Source: Curtobacterium sp. MCPF17_052 (GTDB lineage: Bacteria > Actinomycetota > Actinomycetes > Actinomycetales > Microbacteriaceae). From it: a stretch of 64,000 nt of DNA. The stretch's first letter is position 1, and each line of letters starts with the position of its first letter. The notes under the pieces are model-generated. The model had not been told where the DNA came from, ran no database searches, and worked only from the letters and a program-made list of their open reading frames with translations. The DNA lies in assembly GCF_003234085.1 (NCBI RefSeq), contig NZ_QKSD01000010.1, forward strand, positions 138,821-202,820. Direction: 5' to 3'. The translations under genes were made by a program, and so were the position numbers. This document shows, piece after piece, positions 1 through 64,000 of this stretch.

Positions 1-1166
1 GGCACCTCGTCGATGAGCGTCGGGCCGAGCCAGAAGCCGTTCTCGTCGCCGTCCGGACGGACGGTGCGGCCGTCCACCACGATGACCGCACCGTCCTGCT
101 CTGCGACCTCGATGTACGAGGCGACCTTGTCCCGGTGCTGCTCGGTGACGAGTGGTCCCATGTCGCAGCCGCGGCGGCCGTCACCGATGCGCAGCGTGGC
201 GGCGCGCTCGGCGATCTTCGCGACGAGCTCGTCGGCGACGGGCTCCACCGCGACGACGACCGAGATCGCCATGCAGCGCTCCCCCGCTGAACCGAAGCCC
301 GCGTTGATCGCGTTGTCCGCGACGAGGTCGAGGTCGGCGTCCGGCAGCACCAGCATGTGGTTCTTCGCGCCGCCGAGGGCCTGCACGCGCTTGCCGTGCT
401 TCGTCCCGGTCTCGTAGACGTACTGCGCGATCGGGGTCGAACCGACGAACGAGATCGACTCGACGTCGGGACTGGTCAGGAGTCCGTCGACCGCGACCTT
501 GTCACCGTTCAGGACCGTGAACACCCCGGGCGGCAGTCCGGCCTCGGTGAACTTCGAAGCCAGCCAGATGGCCGCGGACGGGTCCTTCTCGCTCGGCTTC
601 AGCACGACGGTGTTGCCCGCGGCGATGGCGATCGGCAGGAACCAGAGCGGCACCATCGCCGGGAAGTTGAACGGGCTGATGATGCCCACGACTCCGAGCG
701 GCTGTCGGATCGAGTACACGTCGATGCCGGTCGACACCTGGTCGGAGAACTCACCCTTGAGCAGCTGCGGGATGCTCGTCGCCAGTTCGACGACCTCTTG
801 CCCGCGGGCGATCTCGCCCAGTGCGTCGGAGACCACCTTGCCGTGCTCGCTCGTGATGATCTCGGCGAGTTCGGCCTTGTCGCGGTTGAGGATCTCGCGG
901 AACGCGAACATGATCTGCTGGCGCTTGGTCAGCGACAGCTCACTCCACGCGGGGAAGGCGGCCTTCGCGCTGGCGATCGCCGTCCGGATCTCCTGCTCGT
1001 CTGCGAGGGCGACCTGCTTCGTCACGACTCCGAGGGCGGGGTCGTAGACCGGCACGGTGCGTCCGGACGTGGACGCGACGTGCGCGCCGTCGATCCAGTG
1101 CCCGACGACCGGGCTGTCGGTGCTGGTGGAGTCGGACACGGTCGTGGTGGATCCCGTGGTGGTCAT
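1..1166 (-). CDS. iolA: CoA-acylating methylmalonate-semialdehyde dehydrogenase (3' end beyond window)
   Basis: Oxidises malonate- or methylmalonate-semialdehyde to acetyl- or propionyl-CoA with NAD and CoA, the last step of myo-inositol breakdown and also part of valine catabolism. About 388 of roughly 500 residues are visible; the C-terminus runs off the left edge. It is an aldehyde dehydrogenase fold: the cofactor region reads SPFNFPAMVPLWF, the glycine motif FVGSTPIAQYVYETG follows, and the catalytic cysteine is Cys298 in GSAGERCMA. PFNFPAMVPLWF is typical of the CoA-dependent MmsA/IolA subfamily. The ATG at 1166 shares ATGA with the stop of the upstream gene, so the two are probably translationally coupled. 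Its place behind iolC favours the inositol role over the valine role. Confidence 0.93.
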   Translation of the reverse strand, partial: MTTTGSTTTVSDSTSTDSPVVGHWIDGAHVASTSGRTVPVYDPALGVVTKQVALADEQEIRTAIASAKAAFPAWSELSLTKRQQIMFAFREILNRDKAELAEIITSEHGKVVSDALGEIARGQEVVELATSIPQLLKGEFSDQVSTGIDVYSIRQPLGVVGIISPFNFPAMVPLWFLPIAIAAGNTVVLKPSEKDPSAAIWLASKFTEAGLPPGVFTVLNGDKVAVDGLLTSPDVESISFVGSTPIAQYVYETGTKHGKRVQALGGAKNHMLVLPDADLDLVADNAINAGFGSAGERCMAISVVVAVEPVADELVAKIAERAATLRIGDGRRGCDMGPLVTEQHRDKVASYIEVAEQDGAVIVVDGRTVRPDGDENGFWLGPTLIDEV

Positions 1167-2152
1167 GCTTTGCTTCCTTCCGAGACGGGCTCGTTGATGC
1201 TCGCGGAACCGACGGGGTCCGCAGAGGAGTCATGGGGATCTGTGGAGAGACCCGTGTGCTGGGTCCCGCTGTGGACGAGCCCCGCGGCCACGTCGACCGC
1301 TCCCGCCACGTCGCCGTCCGACGGGTAGAGGAGCGTCCTGCCGACGACCAGGCCGCGGACGCCCGGCAGCGCGAGGGCATCGGCCCACTTCGCGTAGGTC
1401 TCGAGCGGACGGGACGCCGGGTCACCGCCGAGCAGGAGTGTCGGCAGCGTCGTCGCGGCCATCACCCGCTCCATGTCGTCGACGACCGGGATCTTCAGCC
1501 AGCTGTACGCGCTCGACTCGCCGAGGCCCGCGGCGATCGCCATCGAGGTGATCACCGCCTCCGCCGACAGGTCGTTCACAACCGTCCCGTCACGACGGTC
1601 GGACATGAACGGCTCGAGCATGATCGGCAGGCGGCGCGCGGCCGACTCCGTCACGGCCCTCGCGGTGGCCTCCAACGTCGGCGCGGTGCCGGCGTCGGAC
1701 AGGGCCACGCGGATGAGCAGCTTCGCGAAGTCGAACCCGGAGTCCGCGATGGACGCTGCCGAGTACGCCGTGTAGCGGTCGTCCATCTCGAAGGTCGCTC
1801 CCCGGAGACCTCCGCGGTTCATCGACCCGACGACCACCTTGTCGTCGAGCGCCCCGAGCAGCGCCAGGTCCTCCAGGATGTCGGGGGTCCCGAGCACCCC
1901 GTCGACACCGGGGCGGCCGAGGGCCACGACGAGGCGTTCGAGCAGGTCGTAGCGGTTCGCCATCGCGGCCGGGTCGTCCCGCACCGCGAGCGCGCCACGG
2001 GCGGGGTGGTCCGCTGCCACGATGAAGAGCTTGCCGTCCTCGCCCAGGAGGGGGCGCCTCCGTCGCGATGCGAGCACCGAGGCGATCCGCTCGGGGTGAC
2101 CGGCGCGCGTGTCACGCAGGCGGTCGAAGTCGGAAGTGGTCAGCTCAGGCAC
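1163..2152 (-). CDS. Cgl0158-family (beta/alpha)8 barrel protein, putative inositol-pathway aldolase
   Basis: A 329-residue barrel protein of the Cgl0158 family, related to the DeoC/LacD/FbaB type of class I aldolase. Recognisable pieces are LFIVAADHPARGALAVRDD near residue 40, DGVLGTPDILEDLALL near 80, a lysine in FDFAKLLIRV and the phosphate-loop-like LLLGGD and VRGLVVGRTLLYP near the end. It sits between iolC, whose product is 5-dehydro-2-deoxygluconate 6-phosphate, and iolA, which uses malonic semialdehyde. The missing step between them is exactly an aldolase, so I infer that role; it is not proven by sequence. The GTG start at 2152 overlaps the iolC stop by 8 bases, and the stop overlaps the iolA start. 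Confidence 0.85.
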   Translation of the reverse strand: MPELTTSDFDRLRDTRAGHPERIASVLASRRRRPLLGEDGKLFIVAADHPARGALAVRDDPAAMANRYDLLERLVVALGRPGVDGVLGTPDILEDLALLGALDDKVVVGSMNRGGLRGATFEMDDRYTAYSAASIADSGFDFAKLLIRVALSDAGTAPTLEATARAVTESAARRLPIMLEPFMSDRRDGTVVNDLSAEAVITSMAIAAGLGESSAYSWLKIPVVDDMERVMAATTLPTLLLGGDPASRPLETYAKWADALALPGVRGLVVGRTLLYPSDGDVAGAVDVAAGLVHSGTQHTGLSTDPHDSSADPVGSASINEPVSEGSKA

Positions 2153-3182
2153 GGAGAGCCTCCTCGGTGCTGGTTCCCTCGGTGTTGGTTCCCTCGGTCG
2201 CCGTGCCCTGCGTCGGGTTGCTCCGCAGGAAGGCTTCGATCTCGTCGCTCGTGGGCATCGCCGTCGAGCACTCGAACCGGGTCGCGACGATCGCGCCGGC
2301 CGCGTTCGCGAACGACAGGATCCGTTCGAGCCCCCAGCCCTGCAGCAACCCGTGGGTGAGCGCGCCCCCGAAACCGTCGCCGGAGCCGAGTCCGTTGACG
2401 ACGTCGACGTGGTGCGGACGAACCTCGACGAACTCGTCACGGGTCTTCGCCAGGACACCCTTCGGCCCCTGCTTGACGATCGCGATCTCGACCCCGCGCT
2501 CCAGCAGGGCGTCGGCTGCGCGCACCGGGTCGGTCTCACCGACGGCGACCTCGCACTCCTCACGGTTGCCGACCGCGACGGTGGCGTGCTCGAGGGCGAT
2601 GGCGACCTCCCGCGTGGCGGCGGCCGGGGTGGACCAGAACATCGACCGGTAGTCGAGGTCCAGGACGGTGTGCACCTTCGTGGTGTGCTCGGACGCGCTC
2701 CGTGCCGCGTACGCGACGTGGTGCGCGGTCCGGCTCGGTTCTTCGCTGAGTCCGGTGACGGTCGTCCAGAACACCCGCGCCCGCTCGATCTCGTGCAGCG
2801 GCAGGCTCTTCGCGGTGATCATCAGGTCCGGCGCCTTGGGCGCACGGTAGAAGTAGAGCGGGAAGTCGTCCGGCGGGAACACCTCGCAGAACGCGACCGG
2901 TGTGTTCAGGCCGTCGACCGTGGCGACGAAGTCGTTGGCGACACCGAACTCGGGCAACGTGCGGGCGATGTACCGGCCGAACGGGTCGTTGCCGGTGCGG
3001 GTGATGACAGCGGTGTCCGCGCCGTGCCGGGCCGCCGCGATCGCGACGTTCGTGGCGCTGCCGCCCACCGACTTCGAGAACGTCTCGACGTCTTCGAGGG
3101 GGCCGGTCTGCTGCGGGTAGATGTCGACGCTGACGCGTCCCATCGTGATCACGTCGTAGGCGTGCGGTGCTTCGATCGTCAT
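2145..3182 (-). CDS. iolC: 5-dehydro-2-deoxygluconokinase
   Basis: PfkB-family sugar kinase of 345 residues that phosphorylates 5-dehydro-2-deoxy-D-gluconate with ATP during myo-inositol degradation. The N-terminus has GRVSVDIYPQQTGPLEDVETF, close to IolC proteins. The first PfkB signature is SVGGSATNVAIAAARHGA near residue 37 and the second, holding the catalytic Asp, is VDVVNGLGSGDGFGGAL near residue 285. The last 20 or so residues are a low-complexity Thr/Glu/Gly tail with a repeated TEGTNTEGTSTE, unusual for the family and probably disordered. It is the first gene of the visible iol operon; the ATG at 3182 has GGAAGG (3195-3200) upstream and a promoter with an operator at 3228-3261. Confidence 0.93.
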   Translation of the reverse strand: MTIEAPHAYDVITMGRVSVDIYPQQTGPLEDVETFSKSVGGSATNVAIAAARHGADTAVITRTGNDPFGRYIARTLPEFGVANDFVATVDGLNTPVAFCEVFPPDDFPLYFYRAPKAPDLMITAKSLPLHEIERARVFWTTVTGLSEEPSRTAHHVAYAARSASEHTTKVHTVLDLDYRSMFWSTPAAATREVAIALEHATVAVGNREECEVAVGETDPVRAADALLERGVEIAIVKQGPKGVLAKTRDEFVEVRPHHVDVVNGLGSGDGFGGALTHGLLQGWGLERILSFANAAGAIVATRFECSTAMPTSDEIEAFLRSNPTQGTATEGTNTEGTSTEEALRA

Positions 3183-3227
3183 GCGACAGCAGGACCTTCC
3201 GTGCGGCTTCATCGTCGGACGAGCACG

Positions 3228-3256
3228 ACTGTACACGACCCTTGGCCTAATGTCAT
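3228..3256 (-). promoter_or_regulatory. Predicted promoter of the iol operon
   Basis: On the minus strand a -35 box ATGACA (3251-3256) and a -10 box TACAGT (3228-3233) are separated by exactly 17 bases, a good housekeeping-sigma promoter. Transcription would start near 3221, giving a leader of about 39 bases before the iolC ATG. The -35 box lies inside the palindrome at 3250-3261. Confidence 0.6.
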
Positions 3257-3261
3257 GACAT
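3250..3261. promoter_or_regulatory. IolR-like operator, perfect 12-bp palindrome
   Basis: ATGTCATGACAT is a perfect palindrome. Its inner TGTCATGACA matches KGWCHTRACA, the motif I recall for the GntR-type inositol repressor IolR of Corynebacterium glutamicum, at all ten positions. It covers the -35 box of the iol promoter, the place expected for a repressor released by inositol. No iolR gene lies in the window. Confidence 0.55.
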
Positions 3262-3332
3262 GGTCTCGCAACGCCCTCGCGACGGCGTCGGACGGGAGGC
3301 CCGGTGTCGGTGGGTCCTGCCAGGGTCGCGTC

Positions 3333-4592
3333 ATGCAGATCCTCGCCCTGGTCATCGGCCTCGTGCTCGGCGCCCTCGTCGGTGCACTCGTCGCGTGGAC
3401 GCTCGCCAAGTCCCGTGCCGGCGTCGACGCAGCGGTCGCCCGCGCCACCGCCGAGGCGCTGCGGTCCCAGCTCGAGGAGTCGCGGAACGACGCTGACGAC
3501 CGGCTCGATGCGCAGGACACGCAGTACCGACGGCAGGTCGACTCCCTCGAGCGCCGATCCGCCGAACTCGAGCACCTCGTGCAGCGGTTGCACGGTGCGG
3601 AGTCGGCTCGGGCGCAGGACGAGTCGAAGGTGCTCACGGCGCTGAGCCCGGTCGCCGACACCCTGCAGGTGATGCGCGAGAAGATCGCGGAACTCGAACG
3701 CTCCCGCAGCGAGCAGTACGGCGCGATCTCGGCCCAGCTCCGGTCCGCGGCCGAGTCCGAGGAACGGCTCCGAGCGACCGCCGAGACCCTCGCCGGTGCC
3801 CTGTCGTCGAACAGCACCCGCGGGGTGTGGGGCGAGACGCAGCTGCGCAACGTGGTCGAGGCGGCCGGTCTGCTCGAACGCGTCGACTTCGACGTGCAGT
3901 CCGCCGTGACCACCTCCGCCGGCGCTGCTCGACCGGACATGATCGTGCACCTGCCCGGCGGCAAGTCGATCGCCGTCGACGCCAAGGTGCCCTTCGCCGC
4001 GTACCTGCAGGCGTCCGAGATCCCGGCCAGTGCCACCGGCGCCGAGGCTGCGCGTCGCGACCAGCTGATGGCGCAGCACGTCAAGGCGCTCCGGGGCCAC
4101 GTCGACGCCCTCGCCGCGCGGGAGTACTGGTCCGGTTACGATGCCTCACCCGAGCTGACCGTGGCGTTCATCCCGTCCGAGTCACTCATCGCCAGTGCAC
4201 TCGCCGCCGACCCCGGACTGCTCGACCACGCCTTCCGGAAGCGCGTGGCGCTGGCCTCTCCAGTGACGCTGTGGTCGGTGCTGAAGACCGTGGCGTTCTC
4301 GTGGCAGCAGGACGTCGTCACGCAGGAAGCCCGAGAGCTCTTCACGATCTCTCGCGAACTGCACGGGCGACTGGCGACGATGGCCACCCACGTCGACAAG
4401 CTCGGCCGGTCCATCCGGGGCAGCGTCGTCGACTACAACCGCTTCGTGGGCTCGCTCGAGCGGCAGGTGCTGCCGAGCGCTCGACGGCTGTCACTGCTCG
4501 ACGAGTCCAAGGTGATCGCGGACCCGACGAGCATCGAGGACGAGCCGCGGTTGCTGACGGCACCGGAGCTCGTCAGCGCGACGGAGGACTGA
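3333..4592 (+). CDS. rmuC: DNA recombination protein RmuC
   Basis: RmuC-family protein of 419 residues that limits inversions at short inverted repeats, thought to act as a membrane-anchored nuclease. Residues 2-22 are a transmembrane anchor (LALVIGLVLGALVGALVAW), about 30-150 is a long coiled coil rich in Arg, Glu and Gln, and 150-390 is the conserved RmuC domain with RGVWGETQLRNVVEAAGL, RPDMIVHLPGGKSIAVDAKVP and FIPSESL. The fold is related to PD-(D/E)xK nucleases, and VDAK looks like the catalytic strand. It diverges from the iol operon and converges on glpX across a strong palindrome. Its presence is notable in a window so rich in inverted repeats. Confidence 0.93.
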   Translation: MQILALVIGLVLGALVGALVAWTLAKSRAGVDAAVARATAEALRSQLEESRNDADDRLDAQDTQYRRQVDSLERRSAELEHLVQRLHGAESARAQDESKVLTALSPVADTLQVMREKIAELERSRSEQYGAISAQLRSAAESEERLRATAETLAGALSSNSTRGVWGETQLRNVVEAAGLLERVDFDVQSAVTTSAGAARPDMIVHLPGGKSIAVDAKVPFAAYLQASEIPASATGAEAARRDQLMAQHVKALRGHVDALAAREYWSGYDASPELTVAFIPSESLIASALAADPGLLDHAFRKRVALASPVTLWSVLKTVAFSWQQDVVTQEARELFTISRELHGRLATMATHVDKLGRSIRGSVVDYNRFVGSLERQVLPSARRLSLLDESKVIADPTSIEDEPRLLTAPELVSATED

Positions 4593-4620
4593 GCGCGGCG
4601 GCGCGACGCCCGCGGCGGGC

Positions 4621-4694
4621 GCCGTTGCCCGGTGCCGTTGCCCGGTGCCCGGCGCCGGCCGTTGCCCGGTGCCGTTGCCCGGTGCCCGGCGCCG
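4621..4694. repeat. Two tandem copies of a 37-bp repeat
   Basis: Between the rmuC stop and palindrome B1, a 37-bp unit begins at 4621 and again at 4658. Each unit is itself built from GCCGTTGCCCGGT twice followed by GCCCGGCGCCG. No coding potential is apparent. A similar short tandem repeat also sits beside the second B palindrome at 15437. Confidence 0.85.
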
Positions 4695-4708
4695 GCCGGC
4701 CGGCCCCA

Positions 4709-4768
4709 GCACAACAGGAACCCGCTCGAACCACGGGATGCCGTGGCGCGAGCGGGTTCCTGTTGTGC
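4709..4768. repeat. 60-bp palindromic element B1 between convergent genes
   Basis: Perfect 20-base arms (starting GCACAACAGGAACCCGCTCG) enclose a second 6-bp stem CCACGG/CCGTGG with a GATG loop. It lies between the converging ends of rmuC and glpX, so a bidirectional terminator is the simplest role. A second element of identical length and design is at 15371-15430, and the arms of the two differ by compensating changes. Confidence 0.85.
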
Positions 4769-4837
4769 GCAGCTGATCGGCACCGCGGGCCGCACCGGCA
4801 GCCGGGGCCGGGGCCGGGGCGCCGTCGACTCAGCGGA

Positions 4838-5827
4838 TCAGAACCACTTCTCGGCGCGGTGATCGGCCTGGATGCGGCGGATGGTGTTCGAGCGGGACCG
4901 CAGCACGAGCGAGTCGGTGTGGATGACGCCGCGCGAGCGACGGACGCCGTCGACGAGGACGCCGTCGGTGACACCGGTGGCGACGAAGAACGTGTTGTCG
5001 CCCGTCACCAGGTCGTCCTGGTCGAGGACCTTGTCCAGGTCGTGGCCGGCGTCGATCGCCTTCTGGCGCTCCTCGTCGTCCTTCGGCTGGAGCTTGCCGA
5101 GCAGGACCCCGCCGAGCGCCTTGATCGCGCAGGCCGTGATGATGCCCTCCGGCGTGCCGCCGACGCCGACGCACATGTCGATCGCCGAGCCGGGGAGCGC
5201 CGCCGCGATGCCGCCGGCGACGTCACCGTCGAGGAGCAGTCGCGTTCCGGCGCCCGTGGCACGGATGGCGCGGATGAGTTCGTCGTGGCGCGGACGGTCG
5301 AGCACGGCCACGACCATGTCCTCGAGGTCCTTGCCCTTGGCCTTCGCGAGTGCCCGGATGTTGTCGCCGATCGGCTTGTCGAGGTCCAGGACCCCGCGGC
5401 CCTCGGGACCTGCGGCGATCTTGTCCATGTAGAACACGGCCGACGGGTCGTACATCGAACCGCGGTCGGAGACGGCCATCACGGAGATGGCGTTCTGGCG
5501 GCCGGCGGCGGTGAGCGAGGTGCCGTCGATCGGGTCGACGGCGATGTCGCACGCGGGACCGTGGCCGTTGCCGACGTGCTCGCCGTTGTAGAGCATCGGG
5601 GCGTTGTCCTTCTCGCCCTCTCCGATGACGACCACGCCGTCGAAGTTCACGGTGCCGAGGAACTTCCGCATCGCGTCCACCGCGGCGCCGTCGGCGAGGT
5701 TCTTCTCACCCCGACCGACCCACGGCTGCGCACGGATCGCGGCGGCCTCCGTCGCACGCACGAGCTCGAGCGCGAGGTTGCGGTCGGGCTGGAGGAACAG
5801 GGAGCCGGTCTCAGTCGTGGGAGTCAC
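4838..5827 (-). CDS. glpX: Class II fructose-1,6-bisphosphatase
   Basis: Hydrolyses fructose 1,6-bisphosphate to fructose 6-phosphate in gluconeogenesis. The 329-residue protein matches the GlpX family in length and motifs: [18 protein letters not shown] and the metal-binding [19 protein letters not shown] near residues 85-115, then [10 protein letters not shown] and [20 protein letters not shown]. GlpX is the usual sole FBPase of actinobacteria. The start is placed at the GTG at 5827, giving [22 protein letters not shown]; the frame stays open further upstream but that stretch does not resemble the family. It is divergent from fba, which catalyses the neighbouring step. Confidence 0.95.
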
Positions 5828-5981
5828 ACCCCCAGCGTACCGAGCGCCGACCGTCCGGCCTCCCCGGCGGACGGATGTGCAGAGCGCGATCCGTCCACAG
5901 GCACCCGTCACACCCACCACGCACCAACCGGCCCTGACTAGCATCGACCGGGACATCACCGAAGAAGTCGAAGGAGATCCA

Positions 5982-7010
5982 GTGCCCATCGCAACGCCGG
6001 AACAGTACGCCGAGATGATCGACCGCGCGAAGGCCGGGAAGTTCGCCTACCCCGCGGTCAACGTGTCGTCCTCGCAGACCATCAACGCGGTCCTCCAGGG
6101 ACTGACCGAGGCGGGCTCCGACGGCATCATCCAGGTGACCACCGGCGGGGCGGACTACTTCGCCGGCCAGACCGTCAAGAACCGTGCCGCCGGCGCGCTC
6201 GCGATGGCGGCCTTCGCGCACGAGGTGGCGAAGAACTACCCGATCACCGTCGCGCTGCACACCGACCACTGCCCGAAGGACGCCCTCGACGGCTTCGTCC
6301 TGCCGCTCATCGCCGCGAGCGAGGAAGAGGTCCGCCAGGGTCGCAACCCCATCTTCCAGTCGCACATGTGGGACGGTTCGGCCGTGCCGCTCGACGAGAA
6401 CATCGACATCGCCAAGACGATGATCGAGAAGACGCGCAACATCAACGCGATCCTCGAGGTCGAGATCGGCGTCGTCGGCGGCGAAGAGGACGGCGTGCAG
6501 CACGAGGGCACGAACGACGCCCTGTACACGACCGCGAACGACGTCGAGCGTGTCGTCGAGGCGCTCGGCATGGGTGACCAGGGCCGCTGGATCGCCGCGC
6601 TGACGTTCGGCAACGTGCACGGCGTCTACAAGCCGGGCAACGTCAAGCTCCGTCCCGAGCTCCTCGGCGAGATCCAGGACGCCATCGCAGAGAAGCACGG
6701 CACCGGCCAGAACCCGCTCGACCTCGTCTTCCACGGCGGGTCCGGGTCGACCGACGACGAGATCCACGAGGCCGTCCGCAACGGCGTCATCAAGATGAAC
6801 ATCGACACGGACACGCAGTACGCGTTCACACGATCGATCGCCGGCTCGATGTTCACGAACTACGAAGGCGTCCTCAAGCTCGACGGCGAGGTCGGCAACA
6901 AGAAGCAGTACGACCCGCGCGCCTGGGGCAAGGTCGCCGAGTCCGCGATGGCCGCTCGTGTCGTCGAGGCGACGAAGGTCCTCGGTTCGGCGGGACAGTC
7001 CCAGAGCTGA
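5982..7010 (+). CDS. fba: Class II fructose-bisphosphate aldolase
   Basis: Zinc-dependent aldolase of 342 residues that splits fructose 1,6-bisphosphate into DHAP and glyceraldehyde 3-phosphate, and the reverse. Metal and substrate motifs are clear: [19 protein letters not shown] (zinc His and catalytic Asp), [30 protein letters not shown] and [17 protein letters not shown], then [16 protein letters not shown]. The length and the GEEDGV stretch fit the class IIA FbaA type. The GTG start at 5982 follows an AAGGAG ribosome site at 5971-5976. It is divergent from glpX, with only 154 bp for both promoters; TAGCAT at 5939-5944 could be its -10 box. Confidence 0.96.
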
Positions 7011-7032
7011 CGTCGGACCGGCCAGGAGGCCC

Positions 7033-7060
7033 GGGGGCGCGTCCGGCGGACGGCGCCCCC
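7033..7060 (+). terminator. Hairpin after fba
   Basis: GGGGGCGCGTCCG pairs with CGGACGGCGCCCCC across a very short loop, giving a 13-bp stem with one bulged G about 20 bases after the fba stop. There is no T run, as is common for terminators in this clade. Confidence 0.5.
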
Positions 7061-7119
7061 GTCTGCGTCCGCGAACGCCCACTGCATGCCGGCTCACGAC
7101 GACGTGCCACGATGGTCGG

Positions 7120-8379
7120 ATGACCGTCGACGCCATCGCCAGCGAGTTCGCCCACTTCGTCACGGAGTCCCCCACCGCGTTCCATGCGGCCTCGGTCGCC
7201 CGTGACCGTCTGGTCGCCGCCGGTTTCACCGACCTCGACGAGACCCAGGCGTGGCCGACGGAACCAGGTGCCTACGTGGTGGTCCGCGACGGTGCCGTGA
7301 TCGCCTGGCGCCTCCCGGACGGCGCGACCGCGACGACGCCCTTCCGCATCCTGGGCGCACACACCGACTCCCCCGGCTTCCGGATCAAGCCGAACCCGAC
7401 GGTCCGCGTCGGCGGCTGGGAGCAGCTGAACGTCGAGGTCTACGGCGGCCCGGTCCTGTCGACGTGGTTCGACCGTGACCTCCGCATCGCCGGACGGGTC
7501 GTCCACCGCGACGGCACGACCGCGCTCTTCGACACCGTCGACGGGGTCGCCCGCATCCCGAACCTCGCGATCCACCTCGACCGCGGCGCCAACGACGGTC
7601 CGGCACTCGACAAGCAGCGGCACACGCTGCCGATCGTCGGCACCGACGCCAGCACGGGTGGCACCGACGTCATGGAGTGGCTACGCTCCCGACTCGGCGA
7701 GACCGCCGTCTCGTGGGACCTCTTCTTCGCGGACACGCAGGCCCCGTCGCGGATCGGCATCGACCGGGCGTTCCTGGCCTCGGGCCGGATGGACAACCTG
7801 ACGAGCGTGCACGCCGGACTGCGCGGGCTGCTCGAGGCACCGGGTGACGGTGACCACATCCCGGTGTTCGCGGCGTTCGACCACGAGGAGATCGGGTCGT
7901 CCTCGCCGTCGGGTGCGGGTGGACCGTTCCTCGAGGACGTGCTGGCCCGCGTGCAGGAGGGCCTCGGCGCCACCCGGTCCGAGTCCGCCCGTGCCTTCCG
8001 TGCCTCGTGGCTGCTCTCGAGCGATGCCGGACACCTGGTGCACCCCAACCACTCCGAGAAGCACGACCCCACCAACCGCCCGCGGCCGGGTGGTGGTCCG
8101 CTCCTGAAGATCAGCGCGAACCAGCGCTACATGACCGAGGCGAAGGGCACCGCGGTGTTCGCCGCCGCGTGTGGGACGGCCGGTGTCGACCACCAGCCGT
8201 TCGTCAACGTGAACACGATCCCGGGCGGATCGACGATCGGTCCGATCGCGGCGACCCGGCTGGGGATCCCCACGATCGACATCGGCGTCGGCCTGCTGTC
8301 GATGCACTCGGTCCGCGAACTGGTGCACGTCGACGACCTCGCCGACCTGCACGCTGCGGTCGCGGCGTTCCTGGCCTGA
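7120..8379 (+). CDS. M18 family aminopeptidase
   Basis: Cytosolic dizinc metallo-aminopeptidase of 419 residues that removes N-terminal, often acidic, residues from peptides. M18 signatures are present in order: GAHTDSPGFRIKPNP (first zinc His and Asp, near residue 85), the substrate stretch EVYGGPVLSTWFDRDLRIAGRV, SGRMDNLTSVHA, FDHEEIGSSSPSGAGGPFLEDVL (catalytic Glu and zinc ligands), LSSDAGHLVHPNHSEKHDP and the final MHSVRELVHVDD with the last zinc His. All ligands expected of an active enzyme are there. The ATG at 7120 gives a normal N-terminus for the family. It converges on the DUF6264 gene across a 14-bp tandem repeat. Confidence 0.95.
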   Translation: MTVDAIASEFAHFVTESPTAFHAASVARDRLVAAGFTDLDETQAWPTEPGAYVVVRDGAVIAWRLPDGATATTPFRILGAHTDSPGFRIKPNPTVRVGGWEQLNVEVYGGPVLSTWFDRDLRIAGRVVHRDGTTALFDTVDGVARIPNLAIHLDRGANDGPALDKQRHTLPIVGTDASTGGTDVMEWLRSRLGETAVSWDLFFADTQAPSRIGIDRAFLASGRMDNLTSVHAGLRGLLEAPGDGDHIPVFAAFDHEEIGSSSPSGAGGPFLEDVLARVQEGLGATRSESARAFRASWLLSSDAGHLVHPNHSEKHDPTNRPRPGGGPLLKISANQRYMTEAKGTAVFAAACGTAGVDHQPFVNVNTIPGGSTIGPIAATRLGIPTIDIGVGLLSMHSVRELVHVDDLADLHAAVAAFLA

Positions 8380-8395
8380 CCTGGGCGGACCCGGA

Positions 8396-8465
8396 TCACG
8401 AGGCCCGTGTCACGAGGCCCGTGTCACGAGGCCCGGGTCACGAGGCCCGGGTCCGGAAGCCCGGT
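8396..8465. repeat. 14-bp tandem repeat, four clear copies
   Basis: TCACGAGGCCCGTG starts at 8396 and 8410; near-identical copies ending CGGG start at 8424 and 8438, and a degenerate fifth at 8452. It fills the gap between two convergent genes and does not code. Confidence 0.85.
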
Positions 8466-8479
8466 CCGGAGACCCTGGT

Positions 8480-9331
8480 TCAGCCGCCCGAGGCCTGACG
8501 CATCATCGCTGCGACGAAGCCGTCGTCCTGGAACACCACGATGACGAAGACGATCGAGCTGAACACCGTCGCGACGGCACCGCCGAGCAGCGGCACCCAG
8601 AAGGTGCGCCTGCCGGCCCGGAGCCGGACGACGGACCACCAGAGCACGAGGGCGAAGATCACGAGCATGCCGACGGCGCTGATCATCGCGGCGCCGTTGA
8701 GCGTGCCCGGGTCCTGCAGTTCCGTGTACCTCGTCTCGAGGGTCTGGCGGACGGTGGAGGCGACCGAGCCGATCGACAGCGACTGCACGACGCTGACCAG
8801 TCCCATCGCCAGGAGGACGAACGTCAGGAGCACGTCGACCGGCGATGCACCGAGCCGGCGGACGGACGCGCCCTCCCGCGGGGTCGTTCCCCGACCGCGG
8901 TCCCCCTGCGGCGAGCGGGCCGAGCCGTCCGGAGCCGCCGTGCCGTTCGAACGCGCTGTGCCGTTCGAGCGCGCTGTGCCGTTCGAGCGCTCGGCGGATG
9001 CGACGGCCGACGCGGCGGCGTGATCGCGGTCCCGCTGCTCCTGCCGTTCCTGCTCGACGAGGACGGGGTTGACCCAACCCTCGGGTGCGTACTCCCCGTA
9101 CTGCGGAGCCGGACGACCGGCCGCACTGGAGACACCGGCCGTGCCGGCCGTACCGGCCGCCCCGGCCGCCCCGGCTGTACCGGCCGCACCGGCCGTACCG
9201 GAACCGGCGCCACCACCCGCGGGGTCGACGGACGCGTCGGGGACGACCCGGGCCTCCCGGCCGTCCACCGCCGTCGTCGCCCGCGGCGGGACCCCGGCCC
9301 AGCCGTCCGTCTGCGGGTCGGGCCCGGTCAT
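8480..9331 (-). CDS. DUF6264 family membrane protein
   Basis: A 283-residue protein of unknown function known from Microbacteriaceae. The first 160 residues are low-complexity and hydrophilic, with an alanine/glycine/threonine tract made of short in-frame repeats (GTAGAAGTAGAAGAAGTAG) and three copies of RSNGTA encoded by an 18-bp direct repeat. The C-terminal half has three or four membrane helices ([61 protein letters not shown]). The conserved DUF lies in this half. The ATG at 9331 overlaps the ispH stop as ATGA, so it is the second gene of an ispH operon. No function can be assigned. Confidence 0.8.
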
Positions 9332-10392
9332 CGGGTGCGCCCGCCGAGCGGACGCGTCGGCTTGCCGTCCGCGTCGGTGCGGAGTTCGCGGGGCAGCGAG
9401 AACATCAGGTCCTCGTGCGCGGTGACGACTTCCTCGACCGCACCGTAGCCGGCGTCGGCGAGCTGCTCGAGGACCTCTGCGACCAGGACCTCCGGCACGG
9501 AAGCGCCGCTCGTGACCCCGACGGTCTGCACGCCGTCGAGCCACTCCTGGCGGATCTCCTCGGCGTAGTCCACGCGGTGTGCGTCCTTCGCGCCGTACTC
9601 GAGGGCGACGTCGACCAGACGGACGCTGTTCGACGAGTTCGCGGAGCCGACGACGATGACCAGGTCCGCTGCCGGCGCGACCTTCTTGACCGCGACCTGG
9701 CGGTTCTGGGTGGCGTAGCAGATGTCGTCGGAGGGCGGGTTCTCGATCGACGGGTACTTCTCACGCAGGAGCCGCACCGTCTCCATGGTCTCGTCGACGC
9801 TCAGGGTGGTCTGCGACAGCCACACGAGGTTGTCCGGGTCGGGGACGTCGAGCGCAGCGACGTCGGCCGGACCGTTCACCAGGATCGTCCGGTCGGGTGC
9901 GTGGCCCATGGTGCCCTCGACCTCTTCGTGGCCGGCGTGCCCGATGAGGATGATGGTGCGCTCGGCCTTGGCGAACCGGGTGGCTTCGCGGTGCACCTTG
10001 GTGACGAGCGGGCAGGTCGCGTCGATGGCGTGCAGGTCGCGGTCCGCGGCACCGGCCACGACGGCCGGGGAGACACCGTGCGCGCTGAAGACGACGTGCG
10101 ACCCACGGGGCACCTCTGCGACGTCGTCGACGAAGACGGCTCCGCGCTGCTCCAGCGTGGACACCACGTGGACGTTGTGGACGATCTGCTTGCGGACGTA
10201 GACCGGCTCACCGTACTGCTCGAGCGCCTTCTCGACGGCGACCACGGCCCGGTCGACGCCGGCGCAGTACCCACGAGGTGCGGCGAGCAGGACCCGCTTG
10301 GGCCCGCTCACCGGGACGTCGCGCAGTCGACCGCGCGCTGCGGGGACCCGCGGCGGGGCGAGCGGGACCGAGTGGCCGTTGGTGATCGTCAC
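9328..10392 (-). CDS. ispH: 4-hydroxy-3-methylbut-2-enyl diphosphate reductase
   Basis: Iron-sulfur enzyme (LytB) that makes IPP and DMAPP in the last step of the MEP isoprenoid pathway. The three cluster-binding cysteines are in [29 protein letters not shown] and [11 protein letters not shown]. Other family motifs are [43 protein letters not shown] and [13 protein letters not shown]. With the GTG start at 10392 the protein has 354 residues, including about 28 extra before [13 protein letters not shown], so an internal start closer to that block is possible. It is divergent from xseA, a common arrangement in actinobacteria. Confidence 0.95.
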
Positions 10393-10516
10393 GTCCCCGA
10401 TGATAGGTGAGCAGGACCCGCGCAGCCTGGGCACCGACGAGCCTGTGGAGGAGCGTCGCCGCCCGGGATGTCCCCGGTGTCCGGCAGCATGGACCGCACG
10501 ACGAGAGAGGGGCGCC

Positions 10517-11758
10517 ATGGCGATCGAACAGGGGCCGCCCACGGCAGAGGACCCGTGGCCCGTCGCGCTGCTCGGCGCGAAGCTCCGGGACTGGATCGAC
10601 CGACTCGGGGTGGCCTGGGTCGAGGGTGAGATCACCCAGTGGAACGTCGCCGGCGGCAACGTCTACGGCAAGCTCAAGGACGTCGAGGTCGACGCCACCG
10701 TCTCGTTCTCCATCTGGTCGAGCGTGCGCTCCCGGGTGCCGTCGGACCTCAAGCAGGGCGCCCGTGTCGTCGCCGCGGTGAAGCCGAACTACTGGGTCAA
10801 GGGCGGCTCGTTGACCATGCAGGTCGTCGAGATGAAGCACGTCGGGCTCGGGGACCTGCTCGAACGCCTCGAGCGGCTGCGTCGGGCCCTGGCGGAAGAA
10901 GGACTCTTCGACCCCGCGCGCAAGAAGCGTCTGCCGTTCCTGCCGCACCGCATCGGGCTGATCACCGGCAAGGACTCCGACGCTGAGAAGGACGTCAAGC
11001 GGAACGCGCAGCTCCGGTGGCCCCAGGTCGAGTTCCGGACCGTGCACACCGCGGTGCAGGGCGACCGAGCCGTCGCCGAGGTCACGGCAGCCATTCAGGA
11101 ACTCGACGCCGACCCCACGGTCGACGTCATCATCGTCGCCCGCGGCGGCGGCGACTTCCAGAACCTGCTCGGTTTCAGCGACGAGGGCCTGGTCCGGGCC
11201 GCCGCGGCCGCGACGACGCCGATCGTCTCCGCGATCGGGCACGAGGCCGACCGACCGATCCTCGACGAGGTCGCGGACCTCCGCGCCTCCACCCCGACCG
11301 ACGCGGCGAAGCGCGTGGTCCCGGACGTGGCCGAGGAACTGGCCAACGTCCGGCAGGCCCGCGCCCGGCTCGGGCTGCGGCTCTCGCACACGCTCTCGGT
11401 GGAGGCCGACCGGATCGCGGCCCTCCGCTCGCGTCCGGCACTGGCGTCCACCGCCTGGCTCGTGGACACCCGCGCCGAAGAGGTCGCTCGTGACCTCTCG
11501 CGCGCCCGGGAACTCCTCGACCGGCGCATCGAGCGCTCCCACTCCGAGGTCGGCCACCTGACCGGTCGGCTCCGTGCCCTGTCCCCGCGGGACACCCTCC
11601 GCCGCGGGTACGCGATCGTGCAGACGGACACCGGGGTGGTGGTGCGCGGCGCGGACGACCTCGACGGGGCGACACCGGTGCACGTCACGCTCGGCACGGG
11701 GACCGCGGTCGGAACGCTCGAGGCGGACGGGCCCGGTCCCGACGGCTCGGGTTCCTGA
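10517..11758 (+). CDS. xseA: Exodeoxyribonuclease VII large subunit
   Basis: Catalytic subunit of the single-strand-specific nuclease that trims DNA to oligonucleotides. The 413 residues contain an N-terminal OB-fold ([21 protein letters not shown], residues 34-110) and the Exonuc_VII_L domain with [41 protein letters not shown] and [32 protein letters not shown] helical region at about 280-370 is the XseB-binding arm, and [13 protein letters not shown] near the end is also conserved. The ATG at 10517 follows GAGAGGGG. xseB lies 149 bp downstream on the same strand. Confidence 0.96.
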
Positions 11759-11817
11759 GCCGGGAGGCCCGTCCCCACTCCGCCAGGACGCACGCCACCG
11801 CCCCTCCACCGCTGCCG

Positions 11818-11861
11818 TCCTCCACAGGCGCCGTCCTCCACAGGCGCGGTCCTCCACAGGG
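11818..11861. repeat. Three 15-bp direct repeats between xseA and xseB
   Basis: CGTCCTCCACAGGCG or a one-base variant occurs three times in a row. It does not code and contains no DnaA box. Confidence 0.7.
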
Positions 11862-11907
11862 TCGGACGGCAGCCGCCACGTCGGTGGCGGCTCGGTAGGA
11901 TCGGCAT

Positions 11908-12171
11908 GTGTCTTCCGAGCAGCAGTCCGAGCAGTCCGACGTCCGCTCGCTGAGCTACGAAGCGGCGCGTGACGAACTCGTCCGTGTCGTCTCCGAGCTC
12001 GAGCAGGGGTCGGCGACCCTCGAGCGGTCCCTGGGCCTGTGGGAGCGCGGCGAAGCCCTCGCCGCGCGGTGTGAAGAGTGGCTCGTCGGCGCCCGCGCCC
12101 GACTCGACGCGGCGCGCTCCGCGACCGAGAACGGCAGCGCGGACCAGTCCGCAGCGGGAGACGCCCGATGA
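11908..12171 (+). CDS. xseB: Exodeoxyribonuclease VII small subunit
   Basis: Small helical partner of XseA, 87 residues. The family core LSYEAARDELVRVVSELEQGSATLERSLGLWERGEALAARCEEWLVGARARLD is complete, with the typical long acidic/basic helix pair. The GTG at 11908 begins SSEQQSEQSDV. The stop overlaps the next ATG (ATGA), so the DUF4245 gene is co-translated. The gap from xseA is larger than usual and holds a 15-bp triple repeat. Confidence 0.93.
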   Translation: MSSEQQSEQSDVRSLSYEAARDELVRVVSELEQGSATLERSLGLWERGEALAARCEEWLVGARARLDAARSATENGSADQSAAGDAR

Positions 12172-12806
12172 GCGATCCGGAGACCGGCCGCCCGATCGTC
12201 GCCGAACTCGGGCGCCCCGAGACGGCGGAGGAGACCTGGGCGCGCAAGGACACCGCCCGCCGAGCCCGCCGTGAACACCAGACGGCGTTCAACCTCGTGC
12301 TGGCGCTCATCGCGTCGCTCGGCATCGTGCTGTTCCTGGTCGCCGTCGTGGTCCGCCCCGACCAGGCCGTCGACCGCTCGGTCGACTACCGACAGGTCGC
12401 GCAGCAGGCCGACGTCTCCGGGGCGCAGCTCCTCGTGCCGGACCTGCCGTCGTCGTACACCTCGAACCACGCCGAGTACCAGTCCGGTTCGGCGCGGGGG
12501 GTCGCGGTGTGGACCATCGGCCTCCTGACGCCCGACGACCAGTACATCGGCATGCACCAGGGCATCGACGCCAACGACACCTGGATCGCCGACCAGCTCG
12601 AGCAGAAGCCCGCGACCGGGTCGCGCACGATCGCCGGGACGAAGTGGACCGTCTACGACCGCCGTGACGAGGGCAAGGGCGCGGGCAACAACGCGTACGC
12701 CCTCGTGACCACCTCCGGCAAGGACACCGTGGTGCTCGCCGGCACCGCCGACCGGAAGTCCTTCACGACGGTGGCGACGGCGGTCGGCAAGGAACTCACC
12801 CGCTAG
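12168..12806 (+). CDS. DUF4245 domain-containing membrane-anchored protein
   Basis: A 212-residue protein of an actinobacterial family of unknown function. Residues 1-40 are cytoplasmic and charged (ETWARKDTARRARREHQTAF), 41-62 form one transmembrane helix (NLVLALIASLGIVLFLVAVVV), and the rest is exported, opening with RPDQAVDRSVDYRQVAQQA. The exported part has a lipoprotein-like beta-rich pattern with TIGLLTPDDQYIGMHQGIDA and ending in VLAGTADRKSFTTVATAV. DUF4245 genes commonly sit with xseAB and carbonic anhydrase in actinobacteria, as here. It is translationally coupled to xseB. Function unknown. Confidence 0.85.
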   Translation: MSDPETGRPIVAELGRPETAEETWARKDTARRARREHQTAFNLVLALIASLGIVLFLVAVVVRPDQAVDRSVDYRQVAQQADVSGAQLLVPDLPSSYTSNHAEYQSGSARGVAVWTIGLLTPDDQYIGMHQGIDANDTWIADQLEQKPATGSRTIAGTKWTVYDRRDEGKGAGNNAYALVTTSGKDTVVLAGTADRKSFTTVATAVGKELTR

Positions 12807-12899
12807 GCAGCACCTCCGCCGGCCACAGCCCGCGACCCCGCACACCGCCGAGAACCCGAACACCCCCGCGAACCCGGACAGCCCGAGGAACGACACACG

Positions 12900-13514
12900 A
12901 TGACCGACCGCGCCGCCTCCACCCCCGCCGACGCCCTGCGACTCCTCGTCGAGGGCAACGCCCGCTTCGCCGCCGACAAGCGCCGCACCGGCCGGATCGA
13001 CCCCGAGCGCCGCTCCGAGCTGCAGGGCTCTCAGGCCCCGTTCGCGACCGTCCTGGGCTGCTCGGACTCCCGCGTGCCGTTCGAGCACGTCTTCGACGCC
13101 GGCATCGGTGACGTCTTCGCGATCCGCAACGCCGGGCAGATCGTGGACGACGTGGTGCTCGGCTCGATCGAGTTCGCCGTCGTCGCGCTCGGCACCCCGC
13201 TGGTCGTCGTGCTCCGCCACACCCAGTGCGGCGCCGTCGCTGCAGCACGGTCCGGCGAGCCGGTACCCGCCCCGCACCTGCAGGCTCTCGTCGACGCGAT
13301 CACCCCGAGCGTCGAGCGGGTCCGCGCCACCGACCCCGACGTCACCCAGGAGGCCGTGGGGGCTGCGCACCTCGAGTCCAGCCTGAAGGCGATCCTGGAC
13401 CGGTCGGGGGCCGTCTCCGACGCGATCGCGGACGGTAGGTTGGCCGTGGTCGGCGCGACCTACGACCTCACCACGGGCGAGGTCACGATCGACACCGTCG
13501 TCGGACAGGCCTGA
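12900..13514 (+). CDS. Beta-class carbonic anhydrase
   Basis: Interconverts CO2 and bicarbonate. The 204-residue protein has every active-site residue of the beta class: Cys and Asp/Arg in VLGCSDSRVPFEH and His/Cys in VLRHTQCGAVAAA, two of the three zinc-binding groups being the cysteines. FAIRNAGQIVDDVVLGSIEFAVVALGTPLVVVL separates them, as in the family. The start at 12900 is an ATG within an ACACGATGA context. It lies 93 bp after DUF4245 and 103 bp before fumC on the same strand, so it could be a late member of that run of genes. Confidence 0.94.
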   Translation: MTDRAASTPADALRLLVEGNARFAADKRRTGRIDPERRSELQGSQAPFATVLGCSDSRVPFEHVFDAGIGDVFAIRNAGQIVDDVVLGSIEFAVVALGTPLVVVLRHTQCGAVAAARSGEPVPAPHLQALVDAITPSVERVRATDPDVTQEAVGAAHLESSLKAILDRSGAVSDAIADGRLAVVGATYDLTTGEVTIDTVVGQA

Positions 13515-13617
13515 CCCGACGACGTGACCGCTGCGGCAGCGACGAGCCGCCGGAGCGCCACCGACACCGCCGCGACCGCGACCCGGTGTGAGCACCACGA
13601 GGAAGGACCACGACGAC

Positions 13618-15030
13618 GTGACCGACACCACCACCCCCGCTGACGGCGAGTTCCGCATCGAGCACGACACGATGGGCGAGGTGCGGGTCCCCGCGTCGGC
13701 CCTCTACCGTGCCCAGACGCAGCGGGCCGTGGAGAACTTCCCGATCTCGGGCACCGGCCTCGAGTCGGCGCAGATCGTGGCCCTCGCCCGCATCAAACGT
13801 GCCGCGGCGCTCGTGAACGGTCGCCTCGGCATCCTCGACGACGCCGTCGCGCAGGCCATCGCCGCCGCGGCCGACTCGGTGATCGGTGGCGAGCACCACG
13901 ACCACTTCCCGGTCGACGTCTACCAGACCGGCAGCGGCACCTCGTCGAACATGAACATGAACGAGGTCCTGGCGACGCTGGCCTCCCGGGTCGCCGGCAC
14001 CGAGGTCCACCCGAACGACCACGTCAACGCGTCGCAGTCCTCGAACGACGTCTTCCCCACCTCGGTGCACGTCGCCGTCACCGATGCCCTCATCCGGTCG
14101 CTCGTGCCGTCGCTGGAACACCTCGCCGAGTCCCTCGAGCGCAAGGCCGTCGAGTGGGCGGACGCGGTGAAGTCCGGCCGGACGCACCTGATGGACGCCA
14201 CCCCGGTGACCCTCGGGCAGGAGTTCGGTGGCTACGCGCGACAGATCCGCCTGGGCATCGAGCGGGTGAACGCCACGCTCCCCCGCGTCGCCGAGGTCCC
14301 GCTCGGCGGCACCGCCGTCGGCACCGGCATCAACACGCCGAAGGGGTTCCCGCAGCAGGTCATCGCCCAGCTCGCCGAGGACACCGGCCTGCCGATCACC
14401 GAGGCCCTCGACCACTTCGAGGCGCAGGGCGCCCGTGACGCCCTCGTCGAGGCGTCCGGCGCTCTGAAGGTCATCGCCGTCAGCCTGACGAAGATCAACA
14501 ACGACCTGCGCTGGATGGGCTCCGGGCCGAACACGGGCCTCGGCGAGCTGCACATCCCCGACCTGCAGCCGGGCTCGTCGATCATGCCCGGCAAGGTGAA
14601 CCCGGTCATCCCGGAGGCCACGCTCATGGTCGCCGCCCGGGTGATCGGCAACGACGCCACCGTGTCGTGGGCAGGCGCCTCCGGCTCGTTCGAGCTGAAC
14701 GTCGCGATCCCGGTGATGGGGACGGCGCTCCTCGAGTCGATCCGACTGCTCGCGAACAGCTCCCGGGTGCTCGCCGACAAGACGGTCGACGGACTGCAGG
14801 CGGACCTCGAGCGGGCGCGTGCCTTCGCGGAGTCCTCGCCGTCGATCGTGACGCCGCTGAACCGGGTCATCGGCTACGAGTCGGCCGCGAAGGTCGCGAA
14901 GTACGCCGTCACCGAGGGGCTCACGGTCCGCGAGGCCGTCGTCGCCCTCGGGTTCGTCGAGCGCGGCGAGGTCTCCGAGGAGCAGCTCGACAGCGCCCTC
15001 GACGTCCTGAGCATGACGCACCCGAACTGA
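13618..15030 (+). CDS. fumC: Class II fumarate hydratase
   Basis: Interconverts fumarate and malate in the TCA cycle; 470 residues, the normal length. Signatures: [14 protein letters not shown] near 115, [21 protein letters not shown] with the catalytic His region, [35 protein letters not shown] and the mobile loop [17 protein letters not shown] place the start at the GTG at 13618 because GAGGAAGG (13599-13606) is at proper spacing; an upstream in-frame GTG at 13588 would add 10 residues and lies before that site. It converges on phoH across a 546-bp gap filled with palindromic repeats. Confidence 0.96.
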
Positions 15031-15038
15031 GCCGTCCG

Positions 15039-15286
15039 CAGGACGCCGGCGTCCGCACGTGACGCCGCCGAGTGCCCGAGACGCCGCCGACTTCGGCGGC
15101 GTCTCGCGCGCCCAGCGCCGTCCCGGGAGCCCGGCGGCGTCTCGCACCTCCGGCGGCGTCTCGCACCTCCGGCGGCGTCCCGCCAGCCCGGCGCCGTCTC
15201 GCACCTCCGGCGGCGTCCCGAGAGCCCGGCGCCGTCTCGCACCTCCGGCGGCGTCTCGCCAGCCCGGCGGCGTCTCGCACCGCGAG
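15039..15286. repeat. Array C1: head-to-head 19-bp-period repeats with GGCGTCTCG core
   Basis: Ten forward units of exactly 19 bp start at 15097 (core CGGCGTCTCG or a one-base variant plus nine variable bases, mostly CACCTCCGG or CCAGCCCGG). Three reverse units (core CGAGACGCCG and variants) lie on the same period at 15039, 15058 and 15077. The two sets face each other across a 10-bp centre, 15087-15096, forming a 30-bp palindrome. The array sits in the fumC/phoH convergent gap and does not code. Confidence 0.9.
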
Positions 15287-15289
15287 GGA

Positions 15290-15325
15290 CGGGAGGCGCG
15301 GTGCGGGCCCGCACCGCGCCTCCCG
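15290..15325. repeat. GGGAGGC hairpin (family A), perfect 36-bp palindrome
   Basis: CGGGAGGCGCGGTGCGGG is followed directly by its reverse complement. It begins three bases after array C1. Family A hairpins recur in many gaps of this window and are probably transcription terminators. Confidence 0.85.
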
Positions 15326-15370
15326 CCCGTCCTTGCTGGCGTCCACTGCGCCGCGGCTCGAGGCGGCTGC

Positions 15371-15430
15371 GCACAACGGAAACCGCTCCGAACCACGGCA
15401 TCCCGTGGTTCGGAGCGGTTTCCGTTGTGC
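15371..15430. repeat. 60-bp palindromic element B2 between convergent genes
   Basis: Perfect 28-base arms (starting GCACAACGGAAACCGCTCCG) enclose a CATC loop. Length, ends and inner CCACGG stem match B1 at 4709-4768, while several arm bases differ in both arms at once so pairing is kept. Confidence 0.88.
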
Positions 15431-15436
15431 CTGTCC

Positions 15437-15560
15437 GGCCAGCGCCGGCGGACCGGCCAGCGCCGGCGGGCCGGCCAGCGCCGGCGGGCCGGCCGCCGCG
15501 GCGGCCGCGCTGCGCTGCGCCGCGGCCGCGCCGGCGCCGCGGCCGCGGCGCCCGTCGGTC
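15437..15560. repeat. 18-bp tandem repeat followed by GC-only palindromic tract
   Basis: GGCCAGCGCCGGCGGACC or a one-base variant occurs at 15437, 15455 and 15473. From about 15490 to the phoH stop the sequence is almost entirely G and C with nested self-complementary GCGGCCGC runs. No gene is seen here. Confidence 0.8.
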
Positions 15561-15576
15561 CGCCGCCGCCTGCCCG

Positions 15577-16959
15577 CTACGCGAGGTCCGGCGAGTCGAG
15601 CATCTCGGTCACGAGCGCCGCGATCGCGGACCGCTCCGAGCGCGTCAGCGTCACGTGTGCGAACAGCGGGTGCCCCTTGAGCCGCTCGATCACCGAGGCG
15701 ACCCCGTCGTGCCGCCCGACGCGCAGGTTGTCCCGCTGGGCGACGTCGTGGGTGAGCACGACGCGGGAGTTCTGTCCGATCCGGGACAGCATGGTGAGCA
15801 GGACGTTCCGTTCGAGGGACTGCGCCTCGTCGACGATGACGAACGCGTCGTGCAGGGACCGTCCGCGGATGTGGGTGAGGGGCAGGACCTCGAGGATGCC
15901 GCGTTCGACGACCTCCTCGAGGACGTTGTCGGACACGAGTGCCCCCAGGGTGTCGAACACCGCCTGCGCCCAGGGGTTCATCTTCTCGGAGGCATCGCCC
16001 GGCAGGAACCCGAGCTCCTGCCCCCCGACGGCGTACAGCGGACGGAACACCATGATCTTCTTGTGCTGTTGGCGTTCCAGGACGGCTTCGAGTCCGGCGC
16101 ACAGCGCGAGCGCCGACTTGCCGGTGCCGGCGCTGCCGCCGAGTGAGACGATGCCGATCTCCGGGTCGAGCAGGGCATCGATCGCCAGCCGCTGTTCGGC
16201 GGAGCGGCCGCGGAGGCCGAACACCTCGCGGTCGCCGCGCACCAACGACACCGCGCCGGCGGAATGTACACGGCCCAGCGCTGAGCCACGTTCGGAGTGG
16301 ATGACCACGCCGGTGTTGACGGGCACGCCGTCGAGGTCGGGGGTCCGGATCTCCTCGGTCTCGTAGAGGTCGGCGACCTGGTCGCCGGACACCTGCAGGG
16401 TCGTGATGCCGGTGTAGCCGCTGTCGACGGCGAGTTCCGCGCGGTACTCCTGCGCGGCGAGGCCGATCGAGGCGGCCTTCACCCGGAGGGGCAGGTCCTT
16501 CGACACGACCACGACGTCGAGCCCGTCGTTCGCCAGGTTCGACGCGACGGCCAGGATCCGGGAGTCGTTGTCACCGAGCTGCAGTCCGGACGGCAGGACG
16601 GACTGGTTGGAGTGGTTGAGCTCGACGCGCAAGGAGCCGCCGTCACCGACCGCGACGGGGAAGTCGAGTCGTTCGTGTTCGATGCGCAGCTCGTCGAGGA
16701 TCCGCAGCGCCTGCCGGGCGAAGTACCCGATCTCCGGGTCGTTGCGCTTCGACTCGAGTTCGCTCACGACCACGACCGGCAGGACCACCGCGTGCTCGTC
16801 GAAGCGGAACAGGGCGCGCGGATCGCTGAGCAGCACCGAGGTGTCCAGCACGTACGTGCGCTGGGCGACCGGCGTGGACGAGTCCGCGGCCCGGCTGCTC
16901 GCAGCGGCGTGCTGCGGCGAGGTGGAAGACGTTCCGCGAGAGACGTTCTGAGAGGTCAC
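15577..16959 (-). CDS. phoH: PhoH family ATPase with N-terminal PIN domain
   Basis: A 460-residue PIN-PhoH fusion (PhoH2 type), proposed to be an RNA helicase/RNase. The PIN domain spans about 35-165, starting [12 protein letters not shown] with the conserved acidic residues and [12 protein letters not shown]. The PhoH ATPase follows with Walker [16 protein letters not shown] near 265 and Walker [13 protein letters not shown] near 365. In mycobacteria such fusions are paired with a small antitoxin PhoAT; none is visible upstream here. The frame opens at GTG 16965, but GGAG at 16966-16969 is spaced better for the GTG at 16959, which I chose. The first 30 residues are Ser/Thr-rich and poorly conserved. 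Confidence 0.93.
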
Positions 16960-17156
16960 GACCACTCCATCCCCGGGCCGCGCTCGGCCCGGTCATGTCC
17001 TTCGACGCGGCCACTGGAGCGGTCCCGGAGCACCGACCGTGGCCGCTCCGACCGGGCGCGTTGCCCGATGTCGCCAAGCTACGACGCGCGGTGCGACGGC
17101 ACCAGCGACACGCCTGGTCCTGCGGTTACGGTCGTGTGTCGTCCGGCTGAACGTCC

Positions 17157-17484
17157 GGGAGGCGCGGTGCGGCCCCGCCACGCGCCTCCCGCCCGTCCCG
17201 CCACGCCCAGCACCCCGCGCCGAGCGGTCACAGGACGTCGCTCCAGCCACCCCAGAGCGACACGACGTGACCGCTCGGCGGAGTGCCGACGGCGAGTCAC
17301 GACCGCTCGGCGGACGCAGACGGGAGGCGCGGTGCGGCCCCGCCACGCGCCTCCCCGCCCGTCCCGCCACGCCCCGCACCCCGCGCCGAGCGGTCACAGG
17401 ACGTCGCTCCCACCGCTCCAGAGCGACACGACGTGACCGCTCGGCGGAGTGCAAACGGGGAGTCACGACCGCTCGGCGCCGCAC
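17157..17484. repeat. Tandem repeat E: two copies of a ~164-bp unit
   Basis: The stretch 17157-17320 is repeated almost exactly at 17321-17484. Each unit begins with a family A hairpin (GGGAGGCGCGGTGCGG..., 17158 and 17322) and then an imperfect palindrome with 12-base ends CCGAGCGGTCAC / GTGACCGCTCGG (17220-17278 in copy 1). It occupies most of the 559-bp gap upstream of phoH and downstream of the aminotransferase. I see no gene in the gap. Confidence 0.88.
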
Positions 17485-17518
17485 GAGGCCGAGCAGCGCC
17501 GGGCCCGAAGCGCCGGCG

Positions 17519-18631
17519 TCAGCCCATCGTGGCGTACGAGATGCACGCGTCGCGGAACATGCCCAGCGTCTCGTCCGTGGTGGACGCGAACGCAGACACC
17601 CGCACCTCGCCGAGACGAGCGGTCACGGTGACGCCGTGGTTGTGCATCGCCGCGGTGAGCGCCGTGAGCCGTCCGGCGGCGGGTCGGAGGACGACGATCC
17701 CGGCACGCTCTCGGGGGTCCCGGCTGGACTCGACGGGCAGCCCGAACTCGTCCGCGATGTCGATGATCCGGTCCACCCGGTCGGCGATGCGCTCCTGCAC
17801 GGCGGCGACGCCGACGGCGGTGAGGCGTTCGAGTGAGACGGCGAGGCGAGCCTGCGAGACCGGGTCGACGCGCGACATGGCGAAGGCGGCGGCTGCGGGG
17901 CGGACGCTCGGCACGTCGATGGGCCAGCCGGTCGTGCCGTGCGGTCCGGACAGTGCCGGCTTGACGCGCTCGAGCGCACGGTCGCTGAACGCGGTGAACC
18001 CGGTGCCCCACCCGGCGTGCAGCCACTTCTGGCCGCCGGTGGCGACGACGTCGGCGACCTCGTACGGAGCGTCGACGATGCCGAAGCCCTGGATGGCGTC
18101 GACGATGAGCAGACGGTCACCGATGACGTCGCGGATGGCCGCGAGGTCGGCGAGGTACCCGGTGCGCCAGTCGACGAGGGACAGCGCGACCGCGGTGACG
18201 TCGTCGGACAGACGCTCGCGGATGAGGTCGGGCGTGAGCCAGCCGGCGCCGGACTCGATGACGACGGGCTGCACGCGGCCGCCGGTGGCCGAGGCGGCGC
18301 TGGCGAGGGCGAGCGGGAGCGACGGGTACTCGTCGGCGGCGACGAGCACCCCGCCGGTCAGGCCGAACGCGGTGTGCAGCAGGCCGGGGGTGGTGGCGGT
18401 CTGCGAGACGACCTGGTCCTCGCGGCGGCGGACGAGCCGGGCGGCGACGGCGCGGACGCGGGCGTCCTGCTCGTCGAGCGTCTCCATGGCCCCGAAGCGC
18501 ATGTGCTCCTGGATGTGGCCGAGGACACGCTGCTCCTCGAGGACGGCGGTCTGCACGGGACCGAAGGCAGCGTGGTCGAGGTATCCGGGCTCCTCGGCGA
18601 AGCCGGCGACGTACTCGTCGATCGTGGTCAC
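17519..18631 (-). CDS. Class V aminotransferase (PLP-dependent, cysteine desulfurase-like fold)
   Basis: A 370-residue fold-type I PLP enzyme. The PLP-binding lysine is in DVVATGGQKWLHAGWGTGF near residue 190, preceded by the Asp of LLIVDAIQGFGIVD that contacts the pyridine nitrogen. YLDHAAFGPVQTAV at the N-terminus is the usual class V opening. There is no catalytic cysteine segment typical of SufS/IscS, so a desulfurase role is unlikely; substrate unknown. The GTG at 18631 gives VTTIDEYVAGFAEEPGYLDHA and follows GGAAGG. It stands alone, codirectional with uppS upstream. Confidence 0.85.
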   Translation of the reverse strand: MTTIDEYVAGFAEEPGYLDHAAFGPVQTAVLEEQRVLGHIQEHMRFGAMETLDEQDARVRAVAARLVRRREDQVVSQTATTPGLLHTAFGLTGGVLVAADEYPSLPLALASAASATGGRVQPVVIESGAGWLTPDLIRERLSDDVTAVALSLVDWRTGYLADLAAIRDVIGDRLLIVDAIQGFGIVDAPYEVADVVATGGQKWLHAGWGTGFTAFSDRALERVKPALSGPHGTTGWPIDVPSVRPAAAAFAMSRVDPVSQARLAVSLERLTAVGVAAVQERIADRVDRIIDIADEFGLPVESSRDPRERAGIVVLRPAAGRLTALTAAMHNHGVTVTARLGEVRVSAFASTTDETLGMFRDACISYATMG

Positions 18632-18796
18632 GGGGGCACCTTCCAGTGGGCAGAACCCTGTGAGCCTACTGGGACTGGTGCATGCGGGCGAATGCAGTCC
18701 GCGGAACGCCACGAGGCGGATGCTGGCAACCGGAAGCCATGAGAACGTCTCGCTTCCTGTGCGGGCGCTCAGACCCGTGCTGTCAGACCCGTGAGG

Positions 18797-19582
18797 TCAG
18801 CCGCCGAACCGGCGCGACCGCAACCCGAAGTCGCGGACCGCTCGGAGGAAGTCGACCTCCCGGAGGTCCGGGTAGAACGCCTCGACGAAGTAGAACTCGC
18901 TGTGCGCGCTCTGCCACAGCAGGAAGTCCGACAGCCGCTGTTCCCCCGAGGTCCGGATCATCAGGTCCGGGTCCGGCTGCCCCTGCGTGTACAGGTGGTC
19001 GCCGATGAGTTCGGGAGTGAGGACCTCGGCCAGGGTGTCGAGCGTCCCGCCGCCCTCACCGTGGCTCCGGACGATGCTCCGCATGGCGTCGGCGATCTCC
19101 CGGCGGCCGCCGTAGCCGACCGCCAGGTTGATGTGCAGCCCGGTGTGGTCGGCGGTGCGCTCCTCGGCGGCTGCGAGTGCCGCGACGAGCTCCGGCGGCA
19201 GGCCGTCGTTCGAGCCGACGTGCTGGACACGCCAGGTGCGGTGGTGCGAGAGCCGCTCGGCCAGGTCCGCGATGATCCCGACGAGTTGGTCGAGCTCCTC
19301 GCCGCCACGGCCCTTCAGGTTGTCGGCCGAGAGCAGGTAGAGCGTGACGACCTGGATGTCCAGGTCCTCGCACCAGGACAGGAACTCGGGGATCTTCGCC
19401 GCGCCGGCCCGGTGCCCGTGGGCGGCGGTCTCGAGGCCCAGCTGCCGGGCCCACCGTCGGTTCCCGTCGACGATCATCGCGACGTGCCGGGGCTTCTGCG
19501 CTCCGTCGATCTGGCGGCGGATGCGGTTCTGGTAGGCGCGGTAGAGGAGCCCGCGTCCCGCCCATCCCAGCCTGCCCGTCAC
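18797..19582 (-). CDS. uppS: Isoprenyl transferase (cis-prenyltransferase)
   Basis: Builds long-chain cis-polyprenyl diphosphate, the precursor of the lipid carrier for cell-wall synthesis. The 261-residue form carries AMIVDGNRRWARQLG (catalytic Asp and P-loop) near residue 35, TLYLLSADNLKGR, VGYGGRREI and the C-terminal DLMIRTSGEQRLSDFLLWQSAHSEFYF. The start is uncertain: the GTG at 19582 gives the usual VTGRLGWAGRGLLYRAYQNR and has TACAGT about nine bases upstream, suggesting a leaderless message; a GTG at 19627 would add 15 residues. Divergent from trhA, 75 bp away. Confidence 0.94.
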   Translation of the reverse strand: MTGRLGWAGRGLLYRAYQNRIRRQIDGAQKPRHVAMIVDGNRRWARQLGLETAAHGHRAGAAKIPEFLSWCEDLDIQVVTLYLLSADNLKGRGGEELDQLVGIIADLAERLSHHRTWRVQHVGSNDGLPPELVAALAAAEERTADHTGLHINLAVGYGGRREIADAMRSIVRSHGEGGGTLDTLAEVLTPELIGDHLYTQGQPDPDLMIRTSGEQRLSDFLLWQSAHSEFYFVEAFYPDLREVDFLRAVRDFGLRSRRFGG

Positions 19583-19657
19583 GCGTCGACTGTAGTGCAA
19601 GGACCCCTCGTGCTGACTCTCAGCCACCGTCCCGCACGCCGGCCGTACGGTCGGAGC

Positions 19658-20380
19658 ATGCAGTCAGACCAGGGCGTGCCCGCCCTCCCCCACGTGCCGT
19701 TCACGGAGGAGGCCGAGACCACCCCGACCACGACCGGTCCCGCCGACGCCCGCCCGGCGTGGCGCGGTTGGATCCACGCCGGCACGTTCCCGTTCGCAGC
19801 GGCCATGGGCATCGTGCTCATCACGCTCGCGGCGACGCCGGCGGCGAAGGGTGCGAGCGCCGTGTTCATGGCCACGTCGTTGATCATGTTCGGCGTCTCG
19901 GCGACCTACCACCGCTTCCCCTGGCGACCGGTCGTCAAGCGCGTGCTCAAGCGCATCGACCACACGAACATCTTCCTGCTCATCGCCGGCACCTACACAC
20001 CCGTCGCGGTCTGCGCGCTGCCGCACGAACTGATGGTGATCGTGCTGTGGGTGATGTGGAGCGGCGCGTTGCTCGGCGTCGCGTTCCGCGTCTTCTGGAT
20101 CGGCGCACCACGGTGGTTGTACGTGCCGCTGTACCTGGCGCTCGGCTGCGCGGCGTTCCTGATCCTGCCGCAGCTCTTCGCCGCCAGCGTGCCGATGACG
20201 GTGCTCGTGCTCGCCGGCGGGCTGGCCTACATCCTCGGCGCGGCCGTCTACGGCTTCAAGCGTCCGGACCCCTCGCCGACGTTCTTCGGCTTCCACGAGG
20301 TCTTCCACGCCCTCACCGTCGTCGCCTTCGCGGCGCAGTGGGCCGGCATCCTCGTGATCGCGTTGCACCCGGTGCGCTGA
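19658..20380 (+). CDS. trhA: Hemolysin III / PAQR-type membrane homeostasis protein
   Basis: A 240-residue seven-helix membrane protein of the HlyIII family, linked in other bacteria to membrane-lipid fluidity control. About 35 hydrophilic residues precede the first helix. Conserved polar residues are in GVSATYHRFPW (the Ser and His of the PAQR metal site, near 90), KRIDHTNIFLLIAGTYTPV, and GFHEVFHALTVVAFAAQW with HEVFH near the C-terminus. These supply the three His plus Asp pattern of a zinc hydrolase-like site. The ATG at 19658 follows GGTCGGAGC. It converges on a small membrane-protein gene across a 70-bp hairpin. Confidence 0.93.
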   Translation: MQSDQGVPALPHVPFTEEAETTPTTTGPADARPAWRGWIHAGTFPFAAAMGIVLITLAATPAAKGASAVFMATSLIMFGVSATYHRFPWRPVVKRVLKRIDHTNIFLLIAGTYTPVAVCALPHELMVIVLWVMWSGALLGVAFRVFWIGAPRWLYVPLYLALGCAAFLILPQLFAASVPMTVLVLAGGLAYILGAAVYGFKRPDPSPTFFGFHEVFHALTVVAFAAQWAGILVIALHPVR

Positions 20381-20406
20381 CCCGGCCGTCAGGGGCCCCG
20401 TCTGCG

Positions 20407-20454
20407 CCAGACGCCGCCGTCCGAGCCAGACACCGCCGTCCGTGCAAGACCTCG
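20407..20454. repeat. Degenerate 19-bp-period array (family C-like)
   Basis: CCAGACGCCG at 20407, CCAGACACCG at 20426 and CAAGACCTCG at 20445 lie exactly 19 bp apart and resemble the reverse core CGAGACGCCG of arrays C1-C3. No clear forward half follows, so this may be a decayed copy. Confidence 0.55.
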
Positions 20455-20500
20455 CCGGCTGCGGCGGCGCACACGAGGGGGTCTCCCGCAGACGGCGGGG

Positions 20501-20570
20501 CGCGACCCACGGACGGACGGGAGGCTCCCCACCAGCCGGTGGGGAGCCTCCCGTCCGTCAGTGGGTCGCG
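20501..20570. repeat. 70-bp hairpin (family A) between convergent genes
   Basis: Long arms beginning CGCGACCCAC and containing GGACGGACGGGAGGCTCCCC fold on their complement ending GTGGGTCGCG, with one extra base in the right arm. It abuts the stop codon of the minus-strand gene at 20571 and is a likely bidirectional terminator. Confidence 0.8.
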
Positions 20571-20879
20571 TCAGCCGCGCTCGGTGTCGTCGCCGACGTC
20601 GGCCCGGCCGTCTTCCGCGGCACGCCGCGCCGGCTCGTCCGTCACGGCACCGTGGCCGGAGTCACCGGCGGCCTCGGCCTCAAAGCGTTCCCGGATCTCG
20701 GCGCGGTAGCGGGTCCGGCGGATGCGTCGGGTCATGTCGACCACCAGCAGGATCGTCACGATGGCGACCAGGGCGATCGCGACGAAGCCGGCGACCCCCG
20801 GGGTGACGTCGACGTCCGGTACGCCACTCGGGCTCGGACTGGGGGTGGTGGCGGCCAGTACCGCGGCGATGGTGCTCAC
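20571..20879 (-). CDS. Small single-pass membrane protein coupled to mca
   Basis: A 102-residue protein of unknown function. It begins MSTIAAVLAATTPSPSPSGVPDVDV, a short exported segment, then one transmembrane helix (GVAGFVAIALVAIVTILLVVDM) and a basic-then-acidic tail (TRRIRRTRYRAEIRERFEAEAAG...). Its GTG start at 20879 overlaps the mca stop as GTGA, which strongly supports translation. A similar small membrane protein follows mca in related actinobacteria as I remember them, but I cannot name a family. No mechanistic role can be read from the sequence. Confidence 0.75.
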   Translation of the reverse strand: MSTIAAVLAATTPSPSPSGVPDVDVTPGVAGFVAIALVAIVTILLVVDMTRRIRRTRYRAEIRERFEAEAAGDSGHGAVTDEPARRAAEDGRADVGDDTERG

Positions 20880-21766
20880 GCGTGTGCGTCCTCTTCGGAT
20901 GGGATGCCTGCGAACAGGTCGGACTCGGGGAGCTCGGTGGGGACCCGGGACTCGACGAGCTGGTAGTCCTCGGTCGGCCAGACCTCGGCGAGCAGGTCGT
21001 TCGGCCAGTAGAAGAAGGGGCTGTCCGGCGGCACCTGGCTGGCGTGTGCGCGGAGTGCGGCGTCGCGCGCGTCGAAGTACTCGTGCACGTCGACGTGGGT
21101 CGTGGCGAGGTCCGGGCGGTCCGCGAACCGCTCCACCCACTCGCCGAGCTGCTCGAGGAGCGGGTTCTCGGGCTCCCGCTCGCGCAGCGCCTCGTGGAAG
21201 GCGGTGAACCGGCGCGGGTTCATCGTCCGCTCGTAGTAGAGCTTCGAGACCGACCAGGCCGGGCCGGCATCCGGGTACGTCTCGGGGTCGGCGGCATCGC
21301 GCCAGGCGGTGACCGAGACCTCGTGCGTCCGGATGTGGTCCGGGTGCGGGTACCCGCCGTTCTCGTCGTAGGTGACCAGGACGTGCGGACGGAAGCGCCG
21401 GATGACGCGGACCAGTGCCTCGGTGCTGTACTCGAGCGGGACGGTCGCGAAGGTACCGGGCCGGACGGTCTCGCCCTTCTCGGCGTCGGGCAGACCGGAG
21501 TCGTGGTACCCGAGCCACACGTGGTCGATGCCGAGGGCTGCCTGCGCTGCGGCCATCTCGGTGCGCCGGAAGCCCGCCATGTCGCGGTGTGCCCGGGCCT
21601 TCGCGGTGTCCGAGAGCTGCTCGTTGAGGATGTCCCCCGCTTCGCCACCCGTGCACGAGACGACGAGGACCTGGGCGCCGTCAGCCACGTACTTCGCCGC
21701 CGTGGCCGCTCCCTTGCTCGACTCGTCGTCGGGGTGGGCGTGCACGGCCAGCAGACGATGGGGCAA
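20876..21766 (-). CDS. mca: Mycothiol S-conjugate amidase
   Basis: Zinc amidase of the LmbE/PIG-L family that cleaves mycothiol conjugates, releasing mercapturic acids for export: the actinobacterial detoxification route. Zinc-binding motif LLAVHAHPDDESSKGAAT starts at residue 4, with VSCTGGEAGDI, YHDSGLPDAE and YDENGGYPHPDHIRTHEV following. KLYYERTMNP is characteristic of Mca; 296 residues fits Mca and is close to MshB too, so specificity is likely rather than certain. A TTG start at 21766 is chosen because GGAGG (21773-21777) is six bases upstream and no ATG or GTG fits the family start. Divergent from DUF4307. Confidence 0.9.
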   Translation of the reverse strand: MPHRLLAVHAHPDDESSKGAATAAKYVADGAQVLVVSCTGGEAGDILNEQLSDTAKARAHRDMAGFRRTEMAAAQAALGIDHVWLGYHDSGLPDAEKGETVRPGTFATVPLEYSTEALVRVIRRFRPHVLVTYDENGGYPHPDHIRTHEVSVTAWRDAADPETYPDAGPAWSVSKLYYERTMNPRRFTAFHEALREREPENPLLEQLGEWVERFADRPDLATTHVDVHEYFDARDAALRAHASQVPPDSPFFYWPNDLLAEVWPTEDYQLVESRVPTELPESDLFAGIPSEEDAHA

Positions 21767-21829
21767 GGCGTTCCTCCACAGCTCGCGGACTTGCGGTCGT
21801 GGGTGGCACACGGCGAGCGTGAACTACCC

Positions 21830-22321
21830 TTGGATCAGGATAATCACCCCGGGAGCCCCGAACTGTCCGATCAGCACCACGCCCCAGCAGGCGGAACCGA
21901 ACGCGGTACGTCCGCCGTCCTCGACGACCGGACGTCGCTCGACGACCGGTACGGGCGCAGCGCGGACACCCGGCGGCGCGGCAAGCTGCTGGCCGTCGTG
22001 ATCGCGGTGGCCATCGCGGTCGTGTTCGCCGTCTGGGTGATCTGGGCGGGCCCCGGTCAGACCACGCACGGGCTCGACACCGACGACGTCGGGTACGAGG
22101 TCCTGTCCGACCACAGCGTCGTCGTGCACACCCAGGTCGCCGTCGACCCGGGCACCCGTGTGGAGTGCGCGGTCCAGGCGCTGGACAAGTCGTACACGAT
22201 CGTCGGATGGCGGGTCGTGACGCTGCCCGCGGAGGAGCAGCGCGACCGCTCGATCTCGACGCAGGTGAACACGACGACGCGGGCGGTCACCGGGTTGATC
22301 CACTCGTGCTGGGTTCCCTAG
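21830..22321 (+). CDS. DUF4307 domain-containing membrane protein
   Basis: A protein of about 163 residues from an actinobacterial family that usually neighbours mca and greA, as here. The signature SLDDRYGR near residue 37 precedes one membrane helix (LLAVVIAVAIAVVFAVWVIWAG). The exported part ends with RAVTGLIHSCWVP. The start is unclear: TTG 21830 is the only common start codon in frame, but GATAAT at 21839-21844 looks like a -10 box inside that reading. A CTG at 21863 behind GGGAG would fit the family length better. An intrinsic terminator follows the stop. Function unknown. Confidence 0.8.
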   Translation: MDQDNHPGSPELSDQHHAPAGGTERGTSAVLDDRTSLDDRYGRSADTRRRGKLLAVVIAVAIAVVFAVWVIWAGPGQTTHGLDTDDVGYEVLSDHSVVVHTQVAVDPGTRVECAVQALDKSYTIVGWRVVTLPAEEQRDRSISTQVNTTTRAVTGLIHSCWVP

Positions 22322-22336
22322 ACTGCTCGGAATCAC

Positions 22337-22373
22337 GAATCGAGACCGGCCGCCGGCCGGTCTCGATTCTTTT
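22337..22373 (+). terminator. Intrinsic terminator after DUF4307
   Basis: GAATCGAGACCGGCCG pairs with CGGCCGGTCTCGATTC and is followed by TTTTG. It is the clearest hairpin-plus-T-run terminator in the window and separates DUF4307 from greA. Confidence 0.85.
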
Positions 22374-22423
22374 GCGCCACACGCCGTGACCGGTCCCGAC
22401 CACCACGGCCGAAGGGAAACGAC

Positions 22424-22912
22424 ATGAGCAACGACACGCAGGGCACCTGGCTGACCCAGGAGGCGTTCGACCGTCTCACCGCCGAGCTCGAGCAGCTCAC
22501 CGGCCCGGCCCGCGTCGAGATCGCGAGCCGCATCGAGGCCGCCCGTGAAGAGGGCGACCTCAAGGAGAACGGCGGCTACCACGCCGCCAAGGACGAGCAG
22601 GGCAAGATCGAGGCCCGCATCCGGTCGCTGACCGAGCTCCTCAAGCACGCCACGGTGACGGAGGCCGAGTTCGACGGCACCGTCGAGCCGGGCACCGTCG
22701 TCACGGCCACGATCGCCGGCGACCCGTCGACGTTCCTGGTGGGCAACCGCGAGATCGTCGCCGAGGGCTCGGACCTCACCGTGTACAGCCCGGTCAGCCC
22801 GGTGGGTGCCGCGATCCTCGGCCTCCGCACCGGCGGCAAGACCTCGTACACTGCGCCGAACGGCAAGGAGATCGCGGTCGAGGTCACGAACGTCGAGCGC
22901 TACGAGCCCTAG
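22424..22912 (+). CDS. greA: Transcription elongation factor GreA
   Basis: Rescues backtracked RNA polymerase by stimulating transcript cleavage. The 162 residues have an N-terminal coiled coil with the acidic tip (RIEAAREEGDLKENGGYHAAKDEQGKIEAR, D and E of the GDLKENxxY motif near residue 45) and a C-terminal FKBP-like domain ending SPVGAAILGLRTGGKTSYTAPNGKEIAVEV. The ATG at 22424 follows GAAGGGAAACGAC. Terminators lie on both sides, so it is probably monocistronic. Confidence 0.97.
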   Translation: MSNDTQGTWLTQEAFDRLTAELEQLTGPARVEIASRIEAAREEGDLKENGGYHAAKDEQGKIEARIRSLTELLKHATVTEAEFDGTVEPGTVVTATIAGDPSTFLVGNREIVAEGSDLTVYSPVSPVGAAILGLRTGGKTSYTAPNGKEIAVEVTNVERYEP

Positions 22913-22942
22913 GCCGTCGCTGCCGTCCGGCGCCTGACACTC

Positions 22943-22980
22943 CAGCCCGGGGTGCGCTCTCCCTCGCGCACGCCGGGCTG
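22943..22980 (+). terminator. Hairpin after greA
   Basis: CAGCCCGGGGTGCGC pairs with GCGCACGCCGGGCTG around TCTCCCTC, followed by TTGCGTG. It lies about 30 bases after the greA stop. Confidence 0.65.
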
Positions 22981-23149
22981 TTGCGTGTGCGGGCTCGTGC
23001 GTGCCCGCGAGTGGTCACGACACCCTATCCGCGTCCGGACCCCGTCGACGGTGGCCGGCACCGTCCTGGAAGCCCGTGGCCCGTCCGGCGTGCGCCGGAC
23101 GTCGGAGCCGGGGCGGGCCTCCAGGCCGCTGCCGCCGTCCGTCGATCCG

Positions 23150-24394
23150 TCAGTTCGTGAGCTGCTCCGGGCGGAACCCGGCTTCCTGCAGGCGCGCCAT
23201 CACCTCGTCCGCGTGGCCGGGGCCGCGCGCCTCGATGGACAGGTCGAGCGCGACCTCGTTGATGACGAGTCCCTGGCCGTGCCGGGTGTGCAGGACCTCG
23301 ACGACGTTCGCACCGGCGTCCGAGATGATCTGGGACACGCGGGCCAGCTGGCCCGGGCGGTCCGGCAGCATGATCCGGATGCCGATGTAGCGCGACGCCG
23401 CGACGAGGCCGCGGGTGATGATCCGCTCCATCATGAGCGGGTCGATGTTGCCGCCGCTGAGCAGCACCACGGTCCGGCCGGTGTCGTGCACGGCGCCGGA
23501 CATGATCGCGGCGACGCCGACCGCTCCGGCGGCCTCGACCACGAGCTTCGCGCGCTCGAGGAGCACGAGCAGTGCGCGGGCGGTGTCGTCGTCCGAGACG
23601 GTGACGATCTCGTCGACCAGGTCGCGGATGATCGGGAAGTTCATGTCGCCCGGACGTGCCACCGCGATGCCGTCGGAGATCGTCGGTGACGTGGTGATCG
23701 TCATCGGCTCCCCCGCGACGATCGAGGACGGGTAGGCGGCGGCGTTCTCGGCCTGCACGCCGATGACCCGGATCTCGCGGCCCAGGCGTTCGGCGAGGCC
23801 CTTGACGGCGATCGCGATGCCGGAGATGACCCCGCCGCCGCCGATCGGGACGACGACCGTGTCGACGTCGGGGACCTGGTCGAGGATCTCGAGCCCGAGC
23901 GTGCCCTGACCGGCGATCACGGCGGGGTGGTCGAACGGCGGGATGAAGACCGCTCCGGTGCGGGCCGCGAACTCCTTCGCGGCGGACAGCGCCTCTTCGA
24001 CGGAGTGCCCGCGGAGCACCACGTCGGCGCCGTAGCGGCGGGTGGCCTGCAGCTTGGGCAGGGCGACGCCCACCGGCGTGAAGATCGTGGCGGGGATGCC
24101 GAGCTCACGGGCGGCGAAGGCGACCCCCTGCGCGTGGTTGCCGGCGCTGGCGGCGACGACCCCGGCCTCCCGTTCGGCCGCCGACAGGGTCGACAGCCGG
24201 TTGTAGGCGCCGCGGACCTTGTACGCACCGGTGCGCTGCAGGTTCTCGCACTTCAGGTGGACGGGTGAGCCGAGCAGTCCCTCGAGGAACTTCGACGTCT
24301 CCATCGGGGTGACCCGTGCGACCCCGGCGATCGTCTCGCGCGCCGCCTCGATGTCGGCGAGCGTCGGGATCGGGGGCGCAGTCGTGTCGGTCAC
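23150..24394 (-). CDS. ilvA: Threonine ammonia-lyase
   Basis: PLP enzyme that deaminates threonine to 2-oxobutanoate, the entry to isoleucine synthesis or a catabolic route. Of 414 residues, 1-320 are the catalytic domain with the PLP lysine in RTGAYKVRGAYNRLS near residue 57, ASAGNHAQGVAFAA, PIGGGGVISGIAIA and LLSGGNIDP. Residues 330-414 form a single ACT domain (IRIMLPDRPGQLARVSQIISDAGANVVEV). One ACT domain and this length match the shorter TdcB/IlvA type common in actinobacteria. The start is the GTG at 24394. A 46-bp gap separates it from the upstream permease gene on the same strand. Confidence 0.94.
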   Translation of the reverse strand: MTDTTAPPIPTLADIEAARETIAGVARVTPMETSKFLEGLLGSPVHLKCENLQRTGAYKVRGAYNRLSTLSAAEREAGVVAASAGNHAQGVAFAARELGIPATIFTPVGVALPKLQATRRYGADVVLRGHSVEEALSAAKEFAARTGAVFIPPFDHPAVIAGQGTLGLEILDQVPDVDTVVVPIGGGGVISGIAIAVKGLAERLGREIRVIGVQAENAAAYPSSIVAGEPMTITTSPTISDGIAVARPGDMNFPIIRDLVDEIVTVSDDDTARALLVLLERAKLVVEAAGAVGVAAIMSGAVHDTGRTVVLLSGGNIDPLMMERIITRGLVAASRYIGIRIMLPDRPGQLARVSQIISDAGANVVEVLHTRHGQGLVINEVALDLSIEARGPGHADEVMARLQEAGFRPEQLTN

Positions 24395-24440
24395 GATCCC
24401 ATCATCGTCGGTCGCGGACTCCGCGGCTGCCACGTGACGC

Positions 24441-25697
24441 TCAGTTGGTGCTGGCGGTGCCGGGCTCGGCGGCCGGCTGCGCGTCGCTGCCGGGCGCCGG
24501 GACGTCGTCGCCGACCTGGTGCCGTCGTCGCCGCAGCAGCTGGATCCTGCCGTGCTGACCGTGCTTCGGGGTGGCCTCGAGCACGTGGTCCGAGTCGAGC
24601 CCACGCCAGCGACCGCTCGCGATCGTGGTGACCATCGCGTTCAGGGTGGCGATCAGCGGGACGGCGAAGAACGCACCGGCGATGCCGGCCAGACCGGAGG
24701 CTGCGGTCACGCCGAGCACGACGGCCAGCGGGTGCACCTTGACCGCGTTGCCCATCACGAGCGGCTGCAGGATGTGGCCCTCGATCTGCTGCACGAGCAG
24801 GACCACGCCGAGCACCAGGAGCGCGGCCAGCGGGCCGTTGAAGATCAGGGCGACGAAGACGGCGAGGAAGCCGGTGACGATCGCACCGACGACGGGGATG
24901 AAGGCACCGAGGAACACGATGGCGGCGATCGGGATGACCAGGGGCATGCCGCCGAAGAACAGGCCGACGATGAACGCCCCCAGGCCGATGCCGACCGCGT
25001 CGACGAAGGCGACGAAGATCTGCACACGGATGAAGCTCGTCAGGGTGATCCAGCCGGCGACGCCCGCACCGTCGACGGTCGCCCGGGCCTTGCGCGGGAA
25101 CAGCCGCACCGTCCAGCGCCAGACGTTCTTGCCGTCGATGAGCAGGAAGATCGTGGTGAACAGGATGATGAACAGCGCCTCGAACACGTGCGTGGCGCTC
25201 GAGCCGGCACTCGCGACGCCCGACAGGATCGTGCCGGAGTTGTCCTGCACCCACTTGGTGGCTTCGTCGAGCCAGGTGTTGACGTCTTTCTGTGAGATCC
25301 CGAATCCGGAGTTGAGCACGAACGACCGGACGTTGCCGTACTGGGACACCGTGCGGTCCCGGAGCGACGGGTACGAGGCGACGATCTGGTCGATCACGAG
25401 CCACACGAGGGCCGCTACCGCGGCGAGCCCGCCGAGCAGGCTGATGATGACCGCGAGCCACTTCGGGACGTGCCAGCGCTGCAGCCGGTTCGAGAGCGGC
25501 ACGAGCAGGGCGGAGATCACGACGCCGATCAGGAAGGGGATCAGGATCTCGCTGAAGATCGTCATCAGCCAGACGAAGAGGGCGATGACGCCCGCGACGA
25601 CGAGCACGCGCCACGAGAACGCCCCCGCGATGCGCATGCCGAGTGGTACCGAATCCTCGACCACGGGGTCGGGATGAGTCTTCTTTCCCCATGCCAT
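24441..25697 (-). CDS. AI-2E family (TerC/YdgG-type) transporter
   Basis: Polytopic membrane protein of 418 residues in the AI-2 exporter superfamily, whose members carry out varied transport, including Na/H antiport and autoinducer export. About eight helices are visible: a pair at residues 25-75, one near 85-105, a soluble loop with GNVRSFVLNSGFGISQKDVNTWLDEATKW, and five more from VFEALFIILFTTIFLLIDG to GIAGAFFAVPLIATLNAMV. GVTAASGLAGIAGAFFAVP is the conserved end of the domain. The last 70 residues are a charged, cytoplasmic tail. The ATG at 25697 gives MAWGKKTHPDPVVEDS. Substrate cannot be told. Confidence 0.88.
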   Translation of the reverse strand: MAWGKKTHPDPVVEDSVPLGMRIAGAFSWRVLVVAGVIALFVWLMTIFSEILIPFLIGVVISALLVPLSNRLQRWHVPKWLAVIISLLGGLAAVAALVWLVIDQIVASYPSLRDRTVSQYGNVRSFVLNSGFGISQKDVNTWLDEATKWVQDNSGTILSGVASAGSSATHVFEALFIILFTTIFLLIDGKNVWRWTVRLFPRKARATVDGAGVAGWITLTSFIRVQIFVAFVDAVGIGLGAFIVGLFFGGMPLVIPIAAIVFLGAFIPVVGAIVTGFLAVFVALIFNGPLAALLVLGVVLLVQQIEGHILQPLVMGNAVKVHPLAVVLGVTAASGLAGIAGAFFAVPLIATLNAMVTTIASGRWRGLDSDHVLEATPKHGQHGRIQLLRRRRHQVGDDVPAPGSDAQPAAEPGTASTN

Positions 25698-25803
25698 TCC
25701 GCCACTGTAGCCACGCGGAACCGGGCAGGTGCCGGTCCGGGCATGTGCGACGTCGGTCCAGGGGCTGGTCCGGGCGTCGGCGGGGCTCGGTAGCGTTCCC
25801 GTC

Positions 25804-27066
25804 ATGGTCAGGACCACGCTCTCCGCTGCCGAGGCCCGCCGCGTCGCCCTCGCCGCGCAGGGGTTCGGTCGGACGCCCTCGGCGGTTCCGTCGCCCTCAG
25901 GGGCGGTCCCGTCGCCCTCGGGCTCGTCGGCGATGCTCGTGCCGAACCGGGCGGTGTCGGCCGGCCTCGCCCGACTCGGTGTGCTGCAGATCGACTCCGT
26001 CAACGTCTTCGAGCGCAGCCACTACCTGCCGCTCTTCGCCCGACTGGGTCCGTACGACAAAGGCGCCCTCGACCGGCTGACCCTGACGCAGCGCAGCCCG
26101 TGGATCGAGTACTGGGCTCACGAGGCGGCGTTCGTCCCGCGTGACGACCTCCGGCTGTTCCGGTGGCGGATGGACGCGTACCGGCAGCGTGACACGACCG
26201 ACCCGCTCCGGATCCCCGGCGTGGAGCGCACTGCCCGCGTGCGCGGCGAGCTCCTGGCCCTGCTCGCCACCGAGGGACCGATGCCCGCGAGTGCGGTCGA
26301 ACACGAGTCCAACGTCCGACGGGGCCCGTGGTGGGGCTGGAGCGACGTGAAGCACGGGCTCGAGCAGCTCTTCCGCTGGGGAGACGTCGTCAGCGCGGGA
26401 CGGTCCGGGTTCGAGCGGGTCTACGCCCTGCCGCAGCAGGTGCTGCCGTCGGGGTACTTCGCGACCGCACCCAGCCGGGCCGACGCCGTGCGGGAGCTGG
26501 TCCGCCGCTCGGCCCGAGCCGTGGGCGTCGGCACGCGCGCGGACCTCGCCGACCACCACCGACTGCGTGCGGACGACACCGCTGCCGCGATCGCCGACCT
26601 GCAGGACGCCGGCGAGCTGGTCCCGGTCACGGTGGAGGGCTGGCGGGACCGGGCGTGGATGCACGTCGACGCCCGGGTGCCGCGTCGGGTCGAGGTCGAC
26701 GCCGTCCTCAGCCCGTTCGACCCGGTGGTGTGGTTCCGTCCGCGGGCCGAGCGGCTGTTCGGCTTCCACTACCGGATCGAGATCTACACGCCCGCGCCGA
26801 AACGTGTGTTCGGGTACTACGTGCTCCCGGTGCTGCAGGACGACGCCCTGGTCGGGCGCGTCGACCTGAAGAGCGATCGACAGCGCGGCGTCCTGCACGT
26901 CCGGACGGCGTGGCACGAGGCCGGAGCCGTGATCGACGTCGAGCGGCTCGCAGCGCTGCTCCGGCGGACGGCGGCGTGGCAGGGGCTCGACGGGGTCGAG
27001 GTCACCGACCGCGGCACGGCGGCACACGCACTCGCCGCAGCGCTCGGAGTCACACCCCGACCCTGA
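25804..27066 (+). CDS. Winged-helix protein, YcaQ-like crosslink-repair DNA glycosylase family
   Basis: A 420-residue HTH_42 family protein. Characterised members (E. coli YcaQ, Streptomyces AlkX/AlkZ) are glycosylases that unhook DNA interstrand crosslinks. The N-terminal LSAAEARRVALAAQGF and RLGVLQIDSVNVFERSHYLPLFARLG are typical; the QxD/QxQ catalytic site in that block appears as LQIDSVN, matching the YcaQ rather than the AlkZ pattern. Other pieces: YWAHEAAFVP, a winged-helix region around WGWSDVKHGLEQLFRWGDVVSAG, and the conserved LSPFDPVVWFRPRAERLFGFHYRIEIY. Residues 25-43 include a small insertion with two PSPSG copies. Standalone gene, divergent from the permease. Confidence 0.88.
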   Translation: MVRTTLSAAEARRVALAAQGFGRTPSAVPSPSGAVPSPSGSSAMLVPNRAVSAGLARLGVLQIDSVNVFERSHYLPLFARLGPYDKGALDRLTLTQRSPWIEYWAHEAAFVPRDDLRLFRWRMDAYRQRDTTDPLRIPGVERTARVRGELLALLATEGPMPASAVEHESNVRRGPWWGWSDVKHGLEQLFRWGDVVSAGRSGFERVYALPQQVLPSGYFATAPSRADAVRELVRRSARAVGVGTRADLADHHRLRADDTAAAIADLQDAGELVPVTVEGWRDRAWMHVDARVPRRVEVDAVLSPFDPVVWFRPRAERLFGFHYRIEIYTPAPKRVFGYYVLPVLQDDALVGRVDLKSDRQRGVLHVRTAWHEAGAVIDVERLAALLRRTAAWQGLDGVEVTDRGTAAHALAAALGVTPRP

Positions 27067-27099
27067 CGGGGCGTGCCGGGGACCCGATGGCCGGGACCG

Positions 27100-27681
27100 C
27101 TAGAACTGCACCCGCGGCGGCTCGGCGATGGCGGCCGGCTCGGCGGTCTCGAAGAACGGCGCCGGCCCGACGCCCCGACGCTTCGCGATGCTCGAAGCCG
27201 GGAACGACCTGACCTTGGTGTTGAGTTCGCGCACGCCACCGTTGTAGTGCCGGCGGGCGGACTGGATCTTGTCCTCGGTGGACACGAGCCGCGACTGCAA
27301 CTCGAGGAAGGACTGGCTGGACTGCAGCTGCGGGTACCCCTCGGCCACGCGGAACACGCTCTTCAGCGCCTTCTGCATGTGCCCCTCGGCGGTGGAGGCG
27401 GCGACGGCGTCGTGCGCGGCGAGTGTCTCGGCCCGGGCGTCGGTGACGGCGGTGAGGACGGACTTCTCGTGCGCCGCATGACCCTGAACGGTGTCGACGA
27501 TGGTGGGGAGGAGCTCGGCGCGTTCGTGGAGCTGCGCGGCGATCTCGGCCCAGGCGGTGTCGACGCGCTGCTGCAACGCGACGAGGGACTTCTGGCTGGA
27601 CCAGAACCAGATGCCGATCACCACGAGGACGACGACCACAACGCCGATCACGATGAGCGTCGTGACGAGTCCGGTGTCCAT
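27100..27681 (-). CDS. lemA: LemA family protein
   Basis: A 193-residue LemA protein: N-terminal transmembrane helix (TTLIVIGVVVVVLVVIGIWFW, residues 7-27), then a helical bundle that contains QKSLVALQQRVDTAWAEIAAQLHERAELLPTIVDTV and YPQLQSSQSFLELQSRLVSTEDKIQSARRHYNGGVRELNTKVRSFP, the family core. The biochemical role of LemA is not known. The usual partner, a TPM-domain or HtpX gene, is not next to it. AAAGGAG precedes the ATG. The 271 bp upstream hold its promoter region and that of the divergent Ig-like gene; I see no further gene there. Confidence 0.93.
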   Translation of the reverse strand: MDTGLVTTLIVIGVVVVVLVVIGIWFWSSQKSLVALQQRVDTAWAEIAAQLHERAELLPTIVDTVQGHAAHEKSVLTAVTDARAETLAAHDAVAASTAEGHMQKALKSVFRVAEGYPQLQSSQSFLELQSRLVSTEDKIQSARRHYNGGVRELNTKVRSFPASSIAKRRGVGPAPFFETAEPAAIAEPPRVQF

Positions 27682-27952
27682 TCGGGCGTACTCCTTTGCG
27701 CGTCGGGCCGCAGTTGCGTGCGGACCTCCGCAGCCCGCTGTCGGACCTCAGCGGTCCGGATCGATCTTACCGAGCGCCCCGGAGCGACCTCGCCGCTCGC
27801 CGATCTTCACGGCCGATTCCCGAGTGACGCACACCGGGCTCGCGGACCGCGTCCGGAGGGGGCCCCGATCGACGCACAGAAGAGCACGGATGATGCGGAA
27901 GCAGGGTGTTCCGCCGCGCGGGGTGTTGACCGGAGGGCCCGGATCGCGTGGG

Positions 27953-30355
27953 ATGGACAGGATGGACACGGCCGGGGACAACGTGCAGCACCAGGACGTC
28001 GGGGGCGACGTCCGTCGTCGACGATCCCGCAGGACTGCCGCCCGGTCGCTCGTCGCCATCGTCGGGCTGGTGATCCTGCCCCTGGTGTCCGTTCCCGCCC
28101 TCGCGACGACGACGACGCTCCCCGGTGCCGGGACCGGGACCGGAGCCGGCCCTGGAGGGGTGGACGGGCCGCAGCCGTCACCGACGCAGCCTCCCGTCTA
28201 CTCCGACCCGGTGCCCGCGCCGGCGCCCGGCCCGGGGGACGCCTCGAGCCCGGTCCCGACGCACGCCCCCACCCCGCCGTCCGGCGGTACCCCGACCGCG
28301 CCGACGATCGTCGACCCGGGGGACATCACGACCGCCCTCGCGCGGTTCGCCGGTCGTGCGACGCCGGGCCACCAGGTCCGCGTCGCCGAACCCGCGGTCC
28401 CCTCGGCGTCGGTCTGCCGCGCCACCGCGACACCCGGCGGGACCTGGTCCTGCGTCGGGACGGTGCGCTCCGGCCCGGCCCAGGTCTTCACCGTGCTGGA
28501 CACGACGGCGTCCGCGCTGCCGAACGCCGACGCGGCACCGTCGGACGTCATCGTGCCGCCGACCATCGACGCCCGACGCCCGACCACGGGGACCGTCACC
28601 GGCACGGGCCACCCTGGTGCCACCGTGACCGTCGCTCGGGCCGGCTCCTCCGCCGCGCTCACCGCGGTCGTCACGGCGGCCGGCACCTGGTCGGCTCGAT
28701 GGGGCACCGGCCCGGGCGCACCGGCCGAGGGCAGCGTCAGTGTCAATGCCACGCAGACCGCGAGCACCGCGACCGGCTACCGATCGGACCTCCGGAGTGC
28801 CGCCTCGGCCGCGAGGACCCTCGTCGTCGACCGGACCGCCCCGGCCGCGCCACGGATCACCGCGCCGGCTGGATCAGCCGCGGGCAGCGCGCAGCGGGTC
28901 CGGATCGCCGGGACGGCCGAGCCGCGCAACGTCGTCACCGCCTACGTCGACTCGACCGCGGTCTGCCGGGCGTCCGTCGCCGGGGACGGATCGTGGTCCT
29001 GCCGCGCAGCCGACAGCCTCCGCGCCGGGTCGCACGTGGCCCGTGCGGTCGCCCAGGACGAAGCGGGCAACACCTCGTCCGCGGCGACCGCCGTCGTGTT
29101 CCGCGTCTCCCGGGGCGCCTCCGTCGCCCCGGCCGCCAGCTCCCCCGGCACCACCCCCGGCAGCGGCGCCGGAGGTGGCGGCGGCGCGCACGGCGGCGGT
29201 CCCCACGGCAGCGGCACCGGTCCGGCCCACGGATCGGGCTCCGGTACGACCCATGGGTCCGGCATCGGCACGCCCGGAACCGGGTCGAGTGACGACGGTA
29301 CGTCCGGCAGCGCGCTGCCCGGCGGTGGCGCTGGCGGTTCCGGCAGCCACGGCGGCCGTCCCGACTGGACGGGTCCCGCCGGTGACTGGACCGTCGCCAC
29401 CGGGTACGACCACGCCGTGCCCACCATCCAGTCCGCGTCCTCGTGGCGCACCCTCGCCGTCGCGGCCGGCGTCGCCGCCGTGTTCCTCCTGCTCGTCGCC
29501 GGCCCGGTCCGCGTCCTCGCCGGCGCCCTCCGCGAACGGGTGCCGCTGCGGGCCGCCCGGTTCACCGGCCGCAACCGCACCCGCTCCGAACGTCGCCACG
29601 GCGACGACGCCGTGGCGAGCTGGGTGACGATCACCCTCGGGATCGCCGTCGCCGGGGTGCTCACGCTCCTGGGCACCGGCATCGCGCTGGAGGCCCGCTA
29701 CGTCCGTCTCGCGATCGGCGTCGTCGCCGGCGTCGCGGTGCTCAGCGCCGGGGTCGTCCTCGCCACCCGCTGGACCGCGGGCGAGGACCGACACACGGTC
29801 ACGTTCCGGCTGTCCCCCGGCCTGCTCCTCGCCGCGGTCCTGGCGAGCGGGCTGACACGCGCCGCCGACCTCTCCCCCGCCCTCGTCGTCGGGGTCCTCC
29901 TCGTCCCGGTCGCCCGCACCGACGTGGGTACCGCCGCCATGCACCTCGGACGGGGCCTCGCCGCGTGTGCGCGGAGTGCGACCTGGCGCTCGGTGGCACT
30001 GCTCGTCCTCGCGGTCGTCGGATGGGTGCTGCACAGCGTCACCCCGGCCTCCGGGTTCGCCGGGTCGCTCGTCTCCGAGTTCGCCAGCACACTCTGCGTC
30101 GGTGGGCTCGGTTCGCTCGTCGTGACGCTGCTGCCGCTCCGGGGGACCGCGGGCGCCGCGCTCGCCTCTGTCTCACGACCGAGGTACGCGGCCCTCACGG
30201 CGGTCGGCGTCGGCCTGGCCGCGGCGGTCTACTCCGGCACGGCCGGCACCCACGTCCCGGTCGGCGCCATGGCCACCGGGGTCGGCGTGGTGCTCGTGGC
30301 GGCCGCGGCCGCCTGGGCGTGGCTCCGGTTCGCCGGGGCCGGTATCCGGTCCTGA
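27953..30355 (+). CDS. Secreted Ig-like repeat protein with C-terminal multipass membrane domain
   Basis: About 800 residues, not recognised as a named family. An N-terminal Sec signal (SLVAIVGLVILPLVSVPALA, ending near residue 50) leads to a Pro/Thr-rich segment, then two or three bacterial Ig-like domains of about 85 residues (a clear one has TAEPRNVVTAYVDSTAVC...GSWSC...AQDEAGNTSS). A Gly/Ser/His-rich linker follows (about 400-470), then about nine membrane helices from WRTLAVAAGVAAVFLLLVAG to the C-terminus. Extracellular Ig domains fused to such a membrane block suggest a surface adhesin or sensor; this is inference. Start choice is weak: ATGs at 27890 and 27962 are in frame as well. Confidence 0.7.
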   Translation: MDRMDTAGDNVQHQDVGGDVRRRRSRRTAARSLVAIVGLVILPLVSVPALATTTTLPGAGTGTGAGPGGVDGPQPSPTQPPVYSDPVPAPAPGPGDASSPVPTHAPTPPSGGTPTAPTIVDPGDITTALARFAGRATPGHQVRVAEPAVPSASVCRATATPGGTWSCVGTVRSGPAQVFTVLDTTASALPNADAAPSDVIVPPTIDARRPTTGTVTGTGHPGATVTVARAGSSAALTAVVTAAGTWSARWGTGPGAPAEGSVSVNATQTASTATGYRSDLRSAASAARTLVVDRTAPAAPRITAPAGSAAGSAQRVRIAGTAEPRNVVTAYVDSTAVCRASVAGDGSWSCRAADSLRAGSHVARAVAQDEAGNTSSAATAVVFRVSRGASVAPAASSPGTTPGSGAGGGGGAHGGGPHGSGTGPAHGSGSGTTHGSGIGTPGTGSSDDGTSGSALPGGGAGGSGSHGGRPDWTGPAGDWTVATGYDHAVPTIQSASSWRTLAVAAGVAAVFLLLVAGPVRVLAGALRERVPLRAARFTGRNRTRSERRHGDDAVASWVTITLGIAVAGVLTLLGTGIALEARYVRLAIGVVAGVAVLSAGVVLATRWTAGEDRHTVTFRLSPGLLLAAVLASGLTRAADLSPALVVGVLLVPVARTDVGTAAMHLGRGLAACARSATWRSVALLVLAVVGWVLHSVTPASGFAGSLVSEFASTLCVGGLGSLVVTLLPLRGTAGAALASVSRPRYAALTAVGVGLAAAVYSGTAGTHVPVGAMATGVGVVLVAAAAAWAWLRFAGAGIRS

Positions 30356-30394
30356 CGGGCCCGGCGACGGTTGCCGTTGCGGCCGGTCACCTCG

Positions 30395-30443
30395 CCTGTC
30401 TGTCTGCCTGCCTGTCTGTCCGTCTGCCTGTCTGTCTGTCTGC
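30395..30443. repeat. Tetranucleotide (CTGT/CTGC) microsatellite
   Basis: About twelve consecutive four-base units, mostly CTGT with CTGC and CCGT variants, 39 bases after the Ig-like gene stop. Such simple repeats are rare in high-GC genomes. It is intergenic and directly touches a family A hairpin. Confidence 0.9.
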
Positions 30444-30482
30444 CGGGAGGCTCCGCAAGAGCCCGCCACGGGCCTCCCGTCC
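30444..30482. repeat. GGGAGGC hairpin (family A)
   Basis: GGGAGGCTC ... GGGCCTCCCG arms with an imperfect stem, between the convergent Ig-like and thrE genes. Confidence 0.6.
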
Positions 30483-30509
30483 GCCGTCGGCGGTGTCCCG
30501 GGACCGCGC

Positions 30510-31832
30510 TCAGTGCGTGGGGGCCGAGCGGGCGAACAGGCCGGGCAGGAGGCCACCGATCTTCGTGCCGACGCAGAGACTGACGAACGTCGCGAGCGGC
30601 GTCGCGAGCGCTCCGGCGTCGAAGGTCGCCACCGCGACCAGGCCGACCGTGCCCGGGACGAGCAGCAGGAACGCGGGTCGGAACGACACCGTCGCCGGGA
30701 TGACCGGCACGATCCGCTCCAGCACGCGCGTCGCGACGAAGAGCAGTGCCGCGGCCAGGCCGGTCGCGACGACGCTGCCGCTGAACGGGGTCAGCCACGA
30801 GACGACCGCGTAGGCGGTGACCATCACGACGACCGAGGCCGCGGTGAGCCGCCATCCCGAGCCGAAGACCAGGCTGATGCCGGTCGCCAGGACCACGACG
30901 GCGACCCACGACACCCAGAGGGCCGGGACCGCCTCCCAGCCCGCGCGGTCCGTGCCGATGCCGGCGACCTCGCCGACGAGCGCCGCGGACGTCGGGTCGA
31001 CGCGCAACCCGGTGACGGCGCTACCGGCCGCGATGCCCGCCGCCATGAAGCCGAGCATGATGAGCCCCTGCATCAGCCGCGCCGAACCGGTGACGATGTC
31101 GGCTGCCGTGAGTTCGAGCAGCGCGTTGGTGATGAGCGCTCCCGGCACGAACACCGCGACCGGCGCGCAGACGGCGTAGAGGGGGACGTGGTCGAACCCG
31201 GTGCTCGCCGCGACGAGCCCGACGACCGCGGTCGAACAGAAGGCCGCCAGGAACGGGACGACGGCGACGGCCTCCCGGAAGCGTCGGAGCAGCAGCCCGA
31301 TCACCCCGACCAGCGCCCCGACGACGAGGGCCACGAGCACCGCCCACCACGGGACCCGGAACACGACGGCGAGCCCGGCCGACGTCAGCGCGTTGCCGAG
31401 CACCCACGGCAGCGGCGCCGGCGGACGGGTGCCCTGCCGGATGCTGCGGACACGGGCCGGGATCTCGGCCAGCGCGATCGCGCCGCGTTCCAGGCCGAGG
31501 ACCAGACGGTTGGCGCGCGCCGACTGGCGGAACGACAGTTCGATGCCCTCGGCGTTGACGATGGTGGCGGCGCCGGTCGCCGTCTCGCTGACGATCACGA
31601 GCGCCGGCAGCACGCCGATCGCCAGACCGTCGCCGACACCGGCGGCGTCGCGGGTCTTCTCGAGCGCGGACCGGACGTCGGTGACGGAGCTGCCGGCGTC
31701 CAGCAGCAGGGTGCCGAGCGTACCGAGGAGCATGCCGATCGGGACGGTCTCACCGTCGATGACCTCGACGTGGGCCTCGGGTCGCCGGAGGGCGTCCCGG
31801 AGGTTCGTCAGCGCACTCCCGATCCCGACCAC
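30510..31832 (-). CDS. thrE: Threonine/serine exporter ThrE family
   Basis: Exports threonine and serine by proton motive force; the type member is ThrE of Corynebacterium glutamicum. The 440-residue protein has both halves of the family: an N-terminal soluble plus five-helix domain (MLLGTLGTLLLDAGSSVTDVRSALEKT, a motif with conserved Gly/Ser/Thr, then helices from about 125) and a C-terminal five-helix domain from about 310 (VSWVAVVVLATGISLVFGSGWR to ATFVSLCVGTKIGGLLPGLFA). GTG 31832 is the likely start; no strong ribosome site is evident. It lies just downstream of tRNA-Leu and its partial copy on the same strand. Confidence 0.92.
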   Translation of the reverse strand: MVGIGSALTNLRDALRRPEAHVEVIDGETVPIGMLLGTLGTLLLDAGSSVTDVRSALEKTRDAAGVGDGLAIGVLPALVIVSETATGAATIVNAEGIELSFRQSARANRLVLGLERGAIALAEIPARVRSIRQGTRPPAPLPWVLGNALTSAGLAVVFRVPWWAVLVALVVGALVGVIGLLLRRFREAVAVVPFLAAFCSTAVVGLVAASTGFDHVPLYAVCAPVAVFVPGALITNALLELTAADIVTGSARLMQGLIMLGFMAAGIAAGSAVTGLRVDPTSAALVGEVAGIGTDRAGWEAVPALWVSWVAVVVLATGISLVFGSGWRLTAASVVVMVTAYAVVSWLTPFSGSVVATGLAAALLFVATRVLERIVPVIPATVSFRPAFLLLVPGTVGLVAVATFDAGALATPLATFVSLCVGTKIGGLLPGLFARSAPTH

Positions 31833-31882
31833 AGGGTCAGCGTAACGAGTGGTGGCGTTCCGACGGCGCTGCCCGCCCGGTC

Positions 31883-31934
31883 CTCGTACCCCCGGTGGGA
31901 CTCGAACCCACAACTCGACGATGTTGAGTCGCCT
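31883..31934 (-). repeat. Duplicated 3' half of tRNA-Leu (tRNA fragment)
   Basis: Forty bases (31883-31922) are identical to 31946-31985, covering the T-arm, 3' acceptor strand and variable region of the tRNA, and similarity continues into the anticodon loop. There the loop reads CTCAACA instead of CTTAAAA, so the anticodon position is CAA. The 5' half is missing, so it cannot be a working tRNA. Confidence 0.85.
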
Positions 31935-31949
31935 ACCCGTCCGTGCTCG

Positions 31950-32023
31950 TACCCCCGGTGGGACTCGAACCCACAACTCGACGATTTTAAGTCGCATGCC
32001 TCTACCGATTGGGCCACGGGGGC
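31950..32023 (-). tRNA. tRNA-Leu (anticodon UAA)
   Basis: A 74-base cloverleaf with acceptor stem GCCCCCG/CGGGGGT (first pair G-U), class II-like D-arm GGCCCAATCGGTAGAGGC, anticodon loop CTTAAAA with TAA at 31987-31989, T-arm GTGGGTTCGAGTCCCAC, and A73, the leucine discriminator. CCA is not encoded. The variable region is only about five bases, whereas leucine tRNAs normally carry a long variable arm; the outer pair of the anticodon stem is mismatched. It reads the rare codon UUA, like Streptomyces bldA. Confidence 0.88.
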
Positions 32024-32117
32024 GCACGACCGTGACGGTCGGCCCGGGACAGCCTACCGACGCCGGAGGGCGGCCACCCATCGGGTGACCGCCCTCTCGA
32101 CTGCGTGCGTGCGGTGC

Positions 32118-33590
32118 CTACTCGGTCTTCGCCGACTCACCGGCAGCGACGGGCTCGGCTTCCTTCGAGACGTCCTCGGCGGGCGTCGCGTAGGCGGGAC
32201 CGGCTGCACCGGCGGGCTGGCCGGCGGCCGGCGACTCCGCTTCCGGAGCGGCCTCGACGGCCGGCTTCGGGCGGGAGGCCCAGGCCTCGAAGGCGGCGCG
32301 GGGGGTCTCGCGGTCGTCGAGGGACGCGATGTCGCGGCCCAGGAAGAAGTTGCCGACCCAGTCGCCGACGACACGGATCTTGCGCTCCCACGACGGCATG
32401 GCCAGGCCGTGGTAACCACGGTGGGCACCCCAGGCGAGGAAGCCCTTCATTGCGAACTTGCCGGACTGGAACACGCCGATGCCGAGACCGAGGCCCGCGA
32501 CTGCGCCGAGGTTCTCGTGCTTGTAGTCGACCGTCGCCTCGCCGCGGATCGTGGCGACGAGGTTCTTGGCCAGCTGCTTGGCCTGACGGACGGCGTGCTG
32601 GGCGTTCGGGACGCACATGCCGCCGACGCCACCACCGGTGAGGTCCGGGACGGCTGCGACGTCGCCGCAGGCCCAGGCGTCGGCGATGACGGTGCCCTCG
32701 TCGACGATGCGGAGGTCGGGCTGCACGGTGATGCGGCCGCGGGGCTCGAGCGGGAAGTCGGTGCCCTTGACCATCGGGTTCGCCATCACGCCGGCGGTCC
32801 AGATGATCAGGTCGGACTCGATGACCTCGATCGACTCGTCCTTGGCCTTGAGCTGGCAGACGCCGCCCACGGCCGAGGCCAGCTGGGTCTCGAGGTGCAC
32901 CGTGGCACCGCGCTCGGCGAGGTTCTTGAGCACCCAGTGCGAGGTCTCGAGCGAGACCTCGGGCATGATGCGGCCCATCGCCTCGACCAGGTGGAAGTGC
33001 GTGTCCTCGAAGGCGATCTGCGGGTAGCTGCTGAGCAGGTCCGACACGAAGGAACGGAGCTCGGCGAACACCTCGATGCCGGCGAAGCCACCACCGACGA
33101 CGACGACCGTGAGCAGACGCTGACGCTCGGGGCCGGCCGGCAGGTTCGCGGCCTTGGCGAAGTTGGTGAGGATCTTGTCGCGGATCGCGGCGGCCTCTTC
33201 GATGGTCTTCAGGCCGATGGCCTCGTCCGCGACGCCCGGGATCGGGAACGTGCGGGACACGGCGCCGGCCGTCATGACGATCTGGTCGTAGGACTCTTCC
33301 CACGGCTCGCCGAGCTCGGGGGTGATCGTCGCGGTCTTGTTCGCGTGGTCGACCGCGGTGACCTTCGCGGTGACGACGCGCGTGGACTTGAGGTGGCGGC
33401 GGTGCGAGACCACGGCGTGACGCGGCTCGATGGAACCGGCCGCGACCTCCGGAAGGAACGGCTGGTACGTCATGTACGGCAGCGGGTCCACCATGACGAC
33501 GTCGGCTTCGCCCTTGCGAAGGTGCTTCTCGAGCTTCCAGGCGGTGTAGAAGCCGGCGTAACCGCCGCCGACGACGAGGATCTTGGGCAC
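32118..33590 (-). CDS. ndh: Type II NADH:quinone oxidoreductase
   Basis: Non-proton-pumping NADH dehydrogenase that feeds electrons to menaquinone at the membrane surface. The 490 residues show two Rossmann motifs: FAD at ILVVGGGYAGFYTAWKLEK (residue 4) and NAD at TVVVVGGGFAGIEVFAEL (about 165), plus WTAGVMANP, DAWACGDVAAVPDL and the quinone-site-like VPNAQHAVRQAKQLAKNLV. An amphipathic C-terminal region (KGFLAWGAHRGYHGLAMPSWERKIRVVGDWVGNFFLGRD) should anchor it. The last 55 residues are an Ala/Pro/Glu tail not usual in the family. GTG start at 33590 with AAGGAG at 33601-33606. About 30 bp separate it from the DUF501 gene. Confidence 0.94.
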   Translation of the reverse strand: MPKILVVGGGYAGFYTAWKLEKHLRKGEADVVMVDPLPYMTYQPFLPEVAAGSIEPRHAVVSHRRHLKSTRVVTAKVTAVDHANKTATITPELGEPWEESYDQIVMTAGAVSRTFPIPGVADEAIGLKTIEEAAAIRDKILTNFAKAANLPAGPERQRLLTVVVVGGGFAGIEVFAELRSFVSDLLSSYPQIAFEDTHFHLVEAMGRIMPEVSLETSHWVLKNLAERGATVHLETQLASAVGGVCQLKAKDESIEVIESDLIIWTAGVMANPMVKGTDFPLEPRGRITVQPDLRIVDEGTVIADAWACGDVAAVPDLTGGGVGGMCVPNAQHAVRQAKQLAKNLVATIRGEATVDYKHENLGAVAGLGLGIGVFQSGKFAMKGFLAWGAHRGYHGLAMPSWERKIRVVGDWVGNFFLGRDIASLDDRETPRAAFEAWASRPKPAVEAAPEAESPAAGQPAGAAGPAYATPAEDVSKEAEPVAAGESAKTE

Positions 33591-33634
33591 GGTTCGTGTT
33601 CTCCTTGGGGTGGGGTGAGCTGCTGGGAGGCTGG

Positions 33635-34183
33635 TCAGTTCTCGCCGCCACCCGCCCCGACTCCGGCGTCTGCATCCTCATCATATGCCCGGCACACACA
33701 CCGGGAGGGCGACCAGTCCGCGCGCTCGAGCGCGAGGTCGCCGATGGGGTTGACGCCGGGGCCGGCGGCGAGGGCATGACCGACGAGCGCGTGCAGGCAC
33801 TTGACGCGGGTGGGCATGCCGCCCGCGCTGATGCCCACGATCTCCTCGACGTGCTCGATCGACTCGCGGTCGTCGAGGTACGCCTGGTGTGCGCGGCGGT
33901 ACTGCTCAGCGGTGTCGGGGTCCTCGAGGAGCGCGGCCAGTTCGGGCATGACCTGGTTCGCCTCGAGGGTGCTCACCGCCGCGGTGGCGGCGGGGTGGCA
34001 CAGGTAGTACAGCGTCGGGAACGGGGTGCCGTTGCCGAGGCGCGGCTTCGTGGACACGACCGTCGGGTTGCCGCAGACGCAGCGCGCCGCGATGCCGATG
34101 ACGTCACGAGCGGGACGTCCGAGCTGAGCGGACACCACCGCGACGTCGTGGGCGGTCGGCGGGTCGAACGGAGGGGTCGTCAC
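33635..34183 (-). CDS. DUF501 domain-containing protein
   Basis: A 182-residue protein of an actinobacterial family of unknown function. The diagnostic stretch is VSAQLGRPARDVIGIAARCVCGNPTVVSTKPRLGNGTPFPTLYYLCHP, with a conserved CxC pair and another Cys, and later GMPTRVKCLHALVGHALAAGPGVNPIGD. The cysteines and His could bind metal, but this is only inferred. It follows divIC/ftsB by 35 bases and lies just downstream of the enolase operon, the order eno-divIC-DUF501 being conserved in actinobacteria. The GTG start is at 34183. Confidence 0.9.
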   Translation of the reverse strand: MTTPPFDPPTAHDVAVVSAQLGRPARDVIGIAARCVCGNPTVVSTKPRLGNGTPFPTLYYLCHPAATAAVSTLEANQVMPELAALLEDPDTAEQYRRAHQAYLDDRESIEHVEEIVGISAGGMPTRVKCLHALVGHALAAGPGVNPIGDLALERADWSPSRCVCRAYDEDADAGVGAGGGEN

Positions 34184-34218
34184 GGGGACGTGAGCCTACC
34201 GGACTCCGCGCGCCGACC

Positions 34219-34758
34219 CTACTTCCGTGACGAGTCGCTGTCCGTGCTGCCCGTACGCTCGAGTTCGCTGCGGGTCTCGTCGGACAGACCGGCCTGCATG
34301 ACGGAGGACAGCAGCGACTGCACCCAGTCCACCTTCGGGGTCTGCACGGTGGAGCTGACCGGGGTGCCGGATTCGGTGGTGGGCGGCGGTGTCGCCGTGG
34401 TGCCCTTCTCGGCCCCCATCACGAGGTAGCTCTCCTCGCCCGGGTACACGTAGAGCAGACGGTCGCGAGCCTGCGCCTCGATGTACGCCGGGTCGTCCCA
34501 GCGGGCCAGGTCGTGCTTCTTCTGCGCCACGTCGGCCTTCTGCGCCGCCACCTGCCGCTGCATGCCGGCGATCTGCTCCTGCTGCTGCACGAGGGTCCGG
34601 AGCGACGGCGCTAGGACGACGACGAACAGCACGATGATCGCGAGCATCAGCAGGCTGAAGCCGGAGAAGTGCAGCGAGCGGTACCAGGGCTGCGCGGAGG
34701 CGGCTCCCTCGGGCATCGCCACGGGAACGCGGCGGACTCGGGGCTTCTGGCTGGGCAC
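34219..34758 (-). CDS. Septum formation initiator (DivIC/FtsB family)
   Basis: Bitopic divisome protein of 179 residues that joins FtsL and FtsQ to activate septal wall synthesis. A basic cytoplasmic N-terminus (VPSQKPRVRRVPVAMPEG) is followed by one transmembrane helix (FSLLMLAIIVLFVVVLAPSL, near 35-55), a coiled coil (VQQQEQIAGMQRQVAAQKADVAQKKHDLARWDDPAYIEAQARDRL) and the conserved LLYVYPGEESYLV. The remaining 70 residues are an unstructured Thr/Ser tail ending in basic residues, longer than in E. coli FtsB. GTG start at 34758. Codirectional with DUF501. Confidence 0.93.
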   Translation of the reverse strand: MPSQKPRVRRVPVAMPEGAASAQPWYRSLHFSGFSLLMLAIIVLFVVVLAPSLRTLVQQQEQIAGMQRQVAAQKADVAQKKHDLARWDDPAYIEAQARDRLLYVYPGEESYLVMGAEKGTTATPPPTTESGTPVSSTVQTPKVDWVQSLLSSVMQAGLSDETRSELERTGSTDSDSSRK

Positions 34759-34837
34759 CCGTCGACGATAACGCGGTGCCGGCGGTGCGCCACTCCGGCA
34801 CGCGCGTGTGCCGGACCCTCTCAGGGACCGCGGCCGG

Positions 34838-34895
34838 CCGGGAGGCGCGCCCCGGGCCTCCCGTCGGCTCGCCTCCCGTCGGCTCGCCTCCCCGG
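34838..34895. repeat. GGGAGGC hairpin (family A) followed by 15-bp direct repeats
   Basis: CCGGGAGGC and GCCTCCCG arms (34838-34863) are followed by two and a half copies of GCCTCCCGTCGGCTC. It lies upstream of divIC, at the far end of the gap after eno. Confidence 0.65.
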
Positions 34896-34923
34896 GCTCC
34901 CGCGCCGAAGCACGGCCGTGCAC

Positions 34924-35067
34924 CGAGACGCCGGGGCGGCCGCGAGACGCCGCGGAGTCCGCGAGACGCCGCCGGGATTCGCGGCGTCTCGAGCAGACGA
35001 TGGCGTCTCGAGCAGACGGGGGCGTCTCGAGCAGACGGGGGCGTCTCGGGCAGACGGGGGCGTCTCG
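34924..35067. repeat. Array C2: head-to-head 19-bp-period repeats
   Basis: Three reverse cores CGAGACGCCG at 34924, 34943 and 34962, then a 10-bp centre (34972-34981), then five forward cores GGCGTCTCG with start positions 34982, 35001, 35020, 35039 and 35058. All steps are exactly 19 bp. The nine-base spacers on the forward side are nearly all AGCAGACGG, unlike those of C1 or C3. The gap 34759-35161 holds no gene. Confidence 0.9.
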
Positions 35068-35070
35068 GTC

Positions 35071-35091
35071 GGGAGGCTCGACCCGCCTCCC
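35071..35091. repeat. GGGAGGC hairpin (family A) fused to array C2
   Basis: GGGAGGCTCGACCCGCCTCCC, beginning within the spacer of the last C2 unit. Confidence 0.65.
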
Positions 35092-35115
35092 GGGAACGCA
35101 CCGGCCCGACACGGC

Positions 35116-35150
35116 GGAACGCCGCCCTCCCGGCGGGAGGACGGCGTTCC
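35116..35150 (-). terminator. Hairpin terminator of eno
   Basis: GGAACGCCGCCCTCCCG pairs with CGGGAGGACGGCGTTCC around a single base with one mismatch, 12 bases past the enolase stop. Confidence 0.7.
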
Positions 35151-35161
35151 GGAGGTGCTGG

Positions 35162-37787
<2,626 letters not shown>

Positions 37788-37818
37788 GCCGTCGATTCTC
37801 GCAGAGCACGGAGCCCGG

Positions 37819-37848
37819 TTGCAGCCGAGTGGTGTCCGCTGATATGCT
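37819..37848 (+). promoter_or_regulatory. Predicted promoter pointing away from hisS
   Basis: TTGCAG (37819-37824), an 18-base spacer and TATGCT (37843-37848) form a good housekeeping-sigma promoter on the plus strand. No plus-strand protein gene follows for more than 1 kb, so it would drive the candidate small RNA. Confidence 0.45.
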
Positions 37849-37854
37849 TCATCC

Positions 37855-38019
37855 AGAACCTCGGCCGATGGGTGCCTGATCCACTCGTCGGTCGTCAGCG
37901 GGGGCAAGTGCTGCAATCGCCCACGCGGTTCGAGCGGGATCCCCTGACGACGTTGCTCCCTGGCGACGTCTTCTCCCGCTCGCGGGCGTCCTCCTTTTTC
38001 GGGTTAGGAGGACGCCCGC
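37855..38019 (+). ncRNA. Candidate structured small RNA between hisS and mazG
   Basis: Downstream of the promoter at 37819-37848, the plus strand folds well: GTCGTCA plus GGGG pairs with CCCCTGACGAC as an 11-bp stem with a two-base bulge (about 37893-37952), enclosing smaller hairpins. The transcript could end at the very stable hairpin 37982-38019, whose 13-base arms GCGGGCGTCCTCC/GGAGGACGCCCGC enclose a loop with TTTTT. The right arm overlaps the 3' end of mazG on the other strand. It has no SRP, tmRNA, RNase P or T-box motif that I can recognise. Unsupported by any homology. Confidence 0.35.
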
Positions 38020-38843
38020 TCCTCCTCGCCCTGCTGCGTCTGCGCCTCCGGTTCTTGCCCGGCCAGCGCCTGCGGTTCCTGCCCGGACAGTGCCTGCGGC
38101 TCCTGCCCGGCCTGCGCCTGCGGCTCCTGCCCGGCCAGCGCCTGCTCCGCCTGGCGAGCCGCCGTCTCCAGCAGCGCCACCGCCGCCCGCAGGCTCGCGA
38201 CCGGGTCGACGCCCTGCTCGTGCACCACCGCCACCTCGGCGAGCATCCCCGCTCCCCAGGCGACGTCCACGCGGCTGCCGAACGGCTGCTGCGTGGTCGT
38301 ACCCGCGTCGCCCGCGTCCGACCTGCCGGCCTGCTCGACGACACTGCCGTCCGTCACCGAGGCCACCGCCGCGTGCAGCTCGCCGCGCTCCTCCAGCCGT
38401 TCGAAGAGCTTCACGGCACGCTCGAGTGGCGGCATCGCCCGCGGCACCCCCGCGTACACGCTGCTGCGTCCGGCCTTCTCCGCGGCCTTCGCGGCGCGCC
38501 AGACGCGGACGACGTCCTCGACCGTGTGCGCCTCCTCGTCGCCGAACACGTGCGGGTGGCGGCGCTGCATCTTCTCGCGGACGGTGTCGGCGACGTCGTC
38601 CAGGTCGAACCGTCCCTCGTGCGCGGCGATCCCGGCGTGCAACACCACCTGGTAGAGCACGTCGCCGAGCTCTTCACGCAGTTCGTCGGTGTCGTCGCCG
38701 TCGATGGCGTCGACCAGCTCGTAGGTCTCCTCCACGGCGTACCGGGCGAGGCTCGCGTGGGTCTGCTCGCGGTTCCAGACGCATCCGTGCTCCGGGTCGA
38801 GCAGGCGGTCCACGACGGCGACGAGTTCGTCAACGGAAGTCAT
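38004..38843 (-). CDS. mazG: MazG family nucleoside triphosphate pyrophosphohydrolase
   Basis: Hydrolyses (d)NTPs to monophosphates, probably for pool sanitation. The MazG domain occupies residues 1-140: GCVWNREQTHASLARYAVEETYELVDAI, then EELGDVLYQVVLHAGIAAHEGRFDLDDV with the ExxED/E metal motif and KMQRRHPHVFGDEEAH. Residues 150-230 are not typical of MazG and the last 50 are a heptad-like repeat, five copies of (A)LAGQEPQA encoded by 21-bp direct repeats (38050-38150). The tail can probably vary in copy number. ATG at 38843; divergent from nhaA. Confidence 0.88.
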   Translation of the reverse strand: MTSVDELVAVVDRLLDPEHGCVWNREQTHASLARYAVEETYELVDAIDGDDTDELREELGDVLYQVVLHAGIAAHEGRFDLDDVADTVREKMQRRHPHVFGDEEAHTVEDVVRVWRAAKAAEKAGRSSVYAGVPRAMPPLERAVKLFERLEERGELHAAVASVTDGSVVEQAGRSDAGDAGTTTQQPFGSRVDVAWGAGMLAEVAVVHEQGVDPVASLRAAVALLETAARQAEQALAGQEPQAQAGQEPQALSGQEPQALAGQEPEAQTQQGEEERASS

Positions 38844-38970
38844 GACGCCATGCTGCCACCGTCCGCTCCGCACGGATCGGACATCAGGGTCCACCCGGTA
38901 CGATGGTCGAGGCGTGTCGGGAAGTCTGGTCGACGATCTGTTCCCCGTACCCGATCGCCTCCGGAGACGC

Positions 38971-40149
38971 ATGCCCTCCTTCGTCCGTTCCCCTCGTTTC
39001 AGCGCCATCGCGCTGCTGTCCGCCGCCGTCCTCGGCCTGGTCGTCGCGAACACCGCGCTCGGCCCCGGGCTGGAGCGCGGCCTCGACTGGCACACCCCGT
39101 GGGGAGCGATCGGCCTGGACCTGTCGATCGCGCACTGGGTCAGCGACGGTCTGCTCGCGGTCTTCTTCCTGCTCGTGGCCGTCGAACTCAAGCACGAGCT
39201 GGTGGCCGGGGAGCTCGCGAACCCGAAGACCGCCGTGGTCCCCGCGATCGCGGCCGTCGGCGGCGTGCTCGTCCCGGCGCTGGTCTACCTGCTCGTCACG
39301 TCCGGCACGCAGTACACGCACGGCTGGCCGATCCCGACCGCGACGGACATCGCGTTCGCGCTCGGGGTCCTGGCGATGTTCGGCCGCGGACTGCCCTCCA
39401 CGATCCGGGTGTTCCTGCTGGCCCTCGCCGTCCTCGACGACCTCATCGCGATCGTCATCATCGCCGTCGTCTTCGCGCACGGCACCGACTTCCTGGCACT
39501 CGGTGGTGCCGCGGTCCTGCTCGTGCTGTTCGCGGTGCTCGGCCGTCGTCTGCGCCCCGGTAGCCGTGCGCAGCCGTTCCTCATCGTCGCGATGGTCCTG
39601 ATCGGCCTGGTCACCTGGTGGCTCGTGTACCACTCCGGCGTGCACGCCACGATCGCCGGGGTGGCGCTGGGGCTCGTCTTGCCCCGACGTCCGGGTGGCA
39701 CGCTGCACGAGCAGGTCGAGCCGTGGTCGAACGCGATCGTCCTGCCCGTGTTCGCGTTCGTCTCCGCGGCGGTGGTCATCCCCGCCGTCGGGATCGCCGA
39801 GCTCTCGCCGACCTTCTGGGGTGTCGTCCTCGCGCTGCCGATCGGCAAGGTCATCGGCATCACGCTCTTCGGCACGATCGCCGGTCGGGTCTTCCGCGGC
39901 CCCGGCCGGTCGACGCTGTCGTTCGGCTCGGTGATGACCGTCGGAGTGCTCGGCGGCATCGGCTTCACCGTGTCGCTGCTCATGAACGAGCTGGCGTTCG
40001 CCGCGAACCAGGAGATCGTCGACGAGGGCGTCCTCGCCGTGCTCGTCGGCTCGGGCATCGCGATGGTCGCCTCCGCGATCGTCGTCTCCGTCCGCGCCCG
40101 TCGCTACCGCCAGCGTCGCGAGCTCTCCGAAGCCGAAGCCACCGAGTAG
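38971..40149 (+). CDS. nhaA: Na+/H+ antiporter NhaA
   Basis: Electrogenic sodium/proton antiporter that sets internal pH and sodium. The 392-residue form has about twelve helices. The two adjacent catalytic aspartates are in FLLALAVLDDLIAIVIIAVVF; TATDIAFALGVLAMFG is the unwound helix region and HSGVHATIAGVALGLVLP and GGIGFTVSLLMNELAF are conserved. ATG 38971 follows GGAG. An alternative GTG at 38914, 10 bases after TACGAT (38898-38903), would give a leaderless message with 19 more residues. Divergent from mazG and convergent with mfd over a perfect palindrome. Confidence 0.95.
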   Translation: MPSFVRSPRFSAIALLSAAVLGLVVANTALGPGLERGLDWHTPWGAIGLDLSIAHWVSDGLLAVFFLLVAVELKHELVAGELANPKTAVVPAIAAVGGVLVPALVYLLVTSGTQYTHGWPIPTATDIAFALGVLAMFGRGLPSTIRVFLLALAVLDDLIAIVIIAVVFAHGTDFLALGGAAVLLVLFAVLGRRLRPGSRAQPFLIVAMVLIGLVTWWLVYHSGVHATIAGVALGLVLPRRPGGTLHEQVEPWSNAIVLPVFAFVSAAVVIPAVGIAELSPTFWGVVLALPIGKVIGITLFGTIAGRVFRGPGRSTLSFGSVMTVGVLGGIGFTVSLLMNELAFAANQEIVDEGVLAVLVGSGIAMVASAIVVSVRARRYRQRRELSEAEATE

Positions 40150-40158
40150 CAGGACCGA

Positions 40159-40208
40159 TGACGGACGGGAGGCCCGTGGCGGATCCGCCACGGGCCTCCC
40201 GTCCGTCA
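40159..40208. repeat. Perfect 50-bp palindrome (family A) between nhaA and mfd
   Basis: TGACGGACGGGAGGCCCGTG continues to a 25-base arm followed at once by its exact reverse complement. It fills most of the 72-bp convergent gap and is a probable bidirectional terminator. Confidence 0.85.
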
Positions 40209-40221
40209 GGGGTGCAGACGG

Positions 40222-43200
40222 TCAGACGGTCGACGCCTCTTCGCGCGCCGGCGCCCCGTAGACGGCGGTGAGGATGCTCTCCACCCAGCCGATGAGGGCG
40301 TCGTCCGGCAGCGTCTCGCCGTGCGGCTTCGGCACCGGGATGCTCGCCGCGTCCTGCTGCGGGAACCAGCGCGCTCCCGGGAACATCCGCTTCAGACGCA
40401 CCTGCGCGGAGTCCGCCAGTTCCTTGCCGGCGACGCGCAGGTTCGAGCCCATCACGACGACGTCGGACAGGCCGACCTGCTGCGCCATCCGGCGGAGACG
40501 GGAGACCTCGATCAGGGTGAGCACGGCCTGCGGCGGCGTGCCGTAGCGGTCGGTGAGCTCGTCGAGGACCATGTCGATCGCCTCGGCCTGGGCGGCCGGA
40601 GCCGACGCAGCCGAGAGCTTCTGGTAAGCCTCGAGGCGCAGGCGCTCGGACTCGACGTAGTCGTCCGGGATGTGCGCGTCGACCGGGATCTCGAGCCGGA
40701 GTTCGGTCTGCCCCTCGGCGACGTCGCCGCGGAACTGCGACACCGCCTCGCCGATCATCCGCAGGTACAGGTCGAAGCCGACGCCCGCGATGTGGCCGGA
40801 CTGCTCGCCGCCGAGCAGGTTGCCGGCGCCGCGGATCTCGAGGTCCTTCATCGCCACCTGCATGCCGGCGCCGAGCTCGTTGTTCGCCGCGATCGTCTCG
40901 AGGCGGTCCTGGGCGGTCTCGGACAGCGGCTTCTCGGCGTCGTAGAGGAAGTACGCGTAGCCGCGCTCGCGTCCACGACCCACACGGCCGCGGAGCTGGT
41001 GCAGCTGCGACAGCCCGTACTTGTCGGCCTTGTCGATGATCAGGGTGTTCGCGTTCGCGATGTCCAGACCGGTCTCGATGATCGTCGTCGACACCAGGAC
41101 GTCGAAGCGGCGCTCCCAGAAGTCGACCATCACCTGCTCGAGCGTGCCCTCCGCCATCTGCCCGTGCGCGACACCGATCCGCGCGTCCGGCACGATCTCG
41201 GCCAGGTGCGCGGCGACGGACTGGATGTCCTTGACGCGGTTGTGCACGTAGAACACCTGCCCCTCACGGAGCATCTCGCGCTTGATCGCGGCGGCGACCT
41301 GCAGGTCGGACTGCGGACCGACGAACGTGAGGATCGGATGCCGGTCCTCCGGCGGCGTCGCGAGCGTCGACATCTCGCGGATGCCGGTCACCGCCATCTC
41401 GAGCGAGCGCGGGATCGGCGTCGCGGACATCGCCAAGACGTCGACGTTGGTCTTGAGCTTCTTGAGCTGGTCCTTGTGCTCGACGCCGAAGCGCTGCTCC
41501 TCGTCGATGATGACCAGCCCGACGTCCTTGAACTGCACGTTCTGGGACAGGATCCGGTGCGTGCCGATGACGATGTCGACCGTGCCGTCGGCCAGCCCCG
41601 CGAGCGTCTCCTTGGTCTCCTTGTCGGTCTGGAACCGGCTCAGGGCGCGCAGGTTCACCGGGAACCCGGCGAAGCGCTCCTGGAACGTCTCCATGTGCTG
41701 ACGGACGAGCAGCGTCGTCGGCACCAGGACCGCGACCTGCTTGCCGTCCTGCACGGCCTTGAACGCGGCACGGATCGCGACCTCGGTCTTGCCGTAACCG
41801 ACGTCGCCGGAGAGCAGCCGGTCCATCGGGATGGGGCTCTCCATGTCGCGTTTGATCTCGTCGATCGTGGTCAGCTGGTCGGCGGTCTCAGCGAACGGGA
41901 AGGCCTCTTCCAGCTCGCGCTGCCACGGGGTGTCCGGGCCGAACGCGTGACCCTTCGACGCCATCCGCGCCGAGTACAGCTTCACGAGGTCGACCGCGAT
42001 GTCGCGGACGGCCTTGCGCGCCTTCGACTTCGCGGCAGACCAGTCCGAGCCGCCCATCTTCGACAGGGTCGGGTTCTCGCCACCGACGTACCGCGAGAGC
42101 TGGTCCAGCTGGTCGGTCGGCACGAAGAGCTTGTCGCCCGGGTAGTTCCGCTTCGACGGCGCGTACTCGAGCACCAGGTACTCGCGCTGCTGCTTCACGG
42201 CGTTCCGGCCGCCGGAGCTCACCTCTCGGCTGACGAGCTCGACGAACTTGCCGATGCCGTGCGTCGCGTGCACGACGACGTCGCCCGGCTTGAGCTGCAG
42301 CGGGTCGACGACGTTCTTGCGACGGCTCGCGAGCTTCTTGACGGTCCGGGCACCCTGCTGGACGCTCCGGCCGTAGAACTCGGCCTCGCTGAGCAGCGCG
42401 ATGCGCGGGTCGGCGACGGCGAACCCGTGCTCGACACTGGCGGTCGTGACGATGGCGACACCCGGTTCGGGAGGCCCGTCCAACGCCCCGGCGCGTGCGG
42501 CCACCCCGGCGTCGGCCAGCACCTGCACGGCACGCTCGACGAGCCCCTGCCCCTGCGCGGTGACCACGACGGCCCATTGGTCGGCAGTGAGCTCCTTGAC
42601 GTGGGCAACGGCTCCGTCGGCGCTGCCCGCGAAGCTCGGGATCGCCTCACCCGGAACGCGGATGTACTCCCCCGCCTCGGCGACGGCGTCGGAGTCGGTG
42701 ATCGGTTCGTCGGCCCCGGAGTCGAAGGGCGACACCGTCCACCAGGTGCGCTGCCCGCGGGTGTTCCTGAGCTGCTGCACCGTCATGAAGTTGCCGGCGT
42801 CGAGGTCGATCGGTGCCTGCGCCCCGGCGACCGCGGCGCTCCAGGCTGCCTGCAGGAACTCCTGGTTGGTCTCGGCCAGGCTGTGCGCACGACCGCTGAC
42901 CCGCTCGGGCGAGAACACCGCGATCGTCGCTGTGTCGGGCAGGTAGTGCGTGACTGGCACGAGCTTCCGGACGAGTGCGGGTGCGAGGGACTCCATGCCC
43001 TCCACCGGGATCCCCTCGGACACCTTCGCCAGCATCTGCGACAGGTTCGGGAACTCGTGCAGCATCTCGCGTGCCCGCTGCCGGACGTCCTCGCTCAGCA
43101 GCAGTTCGCGGGAGGCGGTGAGCTCGACCGAGCCGAGGTCGTCCTCCGTCGAACGCTGGTCGGCCACCGAGAAGGCCTTGACACCGTCGATCTCGTCGCC

Positions 43201-43815
43201 GAAGAAGTCGACGCGCACCGGGTGGTCGGCGGTCGGCGGGAAGACGTCGAGGATGCCACCGCGGACGGCGAACTCGCCACGGCGGGTGACGAGGTCGACG
43301 CGGGCGTAGGCCAGGTCGACGAGCTGCGACGCGAGTCGGCTGAGGTCGTTGCCCCGCGACCCGGTGTGCAGGACGACCGGGGCGAGCTCGGTGAGGTTGT
43401 CGGCGATCGGCTGCAGCGCGGCCCGGACACTGGCGACGACGACGGTCGTGCGACGCTCGTCGACCGGCGTGTCCTGCCAGCGCTGCAGTGCGCGGAGCGT
43501 CGCGATGCGGGTGCCGACGGTCTGCGGGCTGGGGCTGAGGCGCTCGTGCGGCAGGGTCTCCCACGCCGGGAACTCGAGCACGTCGGCATCCAGGATCGTG
43601 CAGCTCAGGGCGTCACGGACCGCTTCGGCTTCACGGCCGGTGGCGGTGATGACGAAGGCGCACTGCGGACCGGTGCGAGCGGCCAGGAGCGCGGCGAACA
43701 GCGGCACGCGGAGCCCGTCGACGACCGAGAAGTCGGCGTCGCGAGGAGCGGCACGGAGCGCACGATCGAAGGAGGAGGCGCGCGAGAGCGCAGGGATGAG
43801 GCCCGAGATCGTCAC
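40222..43815 (-). CDS. mfd: Transcription-repair coupling factor
   Basis: Superfamily 2 ATPase of 1197 residues that removes stalled RNA polymerase and recruits UvrA. In order: N-terminal UvrB-like module (residues 1-340), RNA polymerase interaction domain near 480-560 (KPGDVVVHATHGIGKFVEL..REYLVLEYAP..DKLFVPTDQLDQLSRYVGGE), helicase core with Walker A LLSGDVGYGKTEVAIRAAFKA, the DEEQ box VIIDEEQRFGVEHK, AMSATPIPRSLEM and RGRVGRGRERGYAYF, and the C-terminal TRCF domain ending before 1197. GTG start at 43815. Its upstream gap of 104 bp carries a family A hairpin. Confidence 0.97.
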   Translation of the reverse strand: MTISGLIPALSRASSFDRALRAAPRDADFSVVDGLRVPLFAALLAARTGPQCAFVITATGREAEAVRDALSCTILDADVLEFPAWETLPHERLSPSPQTVGTRIATLRALQRWQDTPVDERRTTVVVASVRAALQPIADNLTELAPVVLHTGSRGNDLSRLASQLVDLAYARVDLVTRRGEFAVRGGILDVFPPTADHPVRVDFFGDEIDGVKAFSVADQRSTEDDLGSVELTASRELLLSEDVRQRAREMLHEFPNLSQMLAKVSEGIPVEGMESLAPALVRKLVPVTHYLPDTATIAVFSPERVSGRAHSLAETNQEFLQAAWSAAVAGAQAPIDLDAGNFMTVQQLRNTRGQRTWWTVSPFDSGADEPITDSDAVAEAGEYIRVPGEAIPSFAGSADGAVAHVKELTADQWAVVVTAQGQGLVERAVQVLADAGVAARAGALDGPPEPGVAIVTTASVEHGFAVADPRIALLSEAEFYGRSVQQGARTVKKLASRRKNVVDPLQLKPGDVVVHATHGIGKFVELVSREVSSGGRNAVKQQREYLVLEYAPSKRNYPGDKLFVPTDQLDQLSRYVGGENPTLSKMGGSDWSAAKSKARKAVRDIAVDLVKLYSARMASKGHAFGPDTPWQRELEEAFPFAETADQLTTIDEIKRDMESPIPMDRLLSGDVGYGKTEVAIRAAFKAVQDGKQVAVLVPTTLLVRQHMETFQERFAGFPVNLRALSRFQTDKETKETLAGLADGTVDIVIGTHRILSQNVQFKDVGLVIIDEEQRFGVEHKDQLKKLKTNVDVLAMSATPIPRSLEMAVTGIREMSTLATPPEDRHPILTFVGPQSDLQVAAAIKREMLREGQVFYVHNRVKDIQSVAAHLAEIVPDARIGVAHGQMAEGTLEQVMVDFWERRFDVLVSTTIIETGLDIANANTLIIDKADKYGLSQLHQLRGRVGRGRERGYAYFLYDAEKPLSETAQDRLETIAANNELGAGMQVAMKDLEIRGAGNLLGGEQSGHIAGVGFDLYLRMIGEAVSQFRGDVAEGQTELRLEIPVDAHIPDDYVESERLRLEAYQKLSAASAPAAQAEAIDMVLDELTDRYGTPPQAVLTLIEVSRLRRMAQQVGLSDVVVMGSNLRVAGKELADSAQVRLKRMFPGARWFPQQDAASIPVPKPHGETLPDDALIGWVESILTAVYGAPAREEASTV

Positions 43816-43873
43816 TCACACGATGGTACCGGCGGCCCCCGACAGCGGTGGCCCCGTGCGCGACGGGCGAACA

Positions 43874-43917
43874 GGAGGCGCCTGGCGGAGTCGGGACGGG
43901 CCTCCCGACCGGTCCGG
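43874..43917. repeat. GGGAGGC hairpin (family A), imperfect
   Basis: GGAGGCGCC and GGGCCTCCCG arms between the small coupled gene (ending 43920) and mfd. Confidence 0.5.
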
Positions 43918-43919
43918 GG

Positions 43920-44099
43920 TCAGGAGCTGCCGGGCTCCAGGTCGTCCGGCGGGGTCGTCGGCTCGCTCTCGCGAGCCTGCACGGCCGCACGGCGGCCGAG
44001 GAAGCGCGCCGTCCCGACGAGCGTGAGGCCCACGACCGCGACGACGATGATCGTGCCCATCGCGAGGGGGCTCGTCGCGAGCACGACCGCGGTGGTCAT
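43920..44099 (-). CDS. 59-residue membrane protein translationally coupled to pth
   Basis: The reading frame gives MTTAVVLATSPLAMGTIIVV and continues to SEPTTPPDDLEPGSS. Residues 13-32 form one transmembrane helix (AMGTIIVVAVVGLTLVGTAR), followed by a basic patch FLGRRAAVQARES and an acidic tail. The ATG at 44099 overlaps the pth stop as ATGA, the same coupling seen for confirmed genes in this window, and codon third positions are strongly G/C. I know no family name. The short-helix-plus-basic-patch layout resembles other small inner-membrane proteins, without a known role. Confidence 0.7.
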   Translation of the reverse strand: MTTAVVLATSPLAMGTIIVVAVVGLTLVGTARFLGRRAAVQARESEPTTPPDDLEPGSS

Positions 44100-44680
44100 G
44101 CCGGGGCGTGGAAGCGCTGCTGGGCCGCGAGCAGCCCGTCGGTCACGATCGCCTCGACCGCGTCGGCGGCGTCGGCCAACAGGTTCGGCAGCAGTTTCTT
44201 CTCGGCCGCGGAGAAGTCGCGCAGCACGTAGTCGGCCGGGTCCTGGCGTCCGGGAGGACGACCGATGCCGACCCGCACCCGCGCGAACTCGTTCGTGTTC
44301 GTCGCCTTGATGACGTCGCGGATGCCGTTGTGCCCGCCGTGTCCGCCGTTGCCCTTGAGGCGCACGGTGTCGAAGGGCAGGTCGAGCTCGTCGTGGACCA
44401 GGATCAGGTCCGCGGGCGAGACGCTGTAGAAGCCGAGGACGGCCGAGACCGGTCCCCCGGAGGTGTTCATGAACGACCCGGGCTTCGCGAGGACGAGCTT
44501 CGGGCCTCCCGGCACCAGGCGCCCCTCGGCGACCTGGTTCGGGGTCTTGTGCTTCTTGAACGTGGCGCCCATGCGGGCGGCCAGTTCATCGAGGACCATC
44601 TGGCCGACGTTGTGGCGGTTGCCCGAGTAGTCGGGCCCGGGGTTCCCGAGCCCGACCACCACGAACGTGGTGCCCGTCAT
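44096..44680 (-). CDS. pth: Peptidyl-tRNA hydrolase
   Basis: Recycles peptidyl-tRNA released during translation. The 194-residue protein has VVGLGNPGPDYSGNRHNVGQMVLDELA with the catalytic His near residue 25, KPGSFMNTSGGPV, LILVHDELDLPFDTVRLKGNGGHGGHNGIRDV and FARVRVGIGRPPGR. ATG 44680 gives MTGTTFVVVGLGNPG; a GTG two codons upstream is possible. It follows rplY by 44 bases on the same strand, the standard actinobacterial rplY-pth pair. Confidence 0.96.
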   Translation of the reverse strand: MTGTTFVVVGLGNPGPDYSGNRHNVGQMVLDELAARMGATFKKHKTPNQVAEGRLVPGGPKLVLAKPGSFMNTSGGPVSAVLGFYSVSPADLILVHDELDLPFDTVRLKGNGGHGGHNGIRDVIKATNTNEFARVRVGIGRPPGRQDPADYVLRDFSAAEKKLLPNLLADAADAVEAIVTDGLLAAQQRFHAPA

Positions 44681-44724
44681 GAGCACGTCGCCATCAGCGT
44701 CGACCAGATGCCTGCGAAGGGGTG

Positions 44725-45354
44725 TTACTCGGAGACCGGGGCGGAGCCGCCCTCGGCACCGGCTTCGGCGCCCGCCTCAGCGGAGGCCTCGTCCGCGGCC
44801 TCGTCGTCAGCGGTGCCACGCGGGGTGACGATCTGCACGACGAGTGCCTCGGGGTCGGTCTCGAGCTCGGCGCCCTCGGGGAGGGTCAGCTCGGACGCGA
44901 CGATCTGCTTGCCGTCCTCGAGGCCCTCGACGTCGACCGTGACGTGCTCGGGGATGTCCGTCGCGAGGACGAGCAGCGACACGGTGTTGAGGTCCTGCAC
45001 GTGGATCGTGCCGGCGAAGGACTCACCGGTGATGACCACGGGGACGTCGACGGTGACCTTCTCGCCACGGCGCAGGACGACGAGGTCGATGTGCTCGATG
45101 ATCTGACGCACCGGGTCACGCTGGACGTCCTTGACGAGGGCGAGCTGGGCCGCACCCTCGATGTCGAGGTCGACGACCGCGTTGGCGGTACGGACGAGCA
45201 GCATCGTCTCGTGGCCCGGCAGGCTGATGTGCTGCGGCTCGGTACCGTGGCCGTAGACGACGGCGGGGATCTTGTCGGCGGCGCGGAGCTTGCGGGCCGC
45301 ACCCTTGCCGAACTTGGTGCGGACTTCCGCCGCGAGCTTGGTGTAGTCAGCCAT
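44725..45354 (-). CDS. rplY: 50S ribosomal protein L25/general stress protein Ctc
   Basis: Binds 5S rRNA in the large ribosomal subunit. The 209-residue form has the L25 beta-barrel (LAAEVRTKFGKGAARKLRAADKIPAVVYGHGTEPQHISLPGHE, residues 7-95) plus the C-terminal TL5/Ctc domain (VDVPVVITGESFAGTIHVQDLNTVSLLVLATDIPEHVTVDVEGLEDGKQI, 95-190) and a low-complexity Ala/Glu tail. It leads the rplY-pth-small gene unit. TAGGCT upstream of the gene on the minus strand (about 45518-45523) could be a -10 box. Confidence 0.96.
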   Translation of the reverse strand: MADYTKLAAEVRTKFGKGAARKLRAADKIPAVVYGHGTEPQHISLPGHETMLLVRTANAVVDLDIEGAAQLALVKDVQRDPVRQIIEHIDLVVLRRGEKVTVDVPVVITGESFAGTIHVQDLNTVSLLVLATDIPEHVTVDVEGLEDGKQIVASELTLPEGAELETDPEALVVQIVTPRGTADDEAADEASAEAGAEAGAEGGSAPVSE

Positions 45355-45690
45355 GATGCCTCCTGGTGTCGGGGACGACGCCGGAGTGCCGGCATCGGGG
45401 GTCTGTGGTGTTGCAACTCGAACGCGTGCACGCGTGAGGAACGGTCCCAGAGTCTGGCCGGGTCTCCCACTGCGTCGATCACGGCCGCGCGTACGCGGCC
45501 CTCGCCGAAGTCGTGCGCAAGCCTACCAGTACCAGCCCGGGCGTGTCGCACCGTGCCGCGTCAGGGCGTCCGGACGGGAGGCCCGACAGCGGTCGTCCGT
45601 GTGCCTCCCGTCCGGAGCGCCCGAGCCGGCGGCAGCTCCCCCCAGGTGCAGCTGCCGACGGCCCGACGCGTCCGTGGTGAGCAGCGGAGG
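45355..45690. other. Gap upstream of rplY: promoter region and family A hairpin
   Basis: No gene is seen in these 336 bases. They hold a GGCCGCG/CGCGGCC hairpin near 45483-45500, the likely rplY promoter, and a family A hairpin at 45569-45616 with 14-base perfect arms TCCGGACGGGAGGC/GCCTCCCGTCCGGA. Confidence 0.65.
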
Positions 45691-46665
45691 TCAGCGGACG
45701 CCGGCCGGAGCCTTCGGAGCGAGCCGCCGGATCGCCTCCTCCACCCGCCTGTCCACGGTCGCCTGATTCCGGGAACCCGCCGCGAGCACCGCCGCGTCGG
45801 ACGCCGTCACCCGGAGCAGCCGCCGCCACTCCGCGTCGTACAGGGCCTGCCGGTAGCCGGTCGATTCCTGGCAGGCCACGTCCTGCTCCGCGAGCCGGAC
45901 CTCGGCACGCGGGACGTCCTCGTCGTCCAGGTCCGTCACCCAGTCGACGGCGCGCATCGACGCGGTCGGCAACCCCGACGGGTCGGCCGGAAGACCCCCG
46001 GCCACCGGACCGACGGCGGCGTCCGCGAGGCAGGACCGCCAGTCGGCAGTTGCGGCGACGACCGCCGGGTCCGACCGCGCCGCCACCGCTGCCAGGTAGG
46101 TGAGCCGCTGCGCCACCAGTGCCGCCCCCTGGTCCGCTCCGTCGGCGTCGGTACCGAGCGTCGCCCGCGCCTGCCGGATGCACCGCGCGGCGGTCCCCGC
46201 CGGGAGTGCGTCGAACGCCGCGTTGCGCTCCGTGGAGAAGCCCCACCGCCGGAAGCCCTCGTTGTTCGCGCCGGCGAGGGACGGACCGCGGTACCCCCGC
46301 GCGGAGGCCTCGTCGGCGGTCAACGGTCGGGTCTCGGCGAGCGCCGGCGCGGGGTTCCCTCGTGCAGCGGTCTCGTGCGCGGCGTCCTCGGCGCGGAGGC
46401 CCGCGACCGTCGCCCACGGCGGCGGATCGTCGATCCCGGCAGCTCGGAGGCACGGCTGTTCGACGAGGTTCTCGGCGTACGAGGCTGGTCCCCACGCGAG
46501 CACGTACCCGTCGAGGGGCATCGTCCACGCGGCGACGTCCTTCGTGGTCGTCGGTCGGACGGCGTGGTCGACGGGCTCCGGTAGGCCGTGCAGGACGGCT
46601 CCGCCGAGTCCGGCGAGCACGAGCACGAGGGTGCCGGTCTTCGCGGCCGTGGTGGTGATGTGCAT
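45691..46665 (-). CDS. Hypothetical exported protein
   Basis: A 324-residue protein I do not recognise. Residues 1-27 form a signal peptide or membrane anchor (TGTLVLVLAGLGGAVLHGL). The exported part has four cysteines spread along it (EQPCLRAAG, AARCIRQAR, WRSCLADAA, DVACQEST), a pattern that suggests two disulfides. It is rich in Ala and Arg, with helical stretches such as WRRLLRVTASDAAVLAAGSR. GGGGGA precedes the ATG at 46665. It lies 28 bases after a NarL-type response regulator gene on the same strand, so it may be a target or accessory of that system, which is inference. Confidence 0.7.
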   Translation of the reverse strand: MHITTTAAKTGTLVLVLAGLGGAVLHGLPEPVDHAVRPTTTKDVAAWTMPLDGYVLAWGPASYAENLVEQPCLRAAGIDDPPPWATVAGLRAEDAAHETAARGNPAPALAETRPLTADEASARGYRGPSLAGANNEGFRRWGFSTERNAAFDALPAGTAARCIRQARATLGTDADGADQGAALVAQRLTYLAAVAARSDPAVVAATADWRSCLADAAVGPVAGGLPADPSGLPTASMRAVDWVTDLDDEDVPRAEVRLAEQDVACQESTGYRQALYDAEWRRLLRVTASDAAVLAAGSRNQATVDRRVEEAIRRLAPKAPAGVR

Positions 46666-46693
46666 GGTTCCCCCTGGATCGGACTGCGGTGTC

Positions 46694-47350
46694 TCAGGCG
46701 CGGACGAGTCCGCGTTCGTGTGCGGTGATGACGACCTGGATCCGGTTCCGGAGCCCGAGCTTGGTGAGCACCGAGCGGACGTGGGTCTTGACCGTGGCCT
46801 CGCTGAGGAAGACGGACGCGGCGATCTCCTGGTTGCTGAGCCCCTTGGCGACGAGCAGGAACACCTCGCGCTCGCGAGCCGTGAGCGCGTCGAGGACCTC
46901 GTCCCGCCGCTCGGACTCGACGAGGGTGCCCTGGGCCCGGAGGAGGTCGAGCGCCTCGGTCTCCGTGGGTGCCGGTCGTCCCTCGTGCACGTCACGGATC
47001 GTGGCCGTGACCACCTCGGGCAGCGCGTCCTTCGTGAGGAACGCCGCCGCTCCGGCCCGCAGCGCGGCGAGGACCGCGTCGTCGCGGCGGATCGTCGTGA
47101 GCGCCACCACGCGCGGCCGGTCGTCGCCCTGCTCCGCCAGGCGCGCCATCGTCTCGATGCCGTTGAGCACCGGCATCCGGAGGTCGAGGAGCAGCACGTC
47201 GGGCCGCTCGGCCGCGCAGAGTGCGAGCGCCTCGGCGCCGTCGGCAGCGGTGCCGACACAGGTCATGTCGTCCTGGGCGTCGACGAGCATCCGCACGCCC
47301 GACGCGAACAGGCGCTGGTCGTCGACGACGGCGACGCGGATCGCCGTCAC
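46694..47350 (-). CDS. NarL/LuxR-type response regulator (system 1)
   Basis: DNA-binding response regulator of 218 residues. Receiver domain 1-120: acidic pocket VVDDQ, phospho-acceptor Asp in DVLLLDLRMPVLNG near residue 56, Thr in VVALTTIRRDDAVLAAL and Lys in FLTKD. LuxR-type HTH 150-215: LTAREREVFLLVAKGLSNQEIAASVFLSEATVKTHVRSVLTKLGLRNR. The GTG at 47350 overlaps the kinase stop as GTGA. The kinase gene is upstream and a hypothetical exported protein follows. Targets unknown. Confidence 0.93.
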   Translation of the reverse strand: MTAIRVAVVDDQRLFASGVRMLVDAQDDMTCVGTAADGAEALALCAAERPDVLLLDLRMPVLNGIETMARLAEQGDDRPRVVALTTIRRDDAVLAALRAGAAAFLTKDALPEVVTATIRDVHEGRPAPTETEALDLLRAQGTLVESERRDEVLDALTAREREVFLLVAKGLSNQEIAASVFLSEATVKTHVRSVLTKLGLRNRIQVVITAHERGLVRA

Positions 47351-48657
47351 CGGGACGCTCCGGTGGCGCTCGTCCCGCCGGGTCCGGTCGCGTCGACCGC
47401 TCCGGCTCCGACGACCGCCGGGAGGCCCGTGGTCGCGGCCGTCCCGGACGGTACCGACGATCCGCCGAGCGTCGGCAACCACGCGGTCACGACGTACTCG
47501 TGCTCCTCGTCGCCGACCCCGGCGCGCAGCCAACCGTCGACCAGCCGTGCGCGCTCCCGCATGCCGGCCACGCCGGACCCCGGACCGTCGAGCGCGACGA
47601 GTGGACTGCTGCCGGTGGAGGTCACGACGACCCCGAGCCCCGGCCCACGCCAGTCCAGCACCACCCGCGCGGACGCCGCCCGGCCCTGGTGTTTCAGCAC
47701 GTTCGTCAGGCTCTCCTGGATGATCCGGTGCACCGCTCCCCCGGCCTCGGCCCCGATCGGCCGCGGGTCTCCGTGCTGCTCGAACACGGCCCGCATGCCG
47801 AGCTCCCGCATGTCCTCGACCAGGTGCGGGACGTCTGCCAGGCCGTGTCGGGCCTCCTGGCCGGTGCCCTGGATCCGCTCGACGAGGGCGCGGACGTCCC
47901 CGAGGGCGGTCCGGCTCACCTCGGCGATGTCCTGCAGCGCCGTAGCCGCTGGTCCGTCTCGGACCGTGAGCGCCGCGGCGCCCTGCGCCTGCGAGACGAC
48001 CACGGCGAGGGAGTGCGCCAACGAGTCGTGCACGTCCCGCGCGATGCGGGCACGATCCTGCTCGGCGCGGAGTTCGGCGCTGGCGGCCTCCGTCTCCTGC
48101 TCCGCCTCGACGACGCGGACTCGCGCGAGACCGACGCGCCAGGTCGCACCGATCGCGACCCCGACGGCCCAGGCGATGCCGCTCGCGCCGGCGATCGCGA
48201 GGGCGAGGAACGCCAGGTCCGACCGCGTCCCAGAGCGCGAAGCCGTCCAGGACGCCCACACGTCCTGGTCGGCGACGGTGGGGACGACCATCGCCCAGGC
48301 CGCCACGGAACTCGCGAGGCCGAGCGCCGGGATCGCGAGCCAGCGGAGCAGACCGGAGCGCCCCGCACCGATGATGCCGACGACGATCGCGATCGCGAGG
48401 TACTCGGGCCAGGTCGTGCTCGTCGGACGGTCGAGCAGCCGGAGCGCCTGCAGGACGGGGATGACGACGACCAGACCGAGGCTCGTCGACGGCATCCAAC
48501 CCGCGAGGCCGATGGTGACCGCGAAGGCCGACACCACGAGGACGTGCCCGGTGAGGTCCGCGCGACCGGCCTCGGCGACGATCCACAGTGCGAGGTACAC
48601 CGCACCGGCCACCGGGGCCACGAGGTGCCGGAGCCACCGGCGGAGGAAGAGGAGCAT
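47347..48657 (-). CDS. NarL-family sensor histidine kinase (system 1)
   Basis: HPK7-type membrane kinase of 436 residues. About six helices lie in residues 10-175 (VAPVAGAVYLALWIVAEAG, VLVVSAFAVTIGLAGWM, EYLAIAIVVGIIGAG and others), with no sizeable extracellular sensor. The HisKA_3 dimer domain has the phospho-His in RIARDVHDSLAHSLAVVVSQ near 225 and the ATPase domain carries VHRIIQESLTNVLKH and GSGVAGMRERARLVDG. The last 25 residues are Gly/Ala/Thr-rich. Start ATG 48657, without a strong ribosome site. Probably senses a membrane or envelope condition, as such kinases often do. Confidence 0.92.
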   Translation of the reverse strand: MLLFLRRWLRHLVAPVAGAVYLALWIVAEAGRADLTGHVLVVSAFAVTIGLAGWMPSTSLGLVVVIPVLQALRLLDRPTSTTWPEYLAIAIVVGIIGAGRSGLLRWLAIPALGLASSVAAWAMVVPTVADQDVWASWTASRSGTRSDLAFLALAIAGASGIAWAVGVAIGATWRVGLARVRVVEAEQETEAASAELRAEQDRARIARDVHDSLAHSLAVVVSQAQGAAALTVRDGPAATALQDIAEVSRTALGDVRALVERIQGTGQEARHGLADVPHLVEDMRELGMRAVFEQHGDPRPIGAEAGGAVHRIIQESLTNVLKHQGRAASARVVLDWRGPGLGVVVTSTGSSPLVALDGPGSGVAGMRERARLVDGWLRAGVGDEEHEYVVTAWLPTLGGSSVPSGTAATTGLPAVVGAGAVDATGPGGTSATGASR

Positions 48658-48735
48658 GCCGCCGAGCGTAGGGCGGGGGTCAGGCCGGGAGCGAGCGCCG
48701 GTGGCCGCTTTCATCCGAGTGGATGAGCGGACGGG

Positions 48736-49701
48736 TCAGGAGCCTCCACGCCGGTGACGACGGGCGACGACGAGGGCTTCACGGGCGCGGTCGCTCGCGG
48801 CCTCGGCGTCGTCGCGCTCCTGCCCGAGCCGTTCCGCCTCCACGTCGAGGTCGGCCCGCTCGTGGTCGAGGGCGCTGAGCTGCCGCTCGAGGTCCCGACG
48901 GCGGCGGTGGAGTTCGGTACGACGGTCCTCGACGTCCTCGAGGGCGGACTCCGCCTGGTCGAGGGCGGCATCGGCGTCCCGGGAGGCCCGTCGTGCTGCC
49001 GCCTCGGCCTCGCGTGCGGAGCGACGCTCGGCTGCGGGGTCGCGCTGGTCCTCGTCGGCGGCGGGGCTCTTCCGGGCGTCCGGCTCGTCGGGAGCGTCCT
49101 GTGCGGGACCGGAGTCACGGGACCGGCGTGCCCCGCGCCTCCCGGCCGTGATCGGGATCGGTGGGGCATCACTGCCGGACCAGGCGTCGGGGACGGCGTC
49201 CGGGACGGCGAGCGCGTCCGTCAGGTCGACGTCTTCGAAGCCGACGCTCTCGAGCGGCCGGAGGAGGAGTCCTGAGCGGATCGCCGCACCGGCGTGCGGG
49301 CCCGCCATGCCGGCCTCGATGGTCGCGCGGACCTGTTCGAGCACGGCGGGGGTCGGCGGGTGCCCGGCGGCTTCCGCCCGCGCGGCACCGGCGTCGGCGA
49401 GCGCCGCCACGACCTGGGACCGCTGCTTGCGGAGCGTCGCGATCTGCTGCGGATCGGCGGAGGCCTGGGCCTGTCGGAGGGCAGGGCCGAGGTCGACGGC
49501 GTCGTCGAGCGCGTTCTCGGAGGCGAGCAGGTCGACGATCCACGCGGCCGGTGTGGGCTTCCTCAGCTTCCCGATCGCGGCCGCGAGCTCCCGGTCGTCA
49601 GTCCGGACAGCTCGTTGGCGCGTCGTCCGGTCGGCCACGAACTCACCCGGGGCGGTGCGCAGCAAGTCGCGGGCGACGTCGGCGAGCGCTGCGGAGTCCA
49701 C
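48736..49701 (-). CDS. Hypothetical coiled-coil protein
   Basis: A 321-residue protein with no family I recognise by name. Residues 5-130 are helical and hold LADVARDLLRTAPGEFVADRTTRQRAVRTDDRELAAAIGKLRKPTPAAWIVDLLA, seen in related actinobacteria as an uncharacterised conserved region. About 215-315 is a long coiled coil (AAERRSAREAEAAARRASRDADAALDQAESALEDVEDRRTELHRRRRDLERQLSALDHERADLDVEAERLG) and the end is basic. A structural or DNA-handling role would fit but is not shown. GTG 49701 is a likely start; GTG 49725 is also in frame. Confidence 0.7.
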   Translation of the reverse strand: MDSAALADVARDLLRTAPGEFVADRTTRQRAVRTDDRELAAAIGKLRKPTPAAWIVDLLASENALDDAVDLGPALRQAQASADPQQIATLRKQRSQVVAALADAGAARAEAAGHPPTPAVLEQVRATIEAGMAGPHAGAAIRSGLLLRPLESVGFEDVDLTDALAVPDAVPDAWSGSDAPPIPITAGRRGARRSRDSGPAQDAPDEPDARKSPAADEDQRDPAAERRSAREAEAAARRASRDADAALDQAESALEDVEDRRTELHRRRRDLERQLSALDHERADLDVEAERLGQERDDAEAASDRAREALVVARRHRRGGS

Positions 49702-49746
49702 GTCACCACTCTGCCCGTCGCCCACGGTGGGACGCCCGGGAACGGC

Positions 49747-51087
49747 TCACCAGTCGTGGACGGTGCCGTCGGCCAGTCGGTTGAAGGGCAGGTACGCCTG
49801 CTCGTACGGGTACTTCCCGGCCTCGTCGACGTCGAGCGAGACGCCGATGCCGGGCTCGTCACCCGGGTGCAGGAACCCGTCCGTGAAGGTGAACGACTGT
49901 CGGAACACCCGGTTCGTGCGATCCCCGTGCTGCATGTACTCCTGGATGCCGAAGTTGTGGATCGCGAGCCCGAGGTGCATCTGGGCGGCCATGCCCACCG
50001 GCGAGATGTCGGTCGGCCCGTGGAACCCGGACTTCACCTGGTACATCGCGGCGTAGTCCATCGTCTTCCGCAGCGGCGTGATCCCACCCATGTGCGTCAC
50101 GGCACCGCGGACGTAGTCGATGAGCTGGTCGCGGATGAGGTCCTTGAAGTCCCAGACGGTGTTGAAGACCTCGCCGATCGCGAGCGGCGTCGTGGTGTGC
50201 TGCCGGACGAGCCGCAGCGCCTCCTGGTTCTCGGCGGGTGTGCAGTCCTCGAGCCAGAACAGGTCGTACGGCTCGAGGGACTTCCCGAGTTTCGCTGCCT
50301 GGATCGGGGTCATCCGGTGGTGCCCGTCGTGCAGGAGCGGCAGTTCCGGGCCGAACTCGTTGCGGACGGCCTCGAACACGGTGGGCAGGTGCCGCAGGTA
50401 GGCGCGGGTGTCCCAGTCCTCCATCGCCGGGAACGAGCCGCGCTGCGCCGGCTCGAAGTCGTAGCGGACGCCGGTGTTGCCCTCGGTCGTCCGGTTCGAG
50501 GCGATGCCGTAGATCGACTCCAACCCGGGCACGCCGGTCTGGACACGGATCGACCGGTAGCCCTCGGCCTGGTGCTCGCGGATCGAGTCGAAGAGCTCCG
50601 GCAGTTCCTTGCCCGAGGCGTGCCCGTACGCCATCAGGCCCGTCCGCGAAGCCCCGCCGAGCAGCTGGTACAGCGGCATGCCGGCGACCTTGGCCTTGAT
50701 GTCCCAGAGGGCCATGTCGACGGCGGCGACGGCCGCCATGGTGACCGGCCCGCGCCTCCAGTACGACGACCGGTACAGGAACTGCCAGGCGTCCTCGATG
50801 CGGCTGGCGTCTCGGCCGATCAGCAGCGGGACGACGTGCTCGGACAGGTACGCGGCGACGGCGAGTTCCCGGCCGTTCAGGGTGGCGTCACCGAGGCCGG
50901 TGACGCCGTCGGCGGTGGTGAGCTTGAGGGTGACGAAGTTGCGGTCCGGGCTGGTGACGATGACCTCGGCACGGTCGAGCAGCTGGCCGCGGTCCGTGCT
51001 CGCCCAGGTGTCCGGTCTGGAGGCTGGGCCTCCGCCGTCAGGTCGGGCGTCGGTCGCACCGGGGGTCGGGTTCGCGGGATCGGTCAC
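49747..51087 (-). CDS. ManD/RspA-type sugar acid dehydratase (enolase superfamily)
   Basis: Mandelate-racemase subgroup enzyme of 446 residues closest to D-mannonate dehydratase ManD and starvation-sensing RspA. The capping domain (35-150) has [35 protein letters not shown]; the barrel has [64 protein letters not shown] and [21 protein letters not shown]. Metal ligands D, E and E are present. ManD members differ greatly in activity on mannonate and gluconate, so the substrate is not settled. About 34 extra residues at the N-terminus are unstructured. GAGGAGGAA precedes GTG 51087. Confidence 0.9.
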
Positions 51088-51289
51088 GGCGTCGTTCCTC
51101 CTCGAGGTGGGCGCGGCGGCCCTCCGCGGCGGTGCGGGTGCGTCCGACGTCCACGTGTCGAGCCTGGCACCGGCGGCGGCCGCGTGTCCACGGTCGGCGC
51201 CCCGGCTCAGGTGTGACGGACGTCGGGCGTCAGGTGACCGACGATGCTCAGGACGTCGTCGAGCAGTGGTATCGACCCGGTGTTCCCGG

Positions 51290-51988
51290 TCATCCCGTCC
51301 ACCCGGGGGTGACCAGGCCGGTCTCGTAGGCGAAGACCACGAGTTGGGCGCGGTCACGAGCGCCGAGCTTGATCATCGCGCGGGAGACGTGGGTCTTCGT
51401 CGTGGCCGGGCTGACGAAGAGGCGCTCGGCGATCTCGGCGTTCGTGAGCCCGCTCGCGACCAGGCGCATGACCTGGCGTTCGCGGTCGGTCAGGGCGTCG
51501 AGCTCGGGGGCGAGCGCCGCCGGCTTCGCGTGCGCTGCGTACGCCTCGACGAGGGAACGGGTCGGTCCGGGCGACAGCAGCGACTCCCCCGCGACCACGG
51601 TGCGGATCGCCCGGAGGAGTTCGGCGGGCTCGGTGTCCTTGACGAGGAACCCGGCCGCACCACCGCGGATCGCCTCGAACACGGTGTCGTCTTCCTCGAA
51701 GGTCGTGAGGACCACCACGTGCACCGCGGCGAGCGCCGGGTCCGCGGAGATCCGCCGCGTCGCCGCGAGGCCGTCGGTCCCCGGCATGCGGATGTCCATG
51801 AGCACGACGTCGGGCAGCTCCCGTGCGGCGACCGAGACGGCAGCGTCACCGTCGGACGCTTCACCGACGACCTGCATCCCGGGCTCGGCGGAGACGAGTG
51901 CGCGGAGCCCGGCCCGGATGAGGCTCTGGTCGTCCACCAACACCACCCGGATCGGATCCGGCGTGGTGGTGGTCGCGGGCGTGGTCAT
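51290..51988 (-). CDS. NarL/LuxR-type response regulator (system 2)
   Basis: A 232-residue regulator: receiver 12-130 with [13 protein letters not shown], the Asp in [17 protein letters not shown] near 66, [17 protein letters not shown] and GFLVKDTEP; LuxR HTH at 160-225 with [51 protein letters not shown] 51988 overlaps the kinase stop as ATGA. The two systems in this window are alike in layout but differ in sequence, so they are not a recent duplication. Confidence 0.93.
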
Positions 51989-53361
51989 CCGTCGCTCTCC
52001 TTCTGCACGGTCGCGGTGCGTGCGGGTTCGCCGATGGGCAGGCGTGCGCGGACCGACCACCCGTCGTCGGGTGTCGGTCCGACGGCGAGGGTGCCGCCGA
52101 CGGCCGCGGCCCGCTCGCGCATCCCGACGAGGCCGTTGCCCTGACTGCTGCCGCTGCTGCGGTCCACCCGTTCGGCGTCGCTGTCCGGGCCCGCCGCACG
52201 AGCGAGACCGGACGAGGGACGGCGCCCATGGTGCGTCTCATCCGCTCGGGGAGCACCGGCGACGGTCGAGACGGACGACGGGACGTCGGTCACCGTGATG
52301 TCGACGACCTCGGCACCGACGTCGACAACGACCGTGGCGCGGTGGTCGGCTGCGTGCTTCATGACGTTCGTGACCGACTCCTGCACGATGCGGAACGCGT
52401 TGCGCGAGACCACGCCGGCGACGGCGTCCACCGGGCCCTCGAGGTGCAGCTCCACGTCCACTCCGGCTGCGCGGGCGCGGTCCACCAGGTCGGGGACGCG
52501 GTCGAGGCCGGCGACCGGGGCCCGGTCGGAGGTGCCGGAGGGCGCGTCGACGGCTCGCAGCACGCCGAGGATCGTCCGGAGTTCCACGAGCGCCTGCTTG
52601 CTGGAGTCGCGGATGTTCAGCAACGACTCCCGCGTCTGCTCGGGCAGTTCCGCCCCGAGGTGCAGGGCCACCCCCGCCTGCAGGTTGATGAGCGACATGC
52701 TGTGGGCGACCGAGTCGTGGAGTTCCCGGGCGATGCGGACCCGCTCGGCACCCGCGCGCTGCTGCTCCGCCGCGAGTCGGGCACGACGGGCGTCGGCGGC
52801 GCGGGCCACCCGGACCCGGACGAGCTCGGTGACGGCGATGGTGACCGTCAGCCACGCCAGGCAGAGCGTCATCGTGGTGACGGTCGGGAAGGGCGCGCGA
52901 CCGGTCAGGGTGTCCGCCGAGGGCAGGACGACCGTCGCGACCGCGGCCGCGGCGTAGGTGGGGACCCGGTGTCCGCGGAACCAGGCGTTCGCGAGCGCCA
53001 TGGTCAGCGCCGCGACGAACGGTCCACGCGGACTGACGACCAGGGCGTAGCCGATCGTCGTACCGAGGGTCAGGGCCAGGACCACGACCGGCCACCGCCA
53101 CCGGAAGGGCAGGACGACGGTCCCGCCCACGAGCAGCACCCATGCCAGGGGCCCGAGGAACACCGGGTCGACGCCGTCACCCAGGCGCTGCGTCCACGGT
53201 GGGCCACCACCACCGACGGCACCGGGACCGACGCCGGCGGCCCACCGGGTGGCGACCAGGGTCCCGACGATCTGCACGAGCGCCACCGGCAGCACCCGTC
53301 CCACGCGGGCGAACCGATGTCCACCCACCGGGCGGGCGTCGGAACGCGTGTCGGTGGTCAT
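51985..53361 (-). CDS. NarL-family sensor histidine kinase (system 2)
   Basis: Membrane HPK7 kinase of 458 residues with about five helices in 20-190 (LPVALVQIVGTLVATRWAAG, PLAWVLLVGGTVVLPF, VVVLALTLGTTIGYALVV and others). HisKA_3 domain: RIARELHDSVAHSMSLINLQAGVALHL near 220 with the phospho-His. ATPase domain: NAFRIVQESVTNVMKHAADH and GNGLVGMRERAAAVGG. Between them a 45-residue Pro/Arg/Ser-rich stretch (SSVSTVAGAPRADETHHGRRPSSG...) interrupts the ATPase core, which is unusual and may be disordered. ATG at 53361. Confidence 0.92.
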   Translation of the reverse strand: MTTDTRSDARPVGGHRFARVGRVLPVALVQIVGTLVATRWAAGVGPGAVGGGGPPWTQRLGDGVDPVFLGPLAWVLLVGGTVVLPFRWRWPVVVLALTLGTTIGYALVVSPRGPFVAALTMALANAWFRGHRVPTYAAAAVATVVLPSADTLTGRAPFPTVTTMTLCLAWLTVTIAVTELVRVRVARAADARRARLAAEQQRAGAERVRIARELHDSVAHSMSLINLQAGVALHLGAELPEQTRESLLNIRDSSKQALVELRTILGVLRAVDAPSGTSDRAPVAGLDRVPDLVDRARAAGVDVELHLEGPVDAVAGVVSRNAFRIVQESVTNVMKHAADHRATVVVDVGAEVVDITVTDVPSSVSTVAGAPRADETHHGRRPSSGLARAAGPDSDAERVDRSSGSSQGNGLVGMRERAAAVGGTLAVGPTPDDGWSVRARLPIGEPARTATVQKESDG

Positions 53362-53507
53362 GCAGCGAGCCTACGGTCGGGCCTCGCTCAGGACATCGCG
53401 CACCGGGAGGGCCTGTGGACTACGCCCGACGGAGTAGCCACCTGTGGAGGAACGGGCGAGGGTGGGCCGGCGGGAGCAGGTCGGAGTGGGCTCTCCTGGC
53501 GGACGCG

Positions 53508-53524
53508 GGTCGGGCCTCCCGACC
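53508..53524. repeat. Short family A remnant in a divergent gap
   Basis: GGTCGGGCCTCCCGACC is a 17-base palindrome with only the GGGCCTCCCG core of family A. It lies between divergent genes, unlike most members. Confidence 0.45.
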
Positions 53525-53577
53525 GACAGCCTTGACGTGTCGCGACCGCGGCACCGCAACCGACCTCGGAGGTCCCC

Positions 53578-53823
53578 ATGCTCACCACACTCGCTGCCAC
53601 CGCTCCGTACTGGCACGGCGGCGGGATGCCGTCCCACGGGTTCCCCGTGTTCCCGGTGCTCCTGCTCCTGCTCGTCATCGGGGCGCTCGTCTTCGGAGTC
53701 CTGCGCCGCGGTGCCGGACGGGCGATCGCCGACGCGCGATCCGTGCTCGCCGACCGGTTCGCCCGCGGCGAGATCGATGCCGAGGAGTACCGCGCCCGTC
53801 GATCGGAACTCAGCCGGAAGTAG
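53578..53823 (+). CDS. SHOCT domain membrane protein
   Basis: An 81-residue protein: a short exported N-terminus with WHGGGMPSHGF, one transmembrane helix (PVFPVLLLLLVIGALVFGVL, about 24-43) and a C-terminal SHOCT domain (ARSVLADRFARGEIDAEEYRARRSELSRK). SHOCT modules are short helical oligomerisation units; the function here is unknown. The ATG follows GGAGG. It diverges from the system 2 kinase and converges on gntK. Confidence 0.85.
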   Translation: MLTTLAATAPYWHGGGMPSHGFPVFPVLLLLLVIGALVFGVLRRGAGRAIADARSVLADRFARGEIDAEEYRARRSELSRK

Positions 53824-53859
53824 GCCCGACGGCCGGTCAGGCCGTCCGGCGCGGGATGC

Positions 53860-54387
53860 TCAGGGCAGGACGGCGAGGATCGCGGCGACCGTCTCGTCCA
53901 CCGATCCGCGGATCGGGACCGCGGCCGAGGCCTCGTCCGGTCCGGGACGCTCGAGCGTGGCGAACTGCGAGTCGAGCAACGAGTTCGGCATGTACTCGTG
54001 GTGCCGGTGGCTCTGCCGCTCGGCGATGAGCTCACGCGAGCCGTCGAGGAACGCGATGAACAGGTCCGGGGCGTCCTCGCGCAGGCGGTCGCGGTAGGCG
54101 CGCTTCAACGCCGAGTTCGCCATGACGCACCGGGAGCCCGACTGCTGCACCTCGGCGATGCGTGCCGAGCAGGCGTCGAGCCAGGGGCGCCGGTCCTCGT
54201 CGGTCAGGGGGATGCCGGCGTGCATCTTGTCCTTGTTCGCCTGCGGGTGCAGCCCGTCCGCGTCGACGAACTCCGCCGCCTGCCCCCGATCGACGAGTGC
54301 ACGGGTCAGCGCCTCACCCACCGTCGACTTGCCGGATCCGGAGACCCCCATCACGAGCACGGGCTGGAGGACGGTCGCATCGGCCAT
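53860..54387 (-). CDS. gntK: Gluconokinase
   Basis: Phosphorylates D-gluconate to 6-phosphogluconate with ATP. The 175-residue protein is the short thermoresistant GntK type: Walker A VLVMGVSGSGKSTVGEAL near residue 12, FVDADGLHPQANKDKMHAGIPLTDEDRRPWLDA, CVMANSALKRAYRDRLR and a lid SHRHHEYMPNSLLDSQFATLE. It is divergent from gnd, which uses its product, 113 bp away, so they may share control. No GntR-type palindrome is obvious in the gap. ATG 54387. Confidence 0.95.
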   Translation of the reverse strand: MADATVLQPVLVMGVSGSGKSTVGEALTRALVDRGQAAEFVDADGLHPQANKDKMHAGIPLTDEDRRPWLDACSARIAEVQQSGSRCVMANSALKRAYRDRLREDAPDLFIAFLDGSRELIAERQSHRHHEYMPNSLLDSQFATLERPGPDEASAAVPIRGSVDETVAAILAVLP

Positions 54388-54500
54388 TCCTCCACAGTAC
54401 GAACAGGGGGTCTCGCGATCCACAGGATGCGGAAGACCTGGGTGAGCACACGTGGCCCTGCATAGATTGGCGGTGGCCGTCCAGACACGAAGGAGTCGAC

Positions 54501-55958
54501 GTGGCAGAGAACAACGACAAGGCGAACATCGGGGTCATCGGCCTCGCGGTGATGGGCTCGAACCTGGCGCGGAACCTCGCGTCGCGCGAAGGCAACACCG
54601 TCGCGGTCTACAACCGCACCTACGCCCGCACCGAAGAGCTCATGAACGAGCACGGTGACATGGGCTTCATCGCGTCCGAGGACATCGACGGGTTCGTCGC
54701 GTCACTGTCGAAGCCGCGCACCGCGATCATCATGGTCCAGGCCGGCACGGGCACCGACGCGGTGATCTCGCAGCTCGCCGACCGGTTCGAGGAGGGCGAC
54801 ATCATCGTCGACGGCGGCAACGCCAACTTCCACGACACCATCCGGCGTGAGCACGACCTGAAGGAGAAGGGCCTCAACTTCGTCGGCACCGGCATCTCCG
54901 GCGGTGAAGAAGGGGCGCTGCACGGGCCGTCGATCATGCCCGGCGGCTCGGACGAGGCATGGGAGACCCTCGGGCCGATCCTCAAGTCGATCGCCGCCGT
55001 GGCCGAGGGCGAACCCTGCGTCACGCACGTCGGCACCGACGGCGCGGGCCACTTCGTGAAGATGGTCCACAACGGCATCGAGTACGCCGACATGCAGCTC
55101 ATCGCCGAGTCGTACGACCTGCTCCGCCGCGTCGGTGGCTACAGCGTCGACCAGCTCGTGCAGGTGTTCGACGAGTGGAACAAGGGCGACCTCGAGTCCT
55201 ACCTGATCGAGATCACCGGAGAGGTCCTCAAGCAGCAGGACGCCGACACCGGCAAGCCGCTCGTGGACGTCATCCGTGACGCCGCCGGTTCGAAGGGCAC
55301 GGGTGTGTGGACCGTGCAGAACGCGGTCGGCCTCGGCATCCCGGTGTCCGGCATCGGCGAAGCCGTGTTCGCCCGCGCGGTGTCCTCACGCGCGACGCAG
55401 CGCGCTGCGGTGCAGGAGTCGGTGCGGGAGCGCCCGTCGATCGCCGAGGTGCCCGACACCTTCGCCGATGACGTCCGCGCCGCGCTCTACGCCTCGAAGG
55501 TCGTGGCCTACGCGCAGGGGTTCGACCTCATCATCGCCGGGGCGAAGGAGTACGGCTGGGACATCGCTCTCGGGGACATGGCGAAGATCTGGCGCGGCGG
55601 CTGCATCATCCGCGCCCAGTTCCTCAACCGCATCGTCGAGGCGTACGACAAGGACCCGGAGCTCGCGTCCCTGCTCGTCGACCCGTACTTCGCGAACGCC
55701 GTCGCCGAGGGCGAAGCCGCCTGGCGCCGCATCGTCGGCATCGCAGCTGCCTCGGGGATCCCGGCACCCGGGTTCTCGTCGGCGCTGTCGTACTTCGACT
55801 CGCTGGCTTCGGAGCGCCTGCCCGCCGCCCTGATCCAGGGGCAGCGTGACTTCTTCGGAGCGCACACCTACCAGCGCACGGACAAGGACGGCACGTTCCA
55901 CACGCTGTGGTCCGAAGACGGCCGCCCCGAGGTCGAGCAGGAGCCTTCGACGCACTGA
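54501..55958 (+). CDS. gnd: 6-phosphogluconate dehydrogenase (decarboxylating)
   Basis: Pentose-phosphate enzyme making ribulose 5-phosphate, CO2 and NADPH. The 485 residues match the long bacterial type: NIGVIGLAVMGSNLARNLASREG (NADP binding, residue 9), DGGNANFHDTIRRE, GTGISGGEEGALHGPSIMPGG, KMVHNGIEYADMQLIAE with the catalytic Lys, and KGTGVWTVQNAVGLGIPV. The C-terminal helical domain has IWRGGCIIRAQFLNRI. GTG 54501 follows GAAGGAGTCGAC. An earlier TAGATT in the same gap may be its -10 box. A hairpin follows at 55977. Confidence 0.97.
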   Translation: MAENNDKANIGVIGLAVMGSNLARNLASREGNTVAVYNRTYARTEELMNEHGDMGFIASEDIDGFVASLSKPRTAIIMVQAGTGTDAVISQLADRFEEGDIIVDGGNANFHDTIRREHDLKEKGLNFVGTGISGGEEGALHGPSIMPGGSDEAWETLGPILKSIAAVAEGEPCVTHVGTDGAGHFVKMVHNGIEYADMQLIAESYDLLRRVGGYSVDQLVQVFDEWNKGDLESYLIEITGEVLKQQDADTGKPLVDVIRDAAGSKGTGVWTVQNAVGLGIPVSGIGEAVFARAVSSRATQRAAVQESVRERPSIAEVPDTFADDVRAALYASKVVAYAQGFDLIIAGAKEYGWDIALGDMAKIWRGGCIIRAQFLNRIVEAYDKDPELASLLVDPYFANAVAEGEAAWRRIVGIAAASGIPAPGFSSALSYFDSLASERLPAALIQGQRDFFGAHTYQRTDKDGTFHTLWSEDGRPEVEQEPSTH

Positions 55959-55976
55959 TCGCACGCGCTGCAGCCC

Positions 55977-56010
55977 GAGGGCCTCGTCGTCGACGGGGCC
56001 CTCGGTGCGT
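55977..56010 (+). terminator. Hairpin after gnd
   Basis: CCGAGGGCCTCGTC and GACGGGGCCCTCGG pair around a GTC loop, 19 bases past the gnd stop. Confidence 0.6.
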
Positions 56011-56099
56011 CCGGGGCAGCGCGGACCCGGCCCGCTCCTGGCCGAGCCGTGGCCGGCCGGCGGCGTCCAGCGAGCCGTGTCCGCCGGGCCGTGGTCGAC

Positions 56100-56798
56100 T
56101 CAGGCGACGATGCGCTCGCGGGCCAGCCGGGCGAGCAGCTCGTCCAGGCGGTCGACGCGGCCGACCAGACGGTCGGACCCCGGGGCCGCACGGACGAAGA
56201 ACGTCGCGACCGCCGTGGTGTCGTCCGGTCGGACGTAGTGCAGGACGATCGCCGGCGCGGTGCGTCGCCCGGCACCGGGGACCAGGACGTCCTCGAGCCC
56301 GACGTGCACGACGCGGCTCCACCGGATGACGAGCAACCGGGTGGCGCGGCGTCCGTCGAGTTCCCACAGGGACGCCTCGGTCGCCCCGAACGCCCAGGTC
56401 ACGTGCTGCGCGAGCGTGACCTCGGGGCGTGCAGCTTCCAGTGCGCCGCGCAGCTCCGGTGTGGCGGACGCTGGGACCAGCCAGACGGTCGGGTCCACGC
56501 GCCGGACGGCCACGGCGAGCAGGTCGTCCGCTCGTCGCCGGGCGATGGCCCGCGCGCGGAGGACGGCGATGACGATGACCGTCACCCCGATCGCGACGGC
56601 GGCGACCTCGGCGATGCCGAACGCCGTCAGGTCCGCGTCCGGATCGGCGTTCACGACGATGATGCGCGCGGTCACCAGGGCTGCCCAGAGTCCGACGATC
56701 GCCCACCGCAGGGCCAGGAGCCGACGGTACGGCGACCAGCGCTCCCGGTCGCCGCGGGCACGACCAGGACCCGGAACACGGATCGGTCGCCTCGGCAC
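56100..56798 (-). CDS. Hypothetical membrane protein
   Basis: A 232-residue protein not assigned to a named family. A basic N-terminus (VPRRPIRVPGPGRARGDRERW) precedes two membrane helices (LALRWAIVGLWAALVTARIIVV and AFGIAEVAAVAIGVTVIVIAVLRA), then a soluble beta-rich domain of about 140 residues. Stretches such as ASLWELDGRRATRLLVIRWSRVVHVGLEDVLV and VLHYVRPDDTTAVATFFVRA recall a PH-like fold of bacterial membrane proteins, but this is weak. The start is placed at GTG 56798. Divergent from the molybdopterin enzyme. Confidence 0.65.
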   Translation of the reverse strand: MPRRPIRVPGPGRARGDRERWSPYRRLLALRWAIVGLWAALVTARIIVVNADPDADLTAFGIAEVAAVAIGVTVIVIAVLRARAIARRRADDLLAVAVRRVDPTVWLVPASATPELRGALEAARPEVTLAQHVTWAFGATEASLWELDGRRATRLLVIRWSRVVHVGLEDVLVPGAGRRTAPAIVLHYVRPDDTTAVATFFVRAAPGSDRLVGRVDRLDELLARLARERIVA

Positions 56799-56914
56799 GG
56801 TGACGATCCTGCCACGGCGGCGGACTCCGTCGGCACGTCCGTGGATGAACGCTCCCCCAACCGGTGTCCGCACCGGATCGCCCGTTCCCAGCGGCGCTGA
56901 CCTAGCATCCGAGG

Positions 56915-58492
56915 GTGACCGAGCCTGACCCGCGCCTCCTCCCGCACCGTCGCTGGGCCGCCGCGCTCGTCGGGGTGATCGCCATGCTCGCGTTCCTGGC
57001 CGTCGCGGAGCTCGGCGCGCTGCTGCTCGGCGGTGCCGGCAGTCCGCTCGTCGCCGTCGGTTCGGCGGTCATCGACCTCGCGCCCCGGGGAGCGAAGGAC
57101 CTGATGGTGTCGCTGTTCGGCACCGGGGACAAGGTGGCGTTGTTCGCACTGATGACGGTCATCCTGGTCGTCGTCACCGCCGGCGCCGGGGTCCTCGAGC
57201 GTCGCCGACCGCCGTACGGCGCCCTGGTCTTCGCCGCCGGCGGAGTGCTCGCCCTGCTCGCCGTCACCACCCGTTCCGGCAGCGGCACCTTCGACGGCGC
57301 ACCCACCGTCCTCGGGGTGGCCGCGTCGATCATCGCCCTCCGACTCCTGCTGCAGCGCCTCCGCCGGTGGGAGGACGCCCGCGCCGTCCCGACCGCCGGT
57401 GCCGACCGTGCCGGCGGGGTCCAGCGTCGCTCGTTCATCGGCTGGGCGGTGACCACCGCAGCGGTCGCGGCGGTGGTGGGGAGCGCCTCCCGGCTGGGGT
57501 CGGCGTCGCTGCAGGCCGCAGCCGCGGTCCGCCGGGCCGTGCGGCTGCCGACCCCGGTGACCACGGCGACACCGGTGCCGGCCGGCGCAAGCCTCGACGT
57601 GACGGGCATCACGCCCTACGTCACGCCGAACGCCGACTTCTACCGGATCGACACCGCGCTCCGCGTGCCGTCGATCGACCCCGCCGACTGGTCGCTGAAG
57701 ATCCACGGCGAGGTCGAGGAAACGGTCGAGATCACCTGGGCAGAGTTGCTCGCCCTCCCCCTCGAAGAGCACATGGCCACGCTGAGCTGCGTCTCGAACG
57801 AGGTCGGCGGCGACCTGATCGGCAACGCGCTCTGGCTCGGCTACCCGATCCGGTCGCTCCTCGCCCGTGCCCGACCGAAGCCGGGAGCCGACATGGTCCT
57901 CTCGCGGAGCATCGACGGGTTCACCGCCGGCACACCGCTCGACGTGCTGCAGGACGACGGGACGCAGGCGCTCGTCGCCGTCGGCATGAACGGATCGCCG
58001 CTGCCCGCCGAACACGGGTTCCCCGCGCGACTCGTCGTCCCGGGACTGTTCGGGTACGTCTCCGCGACCAAGTGGGTGACCGAGCTCGAGGTGACACGGT
58101 TCGCGAGGGCGCAGGGCTACTGGACGCCCCGCGGGTGGTCCGAGCGCGGGCCGGTGAAGCTCGAGTCGCGGATCGACACACCCACCGACGGCACTTCGGT
58201 GAAGGTCGGTGACCGGGTCCCGATCGCCGGCGTCGCCTGGCAGCCGCACATCGGTGTGAAGGCCGTGCAGGTGAAGGTCGGGTCCGCCGGGTGGCAGGAC
58301 GCCGAGCTCGCCGACTCCGTCTCGTCCGACACCTGGCGGCAGTGGGTCTACCGGTGGACGGCGGTCGCCGGGCAGCACGAGGTGCAGGTCCGCGCGGTCA
58401 GCGCCGAGGGCGAGGTGCAGACGAGCGTGCAGCGGCCGCCGGCTCCGAACGGTGCGAGCGGCTGGCACGGGGTCACCATCTCCGCGTCCTGA
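56915..58492 (+). CDS. Molybdopterin-dependent oxidoreductase, sulfite-oxidase fold, membrane-anchored
   Basis: A 525-residue protein with three or four helices at the N-terminus (residues 12-150, e.g. WAAALVGVIAMLAFLAVAELGALLLGG), an Arg pair then another hydrophobic stretch (RRSFIGWAVTTAAVAAVVGSASRL, like a Tat-type signal without a perfect motif), then a molybdopterin-binding domain at 230-400 with EEHMATLSCVSNEVGGDLIGNALWLGYPI (the Cys is the probable Mo ligand) and HGFPARLVVPGLFGYVSATKWVTEL, and a C-terminal Ig-like dimerisation domain. The natural substrate is unknown. GTG 56915 lies six bases after TAGCAT (56903-56908), so the message is probably leaderless. Confidence 0.9.
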   Translation: MTEPDPRLLPHRRWAAALVGVIAMLAFLAVAELGALLLGGAGSPLVAVGSAVIDLAPRGAKDLMVSLFGTGDKVALFALMTVILVVVTAGAGVLERRRPPYGALVFAAGGVLALLAVTTRSGSGTFDGAPTVLGVAASIIALRLLLQRLRRWEDARAVPTAGADRAGGVQRRSFIGWAVTTAAVAAVVGSASRLGSASLQAAAAVRRAVRLPTPVTTATPVPAGASLDVTGITPYVTPNADFYRIDTALRVPSIDPADWSLKIHGEVEETVEITWAELLALPLEEHMATLSCVSNEVGGDLIGNALWLGYPIRSLLARARPKPGADMVLSRSIDGFTAGTPLDVLQDDGTQALVAVGMNGSPLPAEHGFPARLVVPGLFGYVSATKWVTELEVTRFARAQGYWTPRGWSERGPVKLESRIDTPTDGTSVKVGDRVPIAGVAWQPHIGVKAVQVKVGSAGWQDAELADSVSSDTWRQWVYRWTAVAGQHEVQVRAVSAEGEVQTSVQRPPAPNGASGWHGVTISAS

Positions 58493-58656
58493 CGGGAGGC
58501 GCGGGTCCCCGCCGACGGGTCCGTCGCGCCGGCGAGACGCCCCCGTCTCCCTTCGGCGCCGCAGGAGTCGCGAGACGCCGTCGACCTCGGCGGCGTCTCG
58601 GGGGTTCGCCGGCGTCTCGGGGGTTCGGCGGCGCTCGGGGGTTCGGCGGCGTTCCG
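58492..58656. repeat. Array C3: head-to-head 19-bp-period repeats, with a half family A site
   Basis: Reverse cores CGAGACGCCC at 58533, a degenerate one at 58552 and CGAGACGCCG at 58571, a 10-bp centre 58581-58590, then forward cores at 58591, 58610, 58629 (one base deleted) and 58647. Spacers are GGGGTTCG-like, distinct from C1 and C2. A GACGGGAGGCGCGGG half-site of family A starts the gap at 58493. It lies between the convergent molybdopterin and PrmC-like genes. Confidence 0.85.
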
Positions 58657-58684
58657 GCAGGCGGCGACGTTCGGACCGCAGTCG

Positions 58685-59467
58685 TCAGGCGGTGAGGAGG
58701 GTCGCGACCACGCAGGTGCCGTCGACCTCGTCGTCGCGGGCGAGTTCGGCAGCGAAACCGGCTGCACGGAAGAGGCCCGCGGACACCGGCGCCTGCGCTC
58801 CCGACACCTCGATGACGACCGCCCCGCCGGGCCGCAGCCACGAAGCCGCACCGGCAGCGATCCGCCGGTGCACGTCGAGGCCGTCCGCGCCGCCGTCGAG
58901 GGCGACCCGGTGTTCGTGGTCCCGGGCCTCCGGCGGCATGGTGCCGATGGCGTCAGTCGGCACGTAGGGGGCGTTCACGGTGAGCACGTCGACCTGCCCG
59001 TGGAACCGGGTCGGCAGCGGTGCGAAGAGGTCACCCGTCACGACGATCCCCCGGTCGCCGAGGTTCTCCGCTGCCACGTCGGTGGCGTCCGGGTCGATGT
59101 CGGACGCGACGAGGTCGAGCGCTCCGATCCGTTCCAGCAGCGCCATGCCGATCGCTCCGGCACCGCAGCAGAGGTCGACGACGCGGTCGTACCGGTGCAG
59201 GCGCCGAGCGGCTTCGGTGACGACGACCCGGGTCCGGGCTCGCGGTACGAACACCCCGGGCGTCACGCGGACGCGGTGCCCGTCGAACGCTGCCCAGCCC
59301 AGGACGTACTCGAGCGGCTCCCCCGCCAGGCGCCGCTGCAGCAGTCCGCGGAGCCGCGCCGGGTCGCCGTCGCCGGCCGCGAGCAGCAGGTCGGCTTCGT
59401 CCTCGGCGAAGACGCTCCCCGCCGCGCGGAGTCGGGCGGCGAGGGCGTCCCGCGGGGTCAGTGCCAC
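58685..59467 (-). CDS. PrmC-related protein N5-glutamine methyltransferase
   Basis: A 260-residue SAM-dependent methyltransferase like PrmC/HemK, which methylates the GGQ glutamine of release factors. An N-terminal helical part (1-60) leads to VDLCCGAGAIGMALLERI (SAM binding, near 100) and DIDPDATDVAAENL. Where PrmC has NPPY, this protein has VNAPYVPTDAIGTMPPEARDHE. I recall NAPY as usual in the putative actinobacterial subfamily (TIGR03704 type), so a substrate other than RF1/RF2 is possible. GTG 59467. It lies 16 bases after prs on the same strand. Confidence 0.85.
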   Translation of the reverse strand: MALTPRDALAARLRAAGSVFAEDEADLLLAAGDGDPARLRGLLQRRLAGEPLEYVLGWAAFDGHRVRVTPGVFVPRARTRVVVTEAARRLHRYDRVVDLCCGAGAIGMALLERIGALDLVASDIDPDATDVAAENLGDRGIVVTGDLFAPLPTRFHGQVDVLTVNAPYVPTDAIGTMPPEARDHEHRVALDGGADGLDVHRRIAAGAASWLRPGGAVVIEVSGAQAPVSAGLFRAAGFAAELARDDEVDGTCVVATLLTA

Positions 59468-59483
59468 GGCTGCGTCCGAGGAC

Positions 59484-60461
59484 TCAGGCGGCGCCGTCGA
59501 ACATCGACGTCACCGAGCCGTCGTCGAAGACCTCGTGGATGGCGCGGGCGATGAGCGGTGCGATCGGCAGGACCTCGAGCTTGTCCCAGCGCTTCTCGGG
59601 CGGGACCGGCAGCGTGTCGGTGACGACGACGCGGTCGATGAACTCGCTCTGCAGCAGCTCGGTCGCCGGGTCGGAGAACACCGCATGGGTGGCTGCCACG
59701 ACGACGCCCTTGGCCCCGCTGGCCTTGAGGGCCTCGGCCGCCTTGGCGATGGTGCGGCCGGTGTCGATCAGGTCGTCGACGAGCAGGCACCAGCGACCGG
59801 AGACGTCACCGACGATCTCGTGCACGGAGACCTGGTTCGGGACGAGCGGGTCGCGACGCTTGTGGATGATCGCCAGCGGCGCCCCGAGCTTCTCGGACCA
59901 GATGTCGGCGACTCGCACGCGACCCATGTCGGGCGAGACGACGGTCAGCGTCTCGGGGTCGAGCATCTCGCGGAAGCGCTCGAGGAGCACCGGCATCGCG
60001 AACAGGTGGTCGACCGGGCCGTCGAAGAATCCCTGGATCTGCGGGGCGTGCAGGTCGACACTCATGATGCGGTGCGCGCCGGCGGCCTTGAACAGGTCGG
60101 CGACCAGACGGGCCGAGATCGGCTCGCGGCCACGGCCCTTCTTGTCCTGCCGGGCGTACGGGTAGAACGGCGCGACGACCGTGATGCGCTTGGCGGAAGC
60201 ACGCTTCAGGGCGTCGACCATGATGAGCTGCTCCATGAGCCACTCGTTGATCGGCGCGGTGTGCGACTGGATGACGAAGGCGTCGCAGCCGCGGACCGAC
60301 TCGTCGAAGCGGGCGTAGAGCTCACCGTTGGCGAAGGTCCGGGCGTCGGTCGGGACGAGGTCGACACCGAGCTCTTCCGCGATCGACTTCGACAGTTCCG
60401 GGTGCGCTCGCCCTGCGACCAGGACGAGTCGCTTCTGGCCGGTTGTCTTGATTCCGGACAC
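59484..60461 (-). CDS. prs: Ribose-phosphate diphosphokinase
   Basis: Makes PRPP from ribose 5-phosphate and ATP for nucleotide, histidine and tryptophan synthesis. The 325-residue class I enzyme has PFYPYARQDKKGRGREPISARL (ATP-binding flexible loop), IMSVDLHAPQIQGFFD (Mg site), KRRDPLVPNQVSVHEIVGD and the PRPP loop LLVDDLIDTGRTIAKAAEAL. It follows glmU by 111 bases on the same strand, the standard glmU-prs order. GTG 60461. Confidence 0.97.
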   Translation of the reverse strand: MSGIKTTGQKRLVLVAGRAHPELSKSIAEELGVDLVPTDARTFANGELYARFDESVRGCDAFVIQSHTAPINEWLMEQLIMVDALKRASAKRITVVAPFYPYARQDKKGRGREPISARLVADLFKAAGAHRIMSVDLHAPQIQGFFDGPVDHLFAMPVLLERFREMLDPETLTVVSPDMGRVRVADIWSEKLGAPLAIIHKRRDPLVPNQVSVHEIVGDVSGRWCLLVDDLIDTGRTIAKAAEALKASGAKGVVVAATHAVFSDPATELLQSEFIDRVVVTDTLPVPPEKRWDKLEVLPIAPLIARAIHEVFDDGSVTSMFDGAA

Positions 60462-60572
60462 GTGTGGTGCTCACTCCCTGACCCCGTGGAGGGGCCGATC
60501 TGACCCGCCGGGGCCGATGTCCTGGGCTCCGGTCGGGGCCCACCGCTGACGGCACGGGGACCGTCGAAGGTG

Positions 60573-62000
60573 TCATTCGCCTCGCGCACGCCGAGCGGAC
60601 TCGGCCGCCGGGGTACCGGGTCGGTTCTCCTCGACCCATCCCTCGGTGTTGCGCTGTGGGGCGTAGCTGATCGCGAGCGACCCGGCCGGCACGTCCTTGC
60701 GGACGGTCGTGCCTGCACCGGTGTACGCCCCGTCACCAATCCTAACCGGGGCGACGAACACGTTGTGCGACCCGGTCCGGACGTCGGAGCCGATGACGGT
60801 GCGGTGCTTGTGGACGCCGTCGTAGTTCGCCGTGATGGTGTTCGCGCCGATGTTGGAGTCCTCGCCGACCTCCGTGTCGCCGATGTAGGACAGGTGCGGC
60901 ACCTTGCTCCCGCGGCCGATCACGGCGTTCTTCGTCTCGACGAAGGTCCCGATCTTGCCCCGCTCGCCCAGGATCGTGCCGGGCCGCAGGTAGGCGAAGG
61001 GTCCGACCGAGGCACCGTCCCCGATGACCGCGAGGGTGGCGTCGACCCGGTTCACGGTGGCGCCCGCCCCGACCTCGGTGTCCCGCAGCGTGGTGCCGGG
61101 CCCGACGACAGCGCCGGTGGCGATCGCCGTCGCACCGAGGAGCTGGGTGTCGGGCAGCAGTTCGGCATCGGGTTCGATCGTGACGTCGAGGTCGATCCAC
61201 GTCGAGGCGGGGTCCTGCACGCTGACCCCGGCCAGCTGGTGCCGGCGGACGATCCGGGCGTTGAGCTCCCGCGCCGCGTCAGAGAGCTGCGCGCGGTCGT
61301 TGATGCCGGCGACGAGCCACGGGTCGGTCAGCGTGACGACGTCCACCCGGCCACCGCGGGCGGCGATGAGTGCCGGGACGTCGGTGATGTACTTCTCACC
61401 CTGGGCGTTCTCGGTCGTCAGGGACGGCAGCACGGCGCGCAGCTCGGTGACGTCGAAGGCGTAGATGCCGGCGTTGGCCTCGGTGATCTGCAGCTGCTCC
61501 GGTGTGGCGTCCTTGTGCTCGACGACCCCGGCGAACGACCCGTCGGCATTGCGCACGATCCGCCCGAGTCCGGTCGGATCGGGAGCGATCGCACTGACGA
61601 AGGTCGCGCCGTGGCCACCACCGCCGTGGGCGTTGACGAGGGTGCGCAGGCTCTGCGCGTCGAGCAGCGGGACGTCGCCGGAGAGCACCACGACGACCCC
61701 GTCGAAGTCGGCGGGGAGCGCGTGGACCGCGACCTCGACCGCACGCCCGGTCCCTGGGACGTCATCCTGGTCCACCAGGAGGGCGTCGGGGGCTCGCTCG
61801 GTGATCTCGGCGGCGACGCGGTCGCGCTCGTGCCGCACCACGACGGCGACGTGCTCCGGGGACAGCGACTCCGCGGTCCGGAGCACGTGGGCGATGAGTG
61901 GCAGGCCGGCGAGCCGGTGCAGCACCTTGGGGAGCGAGGACTTCATGCGCGTGCCCTGCCCGGCGGCGAGGACGACGACGGCGATCCGCTGGTCGGTCAT
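60573..62000 (-). CDS. glmU: Bifunctional UDP-N-acetylglucosamine pyrophosphorylase/glucosamine-1-phosphate acetyltransferase
   Basis: Makes UDP-GlcNAc for peptidoglycan in two steps. The 475-residue protein has an N-terminal pyrophosphorylase (VVVLAAGQGTRMKSSLPKVLHRLAGLP, residues 8-34; LSGDVPLL; NAGIYAFD) and, from about 255, a left-handed beta-helix of hexapeptide repeats with the acetyl-CoA site (PFAYLRPGTILGERGKIGTFVETKNAVIG and YIGDTEVGEDSNIGANTITANYDG). ATG 62000 is favoured; ATG 62009 is three codons upstream. Leads glmU-prs-methyltransferase. Confidence 0.97.
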   Translation of the reverse strand: MTDQRIAVVVLAAGQGTRMKSSLPKVLHRLAGLPLIAHVLRTAESLSPEHVAVVVRHERDRVAAEITERAPDALLVDQDDVPGTGRAVEVAVHALPADFDGVVVVLSGDVPLLDAQSLRTLVNAHGGGGHGATFVSAIAPDPTGLGRIVRNADGSFAGVVEHKDATPEQLQITEANAGIYAFDVTELRAVLPSLTTENAQGEKYITDVPALIAARGGRVDVVTLTDPWLVAGINDRAQLSDAARELNARIVRRHQLAGVSVQDPASTWIDLDVTIEPDAELLPDTQLLGATAIATGAVVGPGTTLRDTEVGAGATVNRVDATLAVIGDGASVGPFAYLRPGTILGERGKIGTFVETKNAVIGRGSKVPHLSYIGDTEVGEDSNIGANTITANYDGVHKHRTVIGSDVRTGSHNVFVAPVRIGDGAYTGAGTTVRKDVPAGSLAISYAPQRNTEGWVEENRPGTPAAESARRARGE

Positions 62001-62140
62001 GCGTCCCATCCTGGCGCACTGCCTCGGCCGCGGCTGACCGTCGCGCCGATGTGTGGGCAACTGCGCGGAGAACCGCATCGGTGCAGGGGAAGCCGCACGG
62101 AGCCGCCGAGCCACGCACCGGCTGTCACGGCCGGACCACG

Positions 62141-62181
62141 GGAGGCCCGGTGCCGGCCCGTCGGACCGGCACCGGGCCTCC
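62141..62181. repeat. GGGAGGC hairpin (family A)
   Basis: GGAGGCCCGGTGCCGG and CCGGCACCGGGCCTCC are perfect 16-base arms, just after the alcohol dehydrogenase stop and upstream of glmU. A likely terminator for the former. Confidence 0.75.
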
Positions 62182-62196
62182 AGGCCGGCACCACCG

Positions 62197-63423
62197 TCAG
62201 ACGGTCAGGTCCGTCAGCTCGACCTTGATCCAGCCGGGCTCGCGGCGGTCGAACGCCTCGTAGGCCTCGATGGCGGAGCCGATGCCCTCGTGCTCGGTGA
62301 TGAGCGCCGTCGGGTCGAACTGCCCGGCCGCGACCATGTCGATGAGCGGCGGCGTGACCGAGTGGTGATCGCAGTTGCCCATGCGGATGGTGAGGTTCTT
62401 GTTCATCGCCTCGCCGATCGGGTACGACTGCGCGGTCGGGCCGTAGACGCCGATGATCCCGATCCGGCCGTACTTGGCCACCGAGGCGACCGCCCAATGC
62501 GCGACCTGCGACGGTCCGTCGCCGGGCTTCCACTGCTGCTGCTCGCCGAACCCGTCGGGTGAGGCGTCCGGAGCGACCTGCTGCACCTCGGCGTCGAACG
62601 CGGCAGCCTGCTCGTCCGACACGGCGGCCGGGCCGTGCTTCGGCCGTTCCGCGTCCACGCCGACCGCGTCGATGACCGCGTCGGCACCGATGCCGTTGGT
62701 GAGGTCCATGATCGCCTGGACCGGGTCCTCCCGGTTGTAGTCGACGACCTCGCAGTGCTGCGCGAGTGCCGCGGCGAGCCGGGTCTCGTGCCCGTCGACC
62801 ACGATGACGCGGCCGGCGCCCTGCTTGTAGGCGGACGCGGCCGCGAACTGGCCGACGATGCCCGCCCCGAACACCACGACCACGTCGCCGCGGCGGACGC
62901 CGGCGAGCTCGGCGCCGAACCAGCCGGTCGGGAAGATGTCCGAGAGCAGGATCGCCTGCTCGTCGCTGACGTTCTCCGGCAGCGGGTGCATGGTGTTCTG
63001 CGCCCACGGCACACGGACGTACTCGGCCTGCAGTCCGTCGACGGGGCCGGTGGACTGCGGGCCGCCGAAGAAGCTCGTGCCCGCCTGGGGTCCGTTCGGG
63101 TTCGCGACGTCGCACTGCGCGGTCTGGCCCATGCGGCAGTACCGGCAGGCGCCGCAGGAGATGGTCGAGTTGATGACGACGCGATCGCCCGGGCTGAAGC
63201 CGCGGACGGCGTCGCCGACCTGGGAGACGACGCCGACGGCCTCGTGCCCGAGGATCGTGCCCTCGATCATGGGGGCCATGGTGCCGCGCACGAAGTGCAG
63301 GTCGGTGCCGCAGATCGCCGAGCGGGTGATGTGCACGATCGCGTCGTGCGGGTCCTGGATGGTGGGCTCCGGGACCTCGTCGAGCCGGATGTCGCCGATG
63401 CCGTGCCAGACAACTGCCTTCAT
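62197..63423 (-). CDS. Zinc-dependent alcohol dehydrogenase, formaldehyde-dehydrogenase-like
   Basis: Medium-chain dehydrogenase of 408 residues. The catalytic zinc ligands are in AICGTDLHFVRG and ILGHEAVGVV, and the structural zinc site is ISCGACRYCRMGQTAQC near residue 95. NAD-binding motif VVVFGAGIVGQFAAASAY and VVDGHETRLAAA near 195. Compared with 350-residue ADHs it has an insertion at about 265-325 (RPKHGPAAVSDEQAAAFDAEVQQVAPDASPDGFGEQQQ), as in glutathione-independent formaldehyde dehydrogenases; formaldehyde or a related aldehyde is plausible but unproven. ATG 63423. The upstream gap holds tandem repeat D and no gene. Confidence 0.92.
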   Translation of the reverse strand: MKAVVWHGIGDIRLDEVPEPTIQDPHDAIVHITRSAICGTDLHFVRGTMAPMIEGTILGHEAVGVVSQVGDAVRGFSPGDRVVINSTISCGACRYCRMGQTAQCDVANPNGPQAGTSFFGGPQSTGPVDGLQAEYVRVPWAQNTMHPLPENVSDEQAILLSDIFPTGWFGAELAGVRRGDVVVVFGAGIVGQFAAASAYKQGAGRVIVVDGHETRLAAALAQHCEVVDYNREDPVQAIMDLTNGIGADAVIDAVGVDAERPKHGPAAVSDEQAAAFDAEVQQVAPDASPDGFGEQQQWKPGDGPSQVAHWAVASVAKYGRIGIIGVYGPTAQSYPIGEAMNKNLTIRMGNCDHHSVTPPLIDMVAAGQFDPTALITEHEGIGSAIEAYEAFDRREPGWIKVELTDLTV

Positions 63424-63570
63424 GGGTTCCTCCTCGTGGGTCGTCCGGGCGGACGCTACGCGCGGGGGTCCCCGCGGCCACGGAGGGCGGAGCGGCATGC
63501 GGACAGGCGGGCGGGCACGCTGGCCGGGCGGGCGCAGGGCGTCGACGCGCGCGGGCGCAGGGCGTCGAGA

Positions 63571-64000
63571 GGTCACGATGCGTCGCTCTGGGGGCCCGCG
63601 CGAGACGGATTGCGACACCTCGGCGGAACTGAGCGGGGTGTCGCGCGACCGCGGCAGCCCGCGGACGGGAGGCGCGCTCCGCGTCCGGCACCGCGCCTCC
63701 CGTCCGCCGCCCGCCGGCCACCGCGACACCCCCGCTGCCCGACGCCGAGAGGCCGCAATGCGTCGCTCTGAGCGCCCGAGAGAGACGGATCGCGACACCT
63801 CGGCGGAACCGAGCGGGGTGTCGCGCGACCGCGGCAGCCCGCGGACGGGAGGCACGCCCCGCGTCCGGCACCGCGCCTCCCGCCGCCGGCCGCCGGCCAC
63901 CGCGACACCCCCGCTGCCCGACGCCGAGAGGCCGCAATGCGTCGCTCTGGGCGCCCGAGAGAGACGGATCGCGACACCTCGGCGGAACCGAGCGGGGTGT
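63571..64000. repeat. Tandem repeat D: ~180-bp unit, at least 2.4 copies, running off the window
   Basis: Units begin near 63571, 63751 and 63930 (steps 180 and 179). Each holds a GCGACACC...GGGGTGTCGC hairpin (63612 on in copy 1) and a family A hairpin with GCGGACGGGAGGC arms (63661-63708 in copy 1, 63840-63886 in copy 2). The 577 bases from 63424 carry no gene that I can see. A 17-base direct repeat, GCGGGCGCAGGGCGTCG, lies just before copy 1. Confidence 0.88.

Follow-up and report, generated by a model that had tools for sequence, protein, structure and literature searches.

Mirror-symmetric, helically phased core arrays at gene ends of Curtobacterium: a candidate docking platform for a DNA-binding protein

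Three gaps between genes in the 64,000-nt stretch of Curtobacterium DNA analysed here (the window) carry a 9-bp core, GGCGTCTCG, which recurs head to head with its reverse form, CGAGACGCC, at a step of 19 bp, and the question raised is what these arrays are and what keeps them in place. The three arrays (C1, C2 and C3) are real: the places and the 19-bp register put forward in a sequence-only reading of the window were confirmed, with 3+10 units in C1 and 3+5 in C2, as was the 30-bp palindrome, CGAGACGCC-N12-GGCGTCTCG, formed by the innermost core pair of each array. The features are as follows.

15039..15277, no strand assigned: C1, three reverse and ten forward cores at a 19-bp step, PSSM score 92; convergent gap between a fumarase gene and a PhoH-type gene (neighbours assigned by Pfam).
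15077..15106, no strand assigned: central 30-bp palindrome of C1.
15283..15330, no strand assigned: terminator-like GGGAGGC...GCCTCCC hairpin beside C1, outside the element.
20398..20500, no strand assigned: decayed fourth copy, in the convergent gap 20381-20570.
34924..35067, no strand assigned: C2, three reverse and five forward cores, all eight exact, PSSM score 97; co-directional gap downstream of enolase.
34962..34991, no strand assigned: central 30-bp palindrome of C2.
58533..58657, no strand assigned: C3, in a convergent gap, PSSM score 71.
58571..58600, no strand assigned: central 30-bp palindrome of C3.

The ten forward cores of C1 (five exact, four with one mismatch and one with two) hold an exact 19-bp register. 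In C3, for which two to three reverse and four forward units had been claimed, three reverse units are present, the outer (58533) and inner (58571) being exact and the middle one (58552) degenerate with four of nine bases off, and on the forward side only two exact cores precede a 1-base deletion that ends the register. Homogenisation of the spacers within each locus holds for the forward side of C2 and for C3 but not for C1, where the spacers alternate and the best-scoring tandem period is consequently 38 bp; the tandem amplification proposed for these loci is supported. The decayed copy, which the sequence-only reading did not contain, has a left half-arm scoring 26 at 20405 and a 19-bp tandem at 20398-20450; its whole-element score is only -31. 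Other repeats were observed in the window: a near-perfect 26-bp inverted repeat at 15372-15429, adjoining C1, with similar long hairpins in the same gap of genomes G020 and G007; long tandem repeats of approximately 166 and 180 bp, 94% alike and containing GGGAGGC-type sequence, at 17156-17478 and 63566-64000; and a short CTGT-rich tandem repeat at 30394-30444, in the convergent gap 30356-30509.

Two outcomes had been named as counting against a true periodicity, random spacing outside the window and similar arrays in shuffled sequence, and neither was found. In the genome to which the window belongs (G000, 3.54 Mb, 76.6% complete), inverted core pairs separated by 2-32 bp are found at 30 places, or 20 distinct palindromes by manual grouping, and every gap is 12 or 31 bp (12+19), compared to none with a reversed-pattern control; direct core pairs with gaps of 1-31 lie on the 19- or 38-bp phase at 53 of 59 places (control, 1). 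The PSSM, derived from 50 elements in other Curtobacterium genomes, gave a best score of -35 over five shuffled windows, and a core-free geometry test that recovers the window arrays found none in three shuffles. Taken singly, the core shows no enrichment in the window, where 90 matches with at most one mismatch compare with 108 expected, indicating that the arrangement is unusual and not the word, and a DNA uptake sequence was rejected on the same count. A CRISPR array, already discounted in the sequence-only reading, was also rejected: CRISPR repeats are about 21-48 bp long with unique spacers of similar length, which a 9-bp core and 10-bp, partly homogenised spacers do not fit.

All three arrays are copies of an element that is dispersed through genomes of the genus Curtobacterium. 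In its commonest form, which was not part of the sequence-only reading, this element is a mirror-symmetric 106-bp unit containing eight copies of GGCGTCTCG in the order < > < < and, past the centre, > > < >, with a 19-bp direct step, the 30-bp central palindrome and its cores on a 19/21-bp spacing. Units 2 and 3 of each arm flank an inverted core, and the outer pair abuts as CGAGACGCC followed directly by GGCGTCTCG; read outwards, the arm consensus of 50 elements is tnCGGCGGCGTCTCGnnnnnnnnGcGGCGTCtCgcgnagACGnCGGCGTCTCG. An alignment, with flanks, of 112 non-redundant palindromes from a total of 124 shows conservation falling off 53 bp from the centre, that of the central cores being there by construction since the palindromes were picked by exact central cores. 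Three phased units is the commonest number per arm (66 of 126 left arms and 55 of 126 right arms) and 385 of 429 unit-to-unit steps are 19. This fixed spacing supports the earlier suggestion of a protein that would contact the core at set intervals, the protein itself being putative. C1, C2 and C3 are variants of the 106-bp unit, with an inner inverted core that is weak or absent and with extra direct units on the right in C1 and C2, and the longer arrays of the window are local extensions of it. An expanding element, the other suggestion, does not serve as the main story, given that the commonest form is bounded at three phased cores per arm, that sites are common to several species and that whole sets are lost. 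Two loci have a tandem unit of 17 or 21 bp in place of 19 (L039, 1579-1670; L044, 1579-1630), so the step can slip within single loci, and at four others (L136, L103, L165 and L177) three or four whole elements share a gap, approximately 126-194 bp apart.

Microbacteriaceae proved to be the right field in which to search. Of the 66 genus genomes, 43 contain the exact N12 palindrome, with between 1 and 30 occurrences each, some of these not being elements by score (L063, L064 and L065), and outside the genus in one of 388 family genomes (398 searched, ten of them in the genus). A species genome collection gave at least 111 stretches; among the matches listed 100 are Curtobacterium and 11 are otherwise named; of these 11, L138 (Microbacteriaceae bacterium PS02333) scores 54 and is a true element, and the other ten score below 0. 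A sequence-only search model matches 61 of the 66 genus genomes at E<=0.01. Its hit counts, which cover both strands and 58 scored candidates per genome and are not copy numbers, are nearly bimodal: 28 genomes have at most 10, one has 14 and 37 have at least 20. Assembly does not explain this, as six low and 14 high genomes consist of at most two contigs. On a fumarase-plus-enolase tree, in which several forks are open, the state changes at least 14 times if high is taken as at least 14 hits, a threshold by which G047 is scored high. The genome announcement of MR_MD2014, in its available text, gives one definite and 13 'potential' CRISPRs (PMC4698388), and some of these may be arrays of this element, given that the presumed counterpart of this strain, G052, has 71 model hits.

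Elements are found predominantly at gene ends. The 94 element-bearing gaps of named loci comprise 62 convergent, 30 co-directional and two divergent gaps, with one further palindrome in a predicted gene, compared to 66, 253 and 124 respectively for element-free gaps of at least 20 bp in the same loci (Fisher p 1.5e-22 and 8e-10), genes having been called with an in-house codon-usage script of which some calls may be wrong. The element is thus extragenic, dispersed and mostly after genes, as is typical of REP/BIME sequences. Comparison of the two elements in divergent gaps (L113 and L156) indicated no common feature, and no origin-terminus bias was seen in G001 or G017, with 14 exact-palindrome sites each. 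Given this position, it is possible that the element is simply the intrinsic terminator hairpin of the gap. This was rejected: of 60 convergent gaps that carry an element, 38 also have a separate hairpin elsewhere in the gap (stem of ten pairs or more), as do 31 of 51 convergent gaps that carry none, and the median gap length minus the element (141.5 bp) is similar to that of element-free convergent gaps (152 bp), so that the element is an addition to the normal terminator and not a replacement for it. A GGACGGGAGGC...GCCTCCCGTCC hairpin family adjoins elements at 15283-15330 and 20516-20560 of the window and at many other loci; it has many matches in all eight genomes searched, low-copy genomes included, and is probably an ordinary terminator of the genus. 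In the gap 3' of enolase in many species, again including low-copy genomes, the ordinary terminator stem is often CGAGACGCC...GGCGTCTCG, and it is possible that this stem was the seed from which the core arose.

Element positions are often common to several species. The three window sites are occupied in G020 and G007 (one G007 copy scoring only 25) and all three are empty in G051, where GGGAGGC-type hairpin sequence is retained without the element, pairs among G000, G020, G007 and G051 being 89-91% identical. The fumarase gap is occupied in five of 65 genomes, some fumarase gaps being cut by contig ends, and the enolase gap in 12 of 65; both are occupied in G065, of a neighbouring clade, which favours loss in G051. 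G001 and G047 are 95-96% identical at most sites compared, and from nine chosen G001 sites six could be aligned to G047, all six being empty there; three of the six are occupied in the outgroups G005 or G046, so that G047 lost those three. One G002 site is occupied in G002, G046, G005, G008 and G011 and empty in G003, G006 and G012, terminator sequence being kept at the empty counterpart in G003 and G006 and not in G012. For one G048 site, scores from four of eight genomes show the element in G048 and G043 and an empty site in G050 and G066. The most parsimonious account of these sites requires the element to have been lost at least four times. Some empty sites retain one or two outer cores, and one G047 site an abutting core pair. 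A core-free geometry scan found no core switching in 65 kb of G051 or 220 kb of G047, and among the called genes of the syntenic 64 kb none is present in G000, G020 and G007 and absent from G051.

At even confidence, we propose that the element is a multi-site docking platform for a putative sequence-specific DNA-binding protein, bridging the mirror arms and acting at gene ends. A multimeric protein would read the cores as repeated half-sites at 19-bp steps and would bridge the two arms across the 30-bp central palindrome, forming a nucleoprotein knot. Lying after genes, mostly convergent ones, such a platform may act on colliding transcription, positive supercoils or domain borders rather than on promoters. 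The presence of the protein would maintain the element set; were it lost, the palindromes would become useless or unstable and be deleted, sometimes between outer cores. Anatomy and distribution are what suggest each of these three parts: binding by a protein, the loss of sets through loss of that protein, and a role at gene ends. A gained palindrome-cutting nuclease could instead stand behind the loss of sets, the same pattern of loss being expected from it. An autoregulated operator was sought and rejected: in 1.43 Mb of stretches, partly redundant, an 18-bp palindrome with up to one mismatch occurs eight times away from elements, seven of them in coding sequence, leaving one operator-like single site outside genes.

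Comparison of cores and spacers bears on the docking platform. Outer cores are 0.689 alike within a genome and 0.634 between genomes, a difference of about 8 permutation sd, and spacers plus centre 0.527 and 0.510, about 3 permutation sd; this sharing of a within-genome consensus by the cores, and hardly by the spacers, resembles the pattern seen in binding sites. A conserved core, free spacers and a fixed geometry are therefore all found, as in a protein-binding array, with weak constraint in situ. Orthologous elements with flanks at least 90% identical are 0.851 alike (n=22), and those with flanks below 90% are 0.667 alike (n=29) compared to 0.656 for random pairs, the site still being occupied. 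Core and spacer retention was compared in 20 close ortholog pairs (of 22) and 10 distant ones (of 29); in the close pairs outer cores (0.85) are little better kept than spacers (0.81, p=0.18), a result that speaks against the docking reading and indicates that constraint on a single core is weak or acts on the whole set.

A non-autonomous mobile element of MITE- or REP-like type, driven by an unrecognised transposase whose loss led to deletion of the copies, is unlikely. It would account for dispersed, bounded copies in patchy number, for the greater likeness of elements within one genome than between genomes, and for a gene-end position such as that described for REPs in the available text of PMC3733652. 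Nevertheless, the Y1 (RAYT) transposase, PF01797, is absent from all 66 genus genomes, the control finding it in 5 of 14, and a RAYT partner was rejected on this basis. Among 81 full elements there is no target-site duplication, the identity of edge k-mers being near the shuffled level, and a MITE was rejected on this ground; some transposases leave no such duplication. Of six isolated half-arms within the loci extracted, none was seen as a pair around a gene. The best same-genome pair at different sites is only 84% alike, spacers are hardly shared, and sites are common to several species, all of which count against such an element. The 30 largest neighbour clusters hold no mobility gene and represent neighbour pairs of the same gaps, with no recurrent neighbour gene.

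It is improbable that the element acts as a structural hairpin, in RNA or single-stranded DNA, serving as a bidirectional terminator or as a stabiliser of mRNA 3' ends. The predicted fold is strong (z -4.2), as it is for any palindrome, and the mostly convergent, gene-end position would suit such a role. However, convergent gaps have the separate hairpin equally often whether or not they carry the element, a terminator is still present at some empty sites, no covariation is seen in the central and outer hairpins, whose pairing is reached in 318 of 500 shuffles, and most spacer positions in Curtobacterium pair no more than base make-up predicts. Arm-to-arm pairing is in slight excess (reached by 17 and 14 of 500 shuffles), which relatedness alone can produce and which leaves some room for a structural role against the docking reading.

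Further evidence comes from the wider family. The search model matches 26 of 199 family genomes, two of which (G000 and one other) belong to the genus; most of the 26 have between one and four hits, all weak, and G244, from genus g50, has 17. By eye, each arm in eight of nine G244 stretches has two units built on the core CGRAACACC or a near match to it; the 12-bp centre and the 19-bp step are those of Curtobacterium, and the spacers are largely complementary, at 25-31 of 34 mirror positions. At a threshold of 0.70, which is loose and has no shuffle baseline, the core-free test was passed by five of the eight G244 stretches, by one of two G188 stretches and by the G103 stretch, the cores in the G188 and G103 stretches being CAAGACGAC and CGACACGCC. 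A protein ruler would account for a similar geometry with a changing core, and a hairpin also agrees with the complementary G244 spacers.

Least probable is a functionless, neutral satellite, in which a chance palindrome such as a terminator stem was extended by 19-bp slippage: window arrays of up to ten units with homogenised spacers, weak in-situ constraint, decayed copies, the one or two outer cores left at some empty sites and the core inside terminator stems would all agree with it, but slippage is not expected to give a 3+3 form that is bounded, has its inner core inverted and recurs across species, nor a genome-specific shared core with nearly unshared spacers, nor a similar geometry with another core.

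Many dispersed bacterial palindromes have otherwise been explained as products of mobile elements. For the present element, the shared positions, the sharing of cores within genomes, the lack of a detected transposase and the near all-or-none loss point to a system of binding sites that can be switched off genome-wide. Pairs of the G001/G047 type, with many and few copies, are natural knock-outs: their gene content should name the partner, and their transcription or chromosome contacts would test what gene-end arrays do. Taken furthest, and with clear doubt, the docking platform may represent a new class of chromosomal architecture, in which a mirror-symmetric, helically phased docking array between convergent genes is purged as a set when a lineage-specific protein goes, and in which the core drifts across Microbacteriaceae genera while the 19/21-bp geometry stays fixed.

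Among the papers listed, a search of the literature found no published description of the element, the closest being REP/BIME and REPIN-RAYT systems. Iteron and centromere-like arrays of plasmids have short cores, a fixed step near two DNA turns and variable spacers, as the element has, and are single loci on replicons, whereas the element is mirror-symmetric and has many copies on the chromosome, at gene ends. MITEs, ERIC and Correia sequences are, like the element, bounded, about 100 bp long, mirror-symmetric and intergenic; the element differs in having neither target duplication nor near-identical copies and in occupying sites common across species. BIMEs are bound by gyrase. As described in the available text of PMC3733652, REP/BIME sequences, like the element, are palindromes with inverted partners, scattered outside genes and found after genes and between convergent ones; REPs are hairpins of 20-40 bp tagged at one end by GTAG or CGTC, and that text makes no mention of Actinobacteria or Curtobacterium. 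The element, by contrast, is 106 bp long with eight phased cores, has an actinobacterial host and is without evident selection for pairing, and unlike the unpaired tag of a REP, CGTC here lies inside the core and is paired with its mirror copy in the palindrome. With REPIN-RAYT systems it shares symmetric inverted repeats, dozens of copies and persistence within genomes. E. coli genomes without a RAYT gene keep many REPINs, with at least 69 per E. coli genome (PMC8049555, available text); in Curtobacterium, where none of the 66 genomes has a RAYT, the set is nearly gone in low-copy species.
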